From positions 1 to 53,730 of the forward strand of contig JAQXCQ010000114.1 of the NCBI GenBank assembly GCA_029251785.1: a stretch of DNA of 53,730 nt, in the 5' to 3' direction. The position numbers and the translations under genes were made by a program. Under the pieces are notes generated by a model. It searched no databases. It saw nothing but the letters and a program-made list of their open reading frames with translations, and was not told where the DNA came from. The stretch is from Maricaulis sp. (GTDB lineage: Bacteria > Pseudomonadota > Alphaproteobacteria > Caulobacterales > Maricaulaceae). Below are positions 1 to 53,730 of the stretch, piece by piece. Each line of letters opens with the position of its first letter. Position 1 is the stretch's first letter.

Positions 1-672
1 CTGGTTGAAGACGATGAGGGGCTGGCGCCGCTCGTCGTTCGACATCTGTGTGAAAGCGGGCTGGAGGCTGATTGGGCCGCCTCGGCGGAGCTGGCACAGG
101 AACGCCTCGACAGCGATCAGAGCTATGATCTGGTGGTGCTGGATGTGATGTTGCCGGGTGAGGACGGGCTGTCGTTTTGCCGCCGGATCCGCAAGACGCA
201 TGATTTGCCGATCATTATGGTGACGGCGCGGGGTGAGACCTCAGATCGTATTCGCGGGCTCGAGATTGGCGCGGATGATTACCTGCCCAAACCATTCAGC
301 CTGTGGGAGCTCGAAGCGCGTATTCGCGCCCTGCTGCGCCTGTGTGGGCGGATGCGGGCGCAGGACGATCCGGCCAGCACACGCGAGCTGGGCGATATTC
401 TGATCGATGCGGACAATCGCGCCGTGCAATGGCGCGGCAAGCCGATCGAGCTGACGCGCAGCGAGTTTGATATTCTGGACCGGCTGACCCGGCATCCCGG
501 CTCGGTGCTGACGCGGGAGCAATTGCTCAATTGTGTGCGCGGCGGTGAGACGGAGGCGTTTGACCGGGCGATTGATACGCATATTTCCAATTTACGCCAG
601 AAGCTGGAAGTGGACCCCAAGACACCGCAGCGGCTCAAGACGGTCTGGGGTGTGGGGTATAAATTTACATGA
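1..672 (+). CDS. OmpR/PhoB-type response regulator (5' partial)
   Basis: DNA-binding response regulator of a two-component system. The reading frame is open from base 1, so the start lies outside the window. The first visible residues, LVEDDEG, are the acidic pocket at the start of a receiver domain. The phospho-acceptor Asp is in VVLDVMLPGEDG (Asp codon at 142), and the conserved Lys is in LPKPFS. A C-terminal winged-helix domain follows (ELTRSEFDIL, then the recognition-helix region with DTHISNLRQKLE, ending VWGVGYKF). It overlaps the downstream kinase gene by ATGA, so the two are probably translationally coupled. It probably controls itself and the ABC transporter/protease genes that follow on the same strand; that target is inferred from position. 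Confidence 0.93.
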   Translation: MVEDDEGLAPLVVRHLCESGLEADWAASAELAQERLDSDQSYDLVVLDVMLPGEDGLSFCRRIRKTHDLPIIMVTARGETSDRIRGLEIGADDYLPKPFSLWELEARIRALLRLCGRMRAQDDPASTRELGDILIDADNRAVQWRGKPIELTRSEFDILDRLTRHPGSVLTREQLLNCVRGGETEAFDRAIDTHISNLRQKLEVDPKTPQRLKTVWGVGYKFT

Positions 673-1976
673 CTCGTTTTCGGCTCAGCCTGTTCCAGCA
701 CATCTATCTGCGCGTCATCGCGATTATCGCGGCATCGCTTGTGGGGATGATGGCCTACACCTATTTTCACCAATATTCGGCGATGGTGAATTTGTGGCAA
801 CAAGACCTGCAACAAGAAGCGGACTGGCTCGCAGCGCACTCACGGGCAACGGCGTCGAGCGAACAGATCGCAGACGCGTGGCGAAATATGCACGATGGCG
901 TGCGCTTGCAGATATATGACGCGGACGGCGCTTTGCTGGCCGACAGCTTCTCCGGTATTCATGGGCGCGCGTTGGACGAGAGTTTGACCATTAGCGCGCG
1001 TTCCGAGCGTATTCTCGACCCCGCGGGCGGTTCTCTGGTGCTTTCCCGCTTGCGGCCTGGCGCGTTCAGTGGACAGTCTGGGCTAGTCGTCACGACTTTG
1101 ATCCTGTTCCTGCTGGCGGGCGCGCTGTTGTGGCCGCTGACCCGGCATGTCACGTCAATTTTTGTTCGCTTATCCACCCTGGCATCGCGTGTCGCCGAGG
1201 GGCAGTTTGGTGCGACAATACCTGAACAGGGCGACAAGGATTTGCGGGCTCTGATTGCGTCATTCAACGCCATGTCGCGGCGCCTGAAAGATGCCGAAAT
1301 TCGAAATCACAAACTGCTGGTGGATGTCTCGCATGAATTCCGCTCGCCGCTGGGGCGGATGACGGCGCTGCTTGATACGCTGCAGCGCCATCCCGAGGAA
1401 TCCGAGGAATTGATGGGACGGTTGCGCGGTGAGCTCAGCTTGCTGGACCGACTGACCGGAGATGCCCTCAATGATGCGCGTTTCAAACCGGAGACCAGTG
1501 CGCTGGAATTGGAGGCAGTCCATCTGGGCAGCTGGGCTCAGAGTGCCTTTGAGCGTCTGATGGCAGGTGGCGGTGATTTCGCCGGGCGGTTCAACATCAC
1601 GAATTCGGCGGGTGATTGCCGCGTTAAAATTGACACGCAACGGATCATGCAAGTGCTCGGTAATCTGGTGGATAATGCACGCAGAGCGCTTGATGATCGC
1701 CCCGCTGGGGTAATTGATCTGGAAGCGAGTGTGGATGAGACCAATGCCATGCTTCGGATCACCGATAATGGACGCGGCATAGACATTGATGACATGCCGT
1801 TTGTGTTTGATCGGTTTTTTCAGGCCGGCTCCCAAAATGAGGGTTCGGGACTGGGTCTGTCGATCGCTCGGGAATTAACGCAGGCGCATGGCGGCGACCT
1901 TGTGCTCGAGGCCAGACCCGGCGGTGGGGTGATCGCGGAAATTCGTTTGCCGATTCATCCTTTGGGTGCAAATTAG
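669..1976 (+). CDS. Sensor histidine kinase (HAMP-HisKA-HATPase)
   Basis: Membrane sensor kinase, partner of the upstream regulator. An N-terminal membrane segment (about residues 13-35) and a second (about 138-157) enclose a periplasmic sensor region of roughly 100 residues, followed by a HAMP linker. The phospho-accepting His is His222 in VDVSHEFRSPLGRM. The ATPase domain has the N box (GNLVDNARRAL), G1 (DNGRGI), F box (FDRFFQAG) and G2 (GSGLGLSIA). All catalytic motifs look intact. Length (435 residues) and layout are those of CpxA/EnvZ-type kinases. The ATGA overlap with the regulator gene supports a stoichiometric pair. The stimulus cannot be read from the sequence; the adjacent exporter suggests an envelope stress or an exported substrate. 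Confidence 0.93.
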   Translation: MTRFRLSLFQHIYLRVIAIIAASLVGMMAYTYFHQYSAMVNLWQQDLQQEADWLAAHSRATASSEQIADAWRNMHDGVRLQIYDADGALLADSFSGIHGRALDESLTISARSERILDPAGGSLVLSRLRPGAFSGQSGLVVTTLILFLLAGALLWPLTRHVTSIFVRLSTLASRVAEGQFGATIPEQGDKDLRALIASFNAMSRRLKDAEIRNHKLLVDVSHEFRSPLGRMTALLDTLQRHPEESEELMGRLRGELSLLDRLTGDALNDARFKPETSALELEAVHLGSWAQSAFERLMAGGGDFAGRFNITNSAGDCRVKIDTQRIMQVLGNLVDNARRALDDRPAGVIDLEASVDETNAMLRITDNGRGIDIDDMPFVFDRFFQAGSQNEGSGLGLSIARELTQAHGGDLVLEARPGGGVIAEIRLPIHPLGAN

Positions 1977-2081
1977 TATTATTATTCAGTGTATTACACG
2001 CCTACACTTTCCCGACATTTGCCGCAAACTCAGCTGACATGATGGCGCCAGGCTTCTTCCAAACCCCGGAAGGAGACCCTT

Positions 2082-2795
2082 ATGAGTACAGTTATTCAGC
2101 TACAGTCCGCGTCCAAGACCTATTCGGTCGACAAGCGGGACATCACCGTCTTGCAGCCCACTGATCTGACCGTCGAGCGCGGCGAGTTTATCGCCGTGAC
2201 TGGCCCCTCAGGGTCCGGCAAATCGACCCTACTCAATCTGATCACTGGCATCGACCACCCTACGGGTGGGATGGTGATTGTGGACGGGCAGAATTTCGGC
2301 GGTCTGTCGGAGAGCAAGCTGGCGCATTTGCGCGGCAAGCTGGTGGGTATTGTGTTTCAGTTTTTCCAGCTGATCCCGACCCTGACATCACTTGAAAACA
2401 TCGTCCTGGCGATGGATTTGGTGGGTGCGATACCCGGCGGACAACGCCGCAAGCGGGCGATGACTTTGCTCGAGCAAGTGGGTGTCGGCGAGCAGGCCAA
2501 CAAGCTGCCCTCGCGCCTGTCAGGCGGCGAGCAGCAGCGCGTGGCGATTGCCCGCGCCCTGGCCAATGACCCATCCGTGCTGATCGCCGATGAGCCAACC
2601 GGCAATCTGGACAGCGTCAATGCGGAGAAAGTGCGGGCGATCTTCGCACAATGCGCTGCGGACGGCCGCACCGTGATTGTTGCAACGCACGATCCACGCG
2701 GTTTGGAACAATTTGATCGTGTGATCAAAATCAGCGATGGCGTGACCACGGAAACACCGCGCACTGTCGTCTCAGCACCGGTGGCGGCACAATGA
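2082..2795 (+). CDS. ABC transporter ATP-binding protein, MacB/LolD-like
   Basis: Cytoplasmic ATPase of a MacB/LolD-type transporter (237 residues). It has Walker A GPSGSGKST at residues 41-49, a Q-loop in VFQFFQLIPT, signature LSGGEQQR at about 146-153, Walker B VLIADEP from about 166, and the H-loop in ATHDPR. The start is preceded by a strong Shine-Dalgarno (GGAAGGAGA). A 105-bp gap separates it from the kinase gene, so it may have its own promoter. The stop overlaps the permease start as ATGA. In this class the ATPase drives mechanotransmission by FtsX-type permeases rather than classical transmembrane import. The substrate cannot be deduced. Confidence 0.92.
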   Translation: MSTVIQLQSASKTYSVDKRDITVLQPTDLTVERGEFIAVTGPSGSGKSTLLNLITGIDHPTGGMVIVDGQNFGGLSESKLAHLRGKLVGIVFQFFQLIPTLTSLENIVLAMDLVGAIPGGQRRKRAMTLLEQVGVGEQANKLPSRLSGGEQQRVAIARALANDPSVLIADEPTGNLDSVNAEKVRAIFAQCAADGRTVIVATHDPRGLEQFDRVIKISDGVTTETPRTVVSAPVAAQ

Positions 2796-5212
2796 TTTCC
2801 CCGGCCCTGAAAAAGGTATTTGCCGACTTCACCACGCGGTGGAGCCGTTCTTTGATGACGCTGGCGGGACTGGTGATCGGCATATCTGCCGTGATCGGCG
2901 TCGCCTCGGCATTTCTTATTCTCAATGATGATTTGCAGGAAAATTTCGTTCGAACGACGCCGCCCAATGTCTCGGCGGTGGTGGGTGAGCTGACGTCTGA
3001 CCAGGTGCAACGTTTGGCTGGCATCCCCGGTGTGGAGGCGGTGGAGGAGCGTCGTGCAACCCTGGTCCGGCTCGAAATCCGGCCGGATGTCTGGTTCAAC
3101 ACGATGCTGTTTGTCGTGGAAGATTTCGACGATATGCGCATCGCCACGATCGATCCGGAAACCGGTTCCTGGCCTGCGATGGACGGCGAAGTGCTGATCG
3201 AGCGTGATGGCCGTTACTATATCAACACGCAGTTTGGCGAGCAGATGAATTTCCGCTTCAGTGACGGCACAGAGCGCGCGCTGACTTATACCGGTCAGGT
3301 GCATGATGCCGGGCAGCCCCCCACGCATATGGAACGTCTGATCTATGGCTATATCACTCGGGCGACCTATGACAGCTGGGGTCTGGATAACCAATACACA
3401 CGTCTTTTGATGACGGTGACGGATGAGGCACAAGCCCTTCCCGAGCCGCAATCGGAAGCGGCGTCGATGCATGCCGCTCCCGAACCGGATTCCCGCGCGC
3501 AATACGCCGCGGACCATTTGATCCCGGTGATGGATTTCATGGGCAAGGAATTTGTCACGGCATCGGTCCTGGATGCGGAAAACCACCCACACAAATTCCA
3601 GATGGTGTCGATCATGGCTCTGCTGACGGGGCTGATGCTCACGGCAATGACCTTGTGTGCGGCCCTGACCATCAATCTGATTGATTCCATCCTGACCGCG
3701 GAAATTCGCAATATCGGTGTGATGAAGGCGATTGGCGGACGTCATGGCCAGATCCTGCGACCCTATCTTCTGGGCATGGGTGCGCTGGGAGGCCTGGCGG
3801 CGATGATTGGCCTGTCCTTCGCGTTGAATTTTGGCCGCGGTCTGGCGGACATTGCCGCCCGCATGATCAATTTCAACATTCTGACCGAGACCGATCCGAT
3901 CTGGCTGGCACCGTCGATGGTCGCTCTGGGCATGGTGATCCCGGTCCTTCTGACCTGGTGGCGGGTTGACCAGGCGATCCGAAAGCCGGTGCGTGTGGCG
4001 TTGCAAAATGACGCGCATTTGCAGACCGGCTCCTCGCAGCTTCACTTTACGCGCACGATCGGCTGGATACCGCTGGTGCCACGCATGGCCCTGCGCAATC
4101 TGTTCCGTTCGCCGCGGCGGACCGGACTGACCGTGATGATGGTGGTGGTGGGGATTATTTCCTTCCTGATGGCCGCCAATATCCGTTCCTCCCTGTTGGA
4201 CACGGTGGATGCGGTTGACCGGACCCAGCTGGCCAGTGTTGTCGCGAGAACCCGGACGCCGGTGGACACCGATGCCATGGACCAATGGCTGACCCGCTAT
4301 GACGAAATCGAGTCGGTTGAATACTGGACCACCCGAATGAGCGAAATGCTGGAAATCGGCGAGTCGGTCGGTCGTAATCAGGCGATCAATTTTGTCCCCG
4401 AAGATATGGCCATGCTGGTGCCCGATATGATGGAGGGTGAATGGCTGAGCGCGGATCGCCCATCCGGAATTGTCATCAGCACTCTGATGCATATCGATGA
4501 AGGCATGGAGGTTGGCGATGTCATGGACATCAAGGTTGGCGGTGAGCGGACCTCGGTAACTGTCATCGGCGTGGTCAAGGAATTTGGTGGCGGAGCCGTG
4601 TATGGAACCGAAGCTCTGGCGAGCACGCTGGGGCTGGATACCGAAGCCTCGAATGCCATCCTGATCCGTCTGCGCGATCGTTCGATGCTGACGCAAATTC
4701 GCTTCGGTCGTGCCCTGGAAACAGCGATGCTGGCGGACGATTGGAGTGTGTTCGCCGTGAGCACAAACAGCGATCTTGAAGCTGTGATCTCCGGACATCT
4801 CGACATCATTGCCCGTGCCCTGGAGGTTGTCGCCGTGGTGATGCTGGCGGTGTGTGCACTGGGTCTGGCTTCTTCGACCAGTGTCAGCGTGATCGAGCGC
4901 ACCCGCGAGATCGGCGTGCTCAAGGCAATAGGCGGGCGTGGTGGCGCGATCCGGGGGATATTCCTCTGGGAAGCGGTGTTTGTCGCCCTCATCGGGTGGG
5001 GCATTGCGACCGTGCTTGCGCCGATACCAAGCGAAATCGTGTCGACCAATTTCGGCATTGTGATGGTGCAATACCCGTTCAATTACAAAGCCGAAATCTG
5101 GAGCATTCCGATGGCCGCTTGCATTGCTCTGATCATCGCCATCCTGGCCAGCATTTTGCCGGCCCAGGCGGCCGCACGGCACTCGGTAAGAGAGGCGATC
5201 CAGTCGGTCTGA
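2792..5212 (+). CDS. Double FtsX-domain ABC permease
   Basis: Large inner-membrane permease (806 residues) paired with the preceding ATPase. It reads as two tandem MacB-PCD/FtsX units. Unit 1 has a first helix near residues 20-42, a periplasmic domain to about 265, then three helices to about 400. Unit 2 repeats the plan: a helix near 445-465 after RNLFRSPRRTG, a periplasmic domain, then helices from about 670 to the end. The cytoplasmic phrase IRNIGVMKAIGGRHGQI in unit 1 is echoed by TREIGVLKAIGGRGGAI in unit 2, showing the internal duplication. One chain could therefore supply both halves of the transporter. The family includes lipoprotein or peptide exporters and mechanotransmission devices; which applies here is not determinable. 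Confidence 0.9.
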   Translation: MISPALKKVFADFTTRWSRSLMTLAGLVIGISAVIGVASAFLILNDDLQENFVRTTPPNVSAVVGELTSDQVQRLAGIPGVEAVEERRATLVRLEIRPDVWFNTMLFVVEDFDDMRIATIDPETGSWPAMDGEVLIERDGRYYINTQFGEQMNFRFSDGTERALTYTGQVHDAGQPPTHMERLIYGYITRATYDSWGLDNQYTRLLMTVTDEAQALPEPQSEAASMHAAPEPDSRAQYAADHLIPVMDFMGKEFVTASVLDAENHPHKFQMVSIMALLTGLMLTAMTLCAALTINLIDSILTAEIRNIGVMKAIGGRHGQILRPYLLGMGALGGLAAMIGLSFALNFGRGLADIAARMINFNILTETDPIWLAPSMVALGMVIPVLLTWWRVDQAIRKPVRVALQNDAHLQTGSSQLHFTRTIGWIPLVPRMALRNLFRSPRRTGLTVMMVVVGIISFLMAANIRSSLLDTVDAVDRTQLASVVARTRTPVDTDAMDQWLTRYDEIESVEYWTTRMSEMLEIGESVGRNQAINFVPEDMAMLVPDMMEGEWLSADRPSGIVISTLMHIDEGMEVGDVMDIKVGGERTSVTVIGVVKEFGGGAVYGTEALASTLGLDTEASNAILIRLRDRSMLTQIRFGRALETAMLADDWSVFAVSTNSDLEAVISGHLDIIARALEVVAVVMLAVCALGLASSTSVSVIERTREIGVLKAIGGRGGAIRGIFLWEAVFVALIGWGIATVLAPIPSEIVSTNFGIVMVQYPFNYKAEIWSIPMAACIALIIAILASILPAQAAARHSVREAIQSV

Positions 5213-5270
5213 TGACGTGTCTTACGTCCTTGAAAACAAATTCAATCAAAACCTTTTGAAAGGAAAACCA

Positions 5271-6197
5271 ATGAAATATTCAATTCGAAATATCGCCCTG
5301 GCTGGTGGTGTAATGCTCGCGCTCATGGCCGACGCTCCGGCCCAGGCCCAGATCGTTGCCGAGGCCGAACTGACGCGTGGCTCGAAGGGGCATTTTCTGA
5401 CCGAGATGATGATCAATGGTCAGGGGCCGTACACGGTGCTGGTCGATACGGCTGCGTCCGCGACATTCCTGATGCAAACGACCGCGGGTGCGTTGGGGCT
5501 GACCGAGACTGGCGGCCATGGCGGCATGGCGCAGACGGCGACGGGCCAGGTTGAGATCACGCTCTACAATCTGGAGTCTCTGGTCTTTGATGATTTAGAT
5601 TTTGGTGCAGTCCGCGTTGTCGGTGCGCCGGCGGACCACCCCGATCTGGCGATGGATGGCGTGGATGCGATTATCGGCGCTGATCTGCTCGGCGACTATT
5701 TGCTCGAGTTTGACCAGAGCAATGGCCAGATCCGTTTGCATGAAAGCGCGGCAGAACTGACCTCAAACATGGATGACTGGATCGAAGTTCCGGTGCGCTC
5801 GGGGATTGCGGGATTGCTGTTTACCGACGTCACGGTCAATGAAGCGAACGTCGCCGCCTTGATCGATACCGGTGCGTCGCGCGTGATCGTCAACATGTCG
5901 ACGGCGCAGGTGGCCGGATACCGTCACGGGGATCCGCGCGCCAGCATGGATGATCCTCTAATCGGTTTTGGCGGTACGCAATCACAGGCTTTCAAGGTTA
6001 CCGGTGCAGATCTGGAATGGGGTGATTTGATCCGCGAAGACCAAACCATCACCATCTCTGAAACGCCGGTTTTTGATGCGATTGGTTTGTCGGACGGACC
6101 GGCCATGATTGCTGGCGCGCCACTTTTTGGTCAGCGTGATTTTGTCATCGACTATACGCGTATGGCGGTCTGGATTTCCCCCCTAGAGGTTCAGTGA
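5271..6197 (+). CDS. Exported two-lobed retropepsin-like aspartyl protease
   Basis: Predicted periplasmic protease (308 residues). The ATG at 5271 is preferred to an upstream in-frame start at 5217 because GAAAGGAAAACC precedes it and a clean signal peptide follows (hydrophobic IALAGGVMLALMA, likely cleavage after AQA). Two aspartyl-protease-like motifs are visible: LVDTAAS at Asp59 and LIDTGAS at Asp199, each followed by a hydrophobic stretch and later a Gly-rich strand (IIGADLLG, IAGAPLFG). Most bacterial relatives have one lobe and dimerise; here both lobes sit on one chain, as in pepsin. The first motif has Ala where Gly is usual, so activity is uncertain. It closes the regulator-kinase-exporter gene string and is followed by a terminator. 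Confidence 0.85.
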   Translation: MKYSIRNIALAGGVMLALMADAPAQAQIVAEAELTRGSKGHFLTEMMINGQGPYTVLVDTAASATFLMQTTAGALGLTETGGHGGMAQTATGQVEITLYNLESLVFDDLDFGAVRVVGAPADHPDLAMDGVDAIIGADLLGDYLLEFDQSNGQIRLHESAAELTSNMDDWIEVPVRSGIAGLLFTDVTVNEANVAALIDTGASRVIVNMSTAQVAGYRHGDPRASMDDPLIGFGGTQSQAFKVTGADLEWGDLIREDQTITISETPVFDAIGLSDGPAMIAGAPLFGQRDFVIDYTRMAVWISPLEVQ

Positions 6198-6264
6198 CGC
6201 CGTAACCGCCCGCATGGGCGCGCGGTAATTGGTCCCTAGATATTGTCGCTCGCCTTCGGGTGAT

Positions 6265-6301
6265 GGAGCTGTTCGGCAGCCGCCGGACAGCTCCTTTTTT
6301 T
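6265..6301 (+). terminator. Rho-independent terminator after the protease gene
   Basis: GGAGCTGT (6265-6272) pairs perfectly with ACAGCTCC (6287-6294), and a run of T follows immediately. It lies 67 bp beyond the protease stop and ends the leftmost plus-strand transcript. Confidence 0.85.
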
Positions 6302-6311
6302 AAATCGGCAC

Positions 6312-6346
6312 AAAAAAACGCCCCGCAGTTTGACTGCGAGGCGTTT
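6312..6346 (-). terminator. Rho-independent terminator of the porin gene (minus strand)
   Basis: Read on the minus strand, AAACGCC and CGCAGT pair across a short loop with ACTGCG and GGCGTTT. The T-rich tail corresponds to the plus-strand A run at 6312-6318. It lies about 25 bp past the porin stop. With the plus-strand terminator next to it, this closes a convergent gene pair. Confidence 0.82.
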
Positions 6347-6369
6347 CAGTTTGGGGTATTCGGTAAGGC

Positions 6370-7926
6370 TTAGAATGCAGCCTGTACGCCGAACAGGAAT
6401 ACATCTGTTGTGGCGTCACGCTCGGACCAGGTCGCGCCAGCTGGCTGGTTGCCACCGCTGACGAAGTTGAGCGGTGCCCAACCATCGACATGGATGTATT
6501 CGCCAAACATGTTGACGCCCGGTGCGACGTCATAGGCGACGCCAGCAACAAACTGGTTCTGGCGTTCCCATGGTGCGCCATCAGGGCCGGCGATGAAGCG
6601 TGAAAATTCGAGTGACAGCATCACATCGCTCTTGTGACCCATATCGATAGCAGTGCGGCCACCGAGGGTGAATGCCTGGGCTTCATGCGCTTCAAATCCG
6701 GCAAGCGGATGTGGTGCCGGGAATGGAACCTGTGTGCCCGGCCATACCTCGGTCGTGGAAGCAAATTCGCCCAGCAGCTCGAAGCCACCGAGATTCATGC
6801 GGGAATACACGGAATAGGCCGGGTTGTTGTCCTGACACGGTGTGAAATGCGTGATTGGATAGCTCTGACAGTATGCGCTGCCGTGTGTGTAGCTGGCACC
6901 GAGCATGACGGAGTTTCCGCCGCCCATGTCCGCTGTGTAGTTGGCGTCGACCGCGAAATTGTTGAGGCGTGATGGAACACTGGTGTTCTCAACAGGTGAG
7001 TTGTGAGCCCGGAACTGGGCACCGCCCTGAATCGCCATTGCGCGCAGGTTGAAGCCGTTCTCAGTGTAGCCAACCATACCACCGTAGGCGAGGCCAGCAA
7101 AGGAATGCCAGTTGGAGGAGTTGGTGAACGGGCTGACCGTGTCGTTGAGGCCGAATGGTGTGTCCATCTTACCGATTGCGGCATAGACGGGCGATTCATT
7201 CAGATCGCCCCACATGACGTAGGCGCGGCGCATCTGAACGACATTGCGGCCCAGAGCCGTGATTGTACCCTGACCAAAGCTTTGTTCCGGATTGTAGAGC
7301 ATTTCAACATAACCGGTGATGTTGTCGCTCAGACGGGCCGTCATCGCCAAATTGGCGGAGTGAACGACCATTTCGGAAACGGTTTCACCAATCTGGTTGT
7401 TGGAGGTTGGGTGGCGCATCAGCCAGCCAAATTTGCTGTCGGTGCTGGCGGTCTGATAGTTGGCCAGAACGGTGACGCCACCGCCCAGTGTGACCCGGTT
7501 GTGCAGCTCGCCGTTTTGCAGGGCTTCCAGCTGGGTCAGCATGTGGGTGTTGGTGTTTTCAGCGTGGTCCAGAACGGAGTAGCTGTATTCGGCATTGGTG
7601 CCGACAAGGCCGCGAAGTTCGGATATAGATTCGATGGCGACCGGGGCGTCATCATTGTGGGCGACGTGGATCATTTCATGACGATCGCCATGGTGGGCCT
7701 GATGATCACCGTGGTGCTCCACTGTGACTTCAACGTCGTGGCGTTCCTGGGAAGCGGCGCGGCTGGCGGCCAGCATTTCCATCAGCTCGCGGTTGGCGGC
7801 TTCAAGCTGCATGATCCGCGCTTCGAGCGTGTCGAGGCGATCATCGGTACTTTGAGCGAAGGCCGGTGTGGCGAGCAAGGCCAGTGTTAAGGCGCTGGCT
7901 GCGCAGGTGAATTTGGCAAATTTCAT
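6370..7926 (-). CDS. Outer-membrane porin with N-terminal coiled coil and His-rich segment
   Basis: Predicted outer-membrane beta-barrel (518 residues). There is a classical signal peptide cleaved after AFA. A coiled coil follows at about residues 28-60 (LDTLEARIMQLEAANREL), then a charged segment very rich in His (about residues 68-98, containing HHGD and HQAHHGD). The remainder is a barrel of alternating strands ending in the typical terminal Phe (GVQAAF). The plan matches coiled-coil-anchored porins, including LbtU-type siderophore porins. The His-rich stretch could bind a divalent metal such as zinc, copper or nickel; that is inference. It is a single gene with its own terminator. The 184-bp upstream gap must hold its promoter, but no confident -35/-10 pair was found there. 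Confidence 0.82.
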   Translation of the reverse strand: MKFAKFTCAASALTLALLATPAFAQSTDDRLDTLEARIMQLEAANRELMEMLAASRAASQERHDVEVTVEHHGDHQAHHGDRHEMIHVAHNDDAPVAIESISELRGLVGTNAEYSYSVLDHAENTNTHMLTQLEALQNGELHNRVTLGGGVTVLANYQTASTDSKFGWLMRHPTSNNQIGETVSEMVVHSANLAMTARLSDNITGYVEMLYNPEQSFGQGTITALGRNVVQMRRAYVMWGDLNESPVYAAIGKMDTPFGLNDTVSPFTNSSNWHSFAGLAYGGMVGYTENGFNLRAMAIQGGAQFRAHNSPVENTSVPSRLNNFAVDANYTADMGGGNSVMLGASYTHGSAYCQSYPITHFTPCQDNNPAYSVYSRMNLGGFELLGEFASTTEVWPGTQVPFPAPHPLAGFEAHEAQAFTLGGRTAIDMGHKSDVMLSLEFSRFIAGPDGAPWERQNQFVAGVAYDVAPGVNMFGEYIHVDGWAPLNFVSGGNQPAGATWSERDATTDVFLFGVQAAF

Positions 7927-8110
7927 TGTGTCCCCTCCGTTTGAATCAGATCACAGCGTGTGACCTGCCCCCCAGATTTTCTGTGAATCAGTCGGGAGGC
8001 GTAAGCCGGGGATAGCGGAATTCGTGGTTAATTCGAGCGAAATTGTTGCATAAAATTATTCCATTTCGAAGTGTTGCCCAACGGAGACAGCCACGGCCAC
8101 ATTGCGAGAT

Positions 8111-9244
8111 TCAGCCGGTGCATGTCCGGGTTGTGACCGCTCCGGCCATGTCGGAAGCGAAGCGGAATTCCAGGAGGGTCTGAGCCAGATCAGACAATGT
8201 TTTCTGCTCAAGATCGGAGACAGTAAAGGTCTGGGATTTGACCGTGTTTCGACGCATGCGGGCCCGGTTGTAGGCGGCGTCATAGTGGATGACCATCAAG
8301 GATTCTGCGAGGTTTCGGAATTCACACTTGCGCGCCATGGCGTGCCATTGGGAGAGTTGGGCTGTTGAGTGGCGGGCGGCGAGCCGCTCGATTGACGCGG
8401 TGAGTTGATTCAGATCTGTGGCCAGATCCGGATAGGCATTGACCAGATAGTCAGCGCGGGCCCCGGTCGGCGCTTCGATAATGATGCGTGGGGCTTTTTT
8501 CATCTCGGCCCACAGGCGCGAGGGCAGGCGGCGCTTGCCGACCAGGCTAGATTCGGCCTCGACATAGATGGGCTGTGTCAAATCAAAGCGGCGCAAGCTT
8601 TGCCAGATAAGCGCCTCGAAACGCTTTTGGCCGGGTTGCGGGGTGTTGGCATGGGCCCCGAAGGCCGAGCCACGATGATTGGCCATGCCCTCCAGATCCA
8701 GGGTTTGAGCGCCAAGCGCAGCCATTTCCTTGAGGATGGCGGTTTTGGCGGTGCCGGTCTGGCCATCGAGCAGGATGATATTGATGGGGTCAGTGGATTT
8801 GTCGAGACCCGCGACGATTTGACGTCGCCAGGTCTGATAACCGCCTTTGACCAGGCTGATATCCCAGCCAATCGAGGACAGGACCAGCGCCATCGACCGC
8901 GAGCGCATGCCGCCGCGCCAACAATAGATTAGCAGGCGGCTATCCTCTGGCAGGTCCTTCAGCGTGGTGTCCAGATGGCGGGAGATATTAGCGGTCGTCA
9001 GCGCCGCGCCACGACGTTTGGCGACAAAAGACGAGACCTGCTTGTAGAGTGTGCCGGTCTCGGCGCGTTCGGCATCATCGAGAACCGGCAAGTTAATCGC
9101 GCCGGGCAGGTGGTCCCCGGCATATTCGGAGGGCGAGCGCACATCGATGATCAGATCATAGCTCTGCAAGGCATCATGCGACAGCTCATCTATGATCTCG
9201 TAATCGGGCATGGCTTGCGTATACTCCGAAAGACGCAGTTTCAC
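8111..9244 (-). CDS. mnmH: tRNA 2-selenouridine synthase (MnmH/SelU)
   Basis: Uses selenophosphate to replace sulfur in the wobble 2-thiouridine of certain tRNAs. The N-terminal rhodanese domain (about residues 15-130) contains IIDVRSPSEY and the catalytic Cys98 in YCWRGGMRS. The C-terminal P-loop domain begins with GQTGTAKT at residues 151-158. The usual family motif has Gly before the final Lys-Thr; here it is Ala, a small departure. The length (377) fits the family. An in-frame Met at 9211 (MPDYEI) is an equally plausible start and would widen the gap to selD from 35 to 68 bp. It is divergent from selD, which makes its selenium donor. Confidence 0.93.
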   Translation of the reverse strand: MKLRLSEYTQAMPDYEIIDELSHDALQSYDLIIDVRSPSEYAGDHLPGAINLPVLDDAERAETGTLYKQVSSFVAKRRGAALTTANISRHLDTTLKDLPEDSRLLIYCWRGGMRSRSMALVLSSIGWDISLVKGGYQTWRRQIVAGLDKSTDPINIILLDGQTGTAKTAILKEMAALGAQTLDLEGMANHRGSAFGAHANTPQPGQKRFEALIWQSLRRFDLTQPIYVEAESSLVGKRRLPSRLWAEMKKAPRIIIEAPTGARADYLVNAYPDLATDLNQLTASIERLAARHSTAQLSQWHAMARKCEFRNLAESLMVIHYDAAYNRARMRRNTVKSQTFTVSDLEQKTLSDLAQTLLEFRFASDMAGAVTTRTCTG

Positions 9245-9279
9245 ATCACTGCATTCATCAAACCGAATAAGGACGTGTC

Positions 9280-10329
9280 ATGGTTGACCGCATCGATGCA
9301 CCGCGCCTGACATCACTGGCCCGTGGCGGCGGCTGTGGCTGCAAGCTCGACCCGGCCGTGCTCAGCCAGATCATCGACAAGGCCGGCTCGATCATGCCGA
9401 GCGCGCTGATGGTGGATGCCTCGACGCGGGATGATGCGGCGGTTTATCGCGTGTCGGACGATGTGGCACTGGTGGCGACAACGGATTTCTTCATGCCGAT
9501 TGTCGACGACCCGTATGAGTTTGGCCGTATCGCGGCGACCAATGCGCTTTCGGATATCTATGCGATGGGGGCAACGCCGATTTTTTGCCTGGCGATTGTC
9601 GGCATGCCGGTTGGCCAGATGCCGATCGAGACTGTGAAGGCGATCCTGGATGGTGGTCGCAGCGTGGCCGATGCCGCCGGCGCTCCGGTCGCCGGCGGGC
9701 ATTCAATCGAATCTGCTGAACCGATTTACGGTCTCGTTGCGCTGGGCACGGTGCATCCCGACAAGGTGAAAGCCAATTCCGACGCGAAGGCCGGTGATGT
9801 GTTGATCCTGGGCAAGCCCCTGGGCATCGGCATTTATAGCGCGGCGATGAAGCGTGGCATTTTGGGCGAGATGGAATACGGCGAAATGATCGCGTCAACG
9901 ACGCGGCTCAACACGCCGGGTGCGGCGCTGCCCAAGATTGATGGCGTGCATGCGATCACTGATGTGACCGGCTTTGGTCTGCTGGGACATTTGCGCGAGA
10001 TATGCGAGGCGAGTGGCGTGCGCGCCGTGCTTCGCTCTGGCGATATCCCGGTTTTTGATGGCGCGCGTAAATTGGCGCAAGACGGCGTACGCACGGGCGC
10101 GTCCGGGCGCAATTGGTCGGCAATCTCGCATCGTGTGACTGCACCGGACGATTGGGCTGAGGCAGAGCGCGATCTGTTGTGTGATCCACAGACGAGTGGC
10201 GGCCTGTTGGTGTCGTGTGCGCCTGGAGCGGCGATGAAGGTGCTAGCGCTGTTTCACGAGGCCGGGCATGTGGATGCGGCCGTGATTGGGCAAGTTGAAG
10301 CCGGTGAGGCCGGGATCCAGATCGCCTGA
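9280..10329 (+). CDS. selD: Selenide, water dikinase (selenophosphate synthetase)
   Basis: Makes selenophosphate from selenide and ATP. The N-terminal GGGCGCK motif gives the catalytic position as Cys19 (cysteine, not selenocysteine) with Lys22. The family's ATP-binding segments follow (DDAAVYRV, VATTDFFMPIVDDP, AATNALSDIYAMGA, VAGGHSI) and then the C-terminal DVTGFGLLGH and CDPQTSGGL. The length (349) is standard. A Shine-Dalgarno AAGGACG precedes the ATG. Divergent pairing with mnmH argues that at least the selenouridine branch of selenium use is present. selA/selB, needed for selenocysteine incorporation, are not in this window. Confidence 0.95.
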   Translation: MVDRIDAPRLTSLARGGGCGCKLDPAVLSQIIDKAGSIMPSALMVDASTRDDAAVYRVSDDVALVATTDFFMPIVDDPYEFGRIAATNALSDIYAMGATPIFCLAIVGMPVGQMPIETVKAILDGGRSVADAAGAPVAGGHSIESAEPIYGLVALGTVHPDKVKANSDAKAGDVLILGKPLGIGIYSAAMKRGILGEMEYGEMIASTTRLNTPGAALPKIDGVHAITDVTGFGLLGHLREICEASGVRAVLRSGDIPVFDGARKLAQDGVRTGASGRNWSAISHRVTAPDDWAEAERDLLCDPQTSGGLLVSCAPGAAMKVLALFHEAGHVDAAVIGQVEAGEAGIQIA

Positions 10330-10435
10330 TGTTCTGTAACCGCCGCGTTTGGTAACTTTAACGCTCTTGCCAGCATCTAGATATTTATGAGGCCTATGAT
10401 CCGCTCCTTTCATAAGGGACATGAGGGACACAATT

Positions 10436-11833
10436 ATGGGACCCATAACACTCGGACTGGCCGCACTCCTATCTGTCGCGATAGCGACTGAGGATGACGG
10501 GCGCTTGACGGCGGAACAGGCGCGCGAAGAAGTCGAGCTCGTCTATGAACATGTGACGACGTCACACCCGGATCCATTCTGGTGGGTCGCCGAGCCACAG
10601 TGGCAAGCCAGACGTGATGCCCTGCTGCAGCGCGAGGGACCAGTGACGCAGGTCGCGCAGTATTTTGCGCTCGCATCGCTGATGTCACTAGCGACGGATA
10701 CACATGTTCAGATCTATCCGGATGAATCGACGCCGGGATTTGAAACCACTTATCCGTTGCGCTTTCGGGTTTTTGAGGACGGGCTGTTTATTACAGCGGC
10801 GGACGATCCCTATCGGCATCTTGTTGGCCATCGGATCGAAACAATTGGCGGAGCGCCGGTCGCGGATGTTCTCGATACCATCGCGCAATATGCCTTCATC
10901 GATAATGATTTACGGAAACGGAGCTGGGCCGCGGCGCATTTGTTGATCGCTCCGGCGACCTATCAGCATCACGGTTGGGCAGCGGCGGATGGTCGTGTTG
11001 AGCTGGAGACAGTTACGCCCTCCGGTGAGCGTCAACTGAACCGACTTGACTCGACCATTGATCAGAGCTCCTGGGACGTTCAGGGAAGCGGCTATAGTGA
11101 GGGTTATCACTGGCCTGTGGGCTGGCTGACTCTGGATGATTTGTCGGGGCATGAAACTTTGCTATCGCGTAGCCGTCTGGACGAAAACTACTGGTATACT
11201 GACCTCGATGACGGCCGAATTGTCTATTTTCAGTTCAACACCTCATCCGACCAGGATGGCGGTGAGACGTTCGCCCAATTCACGATGACCCTGTTCAATG
11301 ATCTGATGACTCGCGAGCAAGCCCCCGAGCGTTTGATTATCGATGTCCGGCAGAATCTGGGCGGATGGATCGGTCGATCCCTGGCTGTCAGCTATCTGGC
11401 CCAAATCAGTGAGTTTTGCTGTCAGCGTGGCAGTGTGGTGATGCTGATCGGTCGTGAGACGATTTCGGCCGGCAGCGTATTTGCCGGGGTCAATGAAGTG
11501 GCGACTCGATCGATTGCGATTGGCGAGCCAACCGGTGGACGACCCAATATCTATATTGGGCATGAGGGCTTTGAACTGCCCTATTCGCAGCTGAACCCGG
11601 AAGTTTCGGCCTATCTCTATATTGGGACAGACACAGCGGATCGGCGCCATTTCGTCGCCCCGGACATAGCGGAGCCTGAACGCTTTTCAGATGTGATGGC
11701 GGGTCGAGACATGGCCCTGGAACGGGCGATGTCGCTGACTCAAGAAGAGGCTGATAGCTTCTATCAAAACCTGGATTCTCTGCGTCCGTGGGAGCGAGCA
11801 TCGCAGCAGCCGGCCTTGATGCATACGGAATAA
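10436..11833 (+). CDS. Exported S41-like (tail-specific) peptidase family protein
   Basis: Predicted exported protein (465 residues from the ATG at 10436, which has GAGGGA six bases upstream; an in-frame ATG at 10421 also has an AAGGGAC). A short hydrophobic signal (ITLGLAALLSVAIA) is followed by a helical region. A PDZ-like middle segment contains LVGHRIETIGGAPV, and the C-terminal half has the S41 core: LIIDVRQNLGGW followed by GRETISAGSVFA, where the nucleophilic Ser is expected. The canonical Ser-Ala-Ala/Gly triad is only loosely kept, so it may be a divergent peptidase. No functionally linked neighbour is apparent. It converges on the phospholipid cassette downstream, and no terminator was seen in the 107-bp gap. 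Confidence 0.78.
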   Translation: MGPITLGLAALLSVAIATEDDGRLTAEQAREEVELVYEHVTTSHPDPFWWVAEPQWQARRDALLQREGPVTQVAQYFALASLMSLATDTHVQIYPDESTPGFETTYPLRFRVFEDGLFITAADDPYRHLVGHRIETIGGAPVADVLDTIAQYAFIDNDLRKRSWAAAHLLIAPATYQHHGWAAADGRVELETVTPSGERQLNRLDSTIDQSSWDVQGSGYSEGYHWPVGWLTLDDLSGHETLLSRSRLDENYWYTDLDDGRIVYFQFNTSSDQDGGETFAQFTMTLFNDLMTREQAPERLIIDVRQNLGGWIGRSLAVSYLAQISEFCCQRGSVVMLIGRETISAGSVFAGVNEVATRSIAIGEPTGGRPNIYIGHEGFELPYSQLNPEVSAYLYIGTDTADRRHFVAPDIAEPERFSDVMAGRDMALERAMSLTQEEADSFYQNLDSLRPWERASQQPALMHTE

Positions 11834-11940
11834 ATGCGTTCCGGGTATCTCAGCTCGCCATTCAGCGCCTCGTGGTGTCGCTGGCCACGTCGATGAGCAC
11901 ATGGCTCGACCTCGGCGGTGGATCAGAGCACGCCGACTAT

Positions 11941-12477
11941 CTATAAATTTGCGAGGGTCTGGCGGATGTAATCGACTATTGTGATGCTGGCCAATATTGC
12001 GGCGAGTATAATCAGAATCTCAGCAGATTGAGCGGCGCTAATGGTCGTTCCGGGCAGGTTGCCGAGCGGAGCCATAGCGAGGCCGAGCCCGCTAAAGCTG
12101 ATCACGATCTTGAAGGGTTCGTAGCGTGAGTCACGCAATTTCGCGCGACCCGTGAGGGCCTCACCGAGAGACCCGACGATCAGACATCGAACGACAAGTA
12201 TCGATGCTGCAATCGCTGCTGGCAGGGCTAGCACGCCAGCAATAAGTAAGGCCGCGACGGCACCGAAGGTTAGGAGCCGGTCCGCTATCAAGTCCAGCAT
12301 CGCGCCAACGCGCGAGGTTTCCTCGAAGTGTCGAGCCAGCTTGCCATCGACCACATCCAGAAATCCGGCAACAAAAAACAGCGCAAGGGCGGGCCAGCCA
12401 GGGCCCTCGCTAGCCAAGAGGTAGAACATCGGTAGGATCAGCATCATCCTGAACAACGTAACCGCGTTGGAAATCAT
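11941..12477 (-). CDS. CDP-alcohol phosphatidyltransferase family protein
   Basis: Integral membrane enzyme (178 residues) that transfers a phosphatidyl group from CDP-diacylglycerol to an alcohol. The family signature D-G-x2-A-R-x8-G-x3-D-x3-D is complete: Asp44-Gly45, Ala48-Arg49, Gly58, Asp62 and Asp66. Five or six hydrophobic helices are visible. The acceptor alcohol (glycerol phosphate, inositol phosphate, serine or other) cannot be told from the motif. It is the last gene of a three-gene minus-strand cassette with a CDP-diacylglycerol synthase and an acyltransferase, so it likely uses the product of those enzymes. Being shorter than most PgsA proteins and set in this cassette, it may be an accessory paralogue. 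Confidence 0.88.
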   Translation of the reverse strand: MISNAVTLFRMMLILPMFYLLASEGPGWPALALFFVAGFLDVVDGKLARHFEETSRVGAMLDLIADRLLTFGAVAALLIAGVLALPAAIAASILVVRCLIVGSLGEALTGRAKLRDSRYEPFKIVISFSGLGLAMAPLGNLPGTTISAAQSAEILIILAAILASITIVDYIRQTLANL

Positions 12478-12510
12478 AAGGCGTATCCAATCAATTTCAG
12501 CAATGCAGGG

Positions 12511-13149
12511 TCACAACCACCGCACTGGAGGGGCGTCTTTTTGTAGTGTCTCAATGGTTGATTTTAGCTGTTGCATGAAGCTTTGTTTTGATCCAGTCCA
12601 TTGAAAAGCTTTGCCTATGATCGCATTGCAATTGAACGGCACTATGAATCGAGTGCCCCGAGGCAGAACACGCCCGGCACCCTGAAGATAGACGGGTATG
12701 ACCGAGGCTTCAGGAAATTGTTGGGCCAATCGAGCGATGCCCGCTTTGAAATTGTTCATTTCTTCGGCTTTACCGCGCGTTCCTTCGGGGAAAATCAGCA
12801 ATATTTCACCGCGCTCGAGGGCTTCGCTGCAACCCGCCAGTACGTTGCGATCTGCGCGCCCTTTGCGACGCACCGGTATGATCCCGACGATTCGTTGGGA
12901 GAACCAGCTGGAGAGTGGTGTGCTCATAAAGTGGTCGGCCGCTGCGACCGGCCGCACGGATCGCAGAGTCTTCGCGCCGAACAGACTGATAAGGATTAAT
13001 GTGTCGATGTGACTGTTGTGATTGGCGGCGATAATTGCCGGTCCCTGCGTTGGCAGATTTGAACGGCCTCGTACATCCAGACCCAGAACCAGCCAGACAA
13101 ACGGCCGTATGAGAAAGGTGAGCAGGATGTTTCGAGCAAAGTGCAGCAT
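12511..13149 (-). CDS. plsC: 1-acyl-glycerol-3-phosphate acyltransferase (PlsC family)
   Basis: Adds the second acyl chain to lysophosphatidate to form phosphatidate. The catalytic H-x4-D motif is NHNSHID at residues 43-49. The glycerophosphate-binding FPEGTRG lies at about 120-126, and an intermediate block has IIPVRRKGRADR. An N-terminal hydrophobic helix anchors it to the inner membrane. The length (212) is on the short side of the family but includes all blocks. It begins one base after the stop of the cdsA-like gene, so the two are surely co-transcribed and probably translationally coupled. A housekeeping plsC may exist elsewhere, which would make this a specialised copy. Confidence 0.9.
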   Translation of the reverse strand: MLHFARNILLTFLIRPFVWLVLGLDVRGRSNLPTQGPAIIAANHNSHIDTLILISLFGAKTLRSVRPVAAADHFMSTPLSSWFSQRIVGIIPVRRKGRADRNVLAGCSEALERGEILLIFPEGTRGKAEEMNNFKAGIARLAQQFPEASVIPVYLQGAGRVLPRGTRFIVPFNCNAIIGKAFQWTGSKQSFMQQLKSTIETLQKDAPPVRWL

Positions 13150-13150
13150 G

Positions 13151-14107
13151 TCAGAAGCGCTCCACTGCGAATATTGCCAGCATGTGGAAATACCAGGGTG
13201 CGGTGAACATCAAGCTGTCGAGCCGGTCCAGCGCGCCGCCGTGCCCGGGCAATAGTCGGCTGGTATCCTTGACGCCCAGATCGCGCTTGATCGCCGACAT
13301 CGTGATGTCGCCAAAAAAGCCAAGGACAGCCAAAACGCTGCCGATAAGAAGGCTGGGCCACAGGGTGAGTGGTGTGAAAATCGGAGCCAGGAGAATGAAT
13401 GCAACGGTCGTTGTGGCGAAGCCACCGACTGCTCCCTCCCAGGTTTTGTTGGGGCTGATCTTCGGGCTGATTTGATGGCGACCGAATGATTTGCCCCAGA
13501 CATATTGGGCGACGTCGTTGAACTGCGTGATGAAGATGAGCAAGAAAACCAGGCCGCCAGGACCGGCGGGGCCCAACTCCTCGGCCGGGGTGCGCATCAA
13601 AAAGGCGACATGGCCAAGATTGAATACGCAGACGATGACACCCCAATGCATGATTCCAATGGTGGCAAGAAACCCATCCGTTCTGCCCATGATGGTCATC
13701 ATGATTGCGGTGCCGATGAAGACGTAGATCGGGACGATCACCAGGAAATAGTCGTAATTGTCGATCCAGATCGTCCAATAGCTGATCAGGATTGAGGCGT
13801 AGACTAATAGGACGACAAGCCGGTCTTCTCTGCGGGTTGGGGCGAGAGTCAAAAATTCGCGCAATGCGATGAAGCTGATCAGGGCGAATACGAGCGTGAA
13901 AGCTTGCCAGCCAGCCAATAATGCGCCGATGACCAATAGGCACATGACCCACCAGCTTTGCATGCGTGGACCCAGATCCTCCCAGCGGCCGGGTTGAATG
14001 CGCGGCAAAACCAGCGCGGCCAGGCTTCCGGTAAGCAGCAGGCCGACCAAGGCCAAAATCCCGACATGCAATGGGGTGAGGCTCGCAGCGAGCGCCTCAA
14101 TATTCAT
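13151..14107 (-). CDS. cdsA: Phosphatidate cytidylyltransferase (CDP-diacylglycerol synthase)
   Basis: Makes CDP-diacylglycerol from phosphatidate and CTP. It is a multi-pass membrane protein (318 residues from the Met at 14107, chosen over an upstream in-frame ATG at 14134 because GGGAAGAAG precedes it). The complete CDS signature is near the C-terminus: SAIKRDLGVKD followed by PGHGGALDRLDS. Hydrophobic helices cover most of the protein. It is first in the cassette whose next two genes encode an acyltransferase and a CDP-alcohol phosphatidyltransferase, so lysophosphatidate to a finished phospholipid is encoded in one transcript. It is divergent from the arsR-type gene across 138 bp. Confidence 0.9.
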   Translation of the reverse strand: MNIEALAASLTPLHVGILALVGLLLTGSLAALVLPRIQPGRWEDLGPRMQSWWVMCLLVIGALLAGWQAFTLVFALISFIALREFLTLAPTRREDRLVVLLVYASILISYWTIWIDNYDYFLVIVPIYVFIGTAIMMTIMGRTDGFLATIGIMHWGVIVCVFNLGHVAFLMRTPAEELGPAGPGGLVFLLIFITQFNDVAQYVWGKSFGRHQISPKISPNKTWEGAVGGFATTTVAFILLAPIFTPLTLWPSLLIGSVLAVLGFFGDITMSAIKRDLGVKDTSRLLPGHGGALDRLDSLMFTAPWYFHMLAIFAVERF

Positions 14108-14245
14108 GACTTCTTCCCGACCAGCCTCATGCACGTATTGATAGCAAGTGCTGCTGTGACATCAAGATCACATTGATCTTTTACGGTTGACAGGTTTGGC
14201 CTCGTAGTTCACGAATAAGTTAAATAACCAGTCAGTGAATCAATT

Positions 14246-14593
14246 ATGCCCGAACCCATTTCCAATATGCCCCGCGTCTTTGCGGCCCTTGCTGATCCGA
14301 CGCGGTTTGCGATTGTTGAGCAATTGCTGGCGCATGAGGAATTGCCAATTGGCGAGTTGGCGGCGCCGTATGCAATGTCGAAGCCGGCGATTTCCAAACA
14401 TATCAAAGTGCTTGAAGATGCCGGGCTGATCGAACGGCGGGTGGAGAAGCAGTGGCGATATTGTCGGCTGCGGCGTGAATGTTTTTCCAGCATTGAGGAC
14501 TGGCTTGGACGGTATCGTGACTTCTGGTCGACCAGCCTGGACCGGCTCGATGCGATATTGATTGAAGAAGACAGGGACAATCAGGATGACTGA
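14246..14593 (+). CDS. ArsR-family transcriptional regulator
   Basis: Small winged-helix DNA-binding repressor (115 residues). The core FAALADPTRFAIVEQL and recognition helix MSKPAISKHIKVLEDAGLIERR are typical of the ArsR subgroup found beside AHSA1/SRPBCC genes. The metal-sensing ELCVCDL motif of arsenic/cadmium sensors is absent, so it probably senses something else. It is the first of four plus-strand genes (regulator, AHSA1, VOC, MAPEG) and overlaps the next by eight bases. A TTGACA at 14187-14192 and a GTT/AAC inverted repeat near 14219-14228 lie just upstream and could be part of an autoregulated promoter. The -10 is not convincing. Confidence 0.9.
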   Translation: MPEPISNMPRVFAALADPTRFAIVEQLLAHEELPIGELAAPYAMSKPAISKHIKVLEDAGLIERRVEKQWRYCRLRRECFSSIEDWLGRYRDFWSTSLDRLDAILIEEDRDNQDD

Positions 14594-15044
14594 GTCAGCA
14601 ACTATCGACGCGGAGGCCCGAACACTGCGGATGACGCGGGATTTGAGCGGTTCCATCAAGCGGGTCTATGAGGCGTTTACCAGCCCCAAGCATTTGCAAC
14701 GCTGGTGGGGTCCGGAAGGCATTGAGACGCCACATGTGGATATGGATGTCCGCGTGGGCGGGGCCTGGACGACCACGATGCGCGGCGCCGATGGCGCGGA
14801 ATTTGTTGTTTCCGGCGAATATGTGGAGCTGAAACCGCACAATCGGTTGAGTTTTACCTGGGGCTGGACCGTGGATGGTGAACGCGGCCACAGCACGCTG
14901 GTCGAGATCGATCTGGAAAGCGTTGGTGAGGGCACACGCCTGACGTTGGTGCAGAGCGTGTTTGAGACACGCGAGGACTGCGAGCGTCATGAGCAAGGCT
15001 GGACGTCCAGCTTCAATTGCCTCGCCTTAGCGACGAGAAATTAG
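14586..15044 (+). CDS. SRPBCC/AHSA1 domain protein
   Basis: Single-domain helix-grip protein (152 residues) of the AHSA1-like SRPBCC family, with a hydrophobic ligand pocket. Key visible segments are the opening helix VYEAFTSPKHLQRWWGP and strands GGAWTTTMRGADG and HSTLVEIDLE, ending in the long C-terminal helix with HEQGWTSSFNCLA. The ATG at 14586 lies inside the end of the regulator gene (8-bp overlap) and is preferred to an upstream in-frame start at 14562. ArsR plus AHSA1 pairs are very common; the family is often annotated as stress or xenobiotic related, but the real ligand is unknown. Confidence 0.88.
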   Translation: MTESATIDAEARTLRMTRDLSGSIKRVYEAFTSPKHLQRWWGPEGIETPHVDMDVRVGGAWTTTMRGADGAEFVVSGEYVELKPHNRLSFTWGWTVDGERGHSTLVEIDLESVGEGTRLTLVQSVFETREDCERHEQGWTSSFNCLALATRN

Positions 15045-15071
15045 ACTGTTTATTGAGCAAAGGAGAGGGCG

Positions 15072-15527
15072 ATGGCTAAAATTCCTACGGGTATGCATTC
15101 GATCACGCCGCATTTGATGGTCAAGGATGCACGCGCTGCGCTGGCGCTTTATGAAAAGGCTTTCGGTGCGGAAATTGTCCATGTGCTGGAAATGCCCGGC
15201 AGTGGCATAGTCATGCACGCCTCGTTTAAGATCGGCGATAGCACATTGTTTATTTCTGACGAAATGCCGGGCGGTCCGCGCAAGGCCCCGTCGGGCAATA
15301 TGTCGTCAGTCGCTTTCTATCTTTACACCAAAGATGTCGATGCGGCCTTCGCGCGCGCAAAAACTGCAGGGCTGGACGCGATGAGCGAACCAGAGGACAT
15401 GTTCTGGGGCGATCGCACAGCCGTTCTGCATGATCCATTTGGCCATAACTGGACGCTGGCCACCCAGTTGCGCGATGTCAGTCCGGAAGAAATGGCTGAG
15501 ACCATGAAAAACATGGCACCGGCCTGA
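15072..15527 (+). CDS. VOC-family (PhnB/glyoxalase-like) protein
   Basis: Vicinal-oxygen-chelate superfamily protein (151 residues) with the two beta-alpha-beta-beta-beta modules of PhnB-like members: SITPHLMVKDARAALALYEKAFGAEI in the first half, and VAFYLYTKDVDAAF with FWGDRTAVLHDPFGHNW in the second. The C-terminal DPFGHNW is the usual family ending. It is preceded by a strong AAAGGAGAGGG site and lies 27 bp after the AHSA1 gene, so it belongs to the same operon. The substrate is unknown; metal-dependent resistance or lyase activity is possible but not shown. Confidence 0.88.
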   Translation: MAKIPTGMHSITPHLMVKDARAALALYEKAFGAEIVHVLEMPGSGIVMHASFKIGDSTLFISDEMPGGPRKAPSGNMSSVAFYLYTKDVDAAFARAKTAGLDAMSEPEDMFWGDRTAVLHDPFGHNWTLATQLRDVSPEEMAETMKNMAPA

Positions 15528-15552
15528 TGAAAATCATAATCGGGGAAATACT

Positions 15553-15954
15553 ATGATTGCTGCTTATCCACTGACCACACTCGCCACGCTGGCGATTGTC
15601 TTGCTCACCTTTATTTTTTCATTCCGCGCCGGCAAGTCGCGGGCAAGTTCCGGTGTCTCGGCACCGGCCATGGCCGGCGATGACACGTTTGAGCGCGCCA
15701 CGCGCGTGCACATGAATACGCTTGAGCAAATGGTCCTTTTTGTACCCGTTCTCTGGATCTTTGCGATGCTGGTGAGCGATTTATTTGCCGGTATTGCTGC
15801 AGTGGTCTGGCTCGTTGGCCGGGTGATGTACTCGCAGGCCTATATGACGGATCCGTCCAAGCGCACAGCGGGTTTTATGCTGGGTATTCTGGCGCTGCTA
15901 ATCACATTCGTCTGGTCAATCGTGATGGTTGTCATGGGCATGATGGCGGGCTGA
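15553..15954 (+). CDS. MAPEG-family membrane protein
   Basis: Four-helix inner-membrane protein (133 residues) of the MAPEG family (membrane-associated eicosanoid/glutathione metabolism). The hallmark FERATRVHMNTLEQ lies between helices 1 and 2. Helices run at about residues 5-22, 58-78, 80-95 and 107-130. It is last in the ArsR-AHSA1-VOC-MAPEG string. Bacterial MAPEG proteins are sometimes glutathione transferases, so this operon may handle an electrophile or oxidised lipid; that is inference. It converges with modC with only six bases between the two stop codons. Confidence 0.87.
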   Translation: MIAAYPLTTLATLAIVLLTFIFSFRAGKSRASSGVSAPAMAGDDTFERATRVHMNTLEQMVLFVPVLWIFAMLVSDLFAGIAAVVWLVGRVMYSQAYMTDPSKRTAGFMLGILALLITFVWSIVMVVMGMMAG

Positions 15955-15960
15955 GTTCAT

Positions 15961-17085
15961 TCAGGACGCGGTAATGCGGCTGTCAAAGCTGACGCTTTTA
16001 ATCAGGGCAAATACATCCTGTCCGATTTCAAGTTTGAGGGCTTCGACAGCTGCCCGCGTTAAACGCGCCCGAAGACGGGTTTCGCCGAGGCTGAGCAATA
16101 ATTCGGCGCTCGACGTTTCAAGATCCTGTTCGATCGCTTCCAGACGGACGGGCAAAATATTGCGGATGCTCAACCCCTCCGGGCGATGTGTGGCAATCGC
16201 CACATCGCGTGCACGTATCCTCAGCCGAATGCGATCACTCACCGGCAAGTCCGGTATCGCAGGCAAGGTGAGGGTCTGATCGGCCACCGCTACATGCGTC
16301 AGACACAGACGGGCATCGTGTCCAGTGATTTGAGCAACCACCATCGCCCCGGCATCACGGTCATCGGCAATACCATCCAGATCCAGGCTCTGAAGGATGT
16401 TCGCCGTCGGACCGAAGGCCTGCTTGCGCCCGTTATTCAGCAAAAGTGTGTTGTCGGACAGATAAGCGACCTCGTCGACGGAATGGCTGACAAAAATCGC
16501 AGGAATATCGCAATGGCGTAACGTCTCGGTGAGATAGGGCAAAATCTCTGCTTTGCTGTCTGCATCGAGGGCAGAAAGCGGTTCGTCGAGGAGCAGAATG
16601 TGGGGATTGCTGATCAGGGCACGTGCCAGGGCAACGCGCTGGATTTCGCCGCCCGACAGAGTTTCTGTGCGCCGCTGAAGCAGGTTGGCAAGGCCCAATG
16701 ACGTGACCAGGGCTGCTTCGTCCGGTCCCGGACGGTCCGCGCAGGCGCGCGCTCGCGCGAAGGCCAAATTTTGATCAACAGTGAGATGTGAGAACAGGCG
16801 CCCGTCCTGAAAGATATAGCCACAAGCTCGCAAATGCGGCGCGAGGTGGATGTCATTTTGGGTGTCGGTCCAGGTGGTTTCGCCCAATTGAATGAGACCG
16901 CTCTCCGGGCGGGTGAAACCGGCAATCAGGCGCAATAGCGTGCTTTTACCACTGCCGCTGGGGCCGAAGATTGCCGTGACACCCTGCGCAGGGATGCGGG
17001 CCTGCAAGTGCAGCAATAAAGAGCCAAATTGCGCGTTGATCTCGAGATTGAGCGTTTTAGCCGACACGGACAGACCCTTTGCCAT
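15961..17085 (-). CDS. modC: Molybdate ABC transporter ATP-binding protein
   Basis: Energises molybdate import. The ATPase domain has Walker A GPSGSGKST, a Q-loop in GYIFQDGRLF, signature LSGGEIQR and Walker B HILLLDEPLSALDADS, with SHSVDEV as H-loop. A C-terminal TOBE/Mop-like domain (from about residue 280, with SIRNILPVRLEAIEQ and LRARLTRAAVEAL) binds oxyanion in ModC. The Met at 17085 gives 374 residues and a 29-bp overlap with modB; the longer in-frame extension lacks homology-like character. It is the last gene of mobA-modA-modB-modC. Confidence 0.94.
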   Translation of the reverse strand: MAKGLSVSAKTLNLEINAQFGSLLLHLQARIPAQGVTAIFGPSGSGKSTLLRLIAGFTRPESGLIQLGETTWTDTQNDIHLAPHLRACGYIFQDGRLFSHLTVDQNLAFARARACADRPGPDEAALVTSLGLANLLQRRTETLSGGEIQRVALARALISNPHILLLDEPLSALDADSKAEILPYLTETLRHCDIPAIFVSHSVDEVAYLSDNTLLLNNGRKQAFGPTANILQSLDLDGIADDRDAGAMVVAQITGHDARLCLTHVAVADQTLTLPAIPDLPVSDRIRLRIRARDVAIATHRPEGLSIRNILPVRLEAIEQDLETSSAELLLSLGETRLRARLTRAAVEALKLEIGQDVFALIKSVSFDSRITAS

Positions 17086-17728
17086 TGATGCTGTAGACGG
17101 CGACCAAAACGGCGAATGAGAAGGCAATTAGTCCGGCAGATAGAATGTGAGCCTGGGCGTAGTTCAGGGTTTCAACATGCTCATAGATGGCGATGGAGAT
17201 AACGCGTGTCTGGTCAGGGATATTGCCGCCGACCATCAGGACGACACCAAACTCGCCGATTGTGTGTGCGAAGCTGAGAACGCCGGCGGTGAGAAAGCCG
17301 CGGCGCGACAAAGGAATGACCACTGTCATGAAGGTGTCGAACGGTGAGGCGCGCAAACTGGCTGCCGCTTCCAACGGAGCCTTTCCAATTGATTGAAAGG
17401 TGGTTTGGAGCGGCTGCACCATAAAGGGCAAAGAATAAAACACCGACGCGATCACCAGGCCTGTGAACGAGAAGGTGAGGGTGGTGCCGGTCATCGTGAC
17501 CCAGAGGGCGCCGAGTGGTGAATTCGGGCTCATGACCAAGAGGAGATAAAACCCGAGAACAGTGGGCGGTAAGACAAGCGGTAGGGCAGTCAGGGCTTCA
17601 ATCACGGGTTTGATGCGCGATTGGGTCATCGCCAGCCACCACGCCAAAGGGGTCCCAACGACCAGCAGGATCATTGTCACCAGGCTGGCGAGTTTGAGGG
17701 TGAGCCAGAGTGGACCGGGATCAATCAT
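17057..17728 (-). CDS. modB: Molybdate ABC transporter permease
   Basis: Inner-membrane channel of the molybdate importer (223 residues). Five or six transmembrane helices are visible. The permease EAA-type loop reads EAAASLRASPFDTFMTVVIPLSRRG, which docks on ModC. LPLVLPPTVLGFYLL is a recognisable ModB segment. The start overlaps the modA stop as ATGA and the end overlaps modC, so the three are translationally coupled. Confidence 0.94.
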   Translation of the reverse strand: MIDPGPLWLTLKLASLVTMILLVVGTPLAWWLAMTQSRIKPVIEALTALPLVLPPTVLGFYLLLVMSPNSPLGALWVTMTGTTLTFSFTGLVIASVFYSLPFMVQPLQTTFQSIGKAPLEAAASLRASPFDTFMTVVIPLSRRGFLTAGVLSFAHTIGEFGVVLMVGGNIPDQTRVISIAIYEHVETLNYAQAHILSAGLIAFSFAVLVAVYSINGKGSVRVG

Positions 17729-18501
17729 GGCTGCGTCACCGTATAGCCGTGGGTGACAATAATCCCGCGTGCAGTTTCGCCATTGAGAAACGTGAGGAAG
17801 GCCTGTGCGGCCTCATTTTCGGCACCGTGCCTCAGCAGGATGGCGTCTTGATGGATTGGTGAGTGAAGCGTGGCGGGAATGCGCCACCCGCTATTTTGCG
17901 TCGGTCGATCTTCCCTGACCAATTGCGACAGGGCAATGAGGCCGAGATCGGCATTGCCCGTCGAGACCAGAAGGTAAGTTTGGCCGATATTTTCACCCCG
18001 GACAATGCTGCCCTCGAGGGCCTCGGTCAGGTTGAGATTGTCCAGCGTTTCAAGCGCGGCCAGGCCGTAGGGCGCGAGCGCGGGGTTGGCGATTGCCAGT
18101 GTCGAAAACGCGCCGGATGCGAGTTGGTCCCGTCCCCTTGATGGCGTGATTTCAAGGCGCGTACTCCACAAGGCGAGCGCACCACTGGCATAGGTGAATT
18201 GGCTCTCACCCACGGCAAATTGTGTGGTCGCCAGCCGGGAGGGTCGAAGTTGATCAGCGGCGAGCAATATATCAAAAGGTGCACCATTGACGATCTGCGC
18301 ATAGAGCTGGCCGGTGGAGCCGGAAACTGCGGTGATAGAGTGGCCGGTTTCGCGCTGAAAGGCCAAATCCAATGCGTTGAGTGTGTCGGAGAAATTTGTC
18401 GCCACAGCGACCGTGACCGATTGCGGACTGGCGGCACGAGAGGCAAGACCAAGGATTATGATAAAGGCGATCAATACACCGGCTGAGGCGAGACGTTTCA
18501 T
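17725..18501 (-). CDS. modA: Molybdate-binding periplasmic protein
   Basis: Periplasmic substrate-binding protein of the ModABC importer (258 residues from the Met at 18501, which starts a clear signal peptide; an upstream in-frame extension to 18585 is probably not translated). Family segments are VAVATNFSDTLNAL, VSGSTGQLYAQIVNGAPFDILLAAD and IANPALAPYGLAA, which include the oxyanion-contacting serines. The C-terminal region has QAFLTFLNGETARGI. It sits between mobA and modB. Confidence 0.93.
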   Translation of the reverse strand: MKRLASAGVLIAFIIILGLASRAASPQSVTVAVATNFSDTLNALDLAFQRETGHSITAVSGSTGQLYAQIVNGAPFDILLAADQLRPSRLATTQFAVGESQFTYASGALALWSTRLEITPSRGRDQLASGAFSTLAIANPALAPYGLAALETLDNLNLTEALEGSIVRGENIGQTYLLVSTGNADLGLIALSQLVREDRPTQNSGWRIPATLHSPIHQDAILLRHGAENEAAQAFLTFLNGETARGIIVTHGYTVTQP

Positions 18502-18568
18502 GCGGAATTGATGCGCGATGATGGTTGTTATTACAAGCGCCCGGATCGTCGCAGGGGCAAACAGGCAT

Positions 18569-19135
18569 CTACTCGTGTTGGCCAAGGGTCGTGAAATCTT
18601 CTGGCGCGTTGACGTTGAGCATCAGAGCCTCAAAGGATTGCGGAAGGCGCGGACGCTTAACGGGACCTGCATTCAAAAGATCGCGAATGGCGTTGATTTT
18701 TGGCGGATCCGCCGGCGACACGGTGGATGGCAGAAATAGCGGCAGAGGATAACGCGCCCAGGCAGATGCCATATTATCTGGAGCGTTTAGCAAGGGATAT
18801 AAAATGTCTTCGCTCAGGAGGGGCATATCGGCAGGGAGCGCAAGAATGCCGCGCATGGAATGCTTTCGCGCCAGTTCGAGCGCCTGCAGGAGTGCCTGAC
18901 CGGGACCTGCCCCGGGCGTGGCGTCTGCAAGGCCATTTTCGAGATCGGGTCGCCCGAGGACACAGACCGAGGCGCAACCAATGTCCTGCAAAAGCGTGCA
19001 GGCGTGTTGCAGCAAGGTATGGCCGTGCCAGATCATATCTGTCTTGTCCTGGCCCATGCGGCGCGACGCGCCGCCGGCCAAAACTATCCCCAGGACGTTT
19101 TGGGCAAGCTCGGTGGAGTCGGTTTTCGCGTTCAT
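18569..19135 (-). CDS. mobA: Molybdenum cofactor guanylyltransferase
   Basis: Attaches GMP to molybdopterin to make the guanine dinucleotide cofactor used by DMSO-reductase-family enzymes. The nucleotide-binding motif VLAGGASRRMGQDK is at about residues 18-31, and LPADMPLLSED is the metal-coordinating block. The Met at 19135 gives 188 residues, normal for MobA. It lies 67 bp upstream of modA on the same strand, linking molybdate uptake to cofactor maturation. No ModE-type operator was recognised upstream. No molybdoenzyme gene lies in this window. Confidence 0.9.
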   Translation of the reverse strand: MNAKTDSTELAQNVLGIVLAGGASRRMGQDKTDMIWHGHTLLQHACTLLQDIGCASVCVLGRPDLENGLADATPGAGPGQALLQALELARKHSMRGILALPADMPLLSEDILYPLLNAPDNMASAWARYPLPLFLPSTVSPADPPKINAIRDLLNAGPVKRPRLPQSFEALMLNVNAPEDFTTLGQHE

Positions 19136-19226
19136 TTGACGCCCATTTCCCAAGTTGTTTGGGGACTTGTAGCGCAAAGGGTGCCAAATCGGCAGCCGGT
19201 TTCTTCATTCCGGCAGGATCGCGATG

Positions 19227-21413
19227 CTAGGTCCGGGAGGAGCCGGCTTCTGGTGTATCATCCGCAAGATCATCCTGCGGAGGCGTTGCAATCAGTTCGC
19301 CGATCGCCTTGGACGTCATCGGGCGACCAAAATGCCAACCCTGAAGGTAATCAAAGCCCAACAGTCGCAACATATTGGCCTGGCTGGCCGTTTCAACACC
19401 TTCAGCCACCACGGATAATTTGAGCGCATCACCCATCAGGGACAGCGCCTGGAGCAATTTGTTATGGCCATCATCCTTGCCGATCACGCCAACAAAGCTC
19501 TTATCGATCTTGATCTTTGAGAATGGCAGGGTTTTCGAATACCCCATGCTGGCGAAACCGGTACCAAAATCATCGAGATTGATCCGGAAGCCCGCGCGAT
19601 TGAGCTCCTCGAGTCGGCTTTTGGCTTTGTCGAAATTATCGACCAACACCGTCTCGGTCAGTTCAATTTCGATCATCGATGGCGACATGTCGTGCTGCGC
19701 CAGCTTATCGGCAAAGCGATCGGCAAGATCACTATCATTGAGCTGAATCGGCGACACATTCATAGAAACCGTGTGTGCGGTCTGCGGGCCGAAATCGGCA
19801 CAGATTGAGTCGAGCACGAGATCGCCCAGGCGATTGATCAGACGGGAGCGCTCGGCGATCGGAATAAATACGTCGGGTGGAACGGTGCCCAGTGTTTCGT
19901 GCTCCCAGCGCAAGAGCGCTTCCACCGAGACAATCGTGCTATCGGCGGCCTTCACGATTGGCTGGTAAAGCACGTAAAATTCGCCGTTCTCCAGCCCGCG
20001 TTCCATATCGGTTTCCAGTTCACGGCGCTGAGAAGCTTCCATCCCGAAGCTGATATCGTATGTCAGTGGCTGATCGAGCTGTTCGGCCTTGGCGCGGTAC
20101 ATGGCCGCGTCCGCATCCTGCACGAGTTCCACGAAGGTCTGGGGGGCGTTAACGTGTGAATTCGCAACGCCGACGGCACCGCCAATTTCAAATTGTTGAT
20201 CGCCGATAACGACTGGTTGATTCAGATTGTGTGAAATTTGACGGGCCAGCTCGAGGGTCGATTTTGTTTGTTCCCGGCCAATCAAGGCGCAGGCGAATTC
20301 GTCGCCGCCCATCCGGGCAATGAGTACATCTTCTGGAGCGGTATTGGTCAGGCGTTCGGCGACGATCTTGATCACTTCATCGCCGGCATGATGACCCGCT
20401 TTATCATTGATTTCTTTGAAACCGTTTAGGTCGATATAGATCACTGCCGCATGACCCTTGCGGGCGCTTTTCACAGCATCATCGGCTTCAACGATCTCCA
20501 TGAAGGCACGACGGTTTGGTATTTTGCTCAAGCTGTCTGTTCGCGCAGCATTGCGGGCGCGCATGCGACTCTCGTCTGCGTTTCGCGCCAATTGCTTGAC
20601 CCGTCGCCCCAGAATGCGGGATCCGACCGCGAAGGCCAGGATGAAGAGGAAAAGCGGTATGAGAGCCAGACGCAGGGCTTGCAGGCCGGGTTGGGATGGT
20701 GTCCAGACCAGCTGGCCCACTGAATGACCACTACGGTCGTGAACCGGAACCGCACCTTCTATGGCAATTTCACGGGTGGGTATGAAGCGGATGTTGTCGA
20801 TCAGATAATTGGCTTCCAGTGTGTTGAGGAATGTCTGGTCGATTTCCGTCCCGATAATCATCATCGGATCGAGCGCGGGATCGATTTCAGCCGCACGGTT
20901 GTCATATTCCCCAATGATGGTCGCTGAGGCCAGATAGGGACGACCGTCAAATTGGAGCATGTGGGAAGCGCTGAAACGACCATTCTCATGGTTGATTACA
21001 AGATCGCGGCGCAGGGCAGTGACATCGGTTTCGCTCAGAAGATTGGTTCGCGGCTTGGCGCTTCCATCGCGATGCCAACCATAAACGCGACCCGCTTCCT
21101 CTTCCGTCAAAATGACAAAATCAAAACCATTGTGATCGTCGAATGAGTCGGTCAGACCGTCGTGCAACCAATAAGTATTTCCCGAACGGAACAGCGTTGT
21201 GATGCCATCCCACCAACTATAGTCGACGGTCCAGACTTCGTTTTGCTCAGCTGCTGCGGCGATGCCAGCTGTTAGGAGTTGGGTGTCAGTCCTGATCGCG
21301 TTTCTGTTCAGTGCGCCCACAAAAAAATAGATGGTCAGGACGGTTGCAATCAAACTGACCAATGTCGCGATATTAATATAGGAACCGAGCTTCCGCTCGA
21401 GCACTTTCGCCAT
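19227..21413 (-). CDS. CHASE4-GGDEF-EAL cyclic-di-GMP protein
   Basis: Membrane-bound c-di-GMP enzyme (728 residues from the ATG at 21413; the frame also opens at an upstream TTG). Helix 1 (about residues 10-32) and helix 2 (about 250-270) flank a periplasmic CHASE4-like sensor with the characteristic VDYSWWDG. A HAMP-like linker leads to a diguanylate cyclase domain with intact MGGDEF and then a phosphodiesterase domain with intact EAL (VEALLRW), DDFGTG, KIDKSF and EGVET. Both active sites look complete, so it could be bifunctional or switch between activities. It is a single gene, minus strand, next to mobA but probably independent. Confidence 0.93.
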   Translation of the reverse strand: MAKVLERKLGSYINIATLVSLIATVLTIYFFVGALNRNAIRTDTQLLTAGIAAAAEQNEVWTVDYSWWDGITTLFRSGNTYWLHDGLTDSFDDHNGFDFVILTEEEAGRVYGWHRDGSAKPRTNLLSETDVTALRRDLVINHENGRFSASHMLQFDGRPYLASATIIGEYDNRAAEIDPALDPMMIIGTEIDQTFLNTLEANYLIDNIRFIPTREIAIEGAVPVHDRSGHSVGQLVWTPSQPGLQALRLALIPLFLFILAFAVGSRILGRRVKQLARNADESRMRARNAARTDSLSKIPNRRAFMEIVEADDAVKSARKGHAAVIYIDLNGFKEINDKAGHHAGDEVIKIVAERLTNTAPEDVLIARMGGDEFACALIGREQTKSTLELARQISHNLNQPVVIGDQQFEIGGAVGVANSHVNAPQTFVELVQDADAAMYRAKAEQLDQPLTYDISFGMEASQRRELETDMERGLENGEFYVLYQPIVKAADSTIVSVEALLRWEHETLGTVPPDVFIPIAERSRLINRLGDLVLDSICADFGPQTAHTVSMNVSPIQLNDSDLADRFADKLAQHDMSPSMIEIELTETVLVDNFDKAKSRLEELNRAGFRINLDDFGTGFASMGYSKTLPFSKIKIDKSFVGVIGKDDGHNKLLQALSLMGDALKLSVVAEGVETASQANMLRLLGFDYLQGWHFGRPMTSKAIGELIATPPQDDLADDTPEAGSSRT

Positions 21414-22208
21414 GTATCCAACCCGGTATTTTTGTTCGTTTCGAAACAAGATGACCGAAAAACGTAAAGACTCCGCGAAGGCGGCGTTATTTGGTGCAGA
21501 TCGAAATTTCTTCGAGCAGGCCTGCCTGGTTTTAACGCGCTACTTCAATTGATTAAAGCTCGCGAGTTCTGGTCCGCGCTGTCGATCGACCGGTCGCGAT
21601 TGTTGTTCACCGCATTTTTGTTGTTGGGCGCTTTATCGGGCAGGTCGTCGCAAACTTCGACGCGTGTGTCGCCTTTTTTTGACCATTTGTCTGATGCGTC
21701 GGGGTTGGTCCGATGCGACGTGGGCGGCGACGGCTTACTTCGATGCCAAGGACCCAGAGCGGCAACCCCTTTTTTCCGTCGATGTCGTCTGACGTGCTGT
21801 ACCGCCCGGAAGGCGGCACTTTACCGCCTCTAAGAACTCCTTGGGGCAACTGCATAACGGCGCTGCGCGATCCCCCGCTACGGCACGGACCCGCGATCCT
21901 TTACTTGCCACGCGACTGGCCAGCACAACCGGCCTCTTTTCTTCGGCGTTATGGGTCGGACGTGTCTTGCGGCGCACATTTTTCAGCAACTTGTCGAGCG
22001 TAGCATGCTGGTTGGTGATCTCTGCCTCACCTTCTAACTTAGATTGCTATAATGTACCCTAAAACCTCCAGTGTGAAATGAGGTATTTTCATCCCAATAT
22101 CCCTGACGAAGGACGTTCTCGTAATAAAATATTAAAGTCTTTGTCCAACGTTGTCTTATCGAATATTCTTAGAAAGAATGCCCGCTTCTCGCATCTGAGG
22201 GATTTGCC
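21414..22208. other. Gene-free stretch between the GGDEF-EAL gene and the chemoreceptor gene
   Basis: About 795 bp between divergent genes. Short reading frames at 21549-21833 (+) and 21735-21989 (-) overlap one another, are compositionally odd and show no recognisable motif. The right third is markedly AT-rich and carries an extended -10 promoter candidate. No RNA gene, repeat or terminator was recognised. Confidence 0.5.
22045..22053 (+). promoter_or_regulatory. Extended -10 promoter candidate for the chemoreceptor gene
   Basis: TTGCTATAAT contains a consensus TATAAT (22048-22053) preceded by TGC, the extended -10 form. No good -35 is present at the right spacing. It lies 155 bp before the start codon in an AT-rich leader. 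Not tested. Confidence 0.4.
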
Positions 22209-23888
22209 ATGCGCCTTAAAATTAGCCGTAAACTTACTTTGTTCAGTGTTTGGATGGCAGCAATTACTGTTCTGCTTAGCTGCCTGTTCTTGGGTGTGAT
22301 CGAACAGGCGAAATCTAATGCTCGTTGGACAGCACATACCAATCGTGTTCTCGCACTTTTGGATCAATCCATATTAGGTATGGTCAATCAGGAAACCGGC
22401 CTGCGCGCGTTTTTATTGGCGGGAGAAGACGAGTTCCTTGAGCCCTATCACCTTGGCGGAACGATGTTTGAGGAGGCCATCACTGAACTGCGAACTAGGA
22501 CCCTCGATAACCCAAGGGCAACACGACTGTCCGATGATATCAATCAACTGGGCAGCTCTTGGCGGAGTGAACATGCTGAGACTGCCATCAGCTTGATGCG
22601 AAATCCCGCGACGCGAGAGCGGGGCCGAGCCATGGAGATTGAAGGTGCCGGAAAGTCGCAAATGGATGGGATCCGCGACCTGGTTAACCGATTTCGTGAC
22701 ATGGAAGTCGGTCTTCTGGATGAGCGGGGCAGCGCCCTTGAGGAGTCGCTTAATCTCGGAACCCTAGCGAGCTGGGCAGGTATCTTGTCCGCAATAATCT
22801 TCGCAATTGGGGGCAGTTTTCTGTTGTCCCGCGATATTACGCGGCCCTTGTCCAATCTCAAATCTATTATGGATCAGCTTGCTGCGGGTGATCGGCAGGT
22901 GGACGTTCCCAGCCAGTCGCGCATGGATGAGTTGGGCGATGTTGCCCGGGCTGTGGAAATTTTCAGGGCCGAACTGTTCCGTGGAGACAAGGAGCGCGCA
23001 GAGAGCGAGGCGTTTCAGGAAAAGGCGAGGGAGGACGCCCGACAATCCTTCATCAACACGGTGCTCGTTGATTTTGAAAGCTCGGTCGAGAAAGCGATAG
23101 GTGATCTCTTGACCACGTCGAACGGCATGGAAAGCAGCGCAAACGCTCTCATTGCCGATGCCAATTCTGTCGTTGCCGTTGTTCAGGAGGCCTCCAACGC
23201 GGCGCTGCAAGCCGGGGAATCTGTTCAAACGGTTGCGGGCGCGGCGGAAGAAATCTCGACTTCGATCGCTGAAATCAATGTCCAAGTCGCCGAATCTGCA
23301 ACCCGGTCTAGAGAGGCTGTCGAAGGCTCTCACGGGGGTAGTAATCAAGTAGATACTCTCGCGAGTACGGCGATTGAAATTGGCAAAATCGTCGGTATCA
23401 TTCGTGATATTGCGGAGCAAACCAATTTGCTGGCTTTGAATGCGACGATCGAGAGTGCCCGCGCCGGCGAGGCCGGTAAGGGGTTTGCTGTTGTGGCAAG
23501 CGAAGTAAAAGTGCTGGCTGAACAAACCGCAGGTGCCACGAACGAAATCGAACAACATATTAAATCGCTACAACTTGCCACCGCTGGCGCCACGCAATCA
23601 ATGGACGTTATTGCGACTTCCATCACATCCGTCGACGAGGTCTGTGCATCAATTGCCTGCTCAATTGAGCAACAAGGGGCGGCTACCTCACAGATCGCGG
23701 CCAGTGCGTATGACGCCGCGGGTGCCTCTCAAAGTGTAACCAGCTCAATCGACAAAGTTGAAAACTTTACAGATTCAACGCGGACTGCTGCCAGTCAAGT
23801 CGTTGATAATGCTCTTGCCGTCGCTGCACAGGCCGCCAATGTTCAAGGTAGTGTCGCTGAGTTTTTGGTCAAAGTCCGTGAGGCCTAG
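22209..23888 (+). CDS. Methyl-accepting chemotaxis protein with CHASE3-like sensor
   Basis: Membrane chemoreceptor (559 residues). There is an N-terminal helix (about 10-32), then a helical periplasmic domain of CHASE3 type ([16 protein letters not shown] and FLEPY are diagnostic). A second helix follows (about 180-200), then a HAMP domain. The methyl-accepting/signalling domain's conserved hairpin tip is [20 protein letters not shown] followed by [20 protein letters not shown]. No C-terminal CheR-binding pentapeptide is seen. It stands apart from any che operon. Nearby Hpt/STAS/PP2C signalling and a c-di-GMP enzyme suggest a motility-lifestyle region, but a direct link is inferred only. Confidence 0.93.
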
Positions 23889-23922
23889 GCCAGTCCCAAT
23901 TGGTTAACGAAAATGGTGTTTC

Positions 23923-25047
23923 ATGTATTTCCTTAAGTCGTCTTTTCAGAATGGATTGTGCGCCTCATTACTAGGGTTTCTCATTGGCGGCTGTGCGGTC
24001 GCGGAAGATGTGAAAACGGGGGCGGTTACATTTGGCTTGAGCTACGCAGCTGGACATTCATTTGAGCCCCTTGGGCCTGAAGATGGCGGGTCAACATCAA
24101 AGCAACGTCTGACGCTAAATTTTGAGGCCGATTTAGAGCGGGCTTGGGGGTGGCAAGGTGCGAGCCTTTTCGTTCAGTACCAAAATCATAGTGGCGTGCC
24201 TGGCGCCAGGGAAGTTGGCGATATCCAAGTTTATGATGGTTTAGACGATCCGGAATATGACCGAATCCACATGGCCTGGCTGCAGCAGCATTTCTTTGGA
24301 GATACGCTTCGAGTGAAACTTGGGAAGGTTGAGCCGAAGAGCGAGTTTTTTGCCCCCACAAATGCCACTCATCACCTGGGGTTTTCCACAGAGCGTAGCC
24401 CAACGATCATAGCGCAGGGCCCCCCCTCATTGAGTGCGAATTTTTTCTATCACCCTAGCGATCAATTTTCGATAGGTCTCGGGATTTATGATGCGGCTTG
24501 GAACAATGGATTTGACGAGAACAGCTTAAATTTTCATAATGTTTTTAGCGATCTTGGCGACCTCGCAATATTTTTGGAGGCGCGTTACTCTTTCAAATCT
24601 GGCCGGACCCGCCTCAAGGTGGGGGGATGGCGATTGGACGGGGCGTTGAATCGTTTCGATGGAACCTCCACGAATGGAGCTGAAGGGCTCTATTTGGTTC
24701 TTGATCACGATCTGAGCGATCAAGTTGGTCTATATGCCCAGCTGGGTTTTGCCGATAGTTCTGTCAGCGCATTGACGCAGCATTTCGGCGCCGGGCTTCA
24801 GTGGCAAGGCCCCTTGAATATCCGACCCGACGATATTTTCGGTTTCGGAGTTTCCCGCGTCAGCTTCAGCGATGATGTAAATGCGCCATTCACGCAGGAA
24901 GCTGAGACGGCCTATGAAGTTTTCTACAAAATGCCTGTGGGTGCCCAGCTTGTTTTGCAGGCCAATTTCCAATTCATTGACAATCCTGGCGGAACCGGTC
25001 GTTCTGATGCTCTCGTGCCGACAATACGTGGTACAATTAACTTCTAA
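23923..25047 (+). CDS. OprB-family carbohydrate-selective porin
   Basis: Outer-membrane barrel (374 residues) with an N-terminal signal sequence (hydrophobic CASLLGFLIGGCAVA, cleavage probably after AVA). Segments typical of OprB are WGWQGASLFVQYQNHSG, the block around LQQHFFGDTLRVKLGKVEP with FFAPTNATHH, GIYDAAWNNGF, and the C-terminal ETAYEVFYKMPVGAQLVLQ with VPTIRGTINF ending in Phe. OprB proteins pass sugars across the outer membrane. It follows the chemoreceptor gene by 34 bp on the same strand, so the two may be co-expressed, perhaps coupling sugar sensing and uptake (inference). Parts of it are AT-rich: bases 24481-24540 contain 22 G or C by hand count. Confidence 0.85.
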   Translation: MYFLKSSFQNGLCASLLGFLIGGCAVAEDVKTGAVTFGLSYAAGHSFEPLGPEDGGSTSKQRLTLNFEADLERAWGWQGASLFVQYQNHSGVPGAREVGDIQVYDGLDDPEYDRIHMAWLQQHFFGDTLRVKLGKVEPKSEFFAPTNATHHLGFSTERSPTIIAQGPPSLSANFFYHPSDQFSIGLGIYDAAWNNGFDENSLNFHNVFSDLGDLAIFLEARYSFKSGRTRLKVGGWRLDGALNRFDGTSTNGAEGLYLVLDHDLSDQVGLYAQLGFADSSVSALTQHFGAGLQWQGPLNIRPDDIFGFGVSRVSFSDDVNAPFTQEAETAYEVFYKMPVGAQLVLQANFQFIDNPGGTGRSDALVPTIRGTINF

Positions 25048-26063
25048 CGAGAGTGCGGTCAGACAGAAATAGATAGAACTGGAAAGCCCCAGATAAACAG
25101 CAAAATAAACTAAAAAACAGGGCACCCTAAAAATTAGCTATAAAACAGAGGGTAAACACCATCTATCCTGCGCCCAGTCTGGGGCGGCCGGCCGGTCTGG
25201 GGCGCAAACGTTCGCCGGATTCGGTTGCTAGGGCGCTAAGCTAGACTGGCGACCCTATGGGGAAGCCGGATTCGGTCAAATGGCTAAGTTTCGCCTCTTC
25301 CTGCAGGTGCAGCTCATCGGCCAGATATCGTGACCAGTCCGGTTTTGTTTGAGATATTCGACGGACATTTCGAGTCCGCCCGGCGTGCCGTCCAAATAGA
25401 AAGGCGCGCTTGATCAGGCCCGGCACCCAACATGAAACTGCGCACACGTCCCTGCCATCAGATCACGACAAAGCGCGTAATCCTGATTCTCAAGGAAGGT
25501 TGCTGTAGTCGATTGCCACGTTGCGTCACGTGAGGAGGATATCCGAGCAGGACAATGCGACCTTGGTGATAATGTGAGCAAATTGGCTTAAAGTGGGGCG
25601 TGCTACAACCCGTGATCGATAATGCTTGGGGCGGTAATTGGTGTGTGTCTCTGTTCAAGTTACTATTTAATTCGCATTCCGACGATGAAGGATGTGTTCC
25701 GAATCCGGTTGCAGGTGATCGTCCCTGATCTGAGCTAAAGCCTCGACCCTGCGGCCGGGTGTTTTCCAAATCCATGAACCGACTTGAAAACCGGCGGCCA
25801 GGCTAGGCGGCGACCCAGGCCGCGGGGGTGCGGCGTATGTGTACGGATCTGGGAGCACGTTTTGCGCCTGAATTCGGGTGCGCAAACTGTTGTTCAGAAA
25901 AACGGTTGCGACGGTTTTCAACGTCCCGATAAGGGTCCCGCACCGCTATTTCTAGGGTCATCTTAGGGATTTATTATGCAAACCCGCAGGAGTGTCGTGC
26001 GCAGGAATATTCCTATCTAGGTTCGGTCGATCATACTCGGTGGAACAGCTTGTGAGGCGCGTT
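25048..26063. other. Gene-free stretch with short direct repeats
   Basis: About 1 kb without a convincing gene. GTCTGGGGCG occurs at 25177-25186 and 25195-25204 around a GGCCGGCC palindrome. GCCGGATTCGGT occurs at 25214-25225 and 25265-25276. A minus-strand frame at 25241-25447 reads like ordinary protein for part of its length but has no start context or known motif, so it may be a gene remnant. Other frames overlap each other and look random. No transposase or integrase motif was recognised. Confidence 0.45.
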
Positions 26064-26390
26064 ATGGATAATTGGCATGATCGTCCGGAATTCGATGGTG
26101 CGACTGTTTGTGCGCTTAAAAATGCTGTTGGCGATGATGCCTTTGCGGTCATGAAAGTTCAGTTCCGCGAAGACCTCGAGCGCCTGCGTACGGCATTCCT
26201 GGAGGCGCGGGATAACGCCGATCCAACGGCCACCAAGGAAACAGCCCATGCCCTGAAGGGGGCCGCGTCGAATATTGGTTTGATGCGCCTCGGTGCACTG
26301 GGGGGTTTTGAGACTGATCCGAGTGCCGACAGCGGAGACTTTGTCGCGACATTCGATTCTGCCATTGAGCATCTAATGAAAGAGGCCTGA
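26064..26390 (+). CDS. Histidine phosphotransfer (Hpt) protein
   Basis: Small four-helix phosphorelay protein (108 residues). The phospho-accepting His is in AHALKGAASNIG, an intact Hpt motif. The Met at 26064 with TGTGAGGCGC upstream is preferred to an in-frame extension beginning at 25992, which adds no Hpt-like sequence. It would pass phosphate between a hybrid kinase (not in this window) and a receiver. The nearest receiver is the one fused to the PP2C phosphatase about 760 bp downstream. Hpt plus receiver-PP2C plus STAS resembles the HptB-HsbR-HsbA relay of Pseudomonas. Confidence 0.88.
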   Translation: MDNWHDRPEFDGATVCALKNAVGDDAFAVMKVQFREDLERLRTAFLEARDNADPTATKETAHALKGAASNIGLMRLGALGGFETDPSADSGDFVATFDSAIEHLMKEA

Positions 26391-26834
26391 TGGTCGACGG
26401 CGATCTCAGTGATCGACGTTAAAATATCGCGTTCGCGCGTGATGCCTGAAATATGGCCAGGGCGCCGTGATCGGTGCGTCGCTTGATGGAAATCCCACAA
26501 CCAGACGCCCTTGCAGCGACGTTCTGGGTCGATCATTGGCAAATAGGGCCAACGCCCCGTCTTTTTGAGATGATTTGAGCGGACATCCCACTGACACGTA
26601 AGGTCGGCCGCGAATTCATTGCCGCGGCTTCGGACTGGATGCTGGTTTGTGGCGGGTCCGCAAATTGATGGGCGCGTGTTGATGAGTGTGAAACCTTATC
26701 GCGCCATACTGGATTTCATACCTGACTAGACGAGGTGAAAACAGAATTTCTTCGCGAATGGTCCGCTGATGCAGAGATCGAGTCATATGAAGAATTAGAT
26801 GTTGCGCCAAGTATAGAGCTATTTTAAGGACGTT
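26391..26834. other. Gene-free stretch before the STAS gene
   Basis: About 440 bp with no supported gene. Several short frames on both strands overlap and lack motifs. It presumably holds the promoter of the STAS-PP2C-HATPase operon, but no clear -35/-10 pair was found. ATTTTAAGGACGTT immediately before 26835 supplies that gene's ribosome-binding site. Confidence 0.45.
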
Positions 26835-27137
26835 ATGGATTATACAATCGACACTTCAGACAATTGCGCCACTGTTAAAATTCAGGGTGTTCTGACCTTT
26901 GACGACCATGAAAAGTTCAAGGGCGTTGTCCAGTCCATCTCAACAGAACAGGCCGAGGAAATCGTTATCAATCTCGCCGAGACAAAAATGATCGATTCCG
27001 CGGGAATTGGCATGCTTCTTCTCGCGAATGACAAGGCGATGAAGGCCGGAAAAACGGTCAAGCTGGCGGGTGTTTCAGGGCATGTGGCCAAAGTGGTCGA
27101 GCTGTCCAAGATCGATCAACTCATTCCGGTCATCTAA
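26835..27137 (+). CDS. STAS-domain anti-sigma factor antagonist
   Basis: Single STAS domain (100 residues), the switch protein of a partner-switching system. The motif MIDSAGIGMLLLA includes the Ser that is normally phosphorylated by a HATPase-type kinase and dephosphorylated by a PP2C phosphatase. The phosphorylation state decides which partner it binds. It is 13 bp upstream of the receiver-PP2C gene and in one operon with the HATPase, so kinase, phosphatase and substrate are encoded together. The final target (a sigma factor, diguanylate cyclase or other) is not visible. Confidence 0.93.
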   Translation: MDYTIDTSDNCATVKIQGVLTFDDHEKFKGVVQSISTEQAEEIVINLAETKMIDSAGIGMLLLANDKAMKAGKTVKLAGVSGHVAKVVELSKIDQLIPVI

Positions 27138-27150
27138 CCGGATTTGATCG

Positions 27151-28356
27151 ATGCAGGCTGCGCGTCAAAATCTCGAAGAGCTCCCAGGCGAAGATATTGG
27201 TCATGTGCCATCCGATGACGCACGGATCCTTGTGGTCGATGACCTGAAGTCATCGCGCATGATGATTGGTGCTGTGCTGGCTGCTGCGGGATTTACGAAT
27301 TTGGATTATGCGGGCGACGGCATCGAGGCGCTCGAGAAAATCCGGGAGATCAAGCCGGATTTGCTGGTTCTCGATATCGTGATGCCGCGGATGGACGGAT
27401 TTGATGTGTGCCGGAAGGTTCGCCAGGAATTGGGGCACGATTTCCCGATACTGGTACAATCAGGGATCACAAATGCAGACGAACGTGTTCGTGTGTTTGA
27501 TGAAGGTGCAACAGATCTTGTCTCCAAGCCTATCAATGCCGCCGAACTGATCTCACGCGTCCGGGTTCATGTGGAACATCGACGCTTGCTCGCTGACCTC
27601 CGTCAATATCAGCGCCGAATGGAAGATGAGTTGAGGACGGTAGAGGCAATGCAAGTCTCGCTGATGAAGTCTGACGAAGACGTGGCCGCGATCGCGGAAC
27701 CACGCGGAGCCAGGATCGCCTCCCATTATCAGCCCTCCAACCAGCTTGGCGGCGATCTGTGGCAGATATTCCCGATCGATGACGATTGTTTTGGATTGTT
27801 GATGGTCGACTTATCCGGACATGGCGTGACGGCGGCGATCAACGCTTTTCGCCTGCACATGCTGATTGAATCTCTGACCGATGATCGCGGCAATCCCGCG
27901 CAATGGCTGGCGACCCTGGCTGAACGTCTCTACCAGCTATTGCCCGTCGAGCACTTTGCGACAGGGTTTTACGGCGTCTATGACCGGCGTAACCGCTCAA
28001 TGGTATACGCTTCGGGTGCTGCCCCCACTGCGCTGGTTTTGCGCAATGATGGTCGTAATGAGGAGCTGGACCCCTCGGGCTTGTTGCTGGGCGTGAGTGA
28101 CGATGTCTCGTATGATGCACGAACGGTGATGTTTGAACCTGGCGATCGCCTCTTTTTGTATAGCGACGCACTGACCGAAGATTTCAAGAATGTTGAAAAC
28201 TCCTTGAGTGAGACGGATCTGGCAAACATTGCGCGTCAGGCGCTGCTCGATGATGGACTGAACGGATTTCCGGACCGTGTGAAGGCGCAGGTTTTCGCCA
28301 CCCCTGAAGACGAAATGCGGGATGATATCACGCTGATTTTGATGGAGGCTCGCTAA
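27151..28356 (+). CDS. Response regulator with PP2C (RsbU/SpoIIE) phosphatase output
   Basis: A receiver domain (about residues 26-145) with ILVVDD, phospho-acceptor in LVLDIVMPRMDGF and the conserved Lys in VSKPINAAEL, joined by a coiled-coil linker (about 146-175) to a PP2C-type Ser phosphatase. Metal-binding motifs are LGGDLW, VDLSGHGVTAA and the C-terminal MRDDITLILM. 401 residues. Phosphorylation of the receiver, possibly by the Hpt protein upstream, would control dephosphorylation of the STAS protein encoded just before it. The stop codon overlaps the start of the HATPase gene as TAATG. Confidence 0.94.
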   Translation: MQAARQNLEELPGEDIGHVPSDDARILVVDDLKSSRMMIGAVLAAAGFTNLDYAGDGIEALEKIREIKPDLLVLDIVMPRMDGFDVCRKVRQELGHDFPILVQSGITNADERVRVFDEGATDLVSKPINAAELISRVRVHVEHRRLLADLRQYQRRMEDELRTVEAMQVSLMKSDEDVAAIAEPRGARIASHYQPSNQLGGDLWQIFPIDDDCFGLLMVDLSGHGVTAAINAFRLHMLIESLTDDRGNPAQWLATLAERLYQLLPVEHFATGFYGVYDRRNRSMVYASGAAPTALVLRNDGRNEELDPSGLLLGVSDDVSYDARTVMFEPGDRLFLYSDALTEDFKNVENSLSETDLANIARQALLDDGLNGFPDRVKAQVFATPEDEMRDDITLILMEAR

Positions 28357-29240
28357 TGGGCTCCCCTGCGATAGCTATGAACAATTGCGGCGGTGATGCG
28401 GTGCCAAATTGCATCTGGATACAATTGAGCAATACGACACTCGCGCGCGCCATTACTCAGTATTTGCGAAGTGATCATCCGGCTGAAGTTGTAACGGATC
28501 ATCAATTGCCACCCGGAAGCTCGGTTGGCTTTGTCATCACCGACGACAGTCATGCAGGGTGTCTTGGCGAGGCGAAAGCGAATTCCGCCGGGGCCTTGCA
28601 ATCGATTTTGATTACAAATGATACCGCGACCAAGGCGCGGGCAGATTTCGTTTTGAAGTCAGACGTGGATTTTGAATCGGTCCGGTCGGTGTTTCGGGCT
28701 GCGCGTGAATTTCGAGAAGAGGTTTTGGCGCTTCGCACCGATGTCGCGAAACGCAAATCTGCGATTGGAACCATTAATTCCGGACAATTCATCTTCCGAA
28801 CGCTGGATGAGGCGCGGGCATTGGCCACCATGCTGGCATTGGCTTGTCCTGAGCCTGACCTCGTTGTTGTTGGCTTGCAAGAATTGATGGTCAACGCAGT
28901 CGAGCACGGAAATTTGGAAATTTCAGCCGAAGAGAAACATGCACTTCTGATGAATGGCACGTGGCGGCAAGAAATCGAAAAACGCCTGCTCGACGCTGAG
29001 TATATTGATCGCGTGGTGATTGTTTCGTTTCAGCGAAGCGCTCGGATCATTTCAATTACAATCCAGGATGAAGGTATGGGGTTTGATCATGCCGCCCAAG
29101 TCAATTTGGATGTTCCAGATAACGGATATCGTGGCCGGGGCATTGCAATGGCACGTGACCTATCCTTCTCGGATGTGACCTATTTGGGCGCAGGCAATAT
29201 CGTCGAGGCAACGATCCTGATCGACCAGAAAGACTGGTAG
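28356..29240 (+). CDS. HATPase anti-sigma-type Ser kinase with receiver-like N-terminus
   Basis: The C-terminal half (from about residue 150) is a GHKL/HATPase_c domain: QELMVNAVEHGN is the N box, DEGMGFD is G1, and GYRGRGIAMARD is G2. This matches RsbW/SpoIIAB-type kinases that phosphorylate STAS proteins. The N-terminal 130 residues look like a worn receiver domain: FVLKSDVDFESVRSVFRAA resembles the region around the conserved Lys and helix 5, but no phospho-acceptor Asp is evident. An insertion in the HATPase (about residues 195-220, with WRQEIEKRLLDAEY) is longer than in classical RsbW. It is the last gene of the STAS-PP2C-HATPase operon (start within TAATG). Confidence 0.87.
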   Translation: MGSPAIAMNNCGGDAVPNCIWIQLSNTTLARAITQYLRSDHPAEVVTDHQLPPGSSVGFVITDDSHAGCLGEAKANSAGALQSILITNDTATKARADFVLKSDVDFESVRSVFRAAREFREEVLALRTDVAKRKSAIGTINSGQFIFRTLDEARALATMLALACPEPDLVVVGLQELMVNAVEHGNLEISAEEKHALLMNGTWRQEIEKRLLDAEYIDRVVIVSFQRSARIISITIQDEGMGFDHAAQVNLDVPDNGYRGRGIAMARDLSFSDVTYLGAGNIVEATILIDQKDW

Positions 29241-29346
29241 GGCCCGGCGTAATCGGCCAATCAGAGAACTGCCCCCCACATTTGATATTGGATAAACACG
29301 CGCTTTGCGGGTAAGCTTGTGTGTTGTGTCGACGAAGGGGAATCTT

Positions 29347-30930
29347 TTGCTTTCTAGTAACTTACTGCGATCCGCTGCAGCAATAAGCCTGCTGTTTGTC
29401 ACATCTTGTGGTCAAAGACAGACAAGCCAGGAAACGATACCAGATATAGATTTGGTCTCCACGGCTGACGACGTGGCAAACACTGAGCTCGCATCCGCCT
29501 ATTCGCAAGACGCCTCATGGCAGCTGGCACGTGGCGACGTCATGGCACGATTGCAGCGTGCCGAGCGCCCGCAGGCCGCGAGAAATGTCATCCTCTTTGT
29601 GGCCGATGGATTGAGTATTCCAACGATCGCTGCTGCCCGAATTTATGACGGCCAGGATCGCGGAGAATCCGGGGTCGAGAATGTTTTATCGTTTGAAACC
29701 TTTCCGAATGTGGCACTGGTGAAAACCTACAATACTGACCGGCAGGTTTCTGATTCCGCGAGCACGGCCACCGCCATGGTGACGGGCATCAAGACGCGGA
29801 CCGGGGCGATCAGCGTCGCCGCTACCCAGGGATTTGAATCCTGCGAACAAGATACGGTCATGCCTTGGACGCTGGCTGAAATTGCCGAAGACCGGGGGAT
29901 GGCGAGCGGTGTGATTTCAACCGCCCGGCTCACCCATGCAACGCCGGCGACCATGTATTCACACAGTTTGTCGCGTGGTTGGGAAACGGATGGAGAATTA
30001 CCCGAAATTGCTGTTGCCGCAGGCTGTGTCGACATTGCCGCGCAATTGCTGAGTTTTCGATCGGGTGATGGCGTGGACGTGATCCTGGGCGGAGGGCGTC
30101 GCAGTTTCAGACCGACCGAAATGGGTGGCGTGCGTACGGATGGACGCGACCTTGTCGCGGAATGGCGGGAGTCGGGGCGTGGCGGTGTCAGTGTCGAGTC
30201 AGCGGCAGAATTTCGTGCGTTGCCCATCGACGGGACTGAGCCAGTATTTGGCTTATTTTCCGACAGCCATATGTCGTATGAGGCTGATCGGGATGCGTCT
30301 GAAGAGCCTTCTCTGGCTGAAATGACCGGGTTTGCCATCGATCGATTATCGCAGAATGAAAACGGCTATGTCTTGATGGTCGAGGCCGGACGTGTAGATC
30401 ATGCCCACCATGGTACCAACGCCTATCGCGCTTTGACGGACACTCAGGCTTTTAGCGAAGCGATCGCGACCGCCATCGAACACGTCGATCTGGATGAGAC
30501 ATTGATTGTGGTGACCGCCGACCATGGACACACGATGACTTTCTCCGGTTATCCGGCACGCGGTAATCCGATCCTGGGTTTGGTCCGTACCAATGACGCG
30601 TCCAATCCGGGGTCCACAGAATTGAGTTTGACGATGGCCGATGATGGTGGACCCTATACTGCATTGGGCTATCAAAATGGCCGCAATCCGCGATTGGATG
30701 ATTCCGAGCCTCTGACCGATGAAATGGTGGCCGACACCGAATTTATGCAGCAGGCGGGTTTCCCGCGGATGAGCGAGACTCATTCCGGCGCAGATGTCGC
30801 ATTGTATGCGGCTGGGCCTCGTGCGCATAATTTCGGCGGCTCGCTGGAGCAAAATTCGGTGTTTCATTTGATGGCTTACGCGCTGGATTGGCATGCCACA
30901 ACTATCGAAAACGAAAACTTGACCGAATGA
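29347..30930 (+). CDS. Alkaline phosphatase, predicted lipoprotein
   Basis: Metal-dependent phosphomonoesterase (527 residues). Motifs are LFVADGLSIPT (metal Asp), SDSASTATAM with nucleophile Ser137 in the Asp-Ser-Ala context, LMVEAGRVDHAHH, VVTADHGHTM, and the C-terminal THSGADVALYAAGPRAHNFGG. The TTG at 29347 is chosen as start because GAAGGGG lies seven bases upstream and a signal follows at once, ending in a lipobox (FVTSCGQ), so it is probably a lipid-anchored outer-membrane or periplasmic enzyme. No Pho box was found upstream, so phosphate control is not evident. It may read through into the PPC-repeat gene. Confidence 0.92.
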   Translation: MLSSNLLRSAAAISLLFVTSCGQRQTSQETIPDIDLVSTADDVANTELASAYSQDASWQLARGDVMARLQRAERPQAARNVILFVADGLSIPTIAAARIYDGQDRGESGVENVLSFETFPNVALVKTYNTDRQVSDSASTATAMVTGIKTRTGAISVAATQGFESCEQDTVMPWTLAEIAEDRGMASGVISTARLTHATPATMYSHSLSRGWETDGELPEIAVAAGCVDIAAQLLSFRSGDGVDVILGGGRRSFRPTEMGGVRTDGRDLVAEWRESGRGGVSVESAAEFRALPIDGTEPVFGLFSDSHMSYEADRDASEEPSLAEMTGFAIDRLSQNENGYVLMVEAGRVDHAHHGTNAYRALTDTQAFSEAIATAIEHVDLDETLIVVTADHGHTMTFSGYPARGNPILGLVRTNDASNPGSTELSLTMADDGGPYTALGYQNGRNPRLDDSEPLTDEMVADTEFMQQAGFPRMSETHSGADVALYAAGPRAHNFGGSLEQNSVFHLMAYALDWHATTIENENLTE

Positions 30931-31037
30931 AAAAGGGGTTGTTCAGTATTCGTTCAGACGAAAAGTCATTTTCTATGCGTGCAAGCATTTGGGAGCGCCG
31001 TGTATGTAAGGGCGTTCATTCTTCGAAGGGGATCACA

Positions 31038-32405
31038 ATGAACAAGTTTCTCATGGCTGTTTCAGTCATCGCTATCACCAGTGGCACTGCCCTGGCTCAA
31101 GACCCGTCAGCAGCGCCATCCTTTGGTGATGTCTCGCTGACCACAGGCTACACGCCTGACCCGTACATGGTCTCAATCACGTCCGGTGGCTTAATTGATG
31201 CCCGCGGGATCTCGCCCAGTTGTGCCGGCTGGGTCGCCAACGCCCCAGATTTCGACCTTTATTTCACGGCAGGCAGCCTGCCACTGACGATTGCGGCTAT
31301 GTCGGATAGCGACACCACTCTTGTGGTCAACGCGCCGGACGGCCGCTGGTATTGCAATGATGATGGGGGGCAGGGTCTCAATCCGCTTTTGACCTTCAAT
31401 AATGCTCAATCCGGACTTTATGACATCTGGATCGGTTCCTACCGTCAGGGTGACTTTGCCAATGCGACCTTGTCGATATCGGAAATTGGCCAGGTTGGCG
31501 GAGCTCCGATAAATTCCAATCCTCAGGTTGGACCAGCGCCGAGTTATCCCATTCCACAGCCGAATGGCCCGGATTTCACGCTTAATCCAACGGCTGGAAG
31601 CGTCAATTTGTCCGCCGGCTATGCGCCGGACCCCCATACCGCCCGGATTGTTTCCGGCGGTGCGTTCCGCGCCTATGACACATCCAGCAATTGCGCTGGC
31701 TGGGTTTCTGAGGCACCGGATTACGCCGTGAATTATAATGCCGGCGGTTTCGACCTGACATTTGGCGTCGACTCCGGTTCCGATACGACCCTGATGATCA
31801 ATGATCCAAACGGAAATTGGATCTGTAATGATGATGGCGGTGTCAATCTCAACCCGCTCATCACTTTCTCCAATCCGCAATCAGGCCGTTATGACGTCTG
31901 GATCGGATCTTACTCCCAGGGTGAATTTGCGAACTCGACCCTATCGGTTTCCGAGGTTGGGCAGGTCGCTCCTCATCGCGGCACGCCGGTTGCCAACCGG
32001 ATCGACATGTCCCTACCAGCCAGCTTTGGTTCGGCCAATCTAAGTTCCGGGTTTGCGCCCGATCCTTACCGGGTCAACATCGTATCTGGCGGCCAATTCC
32101 GCGCCAGCTCCGCGCGTAACGGATGCGCTGGCTGGGTAGCAGGTGCTCCCGACTTCCAGCTGACCTTTAATGCAGGGTCGTTGCCGCTCATCCTGTCTGC
32201 GGCGTCCAATTCGGACACCACGATCTTGGTCAATGATCCAAACGGAAATTGGCACTGTGATGATGATGGCGGCAATGCTGGCCTTAATCCGGCGCTGAGC
32301 TTCTATAACCCGTCTTCCGGTGTCTATGATATCTGGATCGGATCCTATGCTCAGGGCGACAATGCGAGCGCTTCGCTGTCAATCTCCGAGCTTTACAGCG
32401 AATAG
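31038..32405 (+). CDS. Exported protein with three PPC-like beta-sandwich repeats
   Basis: 455 residues: a signal peptide (MNKFLMAVSVIAITSGTALA) followed by three copies of a roughly 120-residue module (DNA about 31116-31490, 31590-31960 and 32010-32400), joined by Pro-rich linkers. Each copy has a GYxPDP opening, a Cys in CAGWV, DTT(L/I)xVN, a second Cys in W-x-C-(N/D)-DDG, then LNPxLxFxNxxSGxYDxWIGSY and xATLSxSE. The layout resembles bacterial pre-peptidase C-terminal (PPC) domains, but here the modules form the whole protein with no enzyme attached. The two Cys per module probably form a disulfide. The Met at 31038 with CGAAGGGGATC upstream is preferred to an earlier in-frame start. Confidence 0.82.
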   Translation: MNKFLMAVSVIAITSGTALAQDPSAAPSFGDVSLTTGYTPDPYMVSITSGGLIDARGISPSCAGWVANAPDFDLYFTAGSLPLTIAAMSDSDTTLVVNAPDGRWYCNDDGGQGLNPLLTFNNAQSGLYDIWIGSYRQGDFANATLSISEIGQVGGAPINSNPQVGPAPSYPIPQPNGPDFTLNPTAGSVNLSAGYAPDPHTARIVSGGAFRAYDTSSNCAGWVSEAPDYAVNYNAGGFDLTFGVDSGSDTTLMINDPNGNWICNDDGGVNLNPLITFSNPQSGRYDVWIGSYSQGEFANSTLSVSEVGQVAPHRGTPVANRIDMSLPASFGSANLSSGFAPDPYRVNIVSGGQFRASSARNGCAGWVAGAPDFQLTFNAGSLPLILSAASNSDTTILVNDPNGNWHCDDDGGNAGLNPALSFYNPSSGVYDIWIGSYAQGDNASASLSISELYSE

Positions 32406-32429
32406 TCTTTTTCGAACGACGATGAATTG

Positions 32430-32460
32430 CGCCGCCCCGGACGAACCGGGGCGGCGTTTT
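32430..32460 (+). terminator. Rho-independent terminator after the PPC-repeat gene
   Basis: CGCCGCCCCGG (32430-32440) pairs perfectly with CCGGGGCGGCG (32446-32456) across a five-base loop and is followed by TTTT. It lies just beyond the PPC gene stop and 14 bp from the convergent leuB stop; it may also serve weakly for the ilv-leu operon, though that side has no T run. Confidence 0.88.
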
Positions 32461-32473
32461 CATGCGCGCTGTC

Positions 32474-33544
32474 CTAGGCTGCCTGGTGCGCGGGGAGAGA
32501 TGTTTTCAGGCATTGCAGAAAACGGTCGCCCGCCTGCGTGCAACTGAGTGGTCCGCCGAGATCCTCGGTCCAGGCCCCGGCCTCGTGCATGGTATTGACC
32601 GCAGAGCGAATTGACATTGCCGCCCGGGGTTCGTCCAGCCCGCTTTCAAAGAGTTGCGCCATGGCCTCGATTGCCCCGAATGGGTTGGCCCTGTCTTGAC
32701 CGGCGATATCGGGGGCAGAGCCGTGTATCGGTTCAAACAATCCTGGTGCCTGATCTCCTAAAGACGCGGATCCGAGTAATCCAATCGAACCGGGCAGCAT
32801 CGAGGCTTCGTCGCTGAGAATGTCACCAAACATGTTTTCCGTCAGCACCACATCGAAGCTGGCCGGGTCCCGCAATAAATGCATGGCAGCGGCGTCGATA
32901 TACATGTGATCCAGGGTTATATCGGGATAGATGGTCTTACCCATTCGCGTCACCACCTCACGCCACAGGCGACTGGTTTCCAGCACATTGGCCTTGTCGA
33001 CCGAGGTGAGTTTTGCGCGCCGCCTTCTTGCCTGTTGGAAGGCAATATGGGCGACGCGTTCAATCTCTGAAACTGAATAGGTGCAGGTGTCGCTGGCGGA
33101 TGTTTCCGTGCGTTTTCTCGCACCGAAATAGACGCCACCCGTCAGTTCGCGAACCACGAGAATATCAATATTTGCGACGCGCTCCGGCCGCAAAGGAGAC
33201 CTGTGGGCGAGCGCCGGGTGGACCGCGACGGGACGCAAATTGGCGTACACGCCCAAGGCTTTGCGCAGCGCCAGTAATCCCGCCTCCGGTCTGGCTGTTG
33301 CTTGATCCCATTTGGGCCCGCCTACGGCCCCAAGGAACACGGCATTTGCGGACAGGCAGGCCTGCAATGTTTCATCGGTAAGCGGCTCCCCAAACTGGTC
33401 AATGGATGCGCCACCAAAAGCGTGTTCGGTTATTCTCAAGGACAGGTCGAAATGGTCCGATATGGTCTGGGCAAGCCGTTTGGCGATGGCTGTGATCTCT
33501 GGACCAATGCCATCTCCGGGTAAAAAGACGATTGTGCGGGTCAT
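32474..33544 (-). CDS. leuB: 3-isopropylmalate dehydrogenase
   Basis: Third enzyme of leucine synthesis: oxidises and decarboxylates 3-isopropylmalate with NAD. 356 residues, normal length. Motifs are LPGDGIGPEITA at the N-terminus, the substrate-binding LRPERVAN region, RELTGGVYFG, VDKANVLETSRLW, TENMFGDILSDEASML and EPIHGSAPDIAGQDRANPFG. It is the last gene of the nine-gene ilv-leu cluster, overlapping the leuD stop by ATGA, and converges on the PPC-repeat gene. Confidence 0.96.
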   Translation of the reverse strand: MTRTIVFLPGDGIGPEITAIAKRLAQTISDHFDLSLRITEHAFGGASIDQFGEPLTDETLQACLSANAVFLGAVGGPKWDQATARPEAGLLALRKALGVYANLRPVAVHPALAHRSPLRPERVANIDILVVRELTGGVYFGARKRTETSASDTCTYSVSEIERVAHIAFQQARRRRAKLTSVDKANVLETSRLWREVVTRMGKTIYPDITLDHMYIDAAAMHLLRDPASFDVVLTENMFGDILSDEASMLPGSIGLLGSASLGDQAPGLFEPIHGSAPDIAGQDRANPFGAIEAMAQLFESGLDEPRAAMSIRSAVNTMHEAGAWTEDLGGPLSCTQAGDRFLQCLKTSLPAHQAA

Positions 33545-34131
33545 GTTGTTCGGGCCTCGTATGCGCTGATCTGGGCGTCGTGGGACAGCAGGAAGCCAAG
33601 CGGGTCGGTGCCGTCAAGCAAACATCTTCGGGCGAAGGGTTCGATCTGAAATTGGAAGCTGGGACCATTGCCCAGATCGACCCGCCCAGTCTCGAGATTG
33701 ATCGCGATCTCTACACCATCATGCTCCAGCAGCCAGTGATGGGCGATCTTCGGCGCGATGATGGGCAGGATGCCATTCTTGCTGGCATTGGCGGAAAAAA
33801 TATCGGCGATTTCGCTGGAGATGACCACGCGAATGCCCAGATCATGCAGTGCCCATGCGGCGTGTTCCCGAGAGGATCCGCAACCGAAATTGCGTCCGGC
33901 GACAATCACTTGCTGATGGGCCGTGTCGAGCGCATTGAGCGGTTCGCCGGAGCGTCGATGTCCCGCCTCGTCATAGCGCCAGTCATGAAAAGCATTGAGA
34001 CCCAGTCCGGCGCACTGTGTGGTGGTGAGAAAGCGTGCCGGGATAATCTGGTCCGTATCGATGTTTTCCTGTGAAATAACGAATGTTCGGCTTCGAAAGC
34101 GAGCGAAGTCCGGTTTGAGGGGGTCAGACAT
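33541..34131 (-). CDS. leuD: 3-isopropylmalate dehydratase small subunit
   Basis: Small (swivel-domain) subunit of isopropylmalate isomerase, pairing with LeuC. 196 residues. Motifs are [30 protein letters not shown] and [19 protein letters not shown], which line the active site at the subunit interface. It overlaps leuC by eight bases upstream and leuB by ATGA downstream. Confidence 0.96.
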
Positions 34132-35551
34132 ATTCGGCCTCCATCAGGGAGCCAGCGGCGGTAATGTGGCCCGCTATGGCAGAGGCCGCCGCTGTTGCCG
34201 GACTGGCCAATACGGTGCGTACGCCGGTGCCCTGACGTCCCTCAAAATTGCGATTGGAGGTGGAGACGACCAATTGGCCGGCCTCGCCGCGATCACCGTT
34301 CATGGCAATGCACATCGAGCAACCGGGCTGGCGCCATTCGGCACCGGCGAAGCGGAAAATTTTATCCAACCCCTCGGCTTCTGCCTGGTGCCTGACGCTG
34401 ACCGAGCCGGGCACGATCAACATGCGAAGTCCCGGCGCGATCTTGCGGCCGCGCATGACGCGGGCGGCGATGCGCAGATCGCCGATGCGCGCATTGGTGC
34501 ATGAGCCGATAAAGACCTGGCTTATACGATGTTCGCCCATGGCTTCGCCGGGCTGAAAATCCATATAGGTGATGGCGCGTTGCTCCGCCGGAGTTTGAGG
34601 GGTTGGAATCGCGTCACCAATGGCGATGCCGGTATCGGGGGCCGTGCCCCAGGTGACCATCGGGCGGATCTGTGTGGCGTCGATGTGGACTTCACAATCA
34701 AAGACCGCACCTGCATCACTCGCCAGCTCGCTCCACTTGGCGACGGCATTGTCCCAATTCATTCCCTTGGGCGCGCGGGCGCGACCCCGCAGATATTCGA
34801 ATGTGGTCTGGTCCGGCGCAATCATGCCGGCCCGCGCACCGGCCTCGATCGACATATTGCAAACGGTCATTCGGGCTTCCATATCCAGCGCAGTTATCGC
34901 GTCGCCGGTATATTCGATCACGCAGCCGGTGCCGCCATCCACGCCGATTTGCGCGATGATGTGCAGGATGATGTCCTTGGCGGTGACGTCGCTGCCTGTT
35001 TGACCGTTGACGTGAATGCGCATGGATTTTGGCTTGCGCTGCAACAAAGTCTGGGTGGCCAGAACATGGCCGACTTCGGTTGTGCCAATGCCGAAGGCCA
35101 GCGCTCCAAAAGCGCCATGGGTTGCGGTGTGGCTGTCGCCGCAGACAATCGTCATGCCCGGCTGGGTGGCCCCTAATTCCGGGCCAATAATGTGGATGAC
35201 GCCGCGGTGCTCGCTATCCCAATCGTGCAGCTCTATCCCGTGCTTGCGCGCATTGTCTTGCAGGGTTTCGACCTGGTTGCGTGCTTGCTCATTGGCGTAG
35301 GGCGGTGTTTCTCCCGGGGCAAAGTCGAGCGTTGGGGTGGAGTGATCGACAGTCGCCAATGTCCTGTCTGGGCGGCGCACGTCCAGCCCACGTGAGGCGA
35401 GTTCTGCAAATGCCTGGGGCGAGGTAACCTCGTGAACCAGATGCAGGTCGATATACATCAGGGCTGGTGTCTCGACCGTTTCCTGCGTAACGAGATGCGC
35501 GTCCCAGACCTTGTCGAACAGGGAGCGCGGATGTGCGTGGTCAGGCGACAT
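34124..35551 (-). CDS. leuC: 3-isopropylmalate dehydratase large subunit
   Basis: Iron-sulfur subunit of isopropylmalate isomerase (475 residues). [12 protein letters not shown] opens the protein. [36 protein letters not shown] and [11 protein letters not shown] supply the cluster-ligating cysteines (Cys in SCTN and the C-x2-C of GCSMC). The Met at 35551 is chosen from homology-like sequence; it lies 11 bp inside the end of ilvE, while the upstream extension to 35629 is simply the ilvE end read in another frame. Confidence 0.95.
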
Positions 35552-36497
35552 GTTGGGCCTCCATGGCGTCATCATGAACCGGGGACAGCCAGTCCCAGCG
35601 ATCTTCGGTATGGCCAGTGAACAGGCCAAAGAAACGATCTTGCATCAGGGCGGCGACAGGACCGCGCCCGCCACATCGAACTTCGAAGCGGTCCACGGAT
35701 CGAACCGGTGTGATCTCGGCAGCGGTGCCGGTGAAGAAGATCTCGTCGGCTACGTAGAGCGCTTCGCGCGAGAGGGTCTGTTCGCGCACATCATAGCCTT
35801 CCGCCTCGGCCAGCTTGATGATGGCGTCGCGGGTCAGCCCGCCCAGAATGGAGGATGAGGTTGGCGGCGTGCGGATGATCCCCTCAGAGACGACGAAGAT
35901 GTTTTCACCGGCGCCTTCGGAGACCAGCCCGTTGACGTCTAGGCCGATGCCCTCATCAAAGCCACGCTCGTGAGCCTCGTGACTGATCAATACGGATGAC
36001 AGGTAATTGCCGCCCGCCTTGGCCCCCGTCGGGATGGTATTGGGGGCCGGGCGTGACCAGGACGAGATGCAGCAATCAACGCCCTTCGCCAGAGCATCCT
36101 CGCCCAGATAGGCACCCCACGGGAAGGCTGCGATTGCGACATCGATGCTGGTATCGGCGCCGGGCAGGACACCGATCCCGCCATAGCCGAAGAAAGCGAT
36201 GGGGCGCAGATAGGCGTCCTTCAGCCGGTTGGAGCGGACGGTCAGCTTGCACGCGTGCTCGAGCTCCTCCGGCGTGTAGGGCAATTTCATATGATACATG
36301 CGTGCACTGTCGAACAACCGGCGAATATGATCTTTGAGCCTGAAGATGACCGGTCCGTCCGGGGTGTCATAGGCGCGGACGCCCTCGAAGACAGACGTGC
36401 CGTAATGCAGGGCGTGGGAGAGGATGTGGGTCTGCGCATCCTGCCAATCAACGAGCTCGCCATTGCGCCAGATGAAGTCTGTTTCCTGGATTGCCAT
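35541..36497 (-). CDS. ilvE: Branched-chain amino acid aminotransferase
   Basis: Class IV PLP aminotransferase (318 residues) that makes the final transamination to valine, leucine and isoleucine. Features are [16 protein letters not shown] near the N-terminus, [10 protein letters not shown] with the region of the PLP-binding Lys just before it, [14 protein letters not shown], and the C-terminal [12 protein letters not shown]. The Met at 36497 is preceded by AAAAGGAA. It follows leuA by 13 bp, so the enzyme shared by all three pathways sits inside the leucine genes. Confidence 0.95.
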
Positions 36498-36510
36498 AAT
36501 GTATTCCTTT

Positions 36511-38073
36511 TCAAGCCGGTTCGGCGGTTTTGCCGGCGCATTGGCGGGCTTCATTTCTGTTCAGTGTGAAGAGCAGCGCATCGATGGCTGCGGTGATGAC
36601 GTCGGGTCCGCGAGCACGGCCGGTTGAGCGCTCGCCGGCGATTTCAACTTCAATGTCGGCGGTGAATTCACGGCCGGCTCCCGAGTTGAGCAGACGCGTT
36701 TCAAGGCCGAGCACATCGGCCTGCAGGCCGGTGATGCGTTGCACGGCAGTGAAAGCGGCCGCCATCTGACCATCGCCGGTCGCCACATCGGAGACACGGC
36801 CGCGATCGGGATGTTCGAGTTCAACGCGGGCAAATTGCGTGGGCTTGCGGCCGGTCGTGGTACGCAATTCCGTGCGCACCACGTGCCAGGCCGAACCGGA
36901 CGGGCTATAGCCTTCCATCATTGCGACGATGTCGGCATCGGTGACTTCGCCGTGACGGTCAGCCAGAGTTTTGAACGCTTTGAAGGCGTCGTTGAGATCA
37001 CCCGGGCTGGGTTGATATCCCAGCTGGGCCAGACGTTGACCGAGCGCGTGCTTGCCCGAATGCTTGCCCAAGATGAGCGATGAGCCGGGTGCACCGACGG
37101 TTTCTGCGGACATGATTTCATAGGTCCGCCGGTCCGCCAGCATGCCGTGCTGATGGATACCCGCCTCATGGGCAAAGGCATTCTTGCCGATGATCGCCTT
37201 ATTGGGGGCGATCTGGGTGCCGGTCAGGCGCATCAACTTCTGGCTGGCGGGCCAGAGATGCTCGGTTTCGACCCGGGTGTTGGTGCGGAAGATGTCCTCA
37301 CGCACGGCGAGGCCCATGACGAGTTCTTCGAGGGAGCAATTGCCCGCGCGCTCGCCGATACCATTGATCGCGCATTCAACTTGTCTGGCACCGGCATGCA
37401 CCGCTGCCAGCGAGTTGGCGACTGCCAGTCCGAGATCATCGTGGCAATGCGTGCTGAAAATGACGCCTTGGGGACGCTCCACATTGGCGATCAAATTGGT
37501 GAAGGCCGCATGGATTTCGTCCGGCGTGCAGATACCAACCGTGTCCGGCGCATTGAGGATGGTGGCCCCGGCCTGCGCTGCGCAACTCATCGCCTCGACG
37601 AGGAATTCAGGCTCGGTGCGCAGGGCGTCCTCGGCGGAGAATTCGATCTCGTCGACATGGTCCCGTGCATGGCGGATCGAGGCGTCGATCGCCTTGAGGA
37701 TTTCGGCCTTCGACATACGCAATTTAAATTCGCGATGGATGGGGCTGGTGGCAATAAACAGATGCGCGCGGCTGTGGCGTGCTGTTTCCAGGGCGCGGAT
37801 GGCCGCGTCGATATCGGCTTCAACAGCACGGGCGAGGGCGCAGATCGTGGGTGTGCGGATTTCCGTGGCGATTAGCTGGACGGCTTCGAGATCACCGGGT
37901 GAGGCGGCGGCAAAACCGGCTTCGATGATGTCAACATTGAGCGCTTCAAGCGTGCGCGCCATGTCCAGCTTTTCAGCGGGTGACATGGAAAATCCGGGCG
38001 CTTGCTCGCCATCACGCAGGGTCGTATCGAAGATGCGAACGTGTGGATCTTGGGTCAGCTTTGAGGTCGACAT
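36511..38073 (-). CDS. leuA: 2-isopropylmalate synthase
   Basis: First committed step of leucine synthesis: condenses acetyl-CoA with 2-ketoisovalerate. 520 residues. The catalytic TIM barrel opens with IFDTTLRDGEQAPGFSM; later blocks are STHCHDDLGLAVANSLAAV, NGIGERAGNCSLEE (metal-binding His and Asn) and HEAGIHQHGML. A C-terminal regulatory domain (from about residue 390) is present, so leucine feedback inhibition is expected. The start overlaps the end of ilvM by 19 bases. Confidence 0.96.
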   Translation of the reverse strand: MSTSKLTQDPHVRIFDTTLRDGEQAPGFSMSPAEKLDMARTLEALNVDIIEAGFAAASPGDLEAVQLIATEIRTPTICALARAVEADIDAAIRALETARHSRAHLFIATSPIHREFKLRMSKAEILKAIDASIRHARDHVDEIEFSAEDALRTEPEFLVEAMSCAAQAGATILNAPDTVGICTPDEIHAAFTNLIANVERPQGVIFSTHCHDDLGLAVANSLAAVHAGARQVECAINGIGERAGNCSLEELVMGLAVREDIFRTNTRVETEHLWPASQKLMRLTGTQIAPNKAIIGKNAFAHEAGIHQHGMLADRRTYEIMSAETVGAPGSSLILGKHSGKHALGQRLAQLGYQPSPGDLNDAFKAFKTLADRHGEVTDADIVAMMEGYSPSGSAWHVVRTELRTTTGRKPTQFARVELEHPDRGRVSDVATGDGQMAAAFTAVQRITGLQADVLGLETRLLNSGAGREFTADIEVEIAGERSTGRARGPDVITAAIDALLFTLNRNEARQCAGKTAEPA

Positions 38074-38345
38074 GATTGCCTCCCGGTCGGTTCTGAAACG
38101 TGAATGTCCTGCGGCGCGAAAATCGTGTTCACGTCGAGCAGGCGGCTGACCTGGCGGGCCAAAATGTCGATACGGCGCGCGTCCTCACGGGCGCAAACCT
38201 CCATGGTGATGCGGGATTCGCCGCCGGTTGGTGCGGATTTATCCAGAGCATTGATGGAGAAGCCACGTCGTTCCACGAGACCAATGAGTCGTGTCAGGGC
38301 ACCTTCGTTTTCGGCGAGGGAAACGCTTAGCAGATTGGTGTTCAT
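38055..38345 (-). CDS. ilvM: Acetolactate synthase small subunit, ACT-only (IlvM type)
   Basis: Regulatory subunit of acetohydroxyacid synthase. Only 96 residues: a single ACT domain (LLSVSLAENEGALTRLIGLVERRGFSI) with a short tail, lacking the second domain of the roughly 160-residue IlvN/IlvH proteins usual in alphaproteobacteria. This is the enterobacterial/xanthomonad AHAS II type. It starts one base after the ilvG stop and overlaps leuA by 19 bases. Confidence 0.9.
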   Translation of the reverse strand: MNTNLLSVSLAENEGALTRLIGLVERRGFSINALDKSAPTGGESRITMEVCAREDARRIDILARQVSRLLDVNTIFAPQDIHVSEPTGRQSCRPQS

Positions 38346-38346
38346 G

Positions 38347-40053
38347 TCAATTCTCCATCATTTCTGTATTGGACTTGCCCGGCGGCACGAGCGGCCAGAC
38401 GTTTTCTCTGGGGTTGATCAGGACGTGGGCGAGGATCGGGCCTGTGGCGTTGAGCAGGCGCTCGATCGCGTCGGGCACCTGGTCGCGGCTGTGCACGGTA
38501 AAGGCTTCAACGCCGAAGGCACGGGCGACATCGGCGAAGTCGGGATTGTCGTAGAGGTCGATCTCGGAGTAGTTCTCCTCGAAAAAATGCTCCTGCCACT
38601 GGCGAACCAGGCCCAGTGATGAGTTGTCGAGCAGCAGGATTCGAACCGGGATATTGTACCGGCGGGCTGTGGCCAGCTCCTGGATATTCATCATGATCGA
38701 GCCGTCACCGGTGATGGTGACAACTTTTTTGTTCGGGCATTGCAAGGTCGCGCCGATGCCGGCGGGCAGACCGTAGCCCATCGCGCCCAGGCCGGCGCTG
38801 GTCAGGTGCGCTTCTGGGGTGTTGAAGCGGCAATGCTGGGCCACCCACATCTGGTGCTGGCCGACATCACAGGTGGCGATGAAATCGTCGCCCGCCGCTT
38901 CGGACAGTTGGCGCAGCATGGCGGGCGCAAAGATGCCATTGCCGGGCGCGTCGTAATCGAAGGCGTGCTCACGCTTGCGCTGAAGACAGATGTCGCGCCA
39001 GTCAGAGATGTCCAGATAACCCGTATCAAAAGCGTAGAGAGCAGCGGCCAGATTACCGTGGACCGCGATATCAACGGTGCGCAGCTTGCCGATTTCGGCG
39101 CTGTCTGCATCCATGTGGATGATCTTGGCACTCGGGGCAAAACCGTCCGGTCGTCCAGTTGCGCGGTCGTCGAAGCGGGCGCCGCAGCAGATTAGCAGAT
39201 CGCTCTCCTGGACGGCCATATTGGCTTCGCGGCTGCCATGCATGCCCAACATACCCATGAAGTTTTGGGCATCAGGATGCGAACAGCCCAGTCCCTTTAA
39301 TGTGGCTACGGCGGGGATGCCTGTACGGGACATGAAATCACGCAAGGCATCAACGGCACCGCCCAGGGCGACGCCGCCACCGATATACAAGACCGGACGT
39401 TTGGAAGAGGCCAGCAGGGCCGTCGCGGCGTCAAGTCTGGGGGAGATGGACCGCGACGGCCCTGGCTTCGGTCGAGACGGGGAGATTGGGGGGTGTGCCT
39501 CGGCCTGAAGAATGTCCTTGGGCAGATCAACCAGAACCGGGCCGGGACGGCCCGTCTCGGCGATCTGGAAAGCCTGTCTGATGAGTTCGGGGATCCGGTC
39601 TGGATCTCGAACAATGATGGAGTGTTTGCAAACGGGCAGGCTCATGCCGAAAATGTCGATTTCCTGGAAGGCGTCCGTGCCCATGACACTGGTGGGAACC
39701 TGCCCGGTCAGGATCACCATGGGAACGCTGTCCATATAGGCATTGGCGATACCGGTCAGCAGATTGGTCGCGCCGGGACCGGAGGTGGCCAGGCAAACGC
39801 CCGCCGTTCCGGTCAGACGCGCCTGGGCGTCCGCGGCAAAGGCAGCCGCTTGTTCGTGTCGCACCAAAATGTGCTGCAGACGTGAACCGACCAGAGCGTC
39901 ATAGACCGGCATGATCGAGCCGCCGGGATAGCCGAATATCCGCGTCACTCCGATCTGCTCGAGCGTGCGCACCACCCAATGCGCCCCGGTGTTGATGGAG
40001 CGGGGAGCGGGTGCTGTGTCGGCGATGATCGGGGCGGTGGACTGGGCGGTCAT
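38347..40053 (-). CDS. ilvG: Acetolactate synthase large subunit (AHAS II-like)
   Basis: ThDP enzyme (568 residues) condensing two pyruvates to acetolactate, or pyruvate with 2-ketobutyrate. Motifs are the catalytic Glu in VRHEQAAAFAADA, TSGPGATNLLTGIANAY, and the ThDP/Mg block from GDGSIMMNIQEL to LLDNSSLGLVRQWQEHFF. The Asp-Asn in LLDN and the following EENYSE-DNPDF pattern resemble E. coli IlvG (isozyme II) more than IlvI or IlvB, by recall and not by alignment. Together with the ACT-only small subunit this suggests AHAS II. It lies 31 bp after ilvC. Confidence 0.94.
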   Translation of the reverse strand: MTAQSTAPIIADTAPAPRSINTGAHWVVRTLEQIGVTRIFGYPGGSIMPVYDALVGSRLQHILVRHEQAAAFAADAQARLTGTAGVCLATSGPGATNLLTGIANAYMDSVPMVILTGQVPTSVMGTDAFQEIDIFGMSLPVCKHSIIVRDPDRIPELIRQAFQIAETGRPGPVLVDLPKDILQAEAHPPISPSRPKPGPSRSISPRLDAATALLASSKRPVLYIGGGVALGGAVDALRDFMSRTGIPAVATLKGLGCSHPDAQNFMGMLGMHGSREANMAVQESDLLICCGARFDDRATGRPDGFAPSAKIIHMDADSAEIGKLRTVDIAVHGNLAAALYAFDTGYLDISDWRDICLQRKREHAFDYDAPGNGIFAPAMLRQLSEAAGDDFIATCDVGQHQMWVAQHCRFNTPEAHLTSAGLGAMGYGLPAGIGATLQCPNKKVVTITGDGSIMMNIQELATARRYNIPVRILLLDNSSLGLVRQWQEHFFEENYSEIDLYDNPDFADVARAFGVEAFTVHSRDQVPDAIERLLNATGPILAHVLINPRENVWPLVPPGKSNTEMMEN

Positions 40054-40084
40054 GGTCGATTTCCTGTTGGTTTTGGATCTGGGG

Positions 40085-41131
40085 TCAGAGCGCGTTTGCG
40101 CCGGGCTTTAGCCAGGGCATATCGGCACGAAGGCGAGCACCGGTTTGTTCGATTGGATGGGCGAGGTCCTTGCGCAGGAGGGCGTTGTATTGCGGCTTTC
40201 CCGCTTGATTTTCGGTGATCCAGTCGCGGGCAAATGTGCCGTCCTGGATGTCGGTCAGGATTTCGCGCATGCGCTGGCGGGTCTCGTCATTGACCACGCG
40301 CGGTCCGGATCTCAGATCGCCATAAATGGCGGTCTCGGAGATGAATTCATGCATCTTCTCCAGCCCGCCCTCATACAAGAGGTCAACGATCAGCTTGAGT
40401 TCGTGCAGGCATTCGAAATAGGCAATTTCGGGCTGATAGCCCGCGTCGGTCAGAGTCTCGTATCCGGCCAAAACCAGCTCGGTCGCGCCGCCACAGAGGA
40501 CAGCCTGCTCGCCAAACAGATCGGTTTCTGTTTCCTCGGCAAAGCTGGTTTCGATGACGCCGGCGGTCGCACCGCCGATGCAGGCTGTGTAGCTGAGGGC
40601 ACGGGCGCGGGCGGTGCCGGTGGCGTCCTGATGGATGGCGAAGAGGCAGGGCACGCCACGTCCACGCTGAAACTCGCGGCGGACGAGATCGCCGGGCCCC
40701 TTGGGGGCAACCAGCAAAATGTCGATACCCTCAGGCGCATCAACGCGCCCGAAATGCACGGTGAAGCCATGGGCAAATAAAACCGCATCGCCGGTTGAGA
40801 GATTGGGTGCAATGTCCTCGCGGAAGACTTGCTCGTGGGACATGTCGGGCGTCAGAATGGCGATCAGCGAGGCTTCGCGTGCGGCGTCCGCAGGCTCGGC
40901 AATGCGCAAGCCGTCCTCGGTCGCGCGTTGTGCGCCCTTGCCGCCGGCGCGAACGCCGACCACCACATTGCAGCCGCTCTCTTTCATGTTGAGCGCGTGG
41001 GCACGGCCCTGACTGCCATAGCCGATAACGGCAATGGTTTCGGCCTTGAAGGCCGTCGTGTCGACTTCACCGGCGGCCCGGCTCATGGCTGTTTGGGGAG
41101 CGGAATGCTGGGCGGTGGTTGAGGTGGTCAT
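40085..41131 (-). CDS. ilvC: Ketol-acid reductoisomerase, class I
   Basis: NADPH enzyme converting acetolactate to dihydroxyisovalerate (and the isoleucine homologue). 348 residues, short class I form. Motifs are the Rossmann [28 protein letters not shown], and the metal-binding [16 protein letters not shown] and [12 protein letters not shown]. The first 15 residues before an internal Met look unconserved, so the mature start may be at the second Met. The start overlaps the ilvD stop as ATGA. Confidence 0.95.
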
Positions 41132-42846
41132 GCGAAGATCTCCTGATCGGATATAGTCTGTTGTGAGGGTGATGATTGTGGACGAGCGCTGGTCACGGCT
41201 CCGGCGGATGCGGAGGAGACCAGACGTGCATATTTGTCGAACACGCCGCCCATTTGGTTGGGCGCACGCGGGGCCCAGCCGATGCGGCGAGCAACGAGAT
41301 CGGCATCTGTATTGATGGTCCTGGCACCCACGTCGATGTGGATCATGTCGCCAGTCTCGATCAAACCAATGGCGCCGCCGGCAACGCTTTCAGGCGCGAC
41401 ATGGCCGATGACAAAACCCTTCGAGGCGCCGGAAAAGCGGCCATCGGTGATCAGGGCGACGTCTTCGCTAAGACCCTGGCCGACCAGAGCTGCGGTGACG
41501 CCCAGCATTTCGCGCATGCCGGGACCGCCGCGCGGGCCCTCATTGCGGATGATGATGATATCGCCGCGCTCAATGGTGTTGGCCTCGACAGCGGCAAAGG
41601 CGTCTTCTTCGCATTCGAAGACCTTGGCTGGCCCGTCAAAGCGTGTGCGGGCGTGACCGGACAGTTTGAGGACCGCGCCCTCGCTGGCGATTTCGCCATA
41701 GAGAATGCGGAAGCCGCCATCGGGTTTTACGGGGTTCTCGATGCTGCGGATGACGCGCTGGCCGCGGGATTCTTCCGCGTCAGCAAATTCCTCAAACAGG
41801 GTTCGACCGGTGACGGTGGGCGTGTTGGTGAGCCGTTCAGCCTGCATCAGTCGCTGGCCAAACAGGCGGGTGCCGCCGGCCAGGAACATGTGATGGGCGA
41901 GGAAATTTCCACCGGGCTTGAGATCAGTGATGACCGGCGCTGTGGCGGAAATTTCATCAAATATGTCGATAGAAAATTCGACACCCGCTTCTGCGGCGAT
42001 GGCGGCCAGATGCAAGACAGCGTTGGTCGAACCGCCACTTGCTGAGGCCGCTATCGCCGCATTTCTCAGGGATGCGGGGGTGATGAATTGGCGGGGGCGC
42101 GTGTCGGATTTGACCAGATCAACAACCAGCTGGCCGCACGTCGCGGCGGCTTTTGCTTTGTCGGGGTGCGGGGCAGGAATGTCGTTGACCCCCATTGGGG
42201 ACAGGCCCAGCATGGACAGGATCATGGCCATGGTATTGGCGGTGAACTGACCGCCACAAGCTCCGGCCCCGGGGCAGGCGGATTTCTCGACAGCGGCCAG
42301 TTCATCATCGTCGATTGCACCACACGCATGGGCACCGACAGCTTCGAAAACATCCTGGATTGAGAGGTCCTGACCGTCCTTACGGCCGGGCATGATCGAG
42401 CCGCCATACAGGGCGCAGCCAGGCAAATCCATGCGGGCCAGGGCCATCGCCGCGGCCGGGATCGTCTTGTCGCAGCCGGTCAGGATTATGACGCCATCGA
42501 GACTGTGACCGCGGACAGCCAGCTCGATCGAATCGGCGATGACCTCTCGGGAAATCAGGGAGGCGCGCATGCCCTGCGTGCCCATGGAGATGCCGTCGGA
42601 AACGACGATGGTGTTGAAATCGATGGGAATTCCACCGGCCTCGCGGATCGCTTCGCGGACCGGGTCGGCCAGTTCGCGCAGATGCATGTTGCAGGGGGTG
42701 ATGCCCGTCCAGGTATTGACCAGGCCGATCATCGGCCGGGAAAAGTCCTGGTCGGTCATGCCGGTGGCGCGCAGCATCGCTCGCGCCGGTGCCCGTGCAG
42801 GGCCGGCCGTGATGTGGTCTGAATTTTTGATACGCTGTGTCGACAT
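41128..42846 (-). CDS. ilvD: Dihydroxy-acid dehydratase
   Basis: Iron-sulfur dehydratase (572 residues) forming 2-ketoisovalerate and 2-keto-3-methylvalerate. Cluster and substrate motifs are [34 protein letters not shown] and [10 protein letters not shown], with [15 protein letters not shown] near the end. The ATG at 42846 (GGAAAA upstream) is used; the frame also opens at a TTG at 42867. It is the first structural gene of the cluster, 26 bases beyond the attenuator-like terminator, so its transcription should be the step controlled by the leader. Confidence 0.95.
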
Positions 42847-42872
42847 GGGCTGTTTTCCGTGCGGCAAGCACG

Positions 42873-42906
42873 AAAAACCCCGCTTCGTTTCCGAAGCGGG
42901 GTTTTT
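42873..42906 (-). terminator. Attenuator terminator before ilvD
   Basis: On the minus strand, CCCCGCTTCG (42901-42892) pairs perfectly with CGAAGCGGGG (42887-42878) across a GAAA tetraloop and is followed by TTTTT. It sits between the leader reading frame and ilvD, where a terminator makes sense only if it is conditional. A competing pairing of CCGGAGCGG (42961-42953, inside the leader frame) with CCGCTTCGG (42899-42891) gives nine pairs with one G-U, a candidate antiterminator. Confidence 0.88.
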
Positions 42907-42932
42907 CGTCTCTGCCGTTGTTGAGGTTATTC

Positions 42933-43097
42933 CTAACTGGCAGGTGCGAGTTCCGCTCCGGGTATGGTGGTAATAATCACCACAAGTACGAGGACGAGCG
43001 CTAGAATGGACACAAGTTTACGCGCACGATCGAGCACTCGCTCACCCTTGAGGGTGGCGATGGCTGCGGCCAGTTTATTGTGTGCGCTAAAGGTCAT
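42933..43097 (-). CDS. ilvL: Leader peptide of the ilv-leu operon (attenuation)
   Basis: A 54-codon frame (ATG at 43097, stop TAG at 42935-42933), too short for the supplied gene list. Residues 28-45 contain 14 Leu, Val or Ile out of 18, including LVLVLVVII, then a Pro-Gly-Ala segment, as in the enterobacterial IlvL peptide. Rare-looking codons (CTA, GTA, ATA) lie in or next to the run. A GTG at 43037 with AAGGGTGAG just upstream gives a 34-residue peptide, closer to the 32 residues of E. coli IlvL, and may be the real start. Stalling of the ribosome when charged Leu/Val/Ile tRNA is scarce would favour the antiterminator. A small membrane protein is the alternative reading. Confidence 0.8.
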
Positions 43098-43127
43098 GAT
43101 GTCCGTCAAATTTTTTCTGGCCGAACC

Positions 43128-43177
43128 GTGACGTCACTTATCTGGGATTGCAAGTGCAATTGTGCAACAATTGTGCT
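43128..43177 (-). promoter_or_regulatory. Predicted promoter/operator region of the ilv-leu operon
   Basis: On the minus strand TTGCAC (43167-43162), an 18-bp spacer and AGATAA (43143-43138) form a plausible promoter upstream of the leader frame. The spacer contains a perfect ATTGCA-TGCAAT inverted repeat (43147-43160), and the presumed start region contains the palindrome GTGACGTCAC (43128-43137). Four TGC blocks recur between 43149 and 43176. This could bind a regulator such as an Lrp-type protein; that is speculation. Confidence 0.45.
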
Positions 43178-43272
43178 CTATTTGCCCAAGGGCTTGCTAT
43201 ACAAGCAATAATCGTTTGCAGTTGGGGCCAGGTCGGCATGACATTGCGGTTGCAAAATGGAATGGGACGGCG

Positions 43273-43647
43273 ATGTTCAAGCGAATAATCTGGCTCACCT
43301 TTGGAATGCTGGCACTGGGGCTGGCGATCCTTGGTGCCATCTTGCCTCTGCTTCCCACGACCCCGTTTTTGTTGCTGGCGACCTATGCTTTTGCCCGAAG
43401 TTCAAAGCGTTTGCACACCTGGTTGACCGAACACCGAATATTTGGCGGACTAATCCGAAACTGGCAAAAAAATGGCAGTATTGACCGCAAAACCAAACTC
43501 ATTTCGGTGTCTACAATGGTGGGTTTGCTGGCGTTGAGTTGGGCCCTGGATGTCCGTCCCCTGGTGTTGATAATCCAGGCGGTCGTGCTGACGTGCTCGG
43601 CAATATTCGTGCTCACGCGGCCCGACGCGGAATTGGATCAACCCTAG
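43273..43647 (+). CDS. YbaN/DUF454-family inner-membrane protein
   Basis: Small membrane protein (124 residues from the Met at 43273, preceded by GGGACGGCG; the longer frame from 43162 runs through the ilv promoter region). The conserved family core is LGAILPLLPTTPFLLLATYAFARSS followed by LHTWL and a short charged stretch, with two more helices towards the C-terminus (about residues 72-110). The function of DUF454 is unknown. It is divergent from the ilv leader. Its stop and the stop of the DUF1501 gene share the palindrome CTAG. Confidence 0.88.
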   Translation: MFKRIIWLTFGMLALGLAILGAILPLLPTTPFLLLATYAFARSSKRLHTWLTEHRIFGGLIRNWQKNGSIDRKTKLISVSTMVGLLALSWALDVRPLVLIIQAVVLTCSAIFVLTRPDAELDQP

Positions 43648-44834
43648 ACCAGTAACCCGTCCAAAAGGGTGTTGGAGCGTGCATGCGGAAATACCAGCTG
43701 GTCCAGATCGTCCGGTGCAATCCGCCAGTGTCCGTGCAGCACGCCCTTGAATAGCGCGTTCAGGTCGTTGACGGGCATCAGGTCACGATTATCGTGAAGT
43801 CGCGAAAGACCGGGCCAGTTTCCAACAAGCCTGCCACCATTAACCGCACCACCGATCAGGAAGGCCGCGCTTGCGGTGCCATGATCTGTACCGGCGGCTC
43901 CATTGACGCGGACCGTGCGACCAAATTCGGTGCAGACGATAATCGCAGATTCTGACCATTTTTGCTGTAACGAGGTGTGCAGCGTTTCGATGACACCATC
44001 GAGTCCGGTAAACAGGTTTGCCAGTTGTCCTGTCATCGATCCCTGACCGACATGGGTGTCCCACCCATCGAGCCCGATAACCGTGAGGTCCGGGCCTCCG
44101 GGCGCGGCCATAAGTTCTCCGGCGGCCTGGGCGATGACGCCCCAGCTCTGGGCTCCGCGACGGCGTCGGCCCGCCATTCCAGACACCATTTCGCCGCCCA
44201 TTGCGCCTGCGATTTCGTCGGTTTGCAGGGCGCGTTGCAGGGACATTCCCAGGCGGGCATCGTCCGCGTAAAGATCAATCAGACGAGCGAGTGTATCGTC
44301 GTCGGCATCTGGCAAGACGGACGGTGCCCAGGTGGATACTGCCGCATCGCCACGCAAAATTAGCGGCACTGACTGTCCAATTCCAACCCCGGTTTCCGCT
44401 GACGGGCCGATAACTGACAGGGCCCGGTTGAGCCAGCCATCGCGTTGGGAGGGGCTGCCGGCCTCGAGCTGGTCCTGGCCATCGAAATGAGAGCGGTCTC
44501 GATACGCGGTCGAGCAGGCATGAAGGCCCAGCGCATCGCCGTTTCGCCAGAGACTGGCGACATGGCCGAGATTGGGGTGAAGGCTGAAACCGTCGCCGAT
44601 ATCGTGACCTTCATCGAGGGCGAGAGACCCGCGAAGCGAGTGGTAGCGGCTGTCGCCAAGCGGGGCGATCGCGGCCAGCCCGTCCATAGCGCCGCGCAAG
44701 ATAATGACGCAGAGTTTTTTGCCGATATTGCGGGCTGGGGCCTCCTGAGCACTTGCCGGAGACGGCAGGGCCAGGGTTGCACCAGCCAGACCGGATAGGA
44801 GCAAGTCGCGGCGTGTGGGGATGAAATGGGTCAT
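43644..44834 (-). CDS. DUF1501-family protein with Tat signal
   Basis: 396 residues. The N-terminus carries a twin-arginine signal (TRRDLLLSG followed by a hydrophobic stretch and SPASA), so it is folded before export. Conserved DUF1501 segments are KKLCVIILRGAMDGL, RSHFDGQDQLEAG, IIVCTEFGRTVRVNG with DHGTASAAFLIGG. The fold is sulfatase/alkaline-phosphatase-like, but no complete catalytic set is claimed here. The ATG at 44834 has GAGGAA upstream and follows the DUF1800 gene by eight bases. DUF1501 and DUF1800 genes are nearly always paired; their joint function is unknown. Confidence 0.9.
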   Translation of the reverse strand: MTHFIPTRRDLLLSGLAGATLALPSPASAQEAPARNIGKKLCVIILRGAMDGLAAIAPLGDSRYHSLRGSLALDEGHDIGDGFSLHPNLGHVASLWRNGDALGLHACSTAYRDRSHFDGQDQLEAGSPSQRDGWLNRALSVIGPSAETGVGIGQSVPLILRGDAAVSTWAPSVLPDADDDTLARLIDLYADDARLGMSLQRALQTDEIAGAMGGEMVSGMAGRRRRGAQSWGVIAQAAGELMAAPGGPDLTVIGLDGWDTHVGQGSMTGQLANLFTGLDGVIETLHTSLQQKWSESAIIVCTEFGRTVRVNGAAGTDHGTASAAFLIGGAVNGGRLVGNWPGLSRLHDNRDLMPVNDLNALFKGVLHGHWRIAPDDLDQLVFPHARSNTLLDGLLV

Positions 44835-44842
44835 GGTATTCC

Positions 44843-46207
44843 TCAACGGCGCTGAAATTCGGGGGACATCAAGAGTAGGGTCAGGCCTTGTGAGACGGAT
44901 GAGGCGCGTGCGATGGCGAGACCGGTGGCCGGATTTAAGCGAGCGCCCAGGATATCCGGAGCGAGACTGCGCGGGTCCAGATCGCCGCGTATCCGGCCAC
45001 CCATCTCATTGGCAAATTCAATGCGTTTCATTATGGCGTCGGGGCCGGACCATGCGTCTTCAGTGTCGGGCCATCCTTGTGGCGATGGCGCTGAAAACGG
45101 TCTCTGGCCAATCGCCTGGTAAATACCCTGCAGCGTGCGCACAGGCAGGGGAGGAATTTCCAGTGCCCGCATGGAAGAAATCAGGAATTCTTCGGGAGTT
45201 TTGAACTTTCGTTGTTCCGGCGCGAAGGCTCCGGGACTGGCGACAAGCGCCATGGCGAGTTCGGCGAGGTCACCGTTATGGCGTGACCAGGCTTGTTCGA
45301 GATGGGTGATATCGGCTTCGGCCGGTGTGTCGGCAAGGAAGTGGCGGGCCAGCTTGGTACACACGAAGCGGCGCGTGGCAGGCTGCCGGGCCAGATGGCG
45401 CAGGACGTTTCGGGCCTGGTCGGCGCCATTATCGCTAAAGGTTTCACCGAGAACACGCTGGCGTCCGGGTTCATGCAGGCGCGGATCAAAAATGCCGTCG
45501 CCTTGCTGGCCGGCGGTATGAATGCGCGCGCGGCCAACAGTCCATCCGGTGAGCGTATTGGCGAGCGCCTCGACATCGTCCTGGCTGTACCCCCCGTTCA
45601 CACCAAGGGTGTGAAGTTCGAGAATTTCCCGCGCCAGATTTTCATTGATGCCCAGGCCGCGCCGCTGACCTGCCCGTGAGTTGGGACCGACCGAACGTGC
45701 GTTGTCGAGATAAGTCAGCATAGCCGGGTGAGTTTCGACGGCGACCAGCAAGTCCTCGAAACGATTGAAGGCGAGGGGGCGGATTATCTCGGCTTCCAGT
45801 CCCGCGACAGAAGCTGTGGTGCCGGGATTCTTCGCCGAGACCGAAAAATGATTGGACCAGAAGCGGATCCAGCGTTCGGTGAAACTGGCGGGTGTGGCGA
45901 CGGCCAACGAGGTGCGTTGGGAGATGTGCTGGCCGAGTGCGCGGCGTGAGATGCGGCGCTGCTCTTCCTGGGCTTGGCGTTGTTGCGCGGTGGGCTCGCG
46001 CTGGCCGCGCCGGCCGGGGGGACGATTGGCCATCAACGCACGCAGGCCGTCCTGGGAGGTGCGCACATCGCTAAGTTGGCGAGGGCCACTGTCGGTTAAT
46101 TGGGCGATGAGCCAGCCGGCGGGATCGCTTGTCGCTTCAGCAATGTCGCCCGGGCGAGCGCCCATGCCGAAGCGTGTGGTGGCAATCGCGGCGTGGGTGG
46201 CACTCAT
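44843..46207 (-). CDS. DUF1800-family protein
   Basis: 454 residues, mostly alpha-helical. Recognisable family segments are TTRFGMGARPGD at the start, FTERWIRFWSNHFSVS, the block around NENLAREILELHTLGVNGGYSQDDVEALA, and FVCTKLARHFL. No obvious signal peptide is present; export might rely on the DUF1501 partner (inference). The ribosome-binding site GAGGAG before its ATG is buried in a 14-bp hairpin (see the separate entry), suggesting translation control or coupling to the upstream YCF48-like gene. Confidence 0.9.
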   Translation of the reverse strand: MSATHAAIATTRFGMGARPGDIAEATSDPAGWLIAQLTDSGPRQLSDVRTSQDGLRALMANRPPGRRGQREPTAQQRQAQEEQRRISRRALGQHISQRTSLAVATPASFTERWIRFWSNHFSVSAKNPGTTASVAGLEAEIIRPLAFNRFEDLLVAVETHPAMLTYLDNARSVGPNSRAGQRRGLGINENLAREILELHTLGVNGGYSQDDVEALANTLTGWTVGRARIHTAGQQGDGIFDPRLHEPGRQRVLGETFSDNGADQARNVLRHLARQPATRRFVCTKLARHFLADTPAEADITHLEQAWSRHNGDLAELAMALVASPGAFAPEQRKFKTPEEFLISSMRALEIPPLPVRTLQGIYQAIGQRPFSAPSPQGWPDTEDAWSGPDAIMKRIEFANEMGGRIRGDLDPRSLAPDILGARLNPATGLAIARASSVSQGLTLLLMSPEFQRR

Positions 46208-46210
46208 GGC

Positions 46211-46284
46211 AATCTCCTCATCGGTGTCAGTGTTACGAGCCGGCGAACCGGTTTCCGTCGCACGATGTGCCGATGAGGGAGATT
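46211..46284 (-). promoter_or_regulatory. mRNA hairpin masking the DUF1800 ribosome-binding site
   Basis: On the minus-strand transcript AATCTCCCTCATCGG (46284-46270) pairs with CCGATGAGGAGATT (46224-46211): 14 pairs with one bulged C. The right arm contains GAGGAG, the DUF1800 Shine-Dalgarno. The loop contains a further small hairpin, CCGG-TTCG-CCGG. No T run follows, so it is not an intrinsic terminator. Confidence 0.6.
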
Positions 46285-46294
46285 TGGGTGAGGA

Positions 46295-47344
46295 TCAGCC
46301 TCCGCTGACGTCGATCCGCGAAATGGTGCCATTACTGCCGACGGCCCAGCCTACGCTACCGTCGTCAGCAAAGCGGATGGCGTTAAAACCTGCGTCTGAG
46401 ACGGGTTGCCAGCTGGCACCGCCATCGGCGCTGATGTCTGTTCCATTTGTGCCAACGGCGAGCAGATAGCCGACCTGGCCGGGAATATGTGTGACCGCGG
46501 ACCGGTAGCCGCCTGTGCCTGTGGCCGGGATGTGCCAGGTTTGCCCGCGATCATCGGACCAGAATGCGGCCAGGCGAGGCTCATCGGGTTCGGTGTAATT
46601 GCCGCCGACGGCGACCAGGCGATCTTGTGACCAGGACAGGGAAAAGATTCCTGCACCACCGCTTCCCGCGGCCATCGGCGTGTCGTGGACAGTCCAGCTT
46701 GAGCCATAATCTTCCGTGTGAAGGACGCGCGCCGTCTCTGCGCCACCCATGCCGATCCAGGCCGCGCCGCCAGGCGCCACGGCAATCGACGTGTCAGACG
46801 CCGCGAAACCGGCTTCGCCATCGAGCGGTGCCGGCAGGCCGGTCGCGAGGGACCATGTGACCCCGCCATCATTGGTCAGCAGAATATGGAAGGCCCCGTC
46901 GATGGGATCGGAGAAGGCGATACCGTGCTGGTCGTCCCAAAATTCGAGCGTGTCGAAGAAGGCTGCCTCCGAGGGGTCTTCCAACACCAGGTCAAAATTT
47001 TCACCGCCGTCTCGGGTCACATAGAGGCGAGCGGGCGCACCGGCGGTTATGAACAGGGCGTGTTGGTCGTCAAAGGCGTGGGCAGAACGCAGGTCCAGCG
47101 TCTCTGCTCCAGCAATCTGGGTGTGGGTCCAGGTGTCACCGCCGTCTACCGTGCGAAGAACCGTGCCTTCCGGAGAGCCGACCCAGACAGTCTGTGCGTC
47201 AACGACGGCAAGACCGCGCATGCTCAGATCGACGCCGCTTTGTTGTTCGGTCCAGGTGAATTCCGGCGGGCCGGCCGGTGTCGGTGTGCAGGCCGTCATC
47301 GCGACGATTGTGGTAGCGGCGGCCAATTTGATCACATGTCTCAT
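46295..47344 (-). CDS. YCF48/BNR-repeat beta-propeller lipoprotein
   Basis: 349 residues from the Met at 47344. A signal peptide ends in a lipobox (VAMTACTP), so it is probably lipid-anchored. The rest is a series of repeats around TVDGGDTWTH, TRDGGENFD, TNDGGVTWSL, TEDYGSSWTV, SDDRGQTWHI and SADGGASWQP, the Asp-box pattern of BNR/YCF48 propellers. Sialidase catalytic residues are not evident; YCF48 relatives act as assembly or scaffold proteins. The start overlaps the stop of the metalloprotease gene by four bases (ATGA), so the two are translationally coupled. Confidence 0.85.
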   Translation of the reverse strand: MRHVIKLAAATTIVAMTACTPTPAGPPEFTWTEQQSGVDLSMRGLAVVDAQTVWVGSPEGTVLRTVDGGDTWTHTQIAGAETLDLRSAHAFDDQHALFITAGAPARLYVTRDGGENFDLVLEDPSEAAFFDTLEFWDDQHGIAFSDPIDGAFHILLTNDGGVTWSLATGLPAPLDGEAGFAASDTSIAVAPGGAAWIGMGGAETARVLHTEDYGSSWTVHDTPMAAGSGGAGIFSLSWSQDRLVAVGGNYTEPDEPRLAAFWSDDRGQTWHIPATGTGGYRSAVTHIPGQVGYLLAVGTNGTDISADGGASWQPVSDAGFNAIRFADDGSVGWAVGSNGTISRIDVSGG

Positions 47345-49866
47345 CGACCGAGACCGAGCAGGCTGGCGCTGTCGCAATGCCAGCAATCTTCACCCAAAGC
47401 GGCGGCGGCTTCGCTGCCAATCGGGCTTCCCGGCGGAACACCCGTCTCATTGGAGGCAACGCTTTCACCGGTGTCGATGGCGGCGAGACCGGCCTCGATG
47501 CGGCGGGCCAGCCAATTGCGATGGTCGCGGCGACCGGCGGCCGAACGTCGGCGCCCAGGCAGGCCATCAGCCAGGGATTCCAGGCGAGCGCGAGCGGTGA
47601 TGGAGGCGGCAGGCACGCCGCTATTAATCAGGGCCAGCATGCGATCGACGTATTCGGTCTGGATCGCCTCGCGGACCGGGGCGAGACGCCGCGCTTCGTC
47701 ATTGCCGGTGACAAACAGGGCTGCATCAAGCGCATCAAACAGTTCGTCCTGCGAAAGCTGGGTTTCATCGCGAGCTGATTGGTCCGCAATGCGAGCCAGG
47801 CGGGCTGTCGACAACATGGCGCGCAAGGTGATGCGCGATGCGGCGGTGGCGGCATCACGGCGCGAAAAGGCGGGGTATTGGGCGCTGTCGAACAGCTCGC
47901 GTGTGGCGATGGCATCCCAGTCTGAATACGGCGCGGGCACAAGCAGGCTCAGCGTGTCGTCGGAAATGTCGAGCGCTGCCGGGTCGAGCGTCGCGACCAT
48001 GGCGGTCAGGGCGCGGCGTTGCTCGCTGGCGGGATAGACGCGTTGGCGACGACGATCTGACGTGTTGAGATCATAGTGCATTTCGACACCACCAAGCGCC
48101 TTGCCGGCGGCCTCAACCTGATAGCGGTGATGCAGATAGACGGTGGGGAAGACGGCGCGCAGATCGCTCAGTGGCAAGCCATCGGCCATATTATGTGGTC
48201 CAAAAGCTTCCATGGCGACAGCGCGAACAGCCATGGTGTCATTGAGTGCATCGGTGACATTTGAGCCATTGTCCCAGAGATTGGCGTGCGGATCGCCGGA
48301 ATTATTGCCGCGGGCATGGCGGTCGGTAATGAAGGTCAGACCTTCACTGCGGGCGGTGTCGAGGATGGATTCCAGGCCGGCTTCGCGGGCGTCGGCGCCA
48401 TCGTATTGCGAGTAGAGCCAGTTGACGGAGACCTTGTCCCATTCGCCGATGCCAACGTTGTAGGCCTGGCTGACATCAATGGCGCCTGCCTCATCAAGAC
48501 CGACGAGCGGGGCGGGGTAATCCATGACGGATTCACGGCCATAGCCGCTGGCGGCGAAATTGTGGGCGAGGCCGATTGTGTGACCGATTTCGTGGGCGGA
48601 AAGCTGTCGGATGCGATCCAGTGCCAGTTCGAGTGGATCGTCGTCGGCGCCGGAGCCGGTGCCGGCGGCGCCCAGCAAGCCTTCAAACAACATGCGGTCC
48701 TGACGCACGCGCTGGCTGCCCAAAATGACATAGCCGCGAATGATCTCGCCCGTGCGTGGATCCAGCATGGAGCCGCCATAGGACCAGCCGCGTGTCTGGC
48801 GATGGACCCATTGAATGACATTGTAGCGGGCGTCGAGCGGATGGATGCCCTCGGGCAGGAGTTCAACGCGATAGGCGTCTTCAAAACCGGCATTGGTAAA
48901 GGCTTCGGCCCACCAATTTCCGCCCTCGATCAAGGCTTCGCGGATCAGTTCCGGGGCGCCGCGGTCGACGTAATAGATGATCGGTTCGACGACCGGGCCG
49001 GAAGTGGCCGACGGATCAACGCGTTCCAAGCGATGGCGCACGGCATAGGATCGGCGCACCGGATCCGTGAGCGGCGTCGCCATGTCATAAAAGCCCATGG
49101 TGATCGCACCGGAGCGGTCATCGGCTTCGCGGATTTGATAGCCGTCCTCGGGTAGGGCGATGAAGGAGTGGTGGACGGTGAGGGTGACGGAATTGGGCGC
49201 GGGTGTGACGGCCTGGACCTCGGGCCCCGGATCAGAGGAATTGAGCGTCAACAGCGCATCAATCTCGACATTGATCGGGAAGGCGAAGGCGGCATTGGTC
49301 AGCGGGGCGCTGCGATCGCTGTCTATGGAAAAACTGCCCTGGCCGCTACCGGAAAGCGAACCGGTCGTGTCGACAGGGTCGCGGGTTAAAAAGTCCGACA
49401 GATCGATGAGGACGCGACCGTCTTTCTCGGCGATGATTTCGGTGCTCCAGATGATTGAGCGGGCGAAGGATTGTGTCGTGGCGAGGGCTTCTTCCGGGCC
49501 GGCACCAAGGGCGCGATAACCCATGTTTTCAAACTCGGCGAAGACTTTGTCATTGACGCGCGTGAAGCGCAGGATTTCCGAACTGCTGCCATAGCCGCGA
49601 TCCAACCCAACCGGGTTGGAGCCGAGGCCGGTGGTCAGTCGGGCATTGTAGACGAGGCGACCCAGCGTGCCGTCGCCTTGCGTGGTCAGCTCGGCGAGGA
49701 TGCGGCCATCGCCCTGGTCGACATACAGATCAAACACGCCATCGCGGTGATCGAGGCCTTCAATGCTGGTGGCGAAATCAGGCGCGTCGTCCTGGGCGTG
49801 GGCGGCGGGCAAGGCGAAGGTGAGTGCCAGGCAGGCCAGGCCGGAAAGCATGGTTGAATTCTTCAT
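47341..49866 (-). CDS. Exported zinc metalloprotease (DUF5117/DUF4953 type)
   Basis: 841-residue secreted or periplasmic enzyme with a signal peptide (LSGLACLALTFALPAAHA). The N-terminal DUF5117-like region precedes a zincin domain: HEIGHTIGLAHNF gives zinc ligands His425, His429 and His435 with Glu426 as catalytic base, followed by a Met-turn candidate SVMDYPAP. The long C-terminal region is helical. It is first in a four-gene operon with the YCF48-like lipoprotein, DUF1800 and DUF1501. It is divergent from the hydroxyproline genes across a 222-bp intergenic region. The substrate is unknown. Confidence 0.9.
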   Translation of the reverse strand: MKNSTMLSGLACLALTFALPAAHAQDDAPDFATSIEGLDHRDGVFDLYVDQGDGRILAELTTQGDGTLGRLVYNARLTTGLGSNPVGLDRGYGSSSEILRFTRVNDKVFAEFENMGYRALGAGPEEALATTQSFARSIIWSTEIIAEKDGRVLIDLSDFLTRDPVDTTGSLSGSGQGSFSIDSDRSAPLTNAAFAFPINVEIDALLTLNSSDPGPEVQAVTPAPNSVTLTVHHSFIALPEDGYQIREADDRSGAITMGFYDMATPLTDPVRRSYAVRHRLERVDPSATSGPVVEPIIYYVDRGAPELIREALIEGGNWWAEAFTNAGFEDAYRVELLPEGIHPLDARYNVIQWVHRQTRGWSYGGSMLDPRTGEIIRGYVILGSQRVRQDRMLFEGLLGAAGTGSGADDDPLELALDRIRQLSAHEIGHTIGLAHNFAASGYGRESVMDYPAPLVGLDEAGAIDVSQAYNVGIGEWDKVSVNWLYSQYDGADAREAGLESILDTARSEGLTFITDRHARGNNSGDPHANLWDNGSNVTDALNDTMAVRAVAMEAFGPHNMADGLPLSDLRAVFPTVYLHHRYQVEAAGKALGGVEMHYDLNTSDRRRQRVYPASEQRRALTAMVATLDPAALDISDDTLSLLVPAPYSDWDAIATRELFDSAQYPAFSRRDAATAASRITLRAMLSTARLARIADQSARDETQLSQDELFDALDAALFVTGNDEARRLAPVREAIQTEYVDRMLALINSGVPAASITARARLESLADGLPGRRRSAAGRRDHRNWLARRIEAGLAAIDTGESVASNETGVPPGSPIGSEAAAALGEDCWHCDSASLLGLGR

Positions 49867-49961
49867 GAAGGTATCCCCGTCTTCAAGGCTGTCGCGACGC
49901 TAGCCCGGTTGGCGCGAGCTGTCACGGGCGGGCCCGGCATTTTCGCGTCACGAATGAGTGT

Positions 49962-49982
49962 GATTGTATATTGGATACAATC
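49962..49982. promoter_or_regulatory. GntR-like operator palindrome overlapping a promoter
   Basis: GATTGTAT (49962-49969) and ATACAATC (49975-49982) form a perfect 8-bp inverted repeat around ATTGG. The TTGTAT/ATACAA halves resemble the operators of FadR/FCD-type GntR regulators. A promoter TTGTAT (49964-49969), 17-bp spacer, TATATG (49987-49992) on the plus strand overlaps it, so a bound repressor would block the hydroxyproline genes. It might also affect the divergent metalloprotease operon. Confidence 0.55.
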
Positions 49983-50088
49983 TGGATATATGCAGAGTTG
50001 AAAATCAGGATAATGTGGTTTTGTCGAGGTCCTTGGCGGGGCCCCAAACAACCGACCAGACAACAAACTTCGCCAGGAGAGCGGTGCC

Positions 50089-51024
50089 ATGAGCAAAGCA
50101 ATAAAAGACGCCAAAAGCTGGGGCGGTGTCTTCCCCGCTGCCACGACGCAATTTTACGAGGATATGAGCGTCGATCTCGCCGCCACCAAGGCGGTCGTCG
50201 ACGGGCTAATCCGCGATGGTGTGCACGGCATTATCGCGATGGGCACGGTGGGTGAGAATAATTCCCTGTTGGCGGCGGAAAAACGCGATGTGCTGGCGGC
50301 GATTGTTGATGTCGTGGCCGGGCGCGTACCGGTGATCACGGGTGTCTCCGAGCTGACGACCGAGCTGGCCGAGGCTTATGTGAAGGACGCGCAGGCGATT
50401 GGCGCGGATGGCGCGATGCTGTTGCCGGCGATGGTCTATGTGCCGAGCGAGGCGGAGCTGGAATGCCATATCCGCCGGGTCGCTGCGGCCTCGAGCCTGC
50501 CGATCATGCTGTATAATAATCCGCCGGCCTATCGCGTCAGTATCTCACTGGAAACGCTTCAGCGTCTGGGCGATGTGGAGACGCTGGTGATGGTAAAAGA
50601 ATCCGCGCCCGATCCACGCCGGATCACCGATATTATCAATGCCTGCGGCGACCGTTATCGCGTGTTTGCCGGGCTGGATGATGTGGCGCTGGAAGAGATG
50701 TTGCTGGGCGCGGTTGGCTGGGTGTCGGGCCTGACTAATGCTTTCCCAAGAGAGAGTATCGCCTTGTGGGATGCGTTTGAGCGCGGTGATCTGGACGAGG
50801 CGCGGGCGATTTATCGCTGGTTTATGCCGCTCCTGCACCTCGATGCCGAGCATGATCTGGTGCAGTCGATCAAACTGTCCGAACAGGTGATGGGCCGGGG
50901 TTCGGAGCGCGTGCGCATGCCGCGCATGAAGCTGACCGGTGAACGCCGCGCCGAAGTGATTGCCATGGTCGAGACCGCGCGGGACAATCGTCCGGTCTTG
51001 AAAGAACTGACCGCCGCAGAATAG
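50089..51024 (+). CDS. DapA-family lyase/deaminase, likely hydroxyproline pathway
   Basis: Class I aldolase-fold enzyme (311 residues). The Schiff-base Lys is Lys170 in LVMVKESA. The family Tyr is Tyr142 in MLYNNPP, and the MGTVGENNSL loop replaces the usual GTTGE. True dihydrodipicolinate synthase is less likely given the partner gene: the next gene, ten bases on, is a 4-hydroxyproline epimerase, and this pairing is typical of 1-pyrroline-4-hydroxy-2-carboxylate deaminase, which yields 2-oxoglutarate semialdehyde. The start is preceded by AGGAGA. The oxidase between the epimerase and deaminase steps is not in the window. Confidence 0.87.
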   Translation: MSKAIKDAKSWGGVFPAATTQFYEDMSVDLAATKAVVDGLIRDGVHGIIAMGTVGENNSLLAAEKRDVLAAIVDVVAGRVPVITGVSELTTELAEAYVKDAQAIGADGAMLLPAMVYVPSEAELECHIRRVAAASSLPIMLYNNPPAYRVSISLETLQRLGDVETLVMVKESAPDPRRITDIINACGDRYRVFAGLDDVALEEMLLGAVGWVSGLTNAFPRESIALWDAFERGDLDEARAIYRWFMPLLHLDAEHDLVQSIKLSEQVMGRGSERVRMPRMKLTGERRAEVIAMVETARDNRPVLKELTAAE

Positions 51025-51033
51025 GGCTAGCGC

Positions 51034-52032
51034 ATGCGTCATACATTCCAGTGTCTGGACGGGCATACCTGCGGCAATCCTGTGCGGCTGATTTCCGGCG
51101 GTGCGCCGATCCTGCGTGGCACAACGATGAGCGAGAAGCGGCAGGATTTCATCGCCCACCATGACTGGATCCGCCAGGCCCTGATGTTTGAGCCGCGCGG
51201 CCATGACATGATGTCGGGCGGGTTTATCTACCCGCCGTGCTCGAACGCTGCAGATGCCGCCATCCTGTTTGTTGAGACCAGTGGCGCTTTGCCGATGTGT
51301 GGTCATGGCACGATTGGTCTGGTGACCATGGCACTGGAAAACGGGCTGATCACCCCGCGCGACAAGAGCCGCGTCGTGCTGGACGTGCCGGCAGGCCGGA
51401 TCGAGGTGGCGGTGGAATGGAAAGACGGGCTGGTCGAGAGCGTGCGCCTGTTTAATATCGCCAGTTATCTGGCCGAAACCGAAGTGAAAATCGACTGTCC
51501 GGGGCTGGGCGAGCTGGTGTTTGATGTGTCCTATGGCGGCAATTATTACGCCGTGCTGGAGCCGCAAAAAAACTATCCCGGCCTCGATGATTTCTCCGTC
51601 TCCGACATCCAGACCTACAGCCCGATCATCCGCGATCTGGCCAATCAGGCGGTGCAATGTGTGCACCCGGAAGATTCAAGCGTTGGCGGTGTCAGTCACC
51701 TGCTCTGGGCCGACACGGCAAAGCATCCCGAAGCCGACGCCCGCAATGCCGTCTTCTACGGAGCCCGCGGAATAGACCGCTCCCCCTGCGGCACCGGCAC
51801 CAGCGCCCGCATGGCACAACTCGCCGCACGTGGTGAGCTGAAAGTCGGCGATAATTTCGTCCATGAAAGCATTATCGGCAGCCTGTTTCACGGGCGTGTT
51901 GAGAAGGCGTCCCGTGTGGGTGGCTTTGACGCGATAGAGCCCAGCATTGGCGGCTGGGCGCGGCAGACGGGGATCAATACGATCTTTGTGGATGACAGGG
52001 ATCCGTACAAGTGTGGGTTTGTGCTGGGGTAG
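51034..52032 (+). CDS. 4-hydroxyproline 2-epimerase (proline racemase family)
   Basis: 332 residues. Two catalytic cysteines are present: Cys89 in LPMCGHGTIG and Cys252 in DRSPCGTGTSA. Both being Cys (rather than one Thr) marks a racemase or epimerase, not a hydroxyproline dehydratase. It interconverts trans-4-hydroxy-L-proline and cis-4-hydroxy-D-proline. GFIYPP and GGFDAIEPSIGGWA are further family blocks. It is co-transcribed with the DapA-family gene and preceded by the GntR-like operator. Proline racemase is an alternative but less likely in this context. Confidence 0.9.
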   Translation: MRHTFQCLDGHTCGNPVRLISGGAPILRGTTMSEKRQDFIAHHDWIRQALMFEPRGHDMMSGGFIYPPCSNAADAAILFVETSGALPMCGHGTIGLVTMALENGLITPRDKSRVVLDVPAGRIEVAVEWKDGLVESVRLFNIASYLAETEVKIDCPGLGELVFDVSYGGNYYAVLEPQKNYPGLDDFSVSDIQTYSPIIRDLANQAVQCVHPEDSSVGGVSHLLWADTAKHPEADARNAVFYGARGIDRSPCGTGTSARMAQLAARGELKVGDNFVHESIIGSLFHGRVEKASRVGGFDAIEPSIGGWARQTGINTIFVDDRDPYKCGFVLG

Positions 52033-52041
52033 TAGGGGCGT

Positions 52042-52434
52042 ATGTCAACGTTGGAAACAGGCTCATGGAAAGTTGCGGAAAGCGGCCCTCTCAACGTGAT
52101 TGTGGATGTTCTTGAACACGCCGCTTTTGCGTACCTTTGGGATTCAACGCACGGAATTCGTTCTCATGTTTGGTTGTTTAATTGTTCGGCAGAGAGGGAC
52201 CCGGATTGGGTCGAATGTGAAAATTTGCCGCCGGAAATGCCGGACGAAAATATTCTGCGGGATCATTATGCCGCGCCGGAAAATATTTCTTTGATCAAAT
52301 GCGCCAAATGTACCACGACAAACGACTGGATACTCTCTTGGAATGACCGGGATATCGCTGCTTTGTCGCTCGACACTACGCCGGGCCGTTCAACTTTCGT
52401 AAAATCACCCCATGGTTTGGCGGCGCCCTGGTAA
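52042..52434 (+). CDS. Uncharacterised protein
   Basis: 130 residues, not recognised. It begins ten bases after the epimerase stop with GGGGCG upstream, so it could be co-transcribed. It is soluble, acidic and Trp-rich (WKVAESG, YLWDS, VWLFNC, DWVEC, DWILSWND), with four Cys including a CAKC pair; a metal site is possible but unproven. It is AT-richer than the preceding gene, with no signal peptide or membrane segment. The N-terminal half looks like a beta-rich fold by alternation. No functional claim is made. Confidence 0.6.
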   Translation: MSTLETGSWKVAESGPLNVIVDVLEHAAFAYLWDSTHGIRSHVWLFNCSAERDPDWVECENLPPEMPDENILRDHYAAPENISLIKCAKCTTTNDWILSWNDRDIAALSLDTTPGRSTFVKSPHGLAAPW

Positions 52435-52484
52435 TTGCAATATATGTTGGCTGGACTTTAAGGGGCAAACCACGCGCCTCCCTC

Positions 52485-52625
52485 TTCCCTTTTGGGGAGA
52501 GGGTGCCCCGAATGGGGCGGATGAGGGGCCGTGACGCGTAACGAGGACGGCCGAAGTCTGTAACCCGACCCCTCATCCGACGCTGCGCGCCACCTTCTCC
52601 CCGAGGTGGGGAGAAGAGATTTTTG
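52485..52625. repeat. Large imperfect palindromic intergenic repeat
   Basis: The left arm (with TGGGGAGAGGGTGC and GGCGGATGAGGGGC) and right arm (with CCCCTCATCCGACGC and CACCTTCTCCCC) pair to make a long hairpin, and the right arm itself contains a smaller CTCCCCgaggtGGGGAG hairpin. This CCTCATCCGACGCTGCGCGCCACC-type element is widely dispersed in alphaproteobacterial genomes. A minus-strand frame across it (52376-52669) is a by-product of the repeat. Confidence 0.82.
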
Positions 52626-52779
52626 GTGGGAGTTGCGCGCGGTGCGCGTGACCGGATGCCCCCGCTCACCCCACGTTCACTTCCATCTCCCTATGCAAGC
52701 AGGCGGGGAAACATCCTGATTTGGTTTTGTGTTTGTGATTGAAAGCGGCCTCGGTGTTTGGGCCGGTCTGGGGGAATTT

Positions 52780-53460
52780 ATGTTCGAGATGATTATTGCG
52801 GCTCTGTTGGGCGGTCTGATGCAGCCGGGCGGGGAGGCGACGGATGCTTGCCCGTATATGCAGGATGATGGCGAGCGCGAGGGTTGCGCGCTGCCGCTCG
52901 GGGACGGGCGGGTTTTGCTGCTGCATTTTGTTCTCGATGCGGAAGAAAATGAGTGGGGCGAGGCGACGGACCGGGTTGAATTTCGTGTGGTGAATGCGGC
53001 GGGGGCGGTGGAGCAATCCTTTGGCGATGTGCTGGAGAGCGAGCGCGCCTATCCGCATGTCGAGGATATCGACCAGGACGGGGATCTGGACCTGTTTGTG
53101 CCACAGATGATGGGGATGGTGAATTCCACCGACCGATTGTGGGTGCAGACGCCGGACGGGTTTGTTTATGCGGGCGAGACCTTCGGGATCAGTCTCAACC
53201 GGGCGCAGGACGGATTGTATGAAAATGTATCCCGTGCCAGCGCTTCCGAGCGCTACCATGAGTTTTACACGCTGGCCGACAACCAGCTGATCCACCGCTT
53301 TACCCTGCATGCCGGCTTTCGGATGGAGCCGTGTGAGGACAAAGCGCGCTGCATGGTCTGGTTCTGCCGCGCCGAGGATGCGGGCTCGCTGGTCGACCTT
53401 TCGCTGACTGTGGCCGAGACGGAAGCGCGCTATTGCCCAGCTGAACCGGAGCTGGACTAG
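52780..53460 (+). CDS. Exported protein with calcium-loop-like motif
   Basis: 226 residues from the ATG at 52780 (GGGGGAATTT upstream); an earlier in-frame start at 52729 adds nothing signal-like. A short N-terminal hydrophobic segment (MIIAALLGGLM) may be a signal peptide. DIDQDGDLDLFVP at about residues 103-115 is the D-x-D-x-D-G type calcium loop seen in FG-GAP/VCBS or dockerin-like repeats, but only one copy is present. Six Cys in total, several near the C-terminus (PCEDKARC, WFCRAE), suggest disulfides. Family not recognised. It lies alone between two palindromic repeats. Confidence 0.65.
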   Translation: MFEMIIAALLGGLMQPGGEATDACPYMQDDGEREGCALPLGDGRVLLLHFVLDAEENEWGEATDRVEFRVVNAAGAVEQSFGDVLESERAYPHVEDIDQDGDLDLFVPQMMGMVNSTDRLWVQTPDGFVYAGETFGISLNRAQDGLYENVSRASASERYHEFYTLADNQLIHRFTLHAGFRMEPCEDKARCMVWFCRAEDAGSLVDLSLTVAETEARYCPAEPELD

Positions 53461-53505
53461 AGGGAGTTTTGTGCGGGTCGTTGTCGGGGGCGCGAATTCC
53501 AATCA

Positions 53506-53593
53506 AAACCGTCATGCCAGCGAATGCTGGTACCCAGATTACAGATACCGGCGCTTTTGATCTGGGTCCCAGCTTTCACTGGGATGACGGTTT
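53506..53593. repeat. Palindromic dispersed repeat
   Basis: AAACCGTCATGCCAGCGAA on the left is mirrored by TTCACTGGGATGACGGTTT on the right, and the inner CTGGTACCCAGAT by ATCTGGGTCCCAG, with a few mismatches. This GTCAT-CCAGC...CTGGGATGAC hairpin type is common in intergenic regions of many proteobacteria. It carries no gene. Confidence 0.8.
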
Positions 53594-53612
53594 GTGGAGT
53601 CGTGCTTACCCC

Positions 53613-53730
53613 CTAGCTCCAATTACCCTGAGGATCATCGAAGCCGCGGCCCTGCAGTAGCCGAACCAGGCCGAAAACGGTGCGCACAAGCGCCCAAACC
53701 CAGAGCACAGCGAGGACCAGCATCGCGACG
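53613..53730 (-). CDS. C-terminus of a membrane protein (5' part outside window)
   Basis: Read on the minus strand from base 53730, an open frame gives 38 residues: a hydrophobic helix (AMLVLAVLWVWALV) followed by RTVFGLVRLLQGRGFDDP and a TAG stop at 53615-53613. The start lies beyond the window. It is too short to identify; a small inner-membrane protein is likely. Confidence 0.5.
   Translation of the reverse strand, partial: VAMLVLAVLWVWALVRTVFGLVRLLQGRGFDDPQGNWS

Follow-up and report, generated by a model that had tools for sequence, protein, structure and literature searches.

The segment upstream of ilvD in the window (53.7 kb, the whole stretch of DNA that was analysed) very probably encodes a ribosome-mediated transcription attenuator of the ilvL type, placed upstream of an ilv-leu superoperon. 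Indeed (i) a short leader ORF carries a run of control codons for the amino acids that would be regulated, (ii) an intrinsic terminator separates this leader from the first structural gene, and (iii) an antiterminator that is mutually exclusive with the terminator lies directly 3' of the control codons. A protector (1:2) stem between the control region and region 2 of the antiterminator was not recovered; such a stem is inessential to the working principle, and therefore this is the only element left without support. The assignment draws on the features listed below, on their conservation and covariation, on codon bias and on the layout of the downstream operon.

43097..42933, minus strand: leader peptide ORF, 54 codons, from ATG 43097 to TAG 42935-42933
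43016..42972, minus strand: control run (residues 28-42), with abundant CTC/CTT/CTA, GTG/GTA/GTC and ATT codons
42961..42953, minus strand: region 2, 5' arm of the antiterminator (outer helix), pairing with 42899-42891, with covariation
42943..42939, minus strand: 5' arm (CTGCC) of the inner antiterminator helix, from pairing and covariation
42916..42912, minus strand: 3' arm (GGCAG) of the inner antiterminator helix, from pairing and covariation
42909..42870, minus strand: intrinsic terminator, 18-bp stem with a GAAA loop and a T run inside its 3' arm
42899..42891, minus strand: region 3, 3' arm of the antiterminator, overlapping the 5' arm of the terminator, from pairing and covariation

The leader ORF

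The leader ORF is located between a divergent ORF at 43162 (plus strand) and the start codon of ilvD (ATG 42846). The 54-codon frame reported in the first-pass annotation, with 14 Leu, Val or Ile among its 18 densest residues, was recovered at 43097-42933 on the minus strand, and it is the sole short ORF (14-100 aa) on either strand of the 53.7-kb window with at least 11 Leu/Val/Ile per 16 residues. Of the two starts offered by that annotation, ATG 43097 (54 codons) is favoured over GTG 43037, because an in-frame ATG, giving a peptide of 43-54 aa, is present in 18 out of 18 loci of a genus-level set (17 genomes of the same genus, its own among them, and one, G027, from a neighbouring genus).

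A scan for consensus promoters from 32000 to 43700 found none (3.8 expected by chance). Upstream of the leader, at about 43098-43220 of the window, two elements recur in the genus alignment, one TTGC and the other, lying further down, resembling GTTGCA-C-GCAATAG; both are less clear in the window itself and could possibly correspond to a promoter or an operator.

Terminator and antiterminator

The terminator stem (42909-42892 with 42887-42870) is perfect over 17-18 bp; the 10-bp hairpin described initially is its GC-rich core. A terminator, called as a T tract preceded by a hairpin at least as stable as -10 kcal/mol, was found in 86 of 89 leader loci (88 related loci, with E. coli ilvL added as a positive control) and in 11 of 178 dinucleotide shuffles; such shuffle counts are not probabilities, because the rows are related. 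The leader region as a whole folds with a z-score of -5.37, none of 200 shuffles being equally stable. Folded alone, the antiterminator segment reaches -27.6 kcal/mol and the terminator about -26 to -31 kcal/mol depending on the limits chosen, and the two structures are therefore close in stability.

The 9-bp alternative pairing of 42961-42953 with 42899-42891 is present, with one G-U among the nine base pairs, and it encloses an inner helix, CTGCC/GGCAG, which was absent from the initial description. Over 87 loci, E. coli counted in, the mean score of the best pairing between regions 2 and 3 is 20.3. Shuffled regions give 14.1, and arms exchanged among loci 18.8; in some Brevundimonas-type loci region 2 pairs with the terminator arm over just 4-5 bp. 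Covariation was assessed in an alignment (A1) of 28 rows hand-picked from 82 distinct leader segments: both sides are changed in 6 of 13 antiterminator pairs (13 such cells; 90.8% of cells paired, versus at most 48.7% when the partner is slid by 1-3 columns), in 4 of 5 inner-helix pairs (77.1% of cells paired) and in 3 of 14 terminator pairs (92.0% of cells paired). The covariance analysis across relatives that had been recommended thus finds a covarying antiterminator, and the Leu/Val/Ile codon run and both alternative hairpins, whose lack of conservation had been named as grounds for rejecting the proposal, are conserved among relatives. In three loci (L008-L010), the leader stop codon is shifted up to just past region 2 and the CCTGCC arm is kept although it is noncoding there, which fits a constraint acting on the RNA.

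A 5-bp CGCTC/GAGCG pairing within the control codons, put forward in the first-pass annotation as a competing 1:2 stem, does exist in the window; the role attributed to it finds no support, since the best pairing of region 2 with upstream sequence over 72 loci scores 14.0 versus 14.3 in shuffles and exceeds the locus's own shuffle mean in 30 of the 72. A local hairpin sequestering region 2, suggested by the consensus fold, is 92.9% paired but shows zero covariation and was rejected.

Control codons

Codon usage in the control runs of 88 loci is strongly biased relative to the ilvD genes of the same loci: CTT and CTC make up 76% of Leu codons and CTG 13% (23% and 61% in ilvD), GTA makes up 40% of Val codons (3% in ilvD) and ATT 76% of Ile codons (23% in ilvD). 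Among five close genomes, the control run shows fewer silent differences (pS 0.064) than the N-terminal part of the leader (pS 0.212, with pN 0.053). CTT and CTC, likewise ATT and ATC, are normally read by one tRNA. For this reason, RNA folding or reading speed, rather than the choice of an isoacceptor, may account for the preference for ATT over ATC. Strong codon bias in attenuation leaders is presented as established in an excerpt of PMC1183508.

The antiterminator arm had been described as directly following the Val/Leu/Ile codons, and locus geometry bears this out, the control codons ending short of region 2. In 51 distinct loci, the end of region 2 and that of the stop codon are 17 or 20 nt apart. 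In these loci, with codons numbered back from the end of region 2, Leu/Val/Ile density is 59-100% at -7 to -16, mixed (29-69%) at -4 to -6, and 0-2% at -2 and -3, which lie inside region 2. With typical ribosome footprints, region 2 would be largely free if the ribosome were held at codon -7 or earlier, and the CTGCC arm would be covered if it stood at the stop codon.

The ilv-leu operon

Nine genes follow the leader, as identified with Pfam and NCBIfam:

41128..42846, minus strand: ilvD, dihydroxy-acid dehydratase
40085..41131, minus strand: ilvC, ketol-acid reductoisomerase
38347..40053, minus strand: ilvG, acetolactate synthase 2 large subunit type
38055..38345, minus strand: ilvM-like acetolactate synthase small subunit (every NCBIfam match falls under the cut-off; its position after ilvG also counts as evidence)
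36511..38073, minus strand: leuA, 2-isopropylmalate synthase
35541..36497, minus strand: ilvE, branched-chain aminotransferase
34124..35551, minus strand: leuC, isopropylmalate dehydratase large subunit
33541..34131, minus strand: leuD, isopropylmalate dehydratase small subunit
32474..33544, minus strand: leuB, 3-isopropylmalate dehydrogenase

All of these genes (ilvD-ilvC-ilvG-ilvM-leuA-ilvE-leuC-leuD-leuB) run in the same direction, and neighbours overlap or are spaced by no more than about 35 nt, which suggests that they form one transcript. The genome (95% complete) shows a single ilvG and a single leuA, with no second copy of either; a further ilvD match in it, at 32% identity, is a distant paralogue. 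The ilvA gene is located outside the superoperon, on another contig (C13), and the operon therefore does not hold the whole isoleucine pathway. Consequently, the earlier view that one leader governs nine genes for all three branched-chain amino acids is supported as regards the nine co-directional genes and not as regards a complete isoleucine pathway.

The order ilvD-ilvC-ilvG-(ilvM)-leuA-(ilvE)-leuC-leuD-leuB recurs in Maricaulis, Robiginitomaculum, Parvularcula and Brevundimonas records, some of these loci showing gene losses and a shifted ilvE. In the gammaproteobacteria Dyella and Luteibacter (L072, L080, L084 and others), the order leuA-ilvE-leuC-leuD-leuB-ilvD-ilvC-ilvG is a circular shift of the alphaproteobacterial one, and the IlvD proteins share about 57-60% identity; an exchange or a shared origin may lie behind this.

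Distribution of the leader

A leader, defined as an ORF with at least 9 Leu/Val/Ile per 16 residues located at most 420 nt upstream of ilvD, is present in 88 of 110 related ilvD loci (111 were gathered and L002, a distant paralogue, was removed). By the same definition, the antisense strand scores 9 of 110 and mononucleotide shuffles 56 of 2200. The locus counts are not independent, because some contigs appear twice (e.g. L004/L032, L014/L033). Its presence varies with gene order: it precedes ilvD in 77 of 83 loci in which ilvD comes first and ilvC lies downstream, in 11 of 12 loci fitting neither gene-order rule, and in none of the 15 loci in which leu genes lie directly upstream of ilvD, such as those of Dyella and Luteibacter records, which provide a natural control. 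Among the six leaderless loci of the 83, four (L059, L062, L066, L075) have a terminator, a frame just under the threshold, or both, and two (L026, L104) have neither a terminator nor a near-threshold frame.

A class-wide search with an RNA model of the leader gave matches at E <= 0.001 in 38 of 289 genomes, mostly to the terminator part. Twelve of these matches were inspected: only one (L152) is a leader followed by an ilvD-like ORF, and two others (L161, L166) have frames rich in I/L/V once the threshold is relaxed. Where a genome lacked a good match to the ilvD superoperon, the region upstream of the ilvG/ilvB homologue showed no strong Leu/Val/Ile run in 10 loci (one cut at a contig edge); three weak frames (6-7 Leu/Val/Ile in 12) occur there within 200 nt and one about 480 nt upstream.

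Sister leaders upstream of ilvA, leuA and ilvC

In its own genome, the leader RNA model has one strong full-length match (111 bits); the next full-length match (L184, 21.5 bits) has no leader and no recognisable branched-chain gene. At the level of the order, 249 genomes were sampled, and 84 of them matched at E <= 1e-7. Nineteen matches were inspected, namely 18 picked from this order search and L184: nine precede ilvD, four an ilvC-ilvG-ilvM-leuA-ilvE operon, one a second leuA-ilvE, two ilvA, and three no recognised branched-chain gene. Besides L184, the last category comprises two of the 18 strong matches, L189 and L191, where no branched-chain gene was recognised downstream. Both matches lie upstream of uncharacterised ORFs and have short frames with Thr, Ile and Met near a similar terminator. 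In one genome (G031), a leader precedes the ilvC-first operon, and no Leu/Val/Ile-rich frame is visible in the 350 nt upstream of its separate ilvD. Furthermore, G027 has a full superoperon with its leader and, in addition, a second leuA-ilvE preceded by a Leu-rich leader and a terminator (L181:380-770).

IlvA, whose identity is given by NCBIfam above cut-off, had hits at E <= 1e-80 in 28 out of 37 genomes, including 14 of the 19 from the same genus, and 26 of the 28 loci were scanned upstream, L216 (contig edge) and L227 being excluded. An Ile-rich leader precedes the separate ilvA in 12 of 13 readable loci of the genus (L201-L212), all 12 of which combine a terminator, a leader and a GGAGC region 2; no leader of this kind was recognised in the 13 scanned loci outside the genus. 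Ile accounts for 49 of 86 I/L/V residues in these ilvA leaders versus 34 of 188 in 18 ilvD leaders, as counted in automatically chosen 12-residue runs (the run of L206, which is not the one before region 2, was retained). The exception is the genome studied here, in which the ilvA locus (L213) keeps the terminator and the Ile run of sister species has shrunk to two Ile codons.

Proposed mechanism and alternative explanations

According to the proposed mechanism, transcription would begin upstream of 43097 and the leader would be translated while emerging. Under a shortage of charged Leu-, Val- or Ile-tRNA, the ribosome would stall in the control run (43016-42972), leaving region 2 (42961-42953) free to pair with region 3 (42899-42891), aided by the inner helix (42943-42939 with 42916-42912); the antiterminator would then prevent formation of the terminator, and RNA polymerase would read into the nine genes. 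If these amino acids were in ample supply, a ribosome at the stop codon (42935-42933) would cover the inner-helix arm and the edge of region 2, so that the terminator (42909-42870) would form and transcription would end before ilvD. The controlling amino acids would presumably be those of the codon run.

The hairpin is strong and would act alone, as expected if it were simply a partial terminator of the 5' UTR, read through at a constant rate, with the leader frame as a by-product; this reading appears very improbable, given that the antiterminator covaries, that the control codons are strongly biased and that the amino acid of the run tracks the downstream gene. The leader could also be a functional small hydrophobic protein acting in trans, attenuation being secondary or absent: its hydrophobic run could span a membrane, amino-acid differences in its N-terminal part are below silent ones (pN and pS given above for the five close genomes), and the leader peptide peTrpL is described as acting in trans in an excerpt of PMC7298713. 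The length and N-terminus nevertheless vary widely, the C-terminus is lost to the earlier stop in L008-L010 where the RNA arm is retained, and no Pfam family was matched at cut-off, which makes a protein function very improbable.

Direct sensing of a metabolite or a tRNA by the leader RNA (riboswitch or T-box) would likewise be compatible with a structured 5' UTR ending in a terminator. It is given hardly any weight, as no Rfam family reaches its gathering score in the window, no riboswitch or T-box is among the sub-threshold matches listed for 42700-43300, and conservation is concentrated in the ORF and the two hairpins. Ribosome-mediated attenuation thus remains the preferred reading.

A further, tentative proposal is that in this clade a single attenuator was duplicated and then adapted to each target solely through its control codons, serving the superoperon with Leu, Val and Ile, ilvA with Ile and the second leuA with Leu. 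No conserved 1:2 protector would be needed in such a design, since a ribosome that has reached the stop codon would block the inner antiterminator helix. If this were true, the branched-chain pathway would be run by a few sister attenuators that natural variation has already recoded.

Comparison with known systems

Two Rfam families give scores below their gathering thresholds for this leader. RF02744, which matches the E. coli ilvL attenuator (ilvXGMEDA operon), scores 17.8 bits in the window (gathering score 88), and RF00506 (Thr_leader) gives a weak full-length match at 42985-42869 (40.8 bits, E 3.5e-6; gathering score 55), although the control amino acids here are Leu, Val and Ile; neither family matched any of 12 related loci. 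In the titles and abstracts searched, mostly from outside the subscription journals, nothing was found for these bacteria about such a leader preceding ilvD or about an Ile leader preceding an ilvA that stands apart.

Across this natural series of leaders, both the control amino acids (Leu/Val/Ile, Ile or Leu) and the synonymous codons (CTC/CTT, GTA and ATT instead of CTG, GTC and ATC) vary with the regulated genes. The series could serve to test why attenuators choose particular codons, for example through the selective charging of tRNA isoacceptors, which is discussed in an excerpt of PMC1183508.

As in E. coli ilvL, the leader peptide is rich in Val, Ile and Leu, region 2 lies just past the control codons and a terminator precedes the first gene; the pairing of regions 2 and 3 in ilvL itself was recovered computationally as 8 bp. 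Unlike ilvL, the present element precedes ilvD and a nine-gene ilv-leu operon, has an inner CTGCC/GGCAG helix, and belongs to loci in which the tested 1:2 stem is not conserved. Among alphaproteobacteria, the attenuator of the Caulobacter crescentus ilvBN leader, as described in an excerpt of PMC4117421 citing Tarleton 1994, similarly has tandem branched-chain codons and a terminator, whereas it controls the two genes of an acetolactate synthase operon. The ilvB leader peptide of alphaproteobacteria, mentioned in an excerpt of PMC1273637 citing Vitreschak 2004, is likewise a comparative prediction of a leader-peptide attenuator, made in the same bacterial class, the gene there being ilvB. In summary, classical ribosome-mediated attenuation is already known for ilv operons of gamma- and alphaproteobacteria, and the attenuator described here indicates how a full ilv-leu superoperon is probably tuned in an alphaproteobacterial group.
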